A stretch of DNA of 32,860 bases from positions 1-32,860 of the forward strand of contig JANXWA010000001.1 of the NCBI GenBank assembly GCA_025351385.1, in the 5' to 3' direction. A program made the translations under genes and the position numbers. The notes under the pieces were generated by a model that was not told the DNA's origin, did no database searches, and worked only from the letters and a program-made list of their open reading frames with translations. Origin of the DNA: Acidimicrobiales bacterium. GTDB taxonomy: Bacteria; Actinomycetota; Acidimicrobiia; Acidimicrobiales; RAAP-2. Every line of letters starts with the position of its first letter. Position 1 is the first letter of the stretch. This document shows positions 1 through 32,860 of the stretch, in pieces.

Positions 1-1
1 C

Positions 2-1546
2 GGCCCCCCGCCCCCCCCTCGACTGGCCTTTGACGAGTTCCTGCGACTCCAGCTCCTGCTCGCGCTGCGCCGCCGGCGGCTCGAGGAGTCGGCGGCGGGC
101 ATCCGCCACCCGATCGAGGGCGACGACCTCGACGTCGAGCCCGGCGCTCTCAGCGCTCCGTCGTCGTCGTTGGTGCGCCGGTTCCTCGCTCAGCACCGCT
201 TCGCACTCACGCCGGCCCAGCGCCGGGTCCTCGGCGAGATCGCGAGTGACCTCTCGTCGCCGCTGCCGATGCACCGTCTGCTCCAGGGCGACGTCGGTTC
301 GGGCAAGACGGTCGTCGCGCTGACGGCGCTGCTCGCGTCGCTCGACGGCGGTCGTCAGGGGGCTCTGATGGCGCCGACCGAGGTGTTGGCCGAGCAGCAC
401 CTCGCCTCGCTGCGCCGGGACCTCGAGGGGCTTACGAAGTCCGACCCGTCGGTGCTCGGCGGCGAGCGACCGCTGTCGATCCAGCTGCTGACCGGCCGGG
501 TGCGGGCGAAGGATCGGCAGAGCGTCCTCGACGGCCTGCGCGACGGCACGGTCGACATCGTCGTGGGCACGCACGCGCTGCTGACCGACGACGTGCGCTT
601 CCGCTCCCTCGGAGTGATCGTGATTGACGAGCAGCACCGATTCGGTGTCGAGCAGCGCGCCACCTTGCGCGACAAGGGCCGCGACCGCTCCAACGAGGCG
701 GCCGACCCCGACCTACTCGTGATGACCGCGACGCCCATCCCGCGCACGGCGGCGATGGTCGTCTTCGGCGACCTGGACCGGTCGGTCCTCGACGAGATGC
801 CCCACGGCCGTATCCCGATCGTGACGCAGTGGGCGACGTCCGAGAGTCAGGTGAGGGACTGCTGGCAGCGAGTGCGCGACGAAGTCGCCGCCGGCCGGCG
901 CGCCTACGTGATCTGCCCGCTCGTCGAGGACTCCGAACGCGTTGAGGCGACGAGCGCGGTGGAGGAGCGCACCCGACTCGCCCTCGAGGAACTGCGCGGG
1001 CTGGCGCTGGGGCTGTTGCACGGTCAGATGAAGGGGCCCGAGAAGGAGGAGGTCATGACCCAGTTCCGCGCCGGGGAGATCGACGTCCTCGTTGCGACGG
1101 TGGTGATCGAAGTCGGGGTCGACGTGCCCGAGGCGTCGGTGATCGTGATCGAGGACGCCTGGCGCTTCGGACTGGCCCAGCTCCATCAGCTGCGGGGTCG
1201 GGTCGGGCGCGACGACGCCCAGAGCTACTGCTACCTGCTCGGCGAAGCGCCGAGCGACGAGGGCGCCATCCGGCTCCAGGCGCTCGTCGATTCCACGGAC
1301 GGCTTCGCCTTGGCCGAGATCGACCTGGACCTGCGCGGAGAGGGGACCCTGCTCGGATCGCGCCAGCGCGGGCGCAGCGACCTGCGATTGGCCTCGCTGC
1401 GGCGAGACGAGGACCTGCTGGTGGCCGCCCAAGAGGTGGCGTCGGCCATGGTGCGACGCAGCGGACTGAACGACGAACCGGACATGGTGGACGAACTGCG
1501 GCTCTTCATCGACGACGAAGAAGCGGACTACCTGTTCAAGTCGTGA
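2..1546 (+). CDS. recG: ATP-dependent DNA helicase RecG (5' end outside window)
   Basis: RecG is a superfamily 2 helicase that remodels stalled replication forks and branch-migrates Holliday junctions. The frame is open from the first bases, so the start and the N-terminal wedge domain lie upstream. The visible part opens with the RecG-typical RLAFDEF...LQLLLALRR linker. All helicase motifs follow: Walker A GDVGSGKT near base 287, MAPTEVLAEQH, GTHALL, the Walker B box DEQHRFG near 626, TATPIPRT, then motifs V/VI ending in QLHQLRGRVGR. The C-terminal half with DLRGEGTLLGSRQ is complete, ending at a TGA. An internal GTG at 170 gives a shorter frame but would cut into the conserved linker. The first bases are almost pure C and translate as a run of prolines, where relatives have charged residues. 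This could be natural or an assembly-edge artefact. rsmD follows after 25 bp. Confidence 0.95.
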   Translation, partial: GPPPPPRLAFDEFLRLQLLLALRRRRLEESAAGIRHPIEGDDLDVEPGALSAPSSSLVRRFLAQHRFALTPAQRRVLGEIASDLSSPLPMHRLLQGDVGSGKTVVALTALLASLDGGRQGALMAPTEVLAEQHLASLRRDLEGLTKSDPSVLGGERPLSIQLLTGRVRAKDRQSVLDGLRDGTVDIVVGTHALLTDDVRFRSLGVIVIDEQHRFGVEQRATLRDKGRDRSNEAADPDLLVMTATPIPRTAAMVVFGDLDRSVLDEMPHGRIPIVTQWATSESQVRDCWQRVRDEVAAGRRAYVICPLVEDSERVEATSAVEERTRLALEELRGLALGLLHGQMKGPEKEEVMTQFRAGEIDVLVATVVIEVGVDVPEASVIVIEDAWRFGLAQLHQLRGRVGRDDAQSYCYLLGEAPSDEGAIRLQALVDSTDGFALAEIDLDLRGEGTLLGSRQRGRSDLRLASLRRDEDLLVAAQEVASAMVRRSGLNDEPDMVDELRLFIDDEEADYLFKS

Positions 1547-1573
1547 CCCCCCCACGGCGTACCCTTGGGGGGT
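1546..1573 (+). promoter_or_regulatory. C-run/G-run inverted repeat spanning the recG-rsmD junction
   Basis: Seven Cs directly after the recG stop (1547-1553) can pair with six Gs (1567-1572) that run into the GTG start of rsmD. In a transcript read through from recG this stem would bury the start codon. No U-tract follows, so it is not an obvious terminator. A regulatory role is inference only. Confidence 0.3.
1560..1565 (+). promoter_or_regulatory. -10-like box TACCCT upstream of rsmD
   Basis: TACCCT ends six bases before the GTG start of rsmD. This spacing would place transcription initiation at or next to the start codon, a leaderless arrangement common in actinobacteria. No convincing -35 is seen. 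There is also no Shine-Dalgarno at normal spacing, because the G-run abuts the start. Confidence 0.35.
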
Positions 1574-2099
1574 GCGGGTAATTGGTGGGACGGCTCGGGG
1601 GCGACCGTTGAAGGCGAAACTGCCGCCAGCGGTGCGTCCGACGACCGACTACGCGCGCGAGGCGATCTTCTCGATGCTCGAGAGTCGCGGGGGCTTGATG
1701 GACCTCGTCGTCGTGGACCTCTACTGCGGATCGGGGGCCATGGGGATCGAGGCCATCTCACGCGGAGCCGCCAAGGTCTATTTCGTCGACAGCGACCCGG
1801 CCTGCCTGGCCGCCGCCCGGGCCAACCTCGAGCCACTGCAACTGGACGCGGAGTGCGTCTTCGTGCGCGCCACCCTGCCCGTGTGGTCGCCCCCGGACGA
1901 ACTTGACCTCATCCTCGCCGACCCGCCCTACGGGCCGCTCGACCTCGCCAGCGTGCTGCGCGGCGCCACGGCGAAGCGCGTCGTCATCGAGAACGACCGC
2001 CATATGGAGGCGCCCGCCGGCTGGGTAGTGACCAAAACCAAGCGGTACGGCACTACGCTCGTAACGATGTTGGAACCCGACGAAGGGGATGAATCGTGA
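1572..2099 (+). CDS. rsmD: 16S rRNA (guanine(966)-N(2))-methyltransferase RsmD
   Basis: This Rossmann-fold methyltransferase modifies G966 of 16S rRNA during 30S assembly, using S-adenosylmethionine. The 175-residue product has the usual family length. It opens MRVIGGTARGR like other RsmD proteins. The SAM-binding loop DLYCGSGAMG is at residues 49-58 and the N-methyltransferase catalytic motif DPPY at 117-120. The GTG start is chosen because the conserved N-terminus begins exactly there. The stop overlaps the coaD start by four bases (GTGA), so the two are probably translationally coupled. The rsmD-coaD pairing is a common bacterial arrangement. Confidence 0.95.
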   Translation: MRVIGGTARGRPLKAKLPPAVRPTTDYAREAIFSMLESRGGLMDLVVVDLYCGSGAMGIEAISRGAAKVYFVDSDPACLAAARANLEPLQLDAECVFVRATLPVWSPPDELDLILADPPYGPLDLASVLRGATAKRVVIENDRHMEAPAGWVVTKTKRYGTTLVTMLEPDEGDES

Positions 2100-2593
2100 C
2101 GGTTGGCCTGATTCCCGGCTCCTTCGACCCATTCCACAACGGGCACCTCGAGGTCGTCGAGCGGGCCTCGCACATCTTCGACGAGATCGTGGTCGCCGCC
2201 ATCCGCAACCCCCAGAAGTCCGAGGCCCTCTTCGATCTGGAGGAGCGTCGCGACATGATTGCCGAGTCGTGCGCCCACCTGAGCCACGTCAGCATCGTGT
2301 CGATCTCGACCCTGCTCGTGAACGTGGCACGCGACGTCAACGCCACGGCGATCGTCAAGGGGCTGCGTGCCGTGTCGGACTTCGAGAGCGAACTGCAGAT
2401 GGCCCAGATGAACCGATCCCTGTCGGGCGTCGAGACCCTGTTCATCCCGTCGAGCTCGAACCACTCGTTCATCGCCTCGCGGCTGCTGCGCGAGGTGGCG
2501 CGCTACGGCGGCAACGTGTCGGCCTTCGTGCCCAAGCCCGTCGCGGTTCGCTTGAACGAGAAGTTCCCAGGAGGTGGCAATGACGTCCTTTGA
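2096..2593 (+). CDS. coaD: Phosphopantetheine adenylyltransferase (PPAT)
   Basis: CoaD catalyses the penultimate step of coenzyme A synthesis, joining 4'-phosphopantetheine and ATP to give dephospho-CoA. The 165-residue protein carries the nucleotidyltransferase signature GSFDPFHNGH, with H14 and H17 forming the HxGH motif. It also has the family block KGLRAVSDFESELQMAQMN (residues 89-107) and the SSSNHSFIASRLLREVA segment, which corresponds to the ISS-type ATP-binding motif. The start is a GTG overlapping the rsmD stop. The 3' end overlaps the next gene by 14 bases. Upstream of plsX and acpP, it fits a cluster that supplies CoA and carrier protein for lipid synthesis. Confidence 0.96.
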   Translation: MTVGLIPGSFDPFHNGHLEVVERASHIFDEIVVAAIRNPQKSEALFDLEERRDMIAESCAHLSHVSIVSISTLLVNVARDVNATAIVKGLRAVSDFESELQMAQMNRSLSGVETLFIPSSSNHSFIASRLLREVARYGGNVSAFVPKPVAVRLNEKFPGGGNDVL

Positions 2594-3209
2594 CGGCTAC
2601 GACAACCCCGAAGAGTTCACCGAGCCCTCCGGGCGCCACGCCCGGCGCGACATCGAAACGGACCTGCGCGACCTGATCGAGCTCGTCGCCAACGCCAAGC
2701 AGATGCCCCTGTCGAACTCGGCCCTGATCCCGCGTGACGACGTGCTGGGCCTGCTCGAACAGGCTCTGCGCAGTCTCCCCGAGGAGATCCGCGAGGCCCG
2801 TTGGGCGCTGCGCGACCGCGAGGAGCTGATGGCGGCCGAGCTGCAGAAGGCCCAGCAGCTGATGGACCAGGTCCGCGCCGAGGCGGCGCGCATGGTCGAC
2901 AAGACCGAGATCGTGCGCCAGTCGAGGCTCGTGGCCCAGCAGATCATCGCCGAGGCCCACGCCCAGGCCCGCCAGATGATCAACCAGTCCGAGGACTTCA
3001 TCGACGGCAAGCTCGGCAGCTTCGAGATCGTGCTTGAGCGTCTCTTAAAGACGGCCCGCTCGGGCCGCGAGCGCCTCAGCGCCCAGGGTCTGCCGACCTC
3101 GTTGATCGACGAGGAGACCGTCGAGGAGTCCTTCGTGACGCCCGCCGCCGGTTACCAAGAGACGACGGCCCCCGAGGAGACGTCCTTCTTCGATCAGGAC
3201 GCGTTCTAA
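2580..3209 (+). CDS. SepIVA-like coiled-coil septation protein
   Basis: This 209-residue soluble protein lacks a signal peptide or membrane span. From about residue 60 it is mostly heptad-like coiled coil rich in A, E, Q and R, with an Asp/Glu-rich tail. An N-terminal block (PRDDVLGLLEQALRSLPEEI) and a late block (EDFIDGKL...LLKTARSGRERL) match, from memory, the mycobacterial DivIVA-family protein SepIVA (Rv2927c), which acts in septation. The mycobacterial gene also sits beside the DUF177 gene, as here. The ATG at 2580 is chosen over an in-frame GTG six bases upstream because AGGAGG lies five bases before it. A distant resemblance to ATP synthase b subunits is probably only coiled-coil composition. 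The family assignment is likely; the function is inferred. Confidence 0.7.
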   Translation: MTSFDGYDNPEEFTEPSGRHARRDIETDLRDLIELVANAKQMPLSNSALIPRDDVLGLLEQALRSLPEEIREARWALRDREELMAAELQKAQQLMDQVRAEAARMVDKTEIVRQSRLVAQQIIAEAHAQARQMINQSEDFIDGKLGSFEIVLERLLKTARSGRERLSAQGLPTSLIDEETVEESFVTPAAGYQETTAPEETSFFDQDAF

Positions 3210-3214
3210 GCACC

Positions 3215-3772
3215 GTGGCCTCCTCGCCGTACCTCGTGCCGGTCGCCCAACTGCTGCGCGACGTCCCCTCCACCCTCGAGGTCGCCTTCGAGGCGCCCTT
3301 CGACGAGCCCCACGAGTTCGCGCCCCGGGGCGTCGCCGAGACCGACGTCTTCGCCGAGGCGACGGTGCGCGTGAAGGTGCGCCTCGAGAGCTTCAGCGGG
3401 GGCCTGCGCGCGAAGGGCCGGGTCGAGGCGCCGTGGCACGGGATCTGTCGGCGCTGCTCGACGCCGGTGCTCGGCATGAGCGACGTCGCGGTCAACGAGC
3501 GCTTCGTCGACGAGCGCGGCCCGGGCGACGAGGAGACGTACTTGATCGAGCACGACTTCGCGGACCTCGCACCGATGGCCCACGACGCCATCTTCTTGGA
3601 CCTGCCGTTGGCGCCCCTCTGTCGCGAGGACTGCCGAGGGCTCTGCCCGTACTGCGGAATCGACCGCAACGAGGCGACCTGCACCTGCCAGGCCCCGGTC
3701 GACGCCCGCTGGGCTACACTTGACGGACTCCGATTCACGGGCGCCGAGCCCGGCGAATCCAACGAAGTGTGA
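3215..3772 (+). CDS. DUF177/YceD family zinc-ribbon-like protein
   Basis: This 185-residue protein belongs to the YceD/DUF177 family. The gene is encoded next to rpmF in most bacteria, and the E. coli member is linked to 23S rRNA accumulation. Visible hallmarks are the C78-x2-C81 pair in CRRC and the cluster C136, C140, C144, C147, C156 and C158 in the block from LCREDC to CTCQ. The family ending DARWATLDGL is also present. The N-terminal half is the usual beta-rich region. The start is GTG at 3215, five bases after the previous stop. The C-terminus overlaps a -10-like box in front of rpmF. Molecular function in actinobacteria is not known to me. Confidence 0.9.
   Translation: MASSPYLVPVAQLLRDVPSTLEVAFEAPFDEPHEFAPRGVAETDVFAEATVRVKVRLESFSGGLRAKGRVEAPWHGICRRCSTPVLGMSDVAVNERFVDERGPGDEETYLIEHDFADLAPMAHDAIFLDLPLAPLCREDCRGLCPYCGIDRNEATCTCQAPVDARWATLDGLRFTGAEPGESNEV
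3715..3720 (+). promoter_or_regulatory. -10-like box TACACT upstream of rpmF
   Basis: TACACT lies inside the last codons of the DUF177 gene in the context GGCTACACTTGAC. That closely resembles the boxes before rpsP and rplS. A start about seven bases downstream would give rpmF a leader of about 80 bases. No -35 consensus is seen. Confidence 0.3.
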
Positions 3773-3805
3773 CGGGCTCGCCCGTTCAGGTGAAAGTGAA
3801 GATCG

Positions 3806-3985
3806 ATGGCCGTCCCAAAGCGCAAGACCAGCAAAGCCAAGACCCGCAGTCGCCGTGCCGCCAACTGGCGCCTCGGGCTGCCCGCCCGCAGCGTCTGCCC
3901 CCAGTGCGCGACGTCCAAGCTGCCCCACGTGGTGTGCCCCAACTGCGGCTGGTACAAGGGTCGAGTCGCCGTCGAGGTCAACTAA
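3806..3985 (+). CDS. rpmF: 50S ribosomal protein L32
   Basis: This 59-residue structural protein of the large subunit begins MAVPKRKTSKAKTRSRRA, the near-invariant L32 N-terminus. It carries the zinc-binding pairs C31-x2-C34 and C44-x2-C47 (CPQC and CPNC). Keeping all four cysteines marks it as the zinc-containing (C+) paralogue. The position between DUF177 and plsX is the classical bacterial order. The gap to plsX is one base after the TAA. Confidence 0.96.
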   Translation: MAVPKRKTSKAKTRSRRAANWRLGLPARSVCPQCATSKLPHVVCPNCGWYKGRVAVEVN

Positions 3986-3986
3986 G

Positions 3987-4970
3987 TTGACCCTGCCCAT
4001 CGCCCTGGACGCGATGGGTGGTGACTTCGCTCCCGGAGAGATCATCGCGGGCGCCCGGCGCGCCGTCGATGAGCTAGGACTCTCGGTCACCCTCGTCGGC
4101 GTGGTGGACCTCATGGGAGACCCGCAGGGCCTCGAGGTCGTCGCCTGCACTGAGGTCATCCACATGGATGACGACCCCGCGGGAAGCGTGCGCAAGAAGA
4201 AGGACTCGTCGCTCGTGCGCTGCGCCGAACTGGTTCGCGACGGCAAGGCGTGCGCCATGGTCTCGGCCGGCAACACCGGTGCCACGATGGCCTCGGCGCT
4301 GTTGCGCATGGGACGTCTGCCCGGCGTCGTGCGTCCGTGCATCGCCACGCCCATCCCGAACCCCGGTCACACGCCCACCGTCCTCGTCGACGCCGGCGCG
4401 AACTCCGAGTGCACGCCCGAGATGCTGGTGCAGTTCGCCCAGATGGCGAGCACGTTCTCACGGGCCCACTACGGCGTCGCGGACCCCCGGGTCGGACTGC
4501 TCTCCATTGGCGAGGAGTCGACCAAGGGGTCGCCGCTCGTGAAGGAAACCCATCAACTGCTCGCCGCCACGGCTGGGCTCAACTTCGTCGGCAACGTCGA
4601 GGGCCGCGACTTCATCCCCTCGCCGGTCGACGTCGTGGTCACCGACGGCTTCACCGGCAACGTGGCCCTGAAGACGCTCGAGGGGGCGTTGAAGTTCATC
4701 TTCGCCACGGTGCTCGGCGTCATCGGGACCAATGACGAGACCAAGGCCGCCGGCAACGTCCTCCTCGAGTACTTGGCGCCCGCCGCCGCCGCTCTCACTC
4801 CCGAGAACCAAGGTGGGGCGATGTTGCTGGGGCTCGACGGGATCTGCGTCATCAGCCACGGATCGTCGAACGCCACGGCGATTATGAACGCCCTGCGCGT
4901 CGCCGCCGAGATGGACAAGGCCGGCGTGGTCGGCAAACTGCGCACGACTATCCGTCCTGATCAGGGCTAA
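3987..4970 (+). CDS. plsX: Phosphate acyltransferase PlsX
   Basis: PlsX converts acyl-ACP to acyl-phosphate, the acyl donor for the first step of phosphatidic acid synthesis. The 327-residue product has the family length and motifs: LDAMGGD at residues 7-13, SAGNTGATM, LVDAGANSEC, VVVTDGFTGNVALK and GICVISHGSSN. The frame stays open back to 3720, across the DUF177 tail and rpmF, but that part encodes nothing conserved. The TTG at 3987 puts LPIALDAMGGD at the N-terminus as in other PlsX proteins, with GAGG nine bases upstream. Between rpmF and acpP it is in the canonical lipid-synthesis neighbourhood. Confidence 0.93.
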   Translation: MTLPIALDAMGGDFAPGEIIAGARRAVDELGLSVTLVGVVDLMGDPQGLEVVACTEVIHMDDDPAGSVRKKKDSSLVRCAELVRDGKACAMVSAGNTGATMASALLRMGRLPGVVRPCIATPIPNPGHTPTVLVDAGANSECTPEMLVQFAQMASTFSRAHYGVADPRVGLLSIGEESTKGSPLVKETHQLLAATAGLNFVGNVEGRDFIPSPVDVVVTDGFTGNVALKTLEGALKFIFATVLGVIGTNDETKAAGNVLLEYLAPAAAALTPENQGGAMLLGLDGICVISHGSSNATAIMNALRVAAEMDKAGVVGKLRTTIRPDQG

Positions 4971-4999
4971 TAACCGGGAGCACATCCCCGTTCGCTCGG

Positions 5000-5005
5000 T
5001 AATCT
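5000..5005 (+). promoter_or_regulatory. -10-like box TAATCT upstream of acpP
   Basis: TAATCT stands out in the 60-base plsX-acpP gap. An expected start near 5012 would give acpP a leader of about 19 bases containing its Shine-Dalgarno. This would allow acpP to be made at higher level than plsX. No clear -35 is present. Confidence 0.35.
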
Positions 5006-5030
5006 GGTGCAGCAACCCAAAGGAGTGCAT

Positions 5031-5321
5031 ATGAGCGCTGACGCTGCCAACCCGCCATCACTGGATCGGAACGCCATCTTGGGTATCGTGCGCGACAACC
5101 TCGCCGAGATCCTGGAGAAGAGCCCGAGCGACATCGTCGAGGACGTCCCCTTCACCGACCTCGGCGCCGACTCGCTCGCCCTCATTGAGTTGGTCGAGGC
5201 CATCGAAGAGAGCCTGTCGACCTATTCGGCCGGCTTCCACATCGACGACGAGGACCTCGAGGGGCTCACGTCGGTGCGCCTCGCCGTTGACTACGTCGCG
5301 GCGAAACTGCAGGTGGCCTAA
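5031..5321 (+). CDS. acpP: Acyl carrier protein
   Basis: This small acidic carrier holds growing acyl chains on phosphopantetheine. The 96-residue product contains the attachment motif GADSLALIELVEAIEE with the modified serine at S48 (DSL). It is somewhat longer than the usual 75-85 residues because of an N-terminal extension of about ten residues and a loop rich in Ser, Tyr and Gly. The ATG at 5031 is preferred over an upstream GTG because AGGAG lies five bases before it. Placement between plsX and rnc is conserved in many bacteria. coaD upstream supplies the CoA from which the prosthetic group is transferred; no phosphopantetheinyl transferase (acpS) is seen here. Confidence 0.93.
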   Translation: MSADAANPPSLDRNAILGIVRDNLAEILEKSPSDIVEDVPFTDLGADSLALIELVEAIEESLSTYSAGFHIDDEDLEGLTSVRLAVDYVAAKLQVA

Positions 5322-5329
5322 CGAGGCGC

Positions 5330-6019
5330 GTGAGCCTGTTGCTCTCGCCACTGGACGCGTTGGCCGAACGCCTCGGGCTGGCTCGGTCGAGCGAGCTGCT
5401 CGTCGTGGCGGTGACGCACTCGAGCTACGCGGCCGAACACGGCTGCGAGTCGAACGAACGGCTCGAGTTCCTGGGTGACGCCGTGGTGGACCTGGCGATC
5501 GCCGACCTGATCCTCACCGCCTACCCCGAGCTCAACGAGGGCTCGGGCTCGCTGGTGCGTTCGCGCGTGGTGAACGAGGCCTCCCTCGCGGTCGCCGCCC
5601 AGCGGCTCGACCTCGCGAACTGCCTGCGCATCGGACGTGGCGTGAAGAAGGAGCACGGCCTCGCGCGGCCCTCGCTGCTCGCCGACGCCTTCGAGGCGGT
5701 CGTCGCCGCGCTCTACCTCGAGTCCGGCTGGGAGGCCGCCCGACGTTTCGTGCAGGAGTCGCTGAAAGGTGCCGTCGCCGAGGCCGCCCTGCGGCCGGGC
5801 GAGGTCGACCCCAAGACCCGCCTGCGTCAGTGGTCCGAGGCCACGGGCCAGGGCACGCCCGTCTACGACGTCGTCGCCGAGGGACCGAGCCATGACGTCA
5901 CCTTCACCGCCGCCGTGCACGTCGCCGGTGAGCGGCTCGCCACCGGCCAGGGCCGCTCGAAGAAGAGCGCCGAAGTCGAGGCCGCCGAAGAGGCGTGGAA
6001 GGGTCGCGACGATGCCTGA
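5330..6019 (+). CDS. rnc: Ribonuclease III
   Basis: This double-stranded-RNA endonuclease processes rRNA precursors and structured mRNAs. The 229-residue protein has the signature NERLEFLGDAVVD at residues 42-54. The second acidic pair is D119 and E122 in LLADAFEAVVAALYLESG. A C-terminal dsRNA-binding domain covers about 155-225, ending with the KKSAEVEAAEEAW helix. Start is a GTG eight bases after the acpP stop. Its stop overlaps the mutM start by eight bases, which suggests coupling. The acpP-rnc-mutM-smc-ftsY-ffh order is standard for Gram-positive bacteria. Confidence 0.95.
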   Translation: MSLLLSPLDALAERLGLARSSELLVVAVTHSSYAAEHGCESNERLEFLGDAVVDLAIADLILTAYPELNEGSGSLVRSRVVNEASLAVAAQRLDLANCLRIGRGVKKEHGLARPSLLADAFEAVVAALYLESGWEAARRFVQESLKGAVAEAALRPGEVDPKTRLRQWSEATGQGTPVYDVVAEGPSHDVTFTAAVHVAGERLATGQGRSKKSAEVEAAEEAWKGRDDA

Positions 6020-6914
6020 GCTGCCCGAGGTCGAGACGGTGCGCGCCTCACTGGCGCGTGACCTCGTCGGCAAGAAGATCAAATCCGTGGCGGTGACCAA
6101 CGGTCGACTCGTTCGTCGTCACAAGACGGCGAAGGACTTCCGCTCGATGCTCGAGGGCCACTCGATCAAGTCGGCCCAGCGACTCGGCAAGAACCTCGTC
6201 TTCGCCCTGGAGAACGGGACCCACCTGGTGGTCCACCTGGGCATGAGCGGCCAACTGCTGCGCGCGAAGGGCCCGAAGGACCCCAAGCCCAAGCACACCC
6301 ACGTCGTGTTCTCATTCGTCCAGGGCGGCGAGCTGCGCTACGTCGACCCGAGGACCTTCGGGGAGCTCTACGTGTCCAAGCCACCGGCCGAGGGGGCCGA
6401 GGTCGAGATCTCGAAGTTCGCGCGACTGTCGATCGGCGGCGACGGACTCGCCCTGCGAAAGGCCATCCCCGAACTGGCCCACCTCGGCATTGACCCCTTC
6501 GAGGACCAGATCGGCTGGGACCGGTTCGCGGCGATCCTGCGCAGCCGATCCACCGGGTTGAAGTCGGTCCTGACCGACCAGGACATCATCGCGGGCATTG
6601 GCAACATCTACGCCGACGAGATCCTCTTCGCCGCGGGACTGCGCTTCGACCGCGAGTCCGAGTCGCTCTCCACGATTGAGATCCGACGACTGCACCGGGC
6701 CATCAGCGAGGTGCTGACCGACGCCATCAAGCACGGTGGATCGACCCTCGCCGACGAGCAGTTCGTCGACCCCGACGGGGTCCCCGGCACCTTCCAGCAG
6801 TTCCACCAGGTCTACAACCGAGAGGGCCTGCCCTGCCTCCAGTGCCGCCAGCCAATACAGCGCGAAACGGTGCGGGGTCGCTCGACCTACTACTGCCCGA
6901 AGTGCCAGAGCTAG
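6012..6914 (+). CDS. mutM: Formamidopyrimidine-DNA glycosylase (Fpg/MutM)
   Basis: This bifunctional base-excision glycosylase/AP lyase removes 8-oxoguanine and formamidopyrimidines. The 300-residue product begins MPELPEVE, so after Met removal the catalytic Pro and Glu are exposed. The beta-hairpin lysine is K60 in RLGKNL. The helix-two-turn-helix contains QDIIAGIGNIYADEILF. The last 30 residues form an intact zinc finger of the C-x2-C...C-x2-C type, with the DNA-contacting Arg in RSTYYCPKC. The ATG at 6012 is fixed by the PELPEVE N-terminus; the longer frame upstream is only the out-of-frame tail of rnc. Together with nfo further on, two base-excision-repair enzymes lie in the window. Confidence 0.96.
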   Translation: MPELPEVETVRASLARDLVGKKIKSVAVTNGRLVRRHKTAKDFRSMLEGHSIKSAQRLGKNLVFALENGTHLVVHLGMSGQLLRAKGPKDPKPKHTHVVFSFVQGGELRYVDPRTFGELYVSKPPAEGAEVEISKFARLSIGGDGLALRKAIPELAHLGIDPFEDQIGWDRFAAILRSRSTGLKSVLTDQDIIAGIGNIYADEILFAAGLRFDRESESLSTIEIRRLHRAISEVLTDAIKHGGSTLADEQFVDPDGVPGTFQQFHQVYNREGLPCLQCRQPIQRETVRGRSTYYCPKCQS

Positions 6915-6939
6915 CACCGGACGCCCGCTCGAAGGTTGC

Positions 6940-6945
6940 TAGCGT
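6940..6945 (+). promoter_or_regulatory. -10-like box TAGCGT upstream of smc
   Basis: TAGCGT ends six bases before the GTG start of smc in the 37-base mutM-smc gap. This geometry matches that of rsmD and suggests a leaderless smc transcript. No Shine-Dalgarno is seen upstream of the start. Confidence 0.35.
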
Positions 6946-6951
6946 CTACCC

Positions 6952-9900
6952 GTGTTTCTTAAGCGATTGACCATGAAGGGCTTCAAGTCCTTCGCCGACA
7001 GCACCGTCCTCGATTTCGAGCCCGGAGTCACCGCGGTGGTCGGTCCGAACGGCTCGGGCAAGTCCAACGTCGTCGACGCCGTGACATGGGTCCTCGGTGC
7101 CCAGAGCACCCGGGCGCTTCGCAGCTCACGGATGGACGACGTCATCTTCATGGGCACCGCCAATCGTGCGGCCCTCGGCCGGGCCGAAGTGGCCCTCACC
7201 CTCGACAACTCCTCGGGCCTGCTCGCGATCGACGGGGCCGAGGTCACCATCTCGCGCACGCTCTTTCGAAACGGCGACTCCGAGTACGCCATCAACGGCA
7301 CGACCTGTCGTCTGCTCGACGTCCAAGAGCTGTTGAGCGACTCGGGGGTCGGACGTCAGCAGCACATGATCATCGGTCAGGGCCAGCTCGACTCGATTCT
7401 CAACTCCAGCTCGGAGAATCGTCGAGCGGTGATCGAAGAGGCGGCCGGGGTGCTGAAGCACCGCCGGCGCAAGGAGCGTGCCGAACGGCGCCTCGGCGCG
7501 ACCCAGGAGAACCTCGAGCGACTCGGCGACCTGGTGCGGGAGGTTCGCCGTCAGATGCGCCCCCTCGAGCGTCAGGCCGCGTCGGCGCGCAGCTACTCGG
7601 ACGTCGCGGGGGACTTGCGCGCCGCGCGCCGCGCCCTCTTCGGCGACCGACTCCAGGCCTTCGAGCGCCGGCGACGGGAGTTGGAGGCCGACCTCCTCGG
7701 GACGTCGTCGCGCGAACGAGAGCTCCGCCACGAGCTCGTGACCCTCGACGCCCAGGCGAGCGCCGCGGCCGCCGAGATGGCGAGCCGGCGCGAGGAGATG
7801 CTGGCCTCGACCCTCGGCACCCTCGCCGGACTGGCCGAACGGGCCAAGGGGACGTCGTCGATCATCAAGGAGCGCGACCGGTCGCTGCGCCAGGCCCTCG
7901 TCGCGTCGGCCGACGAGAACGTCATCGCGACGCTCGAGGCCGACGCCGCCAAGCTGACGGGAGACCTCGCGGACCTCGGCGGTGAGGAACTCTCGCTCGA
8001 CGGCCTTCGCGGAGCCCTCGTCACGGCCCGGACCGAGCTGGACTCCGCGCAGGCCGCGTTCGAAGAGGCGTGGGGCTCGTCCTCGACGCTCGACGACGAG
8101 GCGGCCCTGGTCGCTGCGCGCCAGCGCATCTCGCTGCTCGAACGATCGCTCAACTCGCTTCGCGAGAGTGAGCGTCGCGCCACTGACCGACTGGCCGAGA
8201 CCCGGACTCGCAGCGCCGAGGCGACGGCCGAGCACGAGGCGGTCCGGAACGCAACGGGCCTGACCCACCGTGAGCTCGACGGGGCCCGCGAGGAGCTGAA
8301 CCACGCCGAGAGCGCCGCCGAGGGCGCCCAGGGCGAGCGGATGCGCGCCGACGAGGCACTGCGCGAAGCCTCCGACCTCGCCTCACGGACCCAGGCGCGC
8401 GCCGTCCTCTTGGCGGCGGCCTTCGACGAGTTTTCTGGCGCCGGAGGTCGCGCGATCATCGGGAACCTCCAGGGTGTGCTCGGATCCTTCCTCGAGCTGA
8501 TCGAGGTCGACGCCGGCTGGGAGCGGGCCATCGAGTCGGCGGCCGGCGCGTCGGTCAGCGCGATGGTCGTCGACGGTCGTCAGTCGGCGCGCGCCGCGCT
8601 CGAAGCTCTGCGCCGCGAAGGCGGTGCCGGACTGATCCTGGCGGTGGGCGAGGACCCGGTGGTCGCGCCGGCGACGCCCGACGGCTGCTCCTCCCTGCGC
8701 GCCCTGGTGCACGCCCGGCACAATGCTCCCCAGCACGTGACGCGGGTCCTCGACGCGCTGTTCTCGCGGGCCTTCGTCGCGCCGGACTGGGAGTCGGGCA
8801 TCGAGGTCGCCCTGGCCAATCCCGCATTGGTCATCGTGACGCCCGAGGGCGACCGGTTCGCCGCATCGGGCTGGCGCGTCGCGTCCGGGCGGGCCATCGT
8901 CACCAGCTCCACGGTGCGCGACGCCGAGGTGGCCGCGAGTGAGGCCGCCACGTCCGCCCAGCCGATCCGCGACCGTCGCGCGCGAGCCGAGGCCGCGGTC
9001 GGCGACGCCCTGCAGCGTTTCAATCGGGCGACCTCTCGACTGGCCCAGGTGGAGGCCGAGCACGATCGTCTCGAGGGCGAGGCGCTGCGACTCGCGGCGC
9101 TCGTCGAGGCGCTCTTTGGCGATGCGGAGACCCAATCAATCGAGCTGGCCGAGCTCTACGAGCAGATCGTCACGATCGACGAGGAGCTCGTGGAGTTGCG
9201 GGGCCACCTGCCGGTCCTCGAAGAGGCAGTCGACCAAGCAGACGGCCGTCAGCGTCTCGCCGACGTGGCGCGCTCGGAATTGGACGTGCAACGACAGCTC
9301 GTCACCGACCAGGCGACGGAACTCTCCTCGCGTGAGGCCCAGTTCGCCGAGCGCCGTCGCCTGATCGAGCAGCGCCAGCGCGAGATCGAGCAACGGCTCG
9401 AGGGACGCTCGAGCGAGCGGGCCGAGGCGGCCGGTCGTCGCGAGTCGCTCGAGTTCGACCAGCAGGTGCTCGCCCGCTTGGCCGCGCTGGTCGAACGGGC
9501 CGCCGACGAGATCCACGTCGCGCAAGAGGCGATGGACTCGACCTACCGCGAGACGCTCGAGGCCTCGCGCGCCGGCGCTGAACGGCTCGAGGAGGTGCGC
9601 CGAGCCCGCCACGCCGCCGACGAGCGGCTGATCGAGCTCGGCGACGTCGAGCGCAAGTCCGAGATCGAGCAGGCCGAGCTCGTCGTGAAGATCGCCAACC
9701 TCCACGACGTCGTACGTCGGGACCTCGGCATTGAGCCCCACGAGCTGGGCCCGGCCCCGACGGTGGAACTGGCGGGCGGCGTCACACTCGAACAGCGCGT
9801 TGGCGAGCTCGAGGCGCGCATCACGTCGCTCGGTCCGATCAACCCGCTCGCCCTCGAGGAGCTCTCGGCGCTCGAGGACCGCTACAAGGACCTCGACGCC

Positions 9901-10446
9901 CAGGTGAGTGACGTGCGCAACGCCCGGCGCGAGCTCCAAGAGGTGCTGCGCGCGCTCGACGAGGAGATCATGCAGACCTTCTCGAGCGCGGTCGCCGACG
10001 TCAACGAACACTTTTCAACGCTCATCGCGATGCTCTTCCCCGGGGGCCAGGGTCGTCTGATCCTCACTGAGCCCGACGACCCGCTCAATACCGGCGTCGA
10101 GATTGAGGTGCGCCCGATGGGTCGCAACGTCCGACGGCTCTCGCTGCTCTCGGGCGGCGAGCGGTCGATGGCGGCGTTGGCCTTCCTCTTCGCGGTCTTT
10201 CGCTCGCGTCCGTCGCCCTTCTACCTGATGGACGAGGTCGAGGCGGCGCTCGACGACGTGAACCTGCAGCGGTTCCTCAGCCTGGTCGACGAGTTCCGCG
10301 ACGAGGCCCAGATGTTGATCGTCACCCACCAGAAGCGCACGATGGAGGCCGCCGACGCGCTCTACGGCGTCACGATGGGTCCGGGCGCCTCCTCCAAGGT
10401 CGTCAGCCAGCGGGTGAAGCGGGTCCGCGAGGCCGAACCGGCGTGA
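6952..10446 (+). CDS. smc: Chromosome partition/condensin protein SMC
   Basis: SMC is the ATPase of bacterial condensin, which loads at parS/ParB sites and extrudes DNA loops. The 1164-residue protein has the full architecture. The N-terminal Walker A GPNGSGKSN is at 31-39 and the Q-loop region IIGQGQLDSIL near 145. Long coiled coils rich in R, E, A and L flank a globular hinge at roughly residues 490-640. The C-terminal ABC signature LSGGERSMAALAFLF is followed by Walker B FYLMDEVEAALDD. The kleisin partners ScpA and ScpB are not in the window. Start is GTG at 6952, giving the family MFLKRLTMKGFKSFAD N-terminus. The stop overlaps ftsY by four bases. Confidence 0.97.
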   Translation: MFLKRLTMKGFKSFADSTVLDFEPGVTAVVGPNGSGKSNVVDAVTWVLGAQSTRALRSSRMDDVIFMGTANRAALGRAEVALTLDNSSGLLAIDGAEVTISRTLFRNGDSEYAINGTTCRLLDVQELLSDSGVGRQQHMIIGQGQLDSILNSSSENRRAVIEEAAGVLKHRRRKERAERRLGATQENLERLGDLVREVRRQMRPLERQAASARSYSDVAGDLRAARRALFGDRLQAFERRRRELEADLLGTSSRERELRHELVTLDAQASAAAAEMASRREEMLASTLGTLAGLAERAKGTSSIIKERDRSLRQALVASADENVIATLEADAAKLTGDLADLGGEELSLDGLRGALVTARTELDSAQAAFEEAWGSSSTLDDEAALVAARQRISLLERSLNSLRESERRATDRLAETRTRSAEATAEHEAVRNATGLTHRELDGAREELNHAESAAEGAQGERMRADEALREASDLASRTQARAVLLAAAFDEFSGAGGRAIIGNLQGVLGSFLELIEVDAGWERAIESAAGASVSAMVVDGRQSARAALEALRREGGAGLILAVGEDPVVAPATPDGCSSLRALVHARHNAPQHVTRVLDALFSRAFVAPDWESGIEVALANPALVIVTPEGDRFAASGWRVASGRAIVTSSTVRDAEVAASEAATSAQPIRDRRARAEAAVGDALQRFNRATSRLAQVEAEHDRLEGEALRLAALVEALFGDAETQSIELAELYEQIVTIDEELVELRGHLPVLEEAVDQADGRQRLADVARSELDVQRQLVTDQATELSSREAQFAERRRLIEQRQREIEQRLEGRSSERAEAAGRRESLEFDQQVLARLAALVERAADEIHVAQEAMDSTYRETLEASRAGAERLEEVRRARHAADERLIELGDVERKSEIEQAELVVKIANLHDVVRRDLGIEPHELGPAPTVELAGGVTLEQRVGELEARITSLGPINPLALEELSALEDRYKDLDAQVSDVRNARRELQEVLRALDEEIMQTFSSAVADVNEHFSTLIAMLFPGGQGRLILTEPDDPLNTGVEIEVRPMGRNVRRLSLLSGGERSMAALAFLFAVFRSRPSPFYLMDEVEAALDDVNLQRFLSLVDEFRDEAQMLIVTHQKRTMEAADALYGVTMGPGASSKVVSQRVKRVREAEPA

Positions 10447-11486
10447 CGATCGCCTACGTCCTCATCGTCGTCGCGGTCCTCGCGCTCGCGGTCCTCGTCA
10501 TCGTTCGCCGTCGTCTCGCGACGCCCGTCGCGATCGACGCGCGCGCGGCGATGCCCGAGTTGTTGGTCGATCGCGTGGCCGAGCGGCCGACGCTCGTCGA
10601 CGGTCCGCCGTCGCTCAACCAGCGGCTGACCTCGTCGCGGGGCGTCTTCGAGCGCGTTCGGTCACTCACCGGTTCGGGCGCGGTCGGTGCGGAACAGCTC
10701 GACGTGGTCGAAGAGGTCCTGTTGCGCAGTGACGTCGGCGTGGCGACGACCAACGTCGTGCTCGACGAGCTGCGCACGAATGGCGCGCCCGAGGGCGTCG
10801 CGGGCACGGTGAGGCGCGTTCTGCTCGACTCCTTGACGTCGGAGCGCTCGGTGCGCGAGAGCGCCGATCCGGGACGGGTGCCGGTCTGGCTCTTCGTCGG
10901 CGTGAACGGCGTTGGCAAGACCACGACGATCGCCAAGCTCGCCCAACGCCTGGTCGACGAGGGCCGCTCGGTCGTCCTGGCGGCCGGGGACACCTTCCGT
11001 GCGGCCGCCGCCGACCAACTCGAGGAGTGGGCGAAACGAACGGGCGCGGACATCGTGCGCGCGGGCGAGGGGGCCGACCCCGGCTCGGTCGTGCACGACG
11101 CCCTCGGGCGGGCCGACGCGCGGGGCGCGGACATCGTGCTGGCCGACACCGCCGGACGGCGGGCCAACAGCACCAACCTGCTCGACGAGCTGGCCAAGGT
11201 CCGCCGTGTCGCGGACCGTGCGCCGGGCCAGGTCGTCGAGACGTTCATGGTGCTCGACGCCACGACCGGCCAGAACGCCTTCAGCCAGGCCCGCGAGTTC
11301 CTCGCCGCGGCGACCGTGACGGGGATCGTGCTCACGAAGCTCGACGGCACCGCTCGCGGGGGGATCGTGGTCGCCATCGAGCGCGAGCTGGGGATCCCGG
11401 TCAAGTTCGTCGGCCTGGGCGAGGGCGTGCGGGACCTGATCGCCTTCGACCCGGTGGCCTTCGTCGATTCGCTGCTCGACGCCTGA
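10443..11486 (+). CDS. ftsY: Signal recognition particle receptor FtsY
   Basis: FtsY docks SRP-ribosome complexes at the membrane and hydrolyses GTP together with Ffh. The 347-residue protein has one N-terminal hydrophobic span (about residues 3-21) in place of the long acidic A domain of E. coli. A short linker, a helical N domain and the G domain follow. G motifs visible: GVNGVGKTTT, DTFRAAAADQLEEW, DTAGRR, TKLDG and GLGEGVRDL. It lies directly upstream of ffh, its partner, 18 bases apart. Start is a GTG overlapping the smc stop, so the membrane anchor is at the very N-terminus. Confidence 0.96.
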   Translation: MTIAYVLIVVAVLALAVLVIVRRRLATPVAIDARAAMPELLVDRVAERPTLVDGPPSLNQRLTSSRGVFERVRSLTGSGAVGAEQLDVVEEVLLRSDVGVATTNVVLDELRTNGAPEGVAGTVRRVLLDSLTSERSVRESADPGRVPVWLFVGVNGVGKTTTIAKLAQRLVDEGRSVVLAAGDTFRAAAADQLEEWAKRTGADIVRAGEGADPGSVVHDALGRADARGADIVLADTAGRRANSTNLLDELAKVRRVADRAPGQVVETFMVLDATTGQNAFSQAREFLAAATVTGIVLTKLDGTARGGIVVAIERELGIPVKFVGLGEGVRDLIAFDPVAFVDSLLDA

Positions 11487-11489
11487 CGG

Positions 11490-11495
11490 TAGCCT
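11490..11495 (+). promoter_or_regulatory. -10-like box TAGCCT upstream of ffh
   Basis: TAGCCT lies in the 18-base ftsY-ffh gap and ends nine bases before the ATG. This would give at most a leader of a few bases. No Shine-Dalgarno is evident, which fits leaderless translation. The evidence is position and sequence only. Confidence 0.28.
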
Positions 11496-11504
11496 TGCGA
11501 CACC

Positions 11505-12986
11505 ATGTTTGATGCCCTGAGCGAACGGTTCGAGCGGCTCGGCTCGTCGCTCCGCTCGCGCGGCCGTCTGAGCGAGTCCGACCTCGACGACGCCCTGTCC
11601 GAGGTCCGTGCCGCCCTGCTCGACGCCGACGTCGAACTCGGCGTCGTGCGGGCCTTCCTCGACGCGGTGCGGGAGCGTTTGAGCGGTGAGGCGCTTAGCC
11701 AGAGCCTCTCGCCGGGCCAGCAGGTCATCAAGGCCGTTCACGATCAGCTCGTCGAGGTACTCGGCGGGTCGCCGCTGAAGGTCACCTACGCGTCGAAGCC
11801 ACCAACGGTCGTGCTGCTCGCCGGACTCCAGGGCGCCGGCAAGACCACGACCGCGGCGAAGCTGGCCGCGTGGTTCAAGCAGCAGGGCCGTCAGCCCTAC
11901 CTGATCGCGGCCGACCTCCAACGGCCCGCGGCGGTCGAGCAGCTGCGCGTGCTCGGTGCCCAGGTTGGCGTCGACGTCTTCACCGAGGCGACGGACCCCG
12001 TCGAGGTCACCCGTCGGGGCGTCGCCGAGGCGACACGCCTGGGACGCGACGTCGTGATCGTCGACACTGCCGGACGGCTCTCGATCGACGAGGCCCTGAT
12101 GGACGAGGTCCGCGCGATCAGCGACGTGGCCCATCCCCACTACACGTTCCTCGTCATCGATGCCGTCACCGGCCAGGACGCCGTGACGACGGCGCGGGCC
12201 TTCCACGAGGCGCTGGCGCTCTCGGGCATCATTGTCACGAAGCTCGACTACGACGCGCGCGGCGGTGCGGTGCTGTCGGCCCGGGGCGTCGTCGGACGGC
12301 CAGTGGTATTCGCCTCGACCGGCGAGAAGATGGGGGACTTCGACCTCTTCCACCCCGATCGCATGGCGTCACGGATCCTCGGCATGGGCGACGTGCTGAG
12401 CCTGATCGAGCAGGCCGAGCGCACGATGGACGCCGACGTCGTCGCCGACTCCGCCGGTCGAATGCTGAGCGGCACCTTCACCTTCGACGACTTCCTCGCA
12501 CAGCTGAACCAGGTCCGCAAGATGGGTTCGCTCGGCGGGCTGATGAAGTTGATGCCCGGGGTCACCAAGGAGATGCGCACCGCCGCCAGCAACGTCGACG
12601 AAGGTGAGCTCGACAAGGTCGAGGCCATCGTGCGATCGATGACCGCGAAGGAGCGACGGAACCCCTCGATCATCGACGGCTCACGTCGTACGCGCATCGC
12701 TCGCGGTTCGGGGACGAACGTGAACTCGGTCAACCAGTTGCTGAAGCAGTTCAACGAGATGCGCAAGGTGGTGAAGCAGATGGGTAGCGGGAACGGGCCG
12801 TCGCTGCCCGGTGGCATGGGTCGCATGGCGAGCATGGCGGCGCGGGCGAGTCAGCGCGACCAGCTGCCGGCCGGATTCGAGGCGTTGGGCGCGGGCATGA
12901 ACGCCGGCGCGACGCAGCCCCGCGGCGGCGGAGGGAAAAACAAGAAGAAGAAGGGGGGGAGGGTCACGCCCCCCAAACAACGCTAA
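11505..12986 (+). CDS. ffh: Signal recognition particle protein Ffh
   Basis: Ffh is the SRP54 GTPase that binds signal sequences emerging from the ribosome. The 493-residue protein has the N domain, then the G domain with GLQGAGKTTT, DLQRPAAVEQL, DTAGRLSID, TKLDYDARGG and STGEKMGDFD. The M domain contains LSGTFTFDDFLAQL and the RNA-binding stretch ERRNPSIIDGSRRTRIARGSG. The C-terminus is extended by a Gly-rich then lysine-rich tail (KNKKKKGG). The SRP RNA gene is not seen nearby. The stop TAA is shared with a -10-like box for rpsP. Confidence 0.97.
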   Translation: MFDALSERFERLGSSLRSRGRLSESDLDDALSEVRAALLDADVELGVVRAFLDAVRERLSGEALSQSLSPGQQVIKAVHDQLVEVLGGSPLKVTYASKPPTVVLLAGLQGAGKTTTAAKLAAWFKQQGRQPYLIAADLQRPAAVEQLRVLGAQVGVDVFTEATDPVEVTRRGVAEATRLGRDVVIVDTAGRLSIDEALMDEVRAISDVAHPHYTFLVIDAVTGQDAVTTARAFHEALALSGIIVTKLDYDARGGAVLSARGVVGRPVVFASTGEKMGDFDLFHPDRMASRILGMGDVLSLIEQAERTMDADVVADSAGRMLSGTFTFDDFLAQLNQVRKMGSLGGLMKLMPGVTKEMRTAASNVDEGELDKVEAIVRSMTAKERRNPSIIDGSRRTRIARGSGTNVNSVNQLLKQFNEMRKVVKQMGSGNGPSLPGGMGRMASMAARASQRDQLPAGFEALGAGMNAGATQPRGGGGKNKKKKGGRVTPPKQR

Positions 12987-12989
12987 ACT
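12984..12989 (+). promoter_or_regulatory. -10-like box TAAACT upstream of rpsP, overlapping the ffh stop
   Basis: TAAACT begins with the TAA stop codon of ffh in the context CGCTAAACTCTG. It closely resembles the box before rplS. A start near 12996 would give rpsP a leader of about 59 bases that contains the hairpin at 13013-13030. No -35 consensus is seen. Confidence 0.35.
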
Positions 12990-13012
12990 CTGACGCTCGG
13001 GTATATCGCCCA

Positions 13013-13030
13013 GTTCCGGTGGACCGGGAC
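13013..13030 (+). promoter_or_regulatory. Small hairpin in the rpsP leader
   Basis: GTTCCGG and CCGGGAC can form a 7-bp stem with one G-U pair and a TGGA tetraloop. It lies about 10 bases before the rpsP Shine-Dalgarno GAAGGGA (13040-13046). It is not followed by a U-tract, so a terminator is unlikely. It could be a leader element or chance. Confidence 0.25.
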
Positions 13031-13054
13031 AAAAGGTTTGAAGGGATTTTCGCC

Positions 13055-13387
13055 GTGACCGTGAAACTTCGTTTGGTTCGAATGGGGAAGAAGAAGCAAC
13101 CGACCTACCGCATCGTGGCGGCGGAGAGCCGTCGCGCCCGCTCCGGTGCGTTCCTCGAGATCGTCGGCACCTACCAGCCCCGGGGCCTCTCGGTGGCCGA
13201 GCCCGAGACCGTCACCAAGATCGACAACGACAAGGTCCTTCGCTGGCTCCACCAGGGCGCTCAGCCGACCGAGCGAGTCGCCAAGCTGCTGAAGACCAGT
13301 GGCGCCCTCGAGATGTTCGACGCCGCCAAGGCCGAGATGTCCGCCGAGAAGTCCGCCGCCAAGGCCGCTGCGAAGGCCGCCAAGTGA
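13055..13387 (+). CDS. rpsP: 30S ribosomal protein S16
   Basis: This small-subunit protein is needed for 30S assembly. The 110-residue product contains the S16 hallmark VKLRLVRMGKKKQPTYRIV followed by GTYQPRG and DKVLRWLHQGAQPT. The C-terminus carries an Ala/Lys-rich extension of about 25 residues, common in actinobacterial S16. The GTG at 13055 is preferred over an upstream in-frame GTG at 13019. It gives the conserved N-terminus and has GAAGGGA eight bases upstream. The stop overlaps khpA by four bases. Confidence 0.95.
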   Translation: MTVKLRLVRMGKKKQPTYRIVAAESRRARSGAFLEIVGTYQPRGLSVAEPETVTKIDNDKVLRWLHQGAQPTERVAKLLKTSGALEMFDAAKAEMSAEKSAAKAAAKAAK

Positions 13388-13749
13388 GCGACGTGCACGA
13401 CGACTACGTCGCGGGCGACGTCAACACCATTGGCGACAACGACGACGTCGACGACGTCAACGAGATCGACGACGGCTACGAGGCGGACCGCACCGGCAAC
13501 GCCGATCGCGCCGCCACCGCCACCGCCGTGCTCGAGTTCATCGCGACGTCGCTCGCCGAGGACCCCAGCGCCGTGGCCGTCGAGGTAAGCGAGCGCCAGG
13601 GCAAGGTCGTCCTCTCGCTCAGTGTCGGATCCAACGACATGGGCCGGGTCATCGGACGTCGGGGCCGCACCGCCCAGGCGATTCGCGCACTCGTGGGCGC
13701 CGCCGGCGCACGCGATGGCGTGACCACCTCCGTCGACATCGTCGACTAG
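13384..13749 (+). CDS. khpA: KH-domain RNA-binding protein KhpA (YlqC family)
   Basis: KhpA is a small single-KH RNA-binding protein, usually paired with KhpB, acting in post-transcriptional control. The gene lies between rpsP and rimM in most Gram-positive bacteria. The KH domain occupies about residues 45-121, with the GxxG loop as GRRG at 91-94. Family members are normally about 75-80 residues. Here an N-terminal extension of about 45 residues, very rich in Asp and Asn, precedes the domain. If translation instead began inside this extension, no ATG or GTG in a good context is visible there. The coupling GTGA overlap with rpsP supports the long form. Confidence 0.88.
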   Translation: MSDVHDDYVAGDVNTIGDNDDVDDVNEIDDGYEADRTGNADRAATATAVLEFIATSLAEDPSAVAVEVSERQGKVVLSLSVGSNDMGRVIGRRGRTAQAIRALVGAAGARDGVTTSVDIVD

Positions 13750-13751
13750 TC

Positions 13752-14228
13752 GTGAGCGCCGCGGAGCGCCCACTGCTCGAGGTCGGGCGGATCATCAAGG
13801 CTCAGGGCTTGAAGGGCCAGGTGCTCGTCGACCTCTGGACCGACCGCCGCGAGCGCTTGGACGTCGGAACGCAACTCCACACCGAGCACGGGTCGCTGAC
13901 CGTCCTGTACGCCGGCGCCCATCAGGGCCGCTTCATCGTCAACTTCGATGTCATCTCCACGCGCGAGGAGGCCGAGCGTTGGCGTGGCGTGGTGCTCTCG
14001 GCGCCGCGCCTCGACGACGAGAGCGTCATCTGGATCGACCAGCTCTACGACGCCGAAGTCTTCGACGCGAGCGGTGAGCGACGTGGCGTCGTGGTGGGCG
14101 TGGAAGCCAATCCGGCGAGCGACCTGCTCGTGCTCGACACCGGAGCGTTGGTGCCGCTCACGTTCGTCACTCGGGTCGTGGCCAATCGCCGCATCGACGT
14201 CGACGTGCCCGAGGGGCTGTTCGAATGA
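13752..14228 (+). CDS. rimM: Ribosome maturation factor RimM
   Basis: RimM assists maturation of the 30S head by binding S19. The 158-residue product starts with the conserved LLEVGRIIKAQGLKGQVLV. It has the PRC-barrel part in the second half (IDQLYDAEVFD...GVVVGVEANPASDLLVL) and ends with DVPEGLFE, as is usual. The reading frame is open far upstream, but that part is a shadow of khpA. The GTG at 13752, two bases after the khpA stop, gives the family length. The stop overlaps trmD by four bases. Confidence 0.95.
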   Translation: MSAAERPLLEVGRIIKAQGLKGQVLVDLWTDRRERLDVGTQLHTEHGSLTVLYAGAHQGRFIVNFDVISTREEAERWRGVVLSAPRLDDESVIWIDQLYDAEVFDASGERRGVVVGVEANPASDLLVLDTGALVPLTFVTRVVANRRIDVDVPEGLFE

Positions 14229-14977
14229 CGCTGCGCGTCGACGTCCTCACCTTGTTCCCCGACGCGATCGCCCAGTACGCGACGACGTCGGTGCTCGGGC
14301 GCGCGGCCGAGCGCGACGTCTGGGGTCTCCACCTGCACGACCTGCGTGACGCCACCGACGATCCGCACCGCACGGTCGACGACACGCCCTTCGGTGGGGG
14401 AGCGGGCATGGTGATGATGGCCGAGCCGATCTTTCGCACGATCGAGGCGAACCCCGACCTGGCCCGGCCGCTCATCGCGCTGACGCCGTCGGGACGCACC
14501 TTCACCCACGACGTCGCGGCCGCGCTCGCCGCGCTCGAAGGCTTCACGCTGCTCTGTGGTCGCTACGAGGGGATCGACCAGCGGGTGCTCGACACCGTCG
14601 TCGACGACGAGGTCTCGCTCGGCGACTTCGTCCTCGCCGGGGGCGAGCTGGCCGCGCTGTGCGTCATCGAGGCGGTGGTGCGCCTGTGCCCCGGGGGCCT
14701 CGGCAACGACGCGTCGAGCGTGGACGAGTCCTTCGGTGACGGCCTGCTCGAGTACCCCCAGTACACCAAGCCGGCCGAGGTGCGGGGCCTGGCCGTACCC
14801 GAGGTGCTGCGCTCGGGCGACCACGCCGCCATCGCGCGCTGGCGCCGCGCCCAGGCGCTTGCGCGCACGCTGGCTCGCCGCCCGGACCTGATCGCCCGGC
14901 GCGGTGGACTCTCGGCGGAGGAGGCGCGGATACTGGCCGAAATGACGATTCTGGAAGAGAACGGCCCGAACGGCTAA
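14225..14977 (+). CDS. trmD: tRNA (guanine(37)-N(1))-methyltransferase TrmD
   Basis: This SPOUT-family enzyme methylates G37 next to the anticodon and so prevents frameshifting. The 250-residue protein shows the knotted SAM-binding core: LTPSGR at 86-91, CGRYEGID at 111-118 and [11 protein letters not shown] at 131-141. The C-terminal domain block [14 protein letters not shown] precedes [13 protein letters not shown]. All expected motifs are intact. It overlaps rimM by four bases and precedes rplS by 38 bases, the classical rimM-trmD-rplS order. The TAA stop forms the first three bases of a TAAACT box before rplS. Confidence 0.97.
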
Positions 14978-14980
14978 ACT
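14975..14980 (+). promoter_or_regulatory. -10-like box TAAACT upstream of rplS, overlapping the trmD stop
   Basis: The sequence GGCTAAACTTCC starts with the trmD stop codon and repeats the arrangement seen at the ffh-rpsP junction. A start near 14987 would give a leader of about 29 bases containing the AAAGGGA ribosome-binding site. No clear -35 is present. Confidence 0.35.
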
Positions 14981-15015
14981 TCCAAAGCCTCAGTGATCCG
15001 AAAGGGACCGCTCTC

Positions 15016-15372
15016 ATGAACCCCACCGACCTCATCGACCGCGACTCGCTTCGCGACGACATCCCGTCCTTTCGCACCGGTGACACCCTGAAGGTCCACG
15101 TCCGCGTCGTCGAGGGCACTCGTGAGCGTGTCCAGATCTTCCAGGGCGTCGTCATCCGCCGACAGGGCTCGGGTCTGCACGAGACGTTCACCGTACGCAA
15201 GATCAGCTTCGGCGTCGGCGTGGAGCGCACGTTCCCTGTCCACGCCCCGACCATCGCCAAGATCGAAGTCGACTCCTACGGAGACGTCCGGCGAGCCAAG
15301 TTGTACTACCTCCGTGATCTGCGTGGAAAAGCCGCCAAGATCAAGGAGCTGCGCGTCACCGAGCGCGCGTAG
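15016..15372 (+). CDS. rplS: 50S ribosomal protein L19
   Basis: L19 is a large-subunit protein at the 30S-50S interface. The 118-residue product has the conserved blocks [48 protein letters not shown] and [18 protein letters not shown]. The ATG at 15016 has AAAGGGA upstream at normal spacing. In many actinobacteria rplS is followed by lepB and rnhB before the DUF2469 gene. Here those two are absent and DUF2469 follows after six bases. Confidence 0.97.
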
Positions 15373-15378
15373 TCACGC

Positions 15379-15678
15379 GTGGGCGAAGAAGAGCTCGACG
15401 ACTACGAGTCGACCCTGGAACTGGCGTTGGTGCAGGAGTACAAGGCCGTCGTCGGGATGTTCGACTACGCGGTCGAGACCGATCGCCGCTTCTACCTCGC
15501 CAACGACGTCGCCGTCGAAGTGCGTAGCGCCGGGACTCCCACCCTGCTCGAGGTCAACCTGCACGACGCCTGGGTCTGGGACATGTACCGATCGGCGCGC
15601 TTCGTGCCGTCGGTGCGCATCCTCACCTTTCGCGACGTGAACATCGAGAAGTTGCCCAAGGAAGACCTGCAGCCCTAG
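15379..15678 (+). CDS. DUF2469 family protein
   Basis: This is a 99-residue conserved actinobacterial protein of unknown function, corresponding to Rv2901c of Mycobacterium. Highly conserved segments visible are LVQEYKAVVGMFDYAVETDRRF and LHDAWVWDMYRSARFVPSVRILTFRDVNIEKL. It lacks a signal peptide, membrane span or cysteines. Start is GTG at 15379, six bases after the rplS stop. Its conserved place downstream of rplS suggests a link to ribosome or RNA biology, but that is inference. Confidence 0.9.
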   Translation: MGEEELDDYESTLELALVQEYKAVVGMFDYAVETDRRFYLANDVAVEVRSAGTPTLLEVNLHDAWVWDMYRSARFVPSVRILTFRDVNIEKLPKEDLQP

Positions 15679-15680
15679 CG

Positions 15681-16163
15681 ATGGAGCTGGTCCGCCTCGC
15701 CGTTGCCTTCGCCCAACTGGGCGACGTCGCGCGCCTGGCCTCGGACCGGTCGCTCGTGCTCTCGGTGGCCGACGCCGACACTGTCATGTGCGCGGCGTCG
15801 CTGCGCGGCGAACTCCACGCCCCGATCGGCGTCTGGCTCGAAATCTCCGCGGACTACCCGGCCCAGCTGGCCGCGCGCGACGTCGCGACCCTCAGCTGGC
15901 TCGTCGAGCTCGACCAGGTCGTCGTCAGCGCCGCCACCGGCGCCGCGGACCACGCCGAGGTGGTGCGGGCGCTCTTGACCGACGACGAGGTCAACCTCAC
16001 CAACGGAGTCGCGACGATCGTCGGTGCCTACAACCGCCCCGCCCCGCCCCGCCCCGTGCGGGTGTGGAGCTGGGACGGTGTCGAACTACGCAGCGAGGAA
16101 CACCTGTTGACGCTGCGCTCCTTGGCCGCCGGCGACGTCGGCGAGGTCGCGACCTTCGCCTGA
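15681..16163 (+). CDS. Uncharacterised 160-residue protein with faint LLM-fold resemblance
   Basis: I do not recognise this gene as a named family. It is a soluble, Ala/Val-rich protein without signal peptide or cysteine clusters. It starts ATG two bases after the DUF2469 stop and so is probably co-transcribed. Three segments resemble, in order, parts of luciferase-like (LLM) F420-dependent oxidoreductases: AARDVATLSWL (64-74), HAEVVRALLTDDEVN (91-105) and GAYNRPAPPRPVRVW (115-129). A full LLM protein has about 300 residues, so this would be a shortened or degenerate barrel. The resemblance is by eye only. Its stop directly abuts the stop of the convergent PPOX gene. Confidence 0.6.
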   Translation: MELVRLAVAFAQLGDVARLASDRSLVLSVADADTVMCAASLRGELHAPIGVWLEISADYPAQLAARDVATLSWLVELDQVVVSAATGAADHAEVVRALLTDDEVNLTNGVATIVGAYNRPAPPRPVRVWSWDGVELRSEEHLLTLRSLAAGDVGEVATFA

Positions 16164-16565
16164 CTACCGAGGTTGGCGCGCGATGCGGTCCGGTCGTATC
16201 GTCACCGTCACCCGAACCTGACCCTCCTTGCGGTCGACAAAGGTCGGCGAGCCGGTGTACTTCATCGCCAGATGATCGATGACCTCGTCGGCCCCCTTGG
16301 TCGTGAAGCCCACCACGGTGCCCAGCACGATGACGCAGACCTCGTCGTCGTCGGGGTCGGTCAGCGAGACTGCGACGCGCGGGTCCGAGGCGAGATTGCG
16401 CGCCTTCATCCGCCCGAGCGCGGTGTTCAGGACGATGTCGTCGCCGTCGAGCTCGACCCAGACCGGGCTGACGTAGGGTCCGCCATCGGGTCCGATGCTC
16501 GCCACGTGGGCGATGACCCGCTTGTCGAAGATGGCCCGCGTCGCTGGTGAGAAGATTTCGGCCAT
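16164..16565 (-). CDS. PPOX-class F420-dependent/flavin-fold enzyme (pyridoxamine 5'-phosphate oxidase family)
   Basis: This 133-residue split-barrel protein is of the actinobacterial Rv1155-like type. Members bind F420 or FMN and reduce or oxidise small substrates. Visible family features are RVIAHVASIGPDGGPYVSPVW near the N-terminus, the block LGRMKARNLASDPRVAVSLTDPDD, and the ending RVTVTIRPDRIARQPR. The ATG at 16565 is chosen because the conserved N-terminal region begins there; the open frame extends further upstream across nfo without conserved residues. It is divergent from nfo (46-base gap) and convergent with the preceding gene with no bases between the stops. The substrate cannot be told from sequence. 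Confidence 0.85.
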   Translation of the reverse strand: MAEIFSPATRAIFDKRVIAHVASIGPDGGPYVSPVWVELDGDDIVLNTALGRMKARNLASDPRVAVSLTDPDDDEVCVIVLGTVVGFTTKGADEVIDHLAMKYTGSPTFVDRKEGQVRVTVTIRPDRIARQPR

Positions 16566-16611
16566 TGGTTTCCTGACGTTGGTTGGTGGAGGGAGAGGTA
16601 GTTTTACTGTA

Positions 16612-17664
16612 ATGAACATCGGTGCCCACGTCCGCGGCGGCGGCAAGCTCGTACCCTCGCTCGAGGCCGGCGTCGAGATCGGTGCGACCTCGGTGCAGAT
16701 CTTCACGCAGAGCCCCCGAATGTGGAAGCCCTCGCAGTACGCGCCCGAGGTGCTGGCCAACTACCGCGAGGCCCAGGCCGCCCATCCGACGATCACCCAC
16801 ACGTTCTGTCACGCCACGTACCTGATCAACCTGGCCAGTCCCGACCGTGAGCTCTACGAGAAGTCCGTCGCGTGCCTCGTGCACAACCTGTCGGTCGGAC
16901 GGGGCATGGGGTCCTCGGGCGTGGTCCTGCACGTCGGCTCGCACATGGGCGCGGGATTCGACTCCGTCATTCGCCAGATCGCCGAGGCCTTCGAGCGGGC
17001 CTTCGAGACGGCCGACCCGACTCCGGCGGGCGTCAAGGACTGCCCGATACTGATCGAGAACGCGGCGGGCACCGGTGGCACGGTCGGGCGCAGCCTCGAG
17101 GAGATCGAGGCGTTGATCAGCGCTTGCGCCCACGACGAGCGCCTCGGGCTCTGCATCGACACCCAGCACCTGTGGGCGAGCGGCGTCGACTACTCGAGCG
17201 TCGCGGGCACGAACAAGCTGGTGAAGGAGATCGACCGGCGCGTCGGGATCGATCGCCTGCGTTGCCTGCACCTGAACGACTCCAAGATCGAGCTGGGCGG
17301 GAACCGCGACCGCCACGCCAACATCGATGAGGGCACCATCGGCACCGCCGGTTTGGCGCCGTTGGTGGGCCACCCGAGCATCCGCGAGCTGCCGCTCCTG
17401 CTCGAGGTCCCCGGCGGCGGCGACGGACCGAGGGCCGAGGACGTCGTCAAGGCCCGCAAGGTCGTGACGGCCGGCGTGAAGCTCTACGACGCGTCGGCCA
17501 AGCCCGCCAAGACCGCTACCTCGTCGACGGCTTCGAAGAAGCCGGTGGCGAAGAAGTCGGCCGTGAAGAAGCCCGCGACCAAGCGGCCGACGACGAAGAA
17601 GCCGCCATCGAAGTCGACCGCCGCGGGTCGGCTCGCGGTGAAGAAGTCAACCCCCAAGAAGTAG
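16612..17664 (+). CDS. nfo: Endonuclease IV with histone H1-like lysine-rich tail
   Basis: This zinc-dependent AP endonuclease cuts 5' of abasic sites in base-excision repair. The core (about residues 1-295) shows [13 protein letters not shown], the metal-binding segments [19 protein letters not shown] and LIENAAGTG, then [23 protein letters not shown] and [14 protein letters not shown], and the late [11 protein letters not shown]. About 55 residues follow that are almost only Lys, Pro, Ala, Thr and Ser in KKP/KKS repeats. This resembles a histone H1-type DNA-binding tail and is absent from E. coli Nfo. The ATG at 16612 gives the family N-terminus. A GGGAGAGG lies 13 bases upstream, slightly far for a Shine-Dalgarno. 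Confidence 0.92.
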
Positions 17665-17674
17665 AGAGGAATCC

Positions 17675-19063
17675 ATGCCAGACGTACGAGTCGAAGCCGA
17701 CACCATGGGCACGATCGAGGTGCCGGCGGATCACTACTGGGGGGCCCAGACCGAGCGGAGCCTGCACCACTTCGCGATCTCCGACGAGACCATGCCGACG
17801 GCCCTCATCCGGGCCTTTGGCATTCTGAAGTTCGCCTCGGCCCAGGTGAATCACGCGCTGGGCAAGCTCGACAAGGAACGCACCGTCCTGATCGAGCAGG
17901 CCTCGCGCGAGGTCATCGACGGGGTCTTGATGGCCGAATTCCCTTTGCGCATCTGGCAAACCGGGTCCGGCACGCAGACCAACATGAACGTGAACGAGGT
18001 CATCTCGAATCGGGCCATCGAACTGGCCGGAGGGGTCATGGGGTCGAAGGACCCCGTGCACCCCAACGACCACGTCAACATGTCCCAATCGTCCAACGAC
18101 ACCTTCCCCACGGCGATGCACATCGCGGCTGTCGTCGAGATCACCGACCGGCTGATCCCGGCGGTGATGCGTCTGCGCGACGCCCTCGACGTGAAGGCCG
18201 TCGCCTTCGCCGACGTGTGCAAGATCGGCCGCACCCACCTGATGGACGCGGTGCCGCTCACGCTCGGCCAGGAGTTCTCGGGCTACGTCGCCCAGCTCGA
18301 CGCCGACCTCGAACGGCTCCACCTCGTGCTCGGCGGTCTGTTCGAGCTGGCGGCCGGCGGCACCGCGGTCGGCACCGGTCTGAACACGCACCCCGAGTTC
18401 GGCGAGCGGGTGGCCGAGGTCATCGCCGCCTTGACGGGCAAGCCCTTCGTGACCGCTCCCAACAAGTTCGCGGCGCTGGCCGCCCACGACGCGCTGGTCT
18501 TCGCCCACGGGGCGATCAAGACGCTCGCGACGAGCCTCGTGAAGATCGCCGACGACCTGCGGTGGCTGGGGTCGGGACCGCGCTCGGGCCTGGGCGAGCT
18601 GCAGTTGCCCGAGAATGAACCGGGCAGCTCGATCATGCCCGGTAAGGTCAACCCCACCCAGTCCGAGGCGATGATCATGGTGTCGATCCAGGTCTTCGGG
18701 AACGACGCGGCGGTCGCCATGGCCGGCTCGCGGGGCAACCTCGAGTTGAACGTGTGCAAGCCCGTGATCATCCACAACGTCTGCCAGTCGATCGACCTGC
18801 TCACCGACGCCTGCGACCGGTTCCGCGAGTTCTGCGTCGAGGGGATCGAGCCCGACTACGAGCAGATCAAGCACCACCTCGACAACTCGCTGATGCTCGT
18901 GACCGCGCTCAACCCGATCATCGGCTACGACAAGTCGGCCCAGGTGGCGAAGAAGGCCCACAAGGAGCGCACGACCCTGCGCGAGGCGGCGCTCGGCCTG
19001 GGCTACCTGAGCGCCGAGCAGTTCGACGCGGCCGTCGTGCCCGAGGACATGACCCACCCGTGA
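17675..19063 (+). CDS. fumC: Class II fumarate hydratase FumC
   Basis: Fumarase C interconverts fumarate and malate in the TCA cycle without an iron-sulfur cluster. The 462-residue protein has the full class II length. Visible are the substrate-site segments [25 protein letters not shown] and [11 protein letters not shown] (catalytic His near 188), and the superfamily signature [11 protein letters not shown] near residue 318. The ATG follows the nfo stop by ten bases with GAGGA upstream. The stop overlaps the next gene by four bases. Other TCA genes are not in the window. Confidence 0.96.
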
Positions 19064-19371
19064 CCCGTCCGGCGCGCCTGGAGCCGGGCGTGGTCGGGGA
19101 GTGGCTGAAGGTCCACGCCCTCTGGCGCGTCGAGGGCGACCACCTGGTCCGCGAGTTCGCGACGGTCGACTATCCCAGCTCGGTGCGTATCCTCGACGAC
19201 CAGGTCGAGCTGGCCGAGCGCCTTGACCACCATCCGATCGTGACGTTGGGCTACTGCCACCTGCGATTCGAGCTCTGGACTCACGACCGGGGCGGACTCA
19301 CCCGGCTCGACCTCGACTACGCCGAGGGTCTCGACACCATCGTCGAGAGGTTCGGCGTCGTACCTAGTTGA
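19060..19371 (+). CDS. Pterin-4a-carbinolamine dehydratase (PCD/DCoH family)
   Basis: This 103-residue protein carries the PCD active-site pattern. HHP is at residues 57-59 with a Glu four residues before it, then Y65, H75 and D84, all at the family spacing. The N-terminus contains the typical W...[14 protein letters not shown] layout. The enzyme dehydrates 4a-hydroxytetrahydropterin in phenylalanine hydroxylation. No aromatic amino acid hydroxylase is seen here, and many bacterial homologues serve molybdopterin or unknown roles. The GTG start overlaps the fumC stop, so the longer frame upstream inside fumC is a shadow. The 3' end overlaps the convergent pspAB by eight bases. Confidence 0.88.
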
Positions 19372-19942
19372 CCGGGAGGTTCCAGAGCGCCATCCAGCGC
19401 GCGAGGTCTTTCTCCATGGCGAGGTCGTCGCCGAGGAAGGAGCGCACGCGCAGCTCCAGCTCGTTGTCGCGCGATGAGGCGCCCGTCGGCGCGAACGGGT
19501 AGAACGTTCCCTGCTTCAAGAGGTAGACAATGCGCACCGATCCCTCACCCGGTGGGGTCTTGGGCACGAAGCCGAAGACCGCGCAGAGCAGTCGGGGCCC
19601 GAGACCGTGCTCGACCATCGAGGTGTTCGCACTGTGGATCCGCGTCACGAGGTTCTCGAGGTCGGGGTCCTTGATCACCAGCCACTTGAATCCGAGGTCG
19701 TCGGTCGAGATCGTGACCTTCTCCTGGTCCGTTTCGTCGAAGTCCAAGAGCTGTTTGATGTCGTCGTCGGTGGTGAGGGTCGTCTCGCCGCTGCCGGACT
19801 TGAAGCAGAGCCCCGCCTGGCCCGAGGGGACGAGGTCCAACTGCGTCTCGAGGGTCAGCGCCGCCGACGGCAGGGCGAAGAGGTTGTCCAGCTTCGGGGA
19901 AACCTGCTTCGTGCGCCCGAAGATCGTGTCGCGAAGGCCCAC
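19364..19942 (-). CDS. pspAB: PspA-associated protein PspAB
   Basis: This 192-residue soluble protein matches the PspAB family, known from actinobacterial and archaeal gene neighbourhoods with PspA and HtpX. The family opening MGLRDTIFGRTKQVSPKLDNLFALPSAA is covered by residues 1-28. Further conserved blocks are FKWLVIKDPDLENLVTRIH, GLGPRLLCAVFGF and YLLKQGTFYPFAP, with the late LARWMALWNLP. It is the last gene of a three-gene unit pspA-htpX-pspAB, joined by one-base overlaps. Start is GTG. Biochemical function is unknown; a role in envelope-stress response is inferred from neighbours. Confidence 0.85.
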   Translation of the reverse strand: MGLRDTIFGRTKQVSPKLDNLFALPSAALTLETQLDLVPSGQAGLCFKSGSGETTLTTDDDIKQLLDFDETDQEKVTISTDDLGFKWLVIKDPDLENLVTRIHSANTSMVEHGLGPRLLCAVFGFVPKTPPGEGSVRIVYLLKQGTFYPFAPTGASSRDNELELRVRSFLGDDLAMEKDLARWMALWNLPVN

Positions 19943-20847
19943 TAGCCGTTCAGTTCGCGCTCGAGCTTGTTCAACTGGTCGAGGCGCTTCTCCAGCGAAG
20001 GGTGCGTCGAGAACAGCGACGCCGCGGTCCCGCTGGCGAGCGCCGGCGCGAAGAAGAAGGCGTTCATGGCCTCGGCGTGACGCAGGTCGGTGCGGGGGAT
20101 CTTGCCCATGTCGCCGGTGATGTGTACCAGCGCACTCGCCAGCACGCTGGGCTTACCGATGAGGATGGCTCCGGAGCGGTCCGCGGAGAGCTCGCGAGCG
20201 CGAGAGAGGGACATGGTGAGCAGGTAGGCAATGATGTAGATCACGATCGAGATCACCCAGGTGGCGAGTTCGAGTAGCGCGGTCTGGTCACCGCCCTGGT
20301 TGCGGTCGCCACCGGAGAACATCGCCCCCCACATGGCCATGCGCCCCACCAGGCCGGCGAGCATGCCCACGCCCGAGGCGATGGTCATGACGGCGACGTC
20401 GCGGTGGGCGACGTGGCTGAGCTCGTGGGCGAGCACCGCCTCGAGCTCCTCGTCGCTCAATCGGCTCATGATGCCGCGCGTCGCGCAGATGACCGCGTGG
20501 CTGGGGCTGCGCCCGGTGGCGAAGGCGTTGGGGACGTCGATCTCGGCGACGCCCACTCGGGGCTTCTTCATGTCGGCGAGCAGGCAGAGCCGGTCGACGA
20601 TCTCGTGGAGCTTGGGCTCCTCCTGGGGCGTCACCTCGTGGGCCCGCATCGAGAACATCGCGATCTTGTCCGAGAAGTAGTACTGGGAGAACAACAACGC
20701 TCCGGCGATCACGATGACCAAGACCGTCGACACGCCGAGGCGCACCATGACCGTCACGATGATCGCGTAGAGAAGGACGAGCGCGAGGCCCGTCATGAAC
20801 ATTCGCGCGTCGAGGCCCCGGTCGGTCTCGATCTTCGTCTTGGCCAT
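19942..20847 (-). CDS. htpX: HtpX-like M48 membrane metalloprotease
   Basis: HtpX is a zinc protease of the cytoplasmic membrane that degrades misfolded membrane proteins under envelope stress. The 301-residue protein has two N-terminal membrane spans (about 17-37 and 39-57). The zinc motif HELSH is at H141-E142-H145, the third ligand is E219 in RARELSADR, and two further hydrophobic segments lie near 153-175 and 192-214. The C-terminal LFSTHPSLEKRLDQL is typical. The start codon shares one base with the pspA stop (TAATG), which indicates strong coupling with pspA. Confidence 0.95.
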   Translation of the reverse strand: MAKTKIETDRGLDARMFMTGLALVLLYAIIVTVMVRLGVSTVLVIVIAGALLFSQYYFSDKIAMFSMRAHEVTPQEEPKLHEIVDRLCLLADMKKPRVGVAEIDVPNAFATGRSPSHAVICATRGIMSRLSDEELEAVLAHELSHVAHRDVAVMTIASGVGMLAGLVGRMAMWGAMFSGGDRNQGGDQTALLELATWVISIVIYIIAYLLTMSLSRARELSADRSGAILIGKPSVLASALVHITGDMGKIPRTDLRHAEAMNAFFFAPALASGTAASLFSTHPSLEKRLDQLNKLERELNG

Positions 20848-21581
20848 TATTGGGCTTCGCCCGACGGCAACTCGGTGGTCGAGCCGCTCGCCATCTGCGT
20901 CTTCAGCGCCGCCAGCTGGGCGTCGATGTCCGAGGTGCCCGACGACTTGTCGAGCTGGGCCTGGATATCGTCGTTCGTGCTCGTGAGGTCCGTGAGGGCC
21001 CCCGAGGCGAGCAGCTCGTCGAGCGCGCCACTGCGCGCCTGCATCTCGGCGACCTTGTCCTGGGCCCGCTGCATCGCCGCTCCGGCGTCACCCATCGAGG
21101 TCGAGATGCCGCTGACGGCCTCACTGATGTGCGCCGACGCTTCGGCCGCGGTGTAGGTGGCCTTGATGGTCTCCTTCTTCGTGCGGAAGGCCTCGACCTC
21201 GACCTGGAGGCGCTGGGCGGTGTCGGTCAGCTTCTGCTCCTGCTCGGCGATCGTGGCGTGCTGGACCTCGAGGTCCTTCAGCTGGGTCGAGATCGCCTCG
21301 CGACGGGTCAGCGCCTCGCGGGCGAGCGGCTCGTTGCCCTGGGTGAGGGCGGCCTTGGCCTGCTCGGCCAACTTGTCGCCCTGGCTCTTCAGTTGCTCTG
21401 CCTGGATCTCCACGCGCTTGCGCGCGGTCGCGACGTCGGCGACGGCCCGCTTCACCTTCGTGAGATTGTCCAGCTGTTGCTCGTAGGAGAGGTCCAGCGT
21501 CTGGCGCGGGTCCTCCGCCTTGTTGAGGGCCGCGTTGGTCTTGGCCTGGAAGATCGTGCTGATGCGCTTCATGACACCCAT
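20847..21581 (-). CDS. pspA: Phage shock protein A (PspA/IM30 family)
   Basis: PspA is an ESCRT-III-like membrane-remodelling coiled-coil protein that protects a stressed inner membrane. The 244-residue product starts with the amphipathic MKRISTIFQAKTNAALNKAEDP segment and runs through the family motif LDLSYEQQL. Four long helices without membrane spans follow, ending in a Ser/Thr/Gly-rich tail. AGGAGG lies six bases before the ATG, a strong ribosome-binding site. The partners HtpX and PspAB follow immediately, but no PspAA, PspB, PspC or PspF homologue is present. purE lies upstream on the same strand, 87 bases away. A pspA promoter is expected in that gap, but I cannot identify it. Confidence 0.95.
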   Translation of the reverse strand: MGVMKRISTIFQAKTNAALNKAEDPRQTLDLSYEQQLDNLTKVKRAVADVATARKRVEIQAEQLKSQGDKLAEQAKAALTQGNEPLAREALTRREAISTQLKDLEVQHATIAEQEQKLTDTAQRLQVEVEAFRTKKETIKATYTAAEASAHISEAVSGISTSMGDAGAAMQRAQDKVAEMQARSGALDELLASGALTDLTSTNDDIQAQLDKSSGTSDIDAQLAALKTQMASGSTTELPSGEAQ

Positions 21582-21668
21582 CGGGGGCCTCCTTCGTTAC
21601 CTGAACAGACTAGGGGGCGGTGTCGACCACCTGAATCCGAAAACCGGCCAATCGACGTAAGAATTCCA

Positions 21669-22157
21669 TCAACCCCGTGGTAGCTCGCGGTCCTGCAAGG
21701 CGGATTGGGTCGCGAGGTCGTCCCGGTACTCCTCGAGGGCGCTCGCGATCCGCTCGTCGTGCGTCGCGAGGATGCGCGCGGCGAGCAGTCCGGCGTTGGT
21801 GGCGCCGTTGATCGCGACGGTCGCCACGGGCACGCCCCGGGGCATCTGGACCATCGACAAGAGGCTGTCCATCCCGTCGAGGCGCGCCAGTGAGATGGGC
21901 ACGCCAATGACCGGCAGCGTCGTGGCGGCCGCGAGCACCCCCGCCAAGTGGGCCGCGCCGCCGGCGCCGGCGATGATGACCTTCAGTCCCCGCTCCCTCG
22001 CGGTCTTGGCGTACTCGAGCGTCGCGAACGGTGAGCGATGGGCCGAGAGGACGCGGATCTCACTAGCGACGGCGAAACGCTCGAGGATCACCGCCGCCTC
22101 GCGCATGACCTCGTGGTCTGAAGAGCTCCCCATCAGGATGCCGACGATTGGCTGCAT
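21669..22157 (-). CDS. purE: N5-carboxyaminoimidazole ribonucleotide mutase PurE
   Basis: PurE moves the carboxyl group of N5-CAIR to give CAIR in purine synthesis. The 162-residue protein shows [14 protein letters not shown], the catalytic SAHRSP loop, [23 protein letters not shown] and the [19 protein letters not shown] block. The ATG at 22157 is chosen over a GTG 18 bases upstream because GGGAGGA lies between them, four bases before the ATG. Its usual partner purK is not seen. The gene is divergent from the LLM oxidoreductase across a 184-base gap that must hold both promoters. Confidence 0.95.
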
Positions 22158-22341
22158 TATTCCTCCCAAGATCACGAGCGTGGCGCACGCACCCCCATGC
22201 TTTCACGTGGGCGACGTTACCAAGCCCCACGCCCTCTCCAACCGGTGCGGGCGGCCGATCGATCCGGGCCACTCGCGATCGCCCGGTAGGTTGGGGAGGT
22301 CGGACCGGTCGCCGTTGACCTTTCTCGACCAAGGGGGCACC

Positions 22342-23250
22342 ATGGACATCGCTATCGGGCTCGGCGTGGACGGACCACTCGACGCGACGATCGAATCGGC
22401 GACCCAGCTGCGCGAGCGCGGCTTCACCCGGATGTGGTCGTCACAGATCTTCGGCCCCGACACCTTGACGGTGTTCGCGGTCCTCGGCCGCGAGCTTCGC
22501 GACGTGGACTTCGGCACTGCCGTCATCCCGATCCAGCCGCGCCACCCGTCGATGCTGGCGGCCCAGGCCCGCACGGTCCAAGAGGCCATCGGCGGAAGAC
22601 TCTCGCTCGGAATCGGCCTCTCCCACAAACCCCTGGTCGAGCAGGTGTGGGGGATCTCGTTCGACCGACCGGCCAACTACATGGAGGAGTATCTCGCGGC
22701 GTTGGCGCCGATGTTGCGCGGCGAGAGCGTGGCCGCGAAGGGCGAACGGGTGAGCATGGTCGCGACGGGGACGTGGGGACCGAAGCAAGTTCGCAGCCCC
22801 GACCTCCTCGTGGCGGCGTTGGGGCCCAAGATGCTCGAGATGGCGGGCACCCAGACCGACGGCACGTTGCTGTGGATGACGGGGGTCAAGACCATCGCGT
22901 CGCACGTCACGCCGACGATCAACGCCGCCGCTCTCGCGGCCGGTAAGCCGACTCCGCGCATCGTGTGCTCGCTGCCGATCTCGGTGACCAGCGACATCGA
23001 GGGCACCCGAGCGAAGGTCAACGAGACGCTCGCGATCTACGGCACACTGCCGAGCTACCGCGCGATGCTCGACCGCGAGGGGGCCGACGGCCCGGCCGAC
23101 GTCGGCCTGTTCGGCTCGCGCCAGCAGGTGCTGGACCAGCTCCACGAGCTGGCCCAGGCCGGGGTCACCGAGTTCTCGGCGTCGATGACCGCGAGTGCGA
23201 GCGACCGTGACGCCACCTACGACGCGTTGATCGAGTTCGCCTCGCTGTAG
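22342..23250 (+). CDS. LLM class F420-dependent oxidoreductase
   Basis: This 302-residue luciferase-like TIM-barrel protein is of the type that uses F420 in actinobacteria. Recognisable are the N-terminal MDIAIGLGVDGPLDA, the strand and loop GTAVIPIQPRHPSMLAAQA, the hallmark GRLSLGIGLSHKPLVE, and ATGTWGPKQVR near the middle. The later PDLLVAALGPKMLEMAGTQTDGTLLWM segment resembles the part that contacts the F420 phosphate. The ATG at 22342 has AAGGGGG upstream; an open frame extending far 5' is the shadow of purE. The substrate is unknown. Together with the PPOX protein it suggests an F420-using organism. Confidence 0.88.
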   Translation: MDIAIGLGVDGPLDATIESATQLRERGFTRMWSSQIFGPDTLTVFAVLGRELRDVDFGTAVIPIQPRHPSMLAAQARTVQEAIGGRLSLGIGLSHKPLVEQVWGISFDRPANYMEEYLAALAPMLRGESVAAKGERVSMVATGTWGPKQVRSPDLLVAALGPKMLEMAGTQTDGTLLWMTGVKTIASHVTPTINAAALAAGKPTPRIVCSLPISVTSDIEGTRAKVNETLAIYGTLPSYRAMLDREGADGPADVGLFGSRQQVLDQLHELAQAGVTEFSASMTASASDRDATYDALIEFASL

Positions 23251-23277
23251 GTCCTTTGACGCCGGGGTCGTCCGCGC

Positions 23278-23874
23278 CTAGTAGGGGACGCGGGTCCGCT
23301 TGAACTCGTTCAGCTCCGGATCGAGCGCCATGGTCGAGATGAGCGACTCGAGCGCCCTGATCGAGTCCTTGGCGTCATCGCTCGGTTCGGTCATGTAACG
23401 AACGAACGTCGCGTCGCCGTTCACGACGAAAGTGGGCACGCCGAACGCCTCGTAGCGTTCGAACTCTCGGAAGCTCGCTCCGATGACGTCGAAGGGACGC
23501 CGGGTCGCGAGGTCCTCGTCGACCGCGTCCATGTCCACCCCGATCGGGTCGAGCACCGCGGTCACCTCTTCGATGGTGGAGAGGCGAACTCCACCGCCGT
23601 GACGGGCCCGGAAGAGGGCCTCGTGGGCGTCGAGAAAGAGTTCTGGCTGGCGGTCGCGCACGGACACACTGACGGCCAACGCCAGGTGCTCGGCGTCGCG
23701 CGCAGGGTCGTCCCAGACGTCGGGCGCGGTCTCCTCCCGGTAGCCCTGACTCATCGTCCAGGGCACGAAGGTCACGGTGAAGTCGGCGCCGGCGCGAAGG
23801 GCGGTGATGACGTGGAGATGGATGTTCTTCGCGAAGGGGCAGCGGTAGTCGTAGGAGAGGTCGAAGGAAGTCAC
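23278..23874 (-). CDS. DsbA/FrnE-like thioredoxin-fold protein
   Basis: This 198-residue protein has a DsbA-type fold: a strand leading to YDYRCPFAK at residues 9-17, a helical insert, then the cis-proline loop FGVPTFVV. The second active-site cysteine is missing (C-P-F-A), so it is a monothiol variant. This is common in FrnE/2-hydroxychromene isomerase-like members, which act as cytoplasmic glutathione- or mycothiol-linked isomerases or reductases. There is no signal peptide, so a cytoplasmic role is likely. Start is GTG at 23874. It is convergent with the LLM gene with a 27-base gap. Confidence 0.82.
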   Translation of the reverse strand: MTSFDLSYDYRCPFAKNIHLHVITALRAGADFTVTFVPWTMSQGYREETAPDVWDDPARDAEHLALAVSVSVRDRQPELFLDAHEALFRARHGGGVRLSTIEEVTAVLDPIGVDMDAVDEDLATRRPFDVIGASFREFERYEAFGVPTFVVNGDATFVRYMTEPSDDAKDSIRALESLISTMALDPELNEFKRTRVPY

Positions 23875-23890
23875 CCGACCAGCCTAGGGA

Positions 23891-24682
23891 TTAGCGCGAG
23901 GGTACTGGCACACCGCTCGACTTGCACTCGGTCTTGAACGAGCAGAATCGACAGGTGTTGACCGAGGGTGTCGCGGGGAACTCGCCGTCGTCGTAGTAAC
24001 TATTGATGCGGCCCCACGCGTTGGCCGCGGCCTGCGAGCGGGCCCGCACCACGACGTCGGTGACGGAGCGCTCGATGGTCTCGCCCTGGGCGACGTAGAG
24101 CAGGCGGATCTTCGTGGGCTGCTCGCCGAGCTTGGCGGCGCAGAGCGCGGCGTACAGTTCGGCGTTGGCGAATGTCTGGGAGTCGTAGTTGCGGTTCGGC
24201 AGCCCCCCGGTCTTGTAGTCGACGATCGTGAGGCTCCCGTCGGCGTTGCGGTCGAGCCGGTCGAGGATGCCGAACAGCGGCGTCCCCTCGATCGTGACCC
24301 CGAGGCGCAACTCCACGCCCTCGCTGGCGACCAGGATCGGGTCCTCCATCACGAAGTACTTGGCGATGATCCCCTCGGTCTCGATGACCAGTTTGGCCAG
24401 CATCGCGTCGTCCATTCCGATGTCGACGCGCACGTCCTCGGTCAGGATCGCCTCGATCGCCGGCTCGATGTACTCGCGGGCCTGCTCGATGGTACGCGCG
24501 CCGGCCTCGAGCAAGAAGAGCTGCTCGAAGATGTAGTGAACGAAGCGCCCCTTCGCCGTGGCGTAGGAGGCCGGCTGGGGGATCCGTTCTACCGACGCGT
24601 ACTGGTAGCGGCGAGGGCAGGCCTGGAAGTCGGCCAGCCTCGACGGTGAGAGCGACTTGGGCAGCGGTTGGTCGAATGACAT
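23891..24682 (-). CDS. RecB-family PD-(D/E)XK nuclease with Fe-S cysteines
   Basis: This is a stand-alone 263-residue nuclease domain of the RecB/AddB/Cas4 superfamily. Motifs in order: LSPSRLADFQACPRRYQY with C22, the His of GRFVHYIFEQL (H49), D141 in GILDRLDRN, the catalytic IVDYKTG (D155, K157), the AELYAAL helix, and C244-x2-C247-x5-C253. The four cysteines fit the iron-sulfur staple of AddB-type nucleases. There is no helicase domain, and no cas genes or CRISPR repeats are near, so Cas4 is unlikely. The ATG at 24682 gives the conserved N-terminus; the frame continues upstream without family residues. It ends 16 bases upstream of the DsbA-like start and may be co-transcribed with it. Confidence 0.87.
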   Translation of the reverse strand: MSFDQPLPKSLSPSRLADFQACPRRYQYASVERIPQPASYATAKGRFVHYIFEQLFLLEAGARTIEQAREYIEPAIEAILTEDVRVDIGMDDAMLAKLVIETEGIIAKYFVMEDPILVASEGVELRLGVTIEGTPLFGILDRLDRNADGSLTIVDYKTGGLPNRNYDSQTFANAELYAALCAAKLGEQPTKIRLLYVAQGETIERSVTDVVVRARSQAAANAWGRINSYYDDGEFPATPSVNTCRFCSFKTECKSSGVPVPSR

Positions 24683-24747
24683 GGCCCCACCGTACGGCAC
24701 GCCTGTCACGTACCGGCCCAGGCGGCACCGGCGAGTAGAAATGGAGG

Positions 24748-25050
24748 GTGAAGCAACGTCCACTGGTGAGCCGACACGGGAACATGGTGCGCTCGACCCG
24801 GTGGAACGGTGTGAAGTCGGGCGACGTCGTCGTCGTCGACGGCGTCAAGGGTCGCCAGCACTGGGTGTTCGTCGCGCACGTTGTCAACGAGGCCACCGAC
24901 GAGGAGTGGGTCGAGGTGCGTGGGGGACGGGTCGGCGAGGCCAAGGGACGGTCATTCCGGCCCGAGTCGATCTACCCCAGTGGCGCCCGGAAGGGGTCGC
25001 GCCTCGTGGGACTTTCGCTCGCCCAGGCACCACAACTCCCCATCCCCTGA
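24748..25050 (+). CDS. Small uncharacterised actinobacterial protein
   Basis: This protein of about 100 residues is basic at the N-terminus and predicted beta-rich. It has a clear conserved-looking core: RSTRWNGVKSGDVVVVDGVKG, HWVFVAHVVN, EEWVEVRGGR and SFRPESIYP. The pattern looks like a small beta-barrel, but I cannot name the family with certainty. There is no signal peptide, membrane span or cysteine. The start is uncertain: a GTG at 24748 sits directly on GGAGG, so the GTG at 24766 or ATG at 24784 are alternatives. It is divergent from the RecB-like nuclease (65-base gap), which hints at but does not prove shared regulation. Confidence 0.6.
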   Translation: MKQRPLVSRHGNMVRSTRWNGVKSGDVVVVDGVKGRQHWVFVAHVVNEATDEEWVEVRGGRVGEAKGRSFRPESIYPSGARKGSRLVGLSLAQAPQLPIP

Positions 25051-25241
25051 GACCGTGGCGCCTGAATCGACGACGCCGCGAAGTGGTCCGACAAGAGAAG
25101 TTGCGGCGTTGCGCGACCGGCGGCCGTCGGCCCCGACAGCGCCCTCCAGGATGTGTCTTTCGGCCCTATCGAAGGTCCCAAGGGGGACTCATACTGAAGT
25201 TGGGGTCGTGGTGAAGGCCCCAGTAACAAGGAGGTGTCGTC

Positions 25242-25661
25242 ATGGCACTGAAGGTATTTGAACCACTGGAATTGGATTTTGCGGATCGATGGCGCCGCTG
25301 GTTGGACCTCGATAGTGAGGCTGACCGCTGGTTGCGCATCGAAGAGATGCACGAGGACGGCATGATGGTCGTGCGCGCGGAGTTGCCGGGAATCGACCCC
25401 GAACGGGACGTCGAGATCACGGTGAGCGAGGGCGTGCTGCACATCTCGGCCAAGCGCGAGGAGCGCACGGAGCACAAGGACAAGGGGAGTTACCGTTCTG
25501 AGTTCCGCTACGGGATGTTCTCACGGGACTTCGTCCTGCCGACCGGCGTGGACTTCCACACGGTGAAGGCGACGTACAAGGATGGCATCCTCGAAGTACG
25601 GATGCCGCGCGCGAGCGAATTGGCAACCACGATGACCAAGGTGCCAATCAGCCGTTCATGA
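25242..25661 (+). CDS. Hsp20/alpha-crystallin small heat-shock protein
   Basis: This is an ATP-independent holdase that binds unfolding proteins in large oligomers. The 139-residue protein has the alpha-crystallin domain at about 38-130: VVRAELPGIDPERDVEITV, GVLHISAKREER, the F-R/K-R-x-F region EFRYGMFSRDFVLP, and ATYKDGILEVRMP. The start ATG has a strong AAGGAGG seven bases upstream. The upstream 191 bases hold no gene. A CATACT at 25190-25195 could be a -10 box. I see no HspR (HAIR) or HrcA (CIRCE) operator there. Confidence 0.93.
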   Translation: MALKVFEPLELDFADRWRRWLDLDSEADRWLRIEEMHEDGMMVVRAELPGIDPERDVEITVSEGVLHISAKREERTEHKDKGSYRSEFRYGMFSRDFVLPTGVDFHTVKATYKDGILEVRMPRASELATTMTKVPISRS

Positions 25662-25827
25662 AGCAACGCTTGACCTGACCCGAAAGGAGTCAGCGCAGTA
25701 AAGAATCGTCGGACTCTCGGCCAGTGCACCGACCAGAAATGGCCAAGCCCTCCCAAGCCAAGGTGCCAGAAACCAAGGTCCGATCGAACGCCACGTGGCA
25801 GGTGATTCCACCACGGACGTGAATGCA

Positions 25828-25865
25828 GTTTCGCCGGTTGCCCTCTAACGGGCGGCCGGCGAAAC
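25828..25865. terminator. Strong symmetric hairpin between convergent genes (putative bidirectional terminator)
   Basis: GTTTCGCCGG (25828-25837) is perfectly complementary to CCGGCGAAAC (25856-25865). Inside, GCCC pairs with GGGC, and two T/G wobble pairs join them into a 16-bp stem with the loop TCTAAC. It lies between the ends of hsp20 (+) and the EF-G-like gene (-). No T-run follows on either strand, as is often the case in high-GC actinobacteria. The rest of the 247-base gap shows nothing else I can support. Confidence 0.6.
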
Positions 25866-25908
25866 TCGTTGTGGGAGAGCCACGGCGCCGATTGCGACGA
25901 TCGACCGT

Positions 25909-27921
25909 CTAGGCGACCACGGCCAGGTGGTGCTGGACAATGGTGACCCGAGCTCGTCCAGCGGTGATGGCACGAAGGTCCAATCCGTAACGGTTGAGGC
26001 CGGCCTCGGGCACGTAGGCGACCAACATCACGCTCGACGCCTCGCTCTGGTCAGTCCGCACGACGCGGCCCCGCCGGGGCTTGAGATCGTTCAGCACTTC
26101 GCCGAGGTACTCCGTGGGGAAGGTCGCCGTGACCTCCATGACTCGCTCGAGGACGTTGGTGCCGGCCGATTCGAGGGCCGCCTTCAGTCCGATCGATCCG
26201 GCGGTGTCGAAGGCCGCCTCGGAGGAGTCCACGCTGTGGAACTTGCCGTCGAGCAAGGTCACGCGAAGGCCGACCACGCGGTGGCCCTTCGGTCCTCCAT
26301 GGATCATCGCCTTCTCGACGCCGTTGCGCACGGCGCCGATGAACTGGCGCGGCACCGCGCCACCGACGATGGCGTCGACGAACTCGAAGGGAGTGTCGGG
26401 CTCGATCGGCTCGACCTTCAGATTGACCACCGCGAACTGACCGTGGCCTCCGGTCTGCTTCTTTAGTCGGCCCTCGCACTCGCGGGGCGCGACGATCGTC
26501 TCGAAGAGTTGGACGTCCGGCGTCGCGGTGGCCACTTCGACGTTGAAGCGTCGGCGCAGTCGCTCCAGCGTCACTTGCAAGTGCGTGTCGCCCATCACGT
26601 CGACGACGAGCTTGCGCGAGACCGGGTCGTGGCGGATCCGTAGTGACGGATCCTCTTCGGAGAGCCGATGCAGGGCGGTGGCGATCTTATCGTCGTCGTC
26701 GTGCGACGAGCTGGCGAGGGCTACCGACATCGCGGGCGTCGCCACCGGCGCTGGCACGGGCGAGATGTTGAGGCCCTTCTTCGCCAGGATGTCACCGGCG
26801 ACCACGTCACTTAACTTCGCGACGGCGACGACGTCGCCGGTGACTGCCCGGTCCACGGGAACGAGCTTGGTGCCGAAGAGGTGATGGAGCCCGTGGAGGC
26901 GCTCTTCGGACCTGGTTCTCGTGTTCGTAAGAATGATGTCGTTCGTGATCGTGCCCGAGATGACCTCCATGACCACGATGCGTCCAACGTAGGGGTCGAC
27001 GATGACCTTGAAGGCTCGCATGATGGGATCGCCGTGGGGGTCGCGTTCGAGCAGTATCTCGTTGCCGCCCACGAAGGCCGGGATGGGACGGCTGATGGCG
27101 ATCTCGTCGAGCAGCGTCGCGAGCCGGTCGACTCCGAGTCCCTGCGTGGCCGATCCGCAGGTGACCGGCACGATCCGCCCCTCGATCATCAACTCGCTGA
27201 GGGCCGGCTCGAGCTCCTGCATCGTCGGGATGTCGCCCTCCAGGTACCGCTCGGTGAGCGTGTCGTCGGCGACGACGATCGCTTCGAGGAGGCTCGAACG
27301 CACTCGGGCCTCGAGTTCGGCGAGCTCGGCTGGCACCGGCCCGCGGCGCGGTCCGCGTGCGTCGTAGGTGATCGCCTCGTCGGCGAGCAGGTCGACGACT
27401 CCTTGGAAGTCGGCTCCCTCACCGATCGGCAATTCGAGCGGCGCGAGCGTCGGTCCGACCAGCAGCTCGAGTCCTCGCAGCGTCGACTCGAAGTCCGCCC
27501 GTTCGGCGTCGAGGGCGTTGACGAAGATCACCACCGGGACTCGAGCCTCCTGGGCGAGGTTCCACGTCGAGACGAAGTCGGCCTGGACGCCGTCCACCGC
27601 GCTGACGACGAGCACCGCGACGTCGGCGACATCGAGCGCTCGCTCGACCTCGCCGGAAAAGTCGATCAGTCCCGGCGTGTCGAGCAGCGTCAACTTGTCC
27701 TCGCCGACCCACACCGGGGCCATTGCGATGCCGAGGGACATCTGGTGTCGTCGCTCCTCGGGGTCGTTGCCGCACAGCGACGTGCCGGCGTCGACGCGTC
27801 CGGGCCGTTCCAGTCCACCGGTGGCGACGACGAGAGCTTCCAGAAGTGACGTCTTGCCGACGCCGTTTCGTCCGATCAGAGCGACGGTTCTCGCTCTGGG
27901 GTGGCTGGGGGCGATGACCAT
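25909..27921 (-). CDS. Elongation factor G-like translational GTPase (EF-G2/FusA2 type)
   Basis: This 670-residue protein has the five-domain EF-G layout. The P-loop GRNGVGKTS spans about 17-25, then LLDTPGLIDFSGEV, domain II (MRAFKVIVDPYVGRIVVMEVISG), domain IV (QTGGHGQFAVVNLKVEPI...GGAVPRQFI) and the C-terminal FPTEYLGEVLNDLKPRRGRV. The usual EF-G P-loop AHIDAGKTT is replaced, and the base-specifying NKxD box reads NALD. Both mark the divergent EF-G2/FusA2 branch rather than the main FusA. Function in that branch is unsettled. The ATG at 27921 has GAGG five bases upstream; a GTG two codons earlier overlaps that site. The upstream 138 bases hold no gene. Confidence 0.88.
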   Translation of the reverse strand: MVIAPSHPRARTVALIGRNGVGKTSLLEALVVATGGLERPGRVDAGTSLCGNDPEERRHQMSLGIAMAPVWVGEDKLTLLDTPGLIDFSGEVERALDVADVAVLVVSAVDGVQADFVSTWNLAQEARVPVVIFVNALDAERADFESTLRGLELLVGPTLAPLELPIGEGADFQGVVDLLADEAITYDARGPRRGPVPAELAELEARVRSSLLEAIVVADDTLTERYLEGDIPTMQELEPALSELMIEGRIVPVTCGSATQGLGVDRLATLLDEIAISRPIPAFVGGNEILLERDPHGDPIMRAFKVIVDPYVGRIVVMEVISGTITNDIILTNTRTRSEERLHGLHHLFGTKLVPVDRAVTGDVVAVAKLSDVVAGDILAKKGLNISPVPAPVATPAMSVALASSSHDDDDKIATALHRLSEEDPSLRIRHDPVSRKLVVDVMGDTHLQVTLERLRRRFNVEVATATPDVQLFETIVAPRECEGRLKKQTGGHGQFAVVNLKVEPIEPDTPFEFVDAIVGGAVPRQFIGAVRNGVEKAMIHGGPKGHRVVGLRVTLLDGKFHSVDSSEAAFDTAGSIGLKAALESAGTNVLERVMEVTATFPTEYLGEVLNDLKPRRGRVVRTDQSEASSVMLVAYVPEAGLNRYGLDLRAITAGRARVTIVQHHLAVVA

Positions 27922-28059
27922 TGGCACCTCGATTCGTATGTGTGTTGGCCCTAACGTAGTCCTCTGCGCGCACCGCGCGTATCGGAGTCCTCCAGTCGAT
28001 CAGCGGGACGCTTCGCGAGTCCCCGTTCCGACCCGTGCCTGCGCACAAGGGGCTGGGGA

Positions 28060-28749
28060 CTACCCGACGACAGTCTCTCGGGCGGCCAGTCGGTCGATCC
28101 GCTCCCGTTCGACATCGGTGGTGTGGACGTCGAGCTTGCGCGCTTCGCTGACGCGGGCCATCCACTTGCGGGCGCCGTCCACGTCGCTCGCCCTCAGGTA
28201 GGCCCGGATCAGTTGACGGCGACCGACCGCGCCGGTCAGCCGGCCGATCGGCGAGCCGGGGATTGTCGAGGTCGCCATGATGATCCAGGACTGGGCCACG
28301 TCAGCGCCGCACGGTCCGGCCGAGACGCTCGCGAAGTCGATCACCATCGGGCCGCCACTGGTCAGCATCACGTTGTCGGGGTGGAAGTCAAGGTGCAGGA
28401 CACCCTCTCGCTCGCCGAATCGGGTCGGCATCGAGGCGTGAGGGGCAATGAGGTTCAACCGGCGCTGCAGCGCTGCGAGCAGGCTCGCTAACTCCTTGAT
28501 CCTCCACGGTTGACGGCCGAGGGTGTGCAGCATCGTCGAACCGTCAAGGCGGGCCATGACGATGTCGGGACCCGAGACGTCATAGACCTCCGGCACCGGA
28601 TAGCCCCGATCCAACAGGTACCGCATGGCGTCGGCTTCGGACGCGGCGTCGTGACCGTCGTGGTAGCGGCGAAGTACGCGGTCGGGGGCGCAGAGGAAGA
28701 CGTCGGCCGATCGACCCCGACCGATGAGCTCTCCTGGACCGGATGACAT
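28060..28749 (-). CDS. APH-type small-molecule phosphotransferase (kinase-like)
   Basis: This 229-residue protein of the aminoglycoside/choline kinase superfamily shows GELIGRGRSADVF (nucleotide loop), the Brenner motif HLDFHPDN with catalytic D121 and metal-binding N126, and VIDFASVSAGP with D138 as the DFG aspartate. The usual ATP-binding Lys of the VLK strand is Arg (VLRRY). It is shorter than typical resistance kinases, and neighbours give no resistance context, so a metabolic substrate is as likely. The ATG at 28749 gives the conserved N-terminus; the longer frame upstream is a shadow of the dapA-like gene. It is divergent from that gene across 114 bases. Confidence 0.8.
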   Translation of the reverse strand: MSSGPGELIGRGRSADVFLCAPDRVLRRYHDGHDAASEADAMRYLLDRGYPVPEVYDVSGPDIVMARLDGSTMLHTLGRQPWRIKELASLLAALQRRLNLIAPHASMPTRFGEREGVLHLDFHPDNVMLTSGGPMVIDFASVSAGPCGADVAQSWIIMATSTIPGSPIGRLTGAVGRRQLIRAYLRASDVDGARKWMARVSEARKLDVHTTDVERERIDRLAARETVVG

Positions 28750-28863
28750 GGGCGCAAGATACCAATCAATCGGCCTTCGGTCCTCCCGAGCCTTGGAATG
28801 GGCGTAACTTCGACGGGAACGGTAGAGCGTCGTTCGACGCTCGTACGTCTGGAAGGGTTCCGA

Positions 28864-29781
28864 GTGGCGAGTGGTCGTGAGTTGTCCGGTGTGCTGCCGG
28901 TCATTCAAACGCCGTTCGACGTCGGTGGTCGAATCGACGAGACGGCGCTCACCGCCGAGCTCGAGTGGGTTCTCGACCAGGGGGTGAGTGGGCTCACGAC
29001 AGGAATGGTCTCTGAGGTGTTGGTTCTGGACGATCGAGAGCGCCGTCGGCTCACCGAGGTGGTCGTCGGCGTGGCCCGAGGTCGCGGTGCGCTCTCGGTC
29101 ATCAGCTGTGGCGCTGAGACCATCGAGAGTGCCGTGGCGCACGTGCGTCACGCGCAACAGTGCGGCGCCGACGCCGTCATGGCGATCGCGCCCGTCACGG
29201 AAGACCTCGACGACGAGGCGACGTTCCGCTACTTCGCGCAGATCGTCGAGTCGACGGCGCTCGGCGTGGTGGTCCAGGATGCGAGTGGCTACGTGGGGCG
29301 ATCCCTGAGCATCGAGACGCTGGCGCGCCTCCACGACGCGTACGGGCGGCGCGTGTACTTCAAGCCCGAGGCGCCGCCGATCGGCCAGCGCCTCACGATG
29401 CTGCGCGACGCGACGCTCGGCGAGGCCCGGGCCTTCGAGGGCACCGGGGGAGCGGCCCTGACCGACAGCTTCCGACGGGGCGTCGTTGGCACGATGCCCG
29501 GGGCCGAAGTCTGTTGGGCGATCCAAGGTATGTGGTCAGCACTTCAGGCCGGTGATTGGTCGCTCGCCTACGACATCAACGGTCCGTTGAGCCTGCTCAT
29601 CAACTTGCAGACGACGATCGACTCTTTCGTGGCGATCGAGAAGCACATCTTGGTTCGTCAGGGCGTGATCGGGTCGGCTCGAGCCCGTCCCACGTCGGAC
29701 TACGCGCTCGATGACGAAACTCGCGACGAGGTGGATCGACTGGTCGATCGGCTGCGGGCGATCGTCGTTTCTGGGAAGTGA
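28864..29781 (+). CDS. DapA/N-acetylneuraminate lyase superfamily protein, non-canonical
   Basis: This 305-residue TIM-barrel protein is of the class I aldolase group that includes dihydrodipicolinate synthase. Seen are LPVIQTPFDVGGRIDETAL, the GLTTG segment (residues 43-47) corresponding to GTTGE, and the Schiff-base lysine K167 in RVYFKPEAPP. The catalytic tyrosine of DapA (motif PYY) is replaced by P-V-T at 110-112, so a true lysine-pathway DapA is doubtful. The reaction is unknown. The GTG at 28864 is chosen because GGAAGGG lies six bases upstream and conserved sequence starts there. The ATG at 28798 has no ribosome-binding site. Confidence 0.8.
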   Translation: MASGRELSGVLPVIQTPFDVGGRIDETALTAELEWVLDQGVSGLTTGMVSEVLVLDDRERRRLTEVVVGVARGRGALSVISCGAETIESAVAHVRHAQQCGADAVMAIAPVTEDLDDEATFRYFAQIVESTALGVVVQDASGYVGRSLSIETLARLHDAYGRRVYFKPEAPPIGQRLTMLRDATLGEARAFEGTGGAALTDSFRRGVVGTMPGAEVCWAIQGMWSALQAGDWSLAYDINGPLSLLINLQTTIDSFVAIEKHILVRQGVIGSARARPTSDYALDDETRDEVDRLVDRLRAIVVSGK

Positions 29782-29784
29782 TCC

Positions 29785-29801
29785 CTTCCTCGTCGAGGAG
29801 G
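29785..29801 (+). terminator. Putative hairpin terminator after the DapA-like gene
   Basis: CTTCCTC and GAGGAGG form a 7-bp stem with one wobble pair and a GTC loop. It starts four bases after the stop codon and is followed by TCTTGT. The stem is short and the T-tract weak, so confidence is limited. Confidence 0.35.
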
Positions 29802-29911
29802 TCTTGTCGCGACGGCTTGGGTGAAACTGGCGCATCGAAGAGCTGGGCCGTGGTCATCAGAGCCTCGCCGACACTCGATGACGCGTCATGACGGGAGCGC
29901 CGTCCGACGAT

Positions 29912-29917
29912 TAGTGT
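29912..29917 (+). promoter_or_regulatory. -10-like box TAGTGT before the Thr-rich surface protein
   Basis: TAGTGT lies in the 154-base gap after the DapA-like gene. A start near 29924 would leave a leader of about 12 bases that begins within AGGGAA (29921-29926), the likely ribosome-binding site. No -35 consensus is present. Confidence 0.22.
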
Positions 29918-29935
29918 CCGAGGGAAACGTTAGGA

Positions 29936-32143
29936 ATGATGAGGCCAACGTCCCGGTACGACTCTCGCAGGCGTCACGTGGCGGCCATCTGCGCCGCCTT
30001 TGGCGCTCTCGCGCTGCTCGGCGCGACGGCGGCGGTTGCCGAGGCAGGCCAGGTGCACCAGAACGGCGTGCCGACGACCACCACGACGTCATCCGCGGGC
30101 GTGCCAACCACGACCACGACGACGTCATCCACGGGCGTACCGACCACCACCACGACGTCGTCCACGGGCGTACCGACCACGACCACCACTCGACCCAAGG
30201 TCACCACGACGACGGTCAAGGTGAGGGCCGCGACCACCACCACATCGAAGGCGACGACGACCATCGCGACGTCGACGACGACCACGGCGAAAGTGACGAC
30301 GACCACTCGAAGCAACGCCACGACTTCGAGCGCCCCGCCGTCCAGCACCACCACGACGTCGATTGCGCACGGTCCCGCGTCGAATGGTCGGCTCTCGATC
30401 GACATCGTCGCGCGCGCCGGCGCCGCGCTTCTTGACGGAAGGATCCTGGTCACGGGGGCCGGTCTGCTCCCCGGTTCGACGGTGTCCATCTATGTCCACT
30501 CGGCTCCGGCGCTGATCGGCAGTGCGCCGGTGAGCGGCCGCGGACGCTTCGCGGTCAGCCTCACGATGCCGGCCCGTCTGGCGCCTGGGGCCCACCACAT
30601 CGTGGTGAACGGCCTCTCTGTCCAGTCTCGACACGTCGCCGCGAGTGAGGCGTTCACTGTCGCCTCTGGCGGCGTGTTCGGAACGATCGGAGCGATTCCG
30701 CCGGGCCCGCTGGCCCGCTACGTCGCCTTCGACCCGCGTTCGGACCCGGGTTCGTTGCTCGTCATCTTCGCCGGCCTCGCCGTGGTGATCGCCGCCGTCG
30801 GAGCGGTGATTCGCCGGGATCGTGGCGTGAGTGGACCGAGAGGCTCTCGAAGTGGCCAGTCCGGGCGGAGCGCTCGGGAGGGCTACCTCGAGGACGTCGA
30901 ACTCGAACGTGAGGAACGTGAGGTGAGCGGCGGCTCGCGTGGCGACCGTTCACGAACGTGGCGCTGGCCGGGCACCCGTCGCGTCGACCAAGGGAGTCGA
31001 ACCTATCCGGCCCGCCTCGCCGCGGTCTCGCCGGTCGCGGGCCGGGTGGCGGTCGACGGCGACTACCTGCGAGCCATGTTCGGCAGCGGCTGGCTGCTCC
31101 TGTGCGCTGCCGCGATCGGTCTCGGCCTCGACGCGTCGGCGCGAACTGACTGGTTCGCCGTGCCTCCGACGTTGTGGCTCTTCCTCGCGGTCCTCGCGTT
31201 GAGCGTGCTCGACTCGACCCTCGGGTACCTGGCGGGGATTGCGTTCCTGCTCGGCGCCGTCGTCGCCGGCCACGTCACCACCGCGTCGCAGGTCCGCGAG
31301 GCCGCCGGCATTGCCCTGGTCTGGTTCGCGGTTCCCCTCGCCGCGGCCGCGCTTCGTCCTCTGCGGCGGAACGTCCATCGATCGATCGTCGGTCTCTGGG
31401 ACCGGACCGCTGATCTGGTCCTGGCCGGTCTCTTCGGGGCGTGGGCGGCGGTGAAGATGTCGAGCGCCCTCTCGGGTCTGGCGGGGTACGACCTTCCGAT
31501 CGGGCACCACGTCGACGCCGTCGCGCTCACGGTCTTTGGTTTCCTCGCCCTTCGAATCGCTATCGAAACGGTCGCCGCGCACCACTACCCTCGTCGACTC
31601 GCCGCCGTCCATCACGTGGGCGCGCTCGAGTCCGGCACCCTCCAGACAGGACTCTCGCTCATCATCCAGATCTCTGTGTTCGTCTTCGTCGCAGTGGCGT
31701 TCGTGGGCACGACCTGGGCGCTGTACCTGGGCGCCGGCCTGTTCTTCGCACCGCTCATCCCCTGGCTCTTTGCCGACCGGATCCCGAAGAGCCGTCTAGT
31801 GACGAAGTGGAGCCCGCGCGGGCTCGTCAAGTGGTCGCTTGTCATCGTCGTCGGCCTCGTACTGGCCCAGCTCCTCGAACACCTGGTCGCCAACGCCGCG
31901 CAGCTCGTGCGCATCGGCTTCATTCTCCTGCCGATTCCGATCCTCGTCTGCTGGTCCCTCGAGCTCTTCGAAGAACCGCCCTTCGACGATGGTGCGCAGA
32001 GCGCAGCCAACCAACAGCACCCCGCGACGTCCGAGGCATCACTTCGTGAAGCGTCGGGCCGGCGCGAATGGCTCCTGCGCCTTGGAGGGGTTCCCCTACT
32101 GGCATTGGCGGTGTGGGTCGTTGTCACCCACGGCGCCCGGTAG
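29936..32143 (+). CDS. Signal peptide + Thr-rich repeat + Ig-like region + polytopic membrane protein
   Basis: I do not recognise this 735-residue protein as a named family. A signal peptide or anchor lies at about 1-38 (basic start, then AAFGALALLGATAAVAEAG). Residues 44-143 are low-complexity Thr/Ser with four GVPTTTTT-SS units. Residues 150-243 look like a bacterial surface Ig-like domain (VTGAGLLPGSTVSIYV...RFAVSLTMPARLAPGAHHIVVNG). A membrane span follows at about 272-292, a charged linker to about 380, then roughly ten further hydrophobic spans to the C-terminus. The Thr stretch is probably an extracellular, possibly O-mannosylated stalk. AGGGAA lies nine bases before the ATG; a second ATG follows immediately. 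The stop codon touches the tandem repeat derived from tRNA-Gly. Confidence 0.85.
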   Translation: MMRPTSRYDSRRRHVAAICAAFGALALLGATAAVAEAGQVHQNGVPTTTTTSSAGVPTTTTTTSSTGVPTTTTTSSTGVPTTTTTRPKVTTTTVKVRAATTTTSKATTTIATSTTTTAKVTTTTRSNATTSSAPPSSTTTTSIAHGPASNGRLSIDIVARAGAALLDGRILVTGAGLLPGSTVSIYVHSAPALIGSAPVSGRGRFAVSLTMPARLAPGAHHIVVNGLSVQSRHVAASEAFTVASGGVFGTIGAIPPGPLARYVAFDPRSDPGSLLVIFAGLAVVIAAVGAVIRRDRGVSGPRGSRSGQSGRSAREGYLEDVELEREEREVSGGSRGDRSRTWRWPGTRRVDQGSRTYPARLAAVSPVAGRVAVDGDYLRAMFGSGWLLLCAAAIGLGLDASARTDWFAVPPTLWLFLAVLALSVLDSTLGYLAGIAFLLGAVVAGHVTTASQVREAAGIALVWFAVPLAAAALRPLRRNVHRSIVGLWDRTADLVLAGLFGAWAAVKMSSALSGLAGYDLPIGHHVDAVALTVFGFLALRIAIETVAAHHYPRRLAAVHHVGALESGTLQTGLSLIIQISVFVFVAVAFVGTTWALYLGAGLFFAPLIPWLFADRIPKSRLVTKWSPRGLVKWSLVIVVGLVLAQLLEHLVANAAQLVRIGFILLPIPILVCWSLELFEEPPFDDGAQSAANQQHPATSEASLREASGRREWLLRLGGVPLLALAVWVVVTHGAR
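30065..30196 (+). repeat. In-frame tandem repeat coding for GVPTTTTT-SS units
   Basis: Units start at 30065, 30098, 30134 and 30167. Their lengths are 33, 36, 33 and about 30 bases, each opening GGCGT(G/A)CC and continuing with ACC/ACG codons. One unit has gained a single Thr codon. Such arrays expand and contract by slippage and could vary between strains. Confidence 0.8.
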
Positions 32144-32172
32144 TGGAGCGGGTGACGGTGGAGCGGGTGACG
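32143..32172. repeat. Perfect 15-bp tandem duplication of a tRNA 3' end
   Basis: GTGGAGCGGGTGACG occurs twice in direct tandem (32143-32157 and 32158-32172). On the minus strand each copy holds the acceptor strand CACCCGC, the discriminator T and an encoded CCA. The first base is the last base of the surface-protein stop codon. Confidence 0.9.
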
Positions 32173-32206
32173 GGAATCGAACCCGCATGACCAGCTTGGA
32201 AGGGTG
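32159..32206 (-). tRNA. tRNA-Gly(UCC) 3' half only (attachment-site-like remnant)
   Basis: On the minus strand the sequence reads an anticodon loop CTTCCAA (anticodon TCC, 32198-32200) and the 3' anticodon stem GCTGG. A variable region and the T-arm with GGGTTCGATTCCC follow, then CACCCGC-T-CCA ending at 32159. The expected 5' half (GCGGGTG acceptor strand and D-arm) is absent: homology stops just past the anticodon loop, with only CCACC left where the 5' stem should be. This is what remains at the distal end when an element integrates into the 3' part of a tRNA gene. An intron in the anticodon loop is a less likely alternative. Confidence 0.75.
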
Positions 32207-32388
32207 GGCAACCGGATCCGTCCGAAGGAGTTTTACTACAGATCAGGACACATTTCTAACTGAATGTTCGGTACAAACAAATGTCTTGGGCACCCCACGG
32301 GCACTCTGGACGTAAGCTGTCGCGCCGATCAGTGCCACACTGGCGATTGTCGAGATTTGCAGAGCGGGGACTGGAAGGAACGGCGTTG

Positions 32389-32697
32389 ATGACGAAATTC
32401 AATCGTGCAATTCTGAGTGTTGGTCTGGTACTCACGGTGGGAGGTTCGGTTGAATTTGCGCCTGGAATTGCGTCGGCGTCTTCGCCAACCTCAACCACTA
32501 TTCCAACAGCGACTTCTCTCACATCGAATTCGCCAGCCGTCCCAGCGCCATCGCTCGCACCAACGCAAGAGACGCTCGCCACTTCGACCCCTACTTCTTC
32601 TGGGGAATCTCACTCGACCGTTACTTTTCGGCGAATCTTCGTCCAAACTTGCATATTGCTGTGCACCCTTCTCCCGTTTCGCTGGTTGATTCCCTAG
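32389..32697 (+). pseudogene. Short secreted Thr/Ser/Pro-rich protein, probably frameshifted or truncated
   Basis: An ATG with GGAAGGAA eight bases upstream opens a 102-residue frame. A clear signal peptide (RAILSVGLVLTVGG...IASA, cut near residue 30) is followed by a Thr/Ser/Pro linker to about 72. The last 30 residues, with two Cys and a hydrophobic run, do not look like a domain end. In the -1 frame the DNA is open from 32454 to 32810 without a start codon. It reads like a beta-rich surface domain there (for example NLRPNLHIAVHPSPVSLVD). I infer a frameshift between linker and body, or a gene remnant. The DNA is visibly less GC-rich than the rest of the window, supporting acquired origin. 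Confidence 0.45.
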
Positions 32698-32728
32698 GGA
32701 ACCAACTTGTCAGCCGAGGCTGTTGGGT

Positions 32729-32786
32729 GTGGCTGATTTCGATGCGCGTTTCAGAGGCGACGTGTGGCTACTTTCGATGCGCGTTT
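32729..32786. repeat. Imperfect direct repeat pair, IS21-end-like
   Basis: GTGGCT-2N-TTTCGATGCGCGTTT occurs at 32729-32751 and 32764-32786, 35 bases apart, differing only at two adjacent positions. Multiple short GTGGC(T/C)-type direct repeats are a feature of IS21-family ends, from general knowledge. No IstA or IstB coding sequence is visible on either side. Confidence 0.6.
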
Positions 32787-32796
32787 ACAGCCGCAC

Positions 32797-32860
32797 TTCT
32801 TGCGCATGGATAATGGACCAGAGTTCGTCGCGCACGCTCTCAATGACTGGTGTCGCTTCA
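32797..32860 (+). mobile_element. IS3-type transposase (OrfB) fragment, runs off the window
   Basis: The frame starting at 32797 reads FLRMDNGPEFVAHALNDWCR, the second catalytic Asp region (DNGPEF) of the rve integrase core of IS3-family OrfB. The preceding part of the protein is missing: upstream in this frame a TGA occurs at 32734, and the bases between are the direct repeats. The element is therefore truncated at its 5' side, at least within this window. The 3' continuation lies outside. Confidence 0.65.

Follow-up and report, generated by a model that had tools for sequence, protein, structure and literature searches.

Near the right end of contig C21, which at 32,860 nt makes up the whole window analysed here, part of a tRNA gene lies at a sharp change in base composition, raising the question of whether it marks the boundary of an integrated genetic element. 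This part (Table 1) is the 3′ half of tRNA-Gly(UCC), which matches the intact tRNA-Gly of the same genome with 96% identity over 47 bases (E = 1e-15), as the original prediction had read it. No tRNA was called in the window by ARAGORN or by Rfam at the gathering score, as expected for half a gene, and Rfam at a relaxed threshold returned just a weak match to a tmRNA T-arm over the remnant. The final 15 tRNA bases are doubled in tandem (32144–32158 and 32159–32173), and a relative, G008, carries a similar copy of the tRNA end after its intact tRNA. As argued below, the displaced half is very probably one att half of a small, decayed element that was integrated in tRNA-Gly(UCC) by a tyrosine integrase.

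Table 1. Features of the window around the displaced tRNA-Gly(UCC) half
Positions	Strand	Feature	Remarks
23891–25050		Conserved chromosomal flank of the hotspot	PD-(D/E)XK gene (−) and 88-aa gene (+)
25051–29935		Accessory-looking DNA between the conserved flank and the 735-aa ORF	109-aa ORF, EF-G-like GTPase, APH-like kinase, DHDPS-like gene
29936–32143	+	735-aa ORF with a Thr/Ser-rich part	Immediate outer flank, accessory-looking
32144–32158	−	Tandem second copy of the last 15 tRNA bases
32159–32206	−	tRNA-Gly(UCC) remnant: displaced 3′ half, from the anticodon loop through to CCA	Probable att core, at the end opposite the intact tRNA
32196–32202	−	Anticodon-loop heptamer CTTCCAA (TTGGAAG as read in the window)	Putative crossover segment
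32207–32860		Probable element interior at its left end, running off the contig	54.3% GC
32390–32612	+	Secreted-type gene, 5′ part, with Ser/Thr-rich tail	Truncated by insertion-sequence DNA; tail judged by eye
32613–32789		IS21-family insertion sequence, end fragment	81% identical to C2:117891–118067
32680–32860		Overlap with C24:30420–30240	179/181 identical, last 99 bases exact
32764–32859	+	32-aa fragment resembling a transposase core, running off the contig

The sole other strong copy of the 3′ half in this genome is the intact tRNA-Gly(UCC) at C24:28314–28385, and both the predicted second copy and the predicted intact gene at the far end, on the minus strand in the window's orientation, were thereby located. 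The intact tRNA and the displaced 3′ fragment lie in matching orientation on two contigs of one genome. When the 5′ half from C24 and the 3′ half from the window were joined in silico at CTTCCAA, an uninterrupted and perfect tRNA-Gly(UCC) with CCA was restored, and the reciprocal junction produced no tRNA. In the part of the Islander report used here, tDNA islands carry an intact tRNA at one end and a 3′ fragment of the same orientation at the other, and the anticodon loop is listed among the crossover subsites (PMC4383910). The end layout and the putative anticodon-loop crossover are the same here; however, Islander requires an integrase gene, and none was found in this copy (PMC4383910).

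The same breakpoint recurs across the genus. Displaced 3′ halves, defined as matches from tRNA position 25–31 to position 72 in same-genus genomes, were found in 11 of 37 such genomes including this one (G000, G004, G009, G012, G014, G015, G020, G021, G043, G046 and G052), and their tRNA homology starts at CTTCCAA or at most 6 bases before the heptamer. Excluded from this count were G014:C82 (positions 1–38), where the contig is cut inside the tRNA, and the out-of-genus partial matches in G027, G029, G037 and G038. A full intact tRNA-Gly(UCC) was not found in G015, G020, G043 and G046, and only its first 38 bases were found in G014. A collection of 80 named loci, which overlaps with the genome set (e.g., L174 is G021:C75) so that the two sets of counts are not independent, holds the intact tRNA and the remnant on one contig in six cases. 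All six have DNA between the two halves (611 to 5657 bases), so that none shows a truncated tRNA lacking an element, and one holds an intact integrase. Of the named loci, 54 have an intact tRNA; among these, seven have an integrase-profile match nearby (a fragment only in L154), six have a remnant and one has both, not counting second profile matches far from the tRNA (L142, L154); the other 42 have neither an integrase-family match nearby nor a remnant within reach.

The neighbouring genes were compared across relatives. In same-genus loci, the flanking sequences of C24 and C21 occur on opposite sides of this tRNA. A globin gene lies on its 5′ side in 30/30 same-genus loci retrieved with this tRNA (one of them truncated within the tRNA), and the PD-(D/E)XK gene of the window (23891–24700) lies on its 3′ side in 8/30; the corresponding counts in the named collection are 50/54 and 15/54. 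In the window, conserved synteny resumes only at ~25.05 kb, and the ~7 kb adjoining the remnant on its left also looks accessory. The 735-aa ORF, whose last base immediately precedes the tRNA-like sequence, is matched in 12 of 41 genomes, one of them its own (46% in the best relative), and has no Pfam family. The content of 25051–29935 is absent from the interval between the tRNA and the PD-(D/E)XK gene in L190, which spans 393 bp. This near-empty locus, from a distant relative (62% for the bait glycosyltransferase), provides the unoccupied site expected of a tDNA island and the comparison with a relative lacking the element that the original prediction had proposed. Based on the relatives' synteny and on L190, the view that housekeeping-type sequence reaches the remnant was dropped.

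To the right of the remnant, AT-richer DNA begins, as had been predicted, with a GC content well below the 67.7% of the window and just below the lowest value (54.4%) among 645 sliding windows of 654 bp (step 50), some of which overlap 32207–32860. The transposase pieces and the broken secreted gene that had been noticed there are present as IS fragments and a cut-off ORF. The IS21 label is confirmed by C2:117891–118067, which lies next to istA and istB of IS21 elsewhere in this genome; the 32-aa fragment is presumably a DNGPEF-type transposase core, and neither it nor the truncated secreted-type ORF matched Pfam. DNA similarity between this left end and that of the related genome G021 is limited to the tRNA.

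The overlap at the contig end is likely the link between C21 and C24, which carries hipBA and the intact tRNA. Seven exact contig-end joins were found in the assembly, six of them with an overlap of 141 bases; the C21–C24 overlap has 99 exact bases and lies inside C24, so that it may represent a minor variant or a repeat. C21 probably runs straight into C24, which would give an element of ~2.5 kb. Beyond the overlap, C24 continues with a piece of IS3 and with an alcohol dehydrogenase gene that the contig end truncates, and thus the element would measure either ~2.5 kb or 4.4 kb and more.

At the intact tRNA, arm-like repeats come first and hipBA follows. The hipBA block is 79% identical over 1766 bp to that of G021, in which an integrase follows hipBA, where this genome has IS21/IS3 debris. 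The hipA protein is 84% identical between the two genomes, versus 52–69% for nine flanking genes over their aligned parts (w21772 and c13338 aligned partially; ORF w24000, 45%, which overlaps the PD-(D/E)XK gene, is omitted). The predicted HipA carries PF13657 and PF07804 with an HTH HipB upstream, as in hipBA type II toxin–antitoxin systems; among the named HipA equivalogs, however, the sole match was YjjJ, with HipA scoring below the cut-off, and the HipA and HTH proteins matched weakly and partially in PADLOC. PADLOC also matched an MntA-like antitoxin in L142 to its PDC-S09 model.

The TGCCCA repeats, which may act as arm-type sites, lie at +90/100/120/131 here, +89/99/119/130 in G021 and +89/99/120/130 in L137 and L164. 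At least three copies occur in 9 of 53 stretches downstream of tRNA-Gly (sufficiently long named loci that have an intact tRNA, together with G000 and G051), versus 7 of 8152 background windows drawn from both strands of 70 of the same loci, elements included. The motif is an imperfect marker: G051 has an integrase but two copies, and L141 has three copies with no integrase seen.

The expectation of an integrase held for the relatives and failed for this copy. A profile derived from 15 integrases of this genus detected seven tyrosine integrases that form one family (72–93% identical) near the intact tRNA-Gly (G004, G010, G021, G051, L137, L142 and L147), inside the sister elements. The RepSA initiator (PF20199, E down to 4e-113) adjoins the integrase in five of these loci (L137, L142, L147 with a truncated RepSA, G004 and G051). 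Because gene prediction based on codon usage misses foreign genes inside elements, the longest ORFs were used there. In this genome, a tyrosine integrase (PF00589) was not found in the available sequence of the element, C21 and C24:13000–32114 yielded no tyrosine-integrase or RepSA fragments, and RepSA had no match across G000. FtsK/SpoIIIE-type Tra matched on C26 and, scoring under the cut-off, on C12, with no match on C21 or C24. A tyrosine integrase, RepSA and an FtsK/SpoIIIE-type Tra are thus all lacking from the available sequence of this copy, for which no activity can be claimed. AICE-type Tra also had no match on the tRNA-Gly contigs G004:C188, G010:C50, G021:C75 and G051:C133, and genome-wide matches on any contig number one for L137, one for L142 and five for L147. 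Sets of Tra, RepSA and integrase occur at other sites of the genus.

The arrangement suggests the following course of events. A tyrosine integrase of the element, or of a relative, would recombine an attP that carries a copy of the tRNA 3′ half with the chromosomal gene, the crossover probably falling at CTTCCAA in the anticodon loop. The tRNA that now lies on C24 would be completed by the incoming copy, and the original 3′ half with its CCA would be displaced to the other end, beside the 735-aa ORF. Subsequent decay would have spared both att halves, the arm-like repeats and hipBA, leaving no integrase or RepSA to be found; hipBA may favour the element's retention.

Could the half tRNA instead be a pseudogene or duplication scar formed with no mobile element, the IS debris having arrived independently? 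The 15-base tandem copy shows that small duplications happen at this site, and no integrase accompanies the element in the available sequence. Nevertheless, such a scar is highly improbable: the breakpoint is common to the displaced halves of ten other genus genomes, reciprocal halves restore a perfect tRNA, C21 and C24 sequences flank the same tRNA in relatives, and the arm-like repeats and hipBA block are held in common with integrase-bearing elements, so that synteny and repeat spacing largely refute it. A prophage remnant is very unlikely as well, as no phage structural family appeared among the sister-element ORFs scanned with Pfam and RepSA lies beside the integrase in five loci, even though integration in tRNA genes by tyrosine integrases is typical of prophages too, as the cited part of the Islander report states (PMC4383910).

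More weight, although it is still rather unlikely, attaches to a larger and perhaps complete element that comprises C24 past 30420 and unassembled DNA, with an integrase in the gap. The continuation of C24 to 32114 downstream of the tRNA, an assembly that is 97% complete in 36 contigs, and the repeats at the break are in its favour; however, the genome's four tyrosine integrases are on C3, C26 and C32, RepSA was not found in the genome, and the hipBA stretch has no match at E 0.001 on any other contig.

The preferred reading, a small, decayed element, fits a CIME-like relic of an integrase and RepSA (pSAM2/AICE-like) family for which tRNA-Gly(UCC) serves as a hotspot. CIMEs, as described in the portion of the review cited here, retain attL and attR, have lost integration and transfer genes and arise by decay of an integrated element (PMC5704250). 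Here both att halves are present, the available sequence of the element, which the assembly leaves unclosed, showed no integrase, RepSA or FtsK-type gene, and mobilization would be putative; however, CIMEs are described there as tandem members with ICEs or IMEs, and no tandem partner was seen here (PMC5704250). Compared with pSAM2-like AICEs, the sister elements share the att-adjacent tyrosine integrase and RepSA, whereas this copy has neither (PMC3218068); according to the relevant part of that 2011 survey, regions with at most two modules are likely remnants or other islands (PMC3218068). The site itself looks to be filled by different mobile elements in related bacteria. It is conceivable, if only as a tentative proposal, that tRNA-Gly(UCC) is a turnover site in this Acidimicrobiaceae-related genus, at which the integrase of a RepSA-type element would act in trans on integrase-less cassettes of ~0.6–5.7 kb with hipBA or secreted-type proteins, both att sites and, in part, arm-like repeats.

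Thus, a prediction made from a half tRNA at a contig end, by sequence alone, was upheld by the far end, the relatives and a near-empty site, and an integration hotspot was mapped in an uncultured lineage. The mechanism is ordinary, and the host group is under-described. In the part of the 2011 survey consulted, no AICEs are reported in Acidimicrobidae (PMC3218068), and integrase and RepSA elements together with Tra–RepSA–integrase sets now surface in this group. In the limited literature searched, there was no later account of AICEs in Acidimicrobiia. For developing integration tools in Acidimicrobiales, this integrase family and its tRNA-Gly(UCC) att site would be an obvious place to begin. 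If the action in trans on integrase-less cassettes proves true, it would, together with the Tra–RepSA–integrase sets, extend AICE-type elements to Acidimicrobiia.

The displaced 3' half of tRNA-Gly(UCC) in the window (Table) matches the intact tRNA-Gly of the same genome at 96% over 47 bases (E = 1e-15), in agreement with the original prediction; a tRNA finder and Rfam at its gathering score detected no tRNA in the window. The AT-richer DNA, transposase pieces and broken secreted gene described to the right of this remnant were likewise recovered, the GC content there being 54.3% vs. 67.7% for the whole window. On the left, a 735-aa ORF stops at 32143, and the last 15 tRNA bases are present as a second tandem copy (32144-32158); a near copy of this tRNA end also lies 3' of the intact tRNA-Gly in one relative (G008). 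The tandem copy may have arisen by simple slippage, or it may record an earlier event at a different tRNA subsite.

Features of the window and recombinase genes near RepSA at other sites of the genus
Feature	Location	Strand	Details
tRNA-Gly(UCC) 3' half	32159-32206	-	anticodon loop to encoded CCA; sequence reading
EF-G-like, APH-like, DHDPS-like and 735-aa ORFs	25.05-32.14 kb		
Secreted-type gene	right of remnant, low-GC stretch		5' start only
IS21-family end fragment	right of remnant		177 bases; 81% identical to a stretch of contig C2 adjoining istA and istB
Transposase-like fragment	right of remnant		short
Tyrosine integrase	L244, L245		Pfam (L244), profile (L245)
Serine recombinase	L247, L249		Pfam
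Serine recombinase	L246, L251		look-alike start only

The window is the complete contig C21 of a 2.18-Mb genome in 36 contigs, and the remnant has only one other strong match in the genome, an intact tRNA-Gly(UCC) located on another contig, C24:28314-28385. In the orientation of the window, this gene is read from the minus strand and its 5' side faces away from the element, the arrangement anticipated for the far end. An encoded CCA is absent from its 3' end and present in the displaced half, which fits an intact gene whose 3' half was supplied by the element. The C24 5' half and the window 3' half, joined at the anticodon-loop heptamer CTTCCAA, give a perfect 74-base tRNA-Gly(UCC) with CCA; the reciprocal junction gave no tRNA.

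The globin gene on the C24 side lies 5' of the tRNA in all 30 same-genus loci fetched with tRNA-Gly(UCC), one of which is cut inside the tRNA, and eight of these loci have the PD-(D/E)XK gene of the window on the other, 3' side, the rest giving no match in the fetched stretch or contig. A named collection of 80 loci (almost all from MAGs, under labels such as Acidimicrobiaceae or Actinomycetes, with isolate names that refer to palsa, bog or fen in 28 cases) contains an intact tRNA-Gly in 54, six of these with a remnant on the same contig; the globin was found in 50 of the 54 and the PD-(D/E)XK gene in 15. Since the two genes flank the same tRNA in relatives, C24 and C21 represent two sides of one locus. 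The distance from tRNA to PD-(D/E)XK gene is 393-6311 bp across these 15 loci, the shortest being the near-empty site L190 (CAIYAP010000007.1), which also seems to hold the 88-aa neighbour gene when the printed sequence is read by eye. Compared with this site, window 25.05-32.14 kb is extra DNA too, so that the housekeeping-type sequence does not run up to the remnant as described; a search of 20001-32860 at E 1e-4 gave no further tRNA remnant. Within this stretch, a 670-aa EF-G-like GTPase (25909-27921, minus strand) lies between the tRNA and the PD-(D/E)XK gene and also occurs in G003 (88%) and, inverted, in G041 (67%).

The last 181 bases of the window match C24:30420-30240 at 179 of 181 positions, the final 99 exactly, and the element would be about 2.5 kb long if C21 continues into C24 at this overlap. 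However, of the seven exact joins found between contig ends in the assembly, six overlap by 141 bases, which speaks against a 99-base join, and C24 continues past the overlap with part of an IS3 element and then an alcohol dehydrogenase gene truncated at the contig end, which also argues against this size. A larger element or a mixed population may account for this.

Downstream of the intact tRNA, TGCCCA repeats at +90, 100, 120 and 131 resemble by their spacing those of integrase-bearing relatives (+89, 99, 119 and 130 in G021; +89, 99, 120 and 130 in L137 and L164). Of 53 stretches downstream of tRNA-Gly, 9 carry at least three copies, vs. 7 of 8152 background windows. The repeats are putative integrase arm sites, and as a marker they are imperfect (two copies with an integrase in G051; three in L141, where no integrase was seen). 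hipA-hipB follows, 79% identical to G021 across 1766 bp. The HipA proteins are 84% identical vs. 52-69% for the aligned parts of nine flanking genes of the same two genomes, suggesting that the hipBA block probably moved sideways. A 22-base perfect palindrome, CAACTCCGATC/GATCGGAGTTG, upstream of hipB (L005:17185-17206, on C24) is possibly an operator. An integrase follows hipB in G021, whereas homology in the present genome ends before it and insertion-sequence debris starts. No tyrosine integrase was recovered in the element: neither C21 nor C24:13000-32114 gave a fragment of one, and the genome's four tyrosine integrases all lie on other contigs. On one of these contigs, a 193-aa partial integrase frame (C3:100264-100864) overlaps a short match to an IS21-type end sequence and may have been cut by an insertion sequence.

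In seven relatives or loci (G004, G010, G021, G051, L137, L142 and L147), a tyrosine integrase lies near the intact tRNA; the seven proteins form one family and are 72-93% identical. A RepSA initiator (PF20199) adjoins the integrase in G004, G051, L137, L142 and, truncated, L147, and a RepSA fragment does so in G010; of 99 genomes of the genus, 33 have RepSA, 32 of them above the cut-off. L147 shows a complete small element: within 3.2 kb, the intact tRNA is accompanied by an integrase, the truncated RepSA, a HepT-like gene and the displaced tRNA half. HepT/MntA-like toxin-antitoxin genes, matching below equivalog cut-offs, lie near the L142 element; with the HepT-like gene of L147, they would make up distinct addiction modules at one site. 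In L078 (G015:C97), a remnant shares its contig with two separate C-terminal pieces of this integrase family, which suggests decayed tandem elements.

Of 37 same-genus genomes, 11, this one included, have a displaced 3' half that starts at tRNA position 25-31; the full intact tRNA was not seen in five of them (G014, G015, G020, G043 and G046), which is put down to contig breaks. The breakpoints group at the anticodon loop, a known integrase subsite (PMC4383910). The best-supported reading is that a tyrosine integrase would have carried out ordinary site-specific integration at this loop, followed by integrase loss and insertion-sequence decay, which would leave hipBA between two att halves. 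The element, which spans two contigs and is not closed, is a putative CIME in the sense of PMC5704250 and may be mobilizable. It differs from an AICE in that no tyrosine integrase was found in the element, no RepSA in the genome and no FtsK-type match on C21 or C24. The sister elements carry two of the three AICE modules; Tra gave no match on the tRNA-Gly contigs of G004, G010, G021 and G051.

Eight RepSA regions were fetched at other sites of the genus, one of which (L250) is the tRNA-Gly locus of L137 again. RepSA adjoins an FtsK/SpoIIIE-domain gene in all six regions with a candidate ORF scanned (L244, L245, L246, L247, L249 and L251), and five of these six sets adjoin a tRNA-Val, tRNA-Ala, tRNA-Gln/Glu or tmRNA gene.

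The original prediction is thus real and was well read, and the element is a further case of a known type; the tRNA-Gly(UCC) hotspot, and an element family that the literature search did not find in print, are of moderate interest. In a 2011 survey of 275 genomes, zero AICEs were recorded in Acidimicrobidae, and widened Rep families added one element, in Bifidobacterium (PMC3218068). The literature search found no later report of AICEs in Acidimicrobiia, and the six sets have the core make-up of AICEs, within a group for which the survey listed none.
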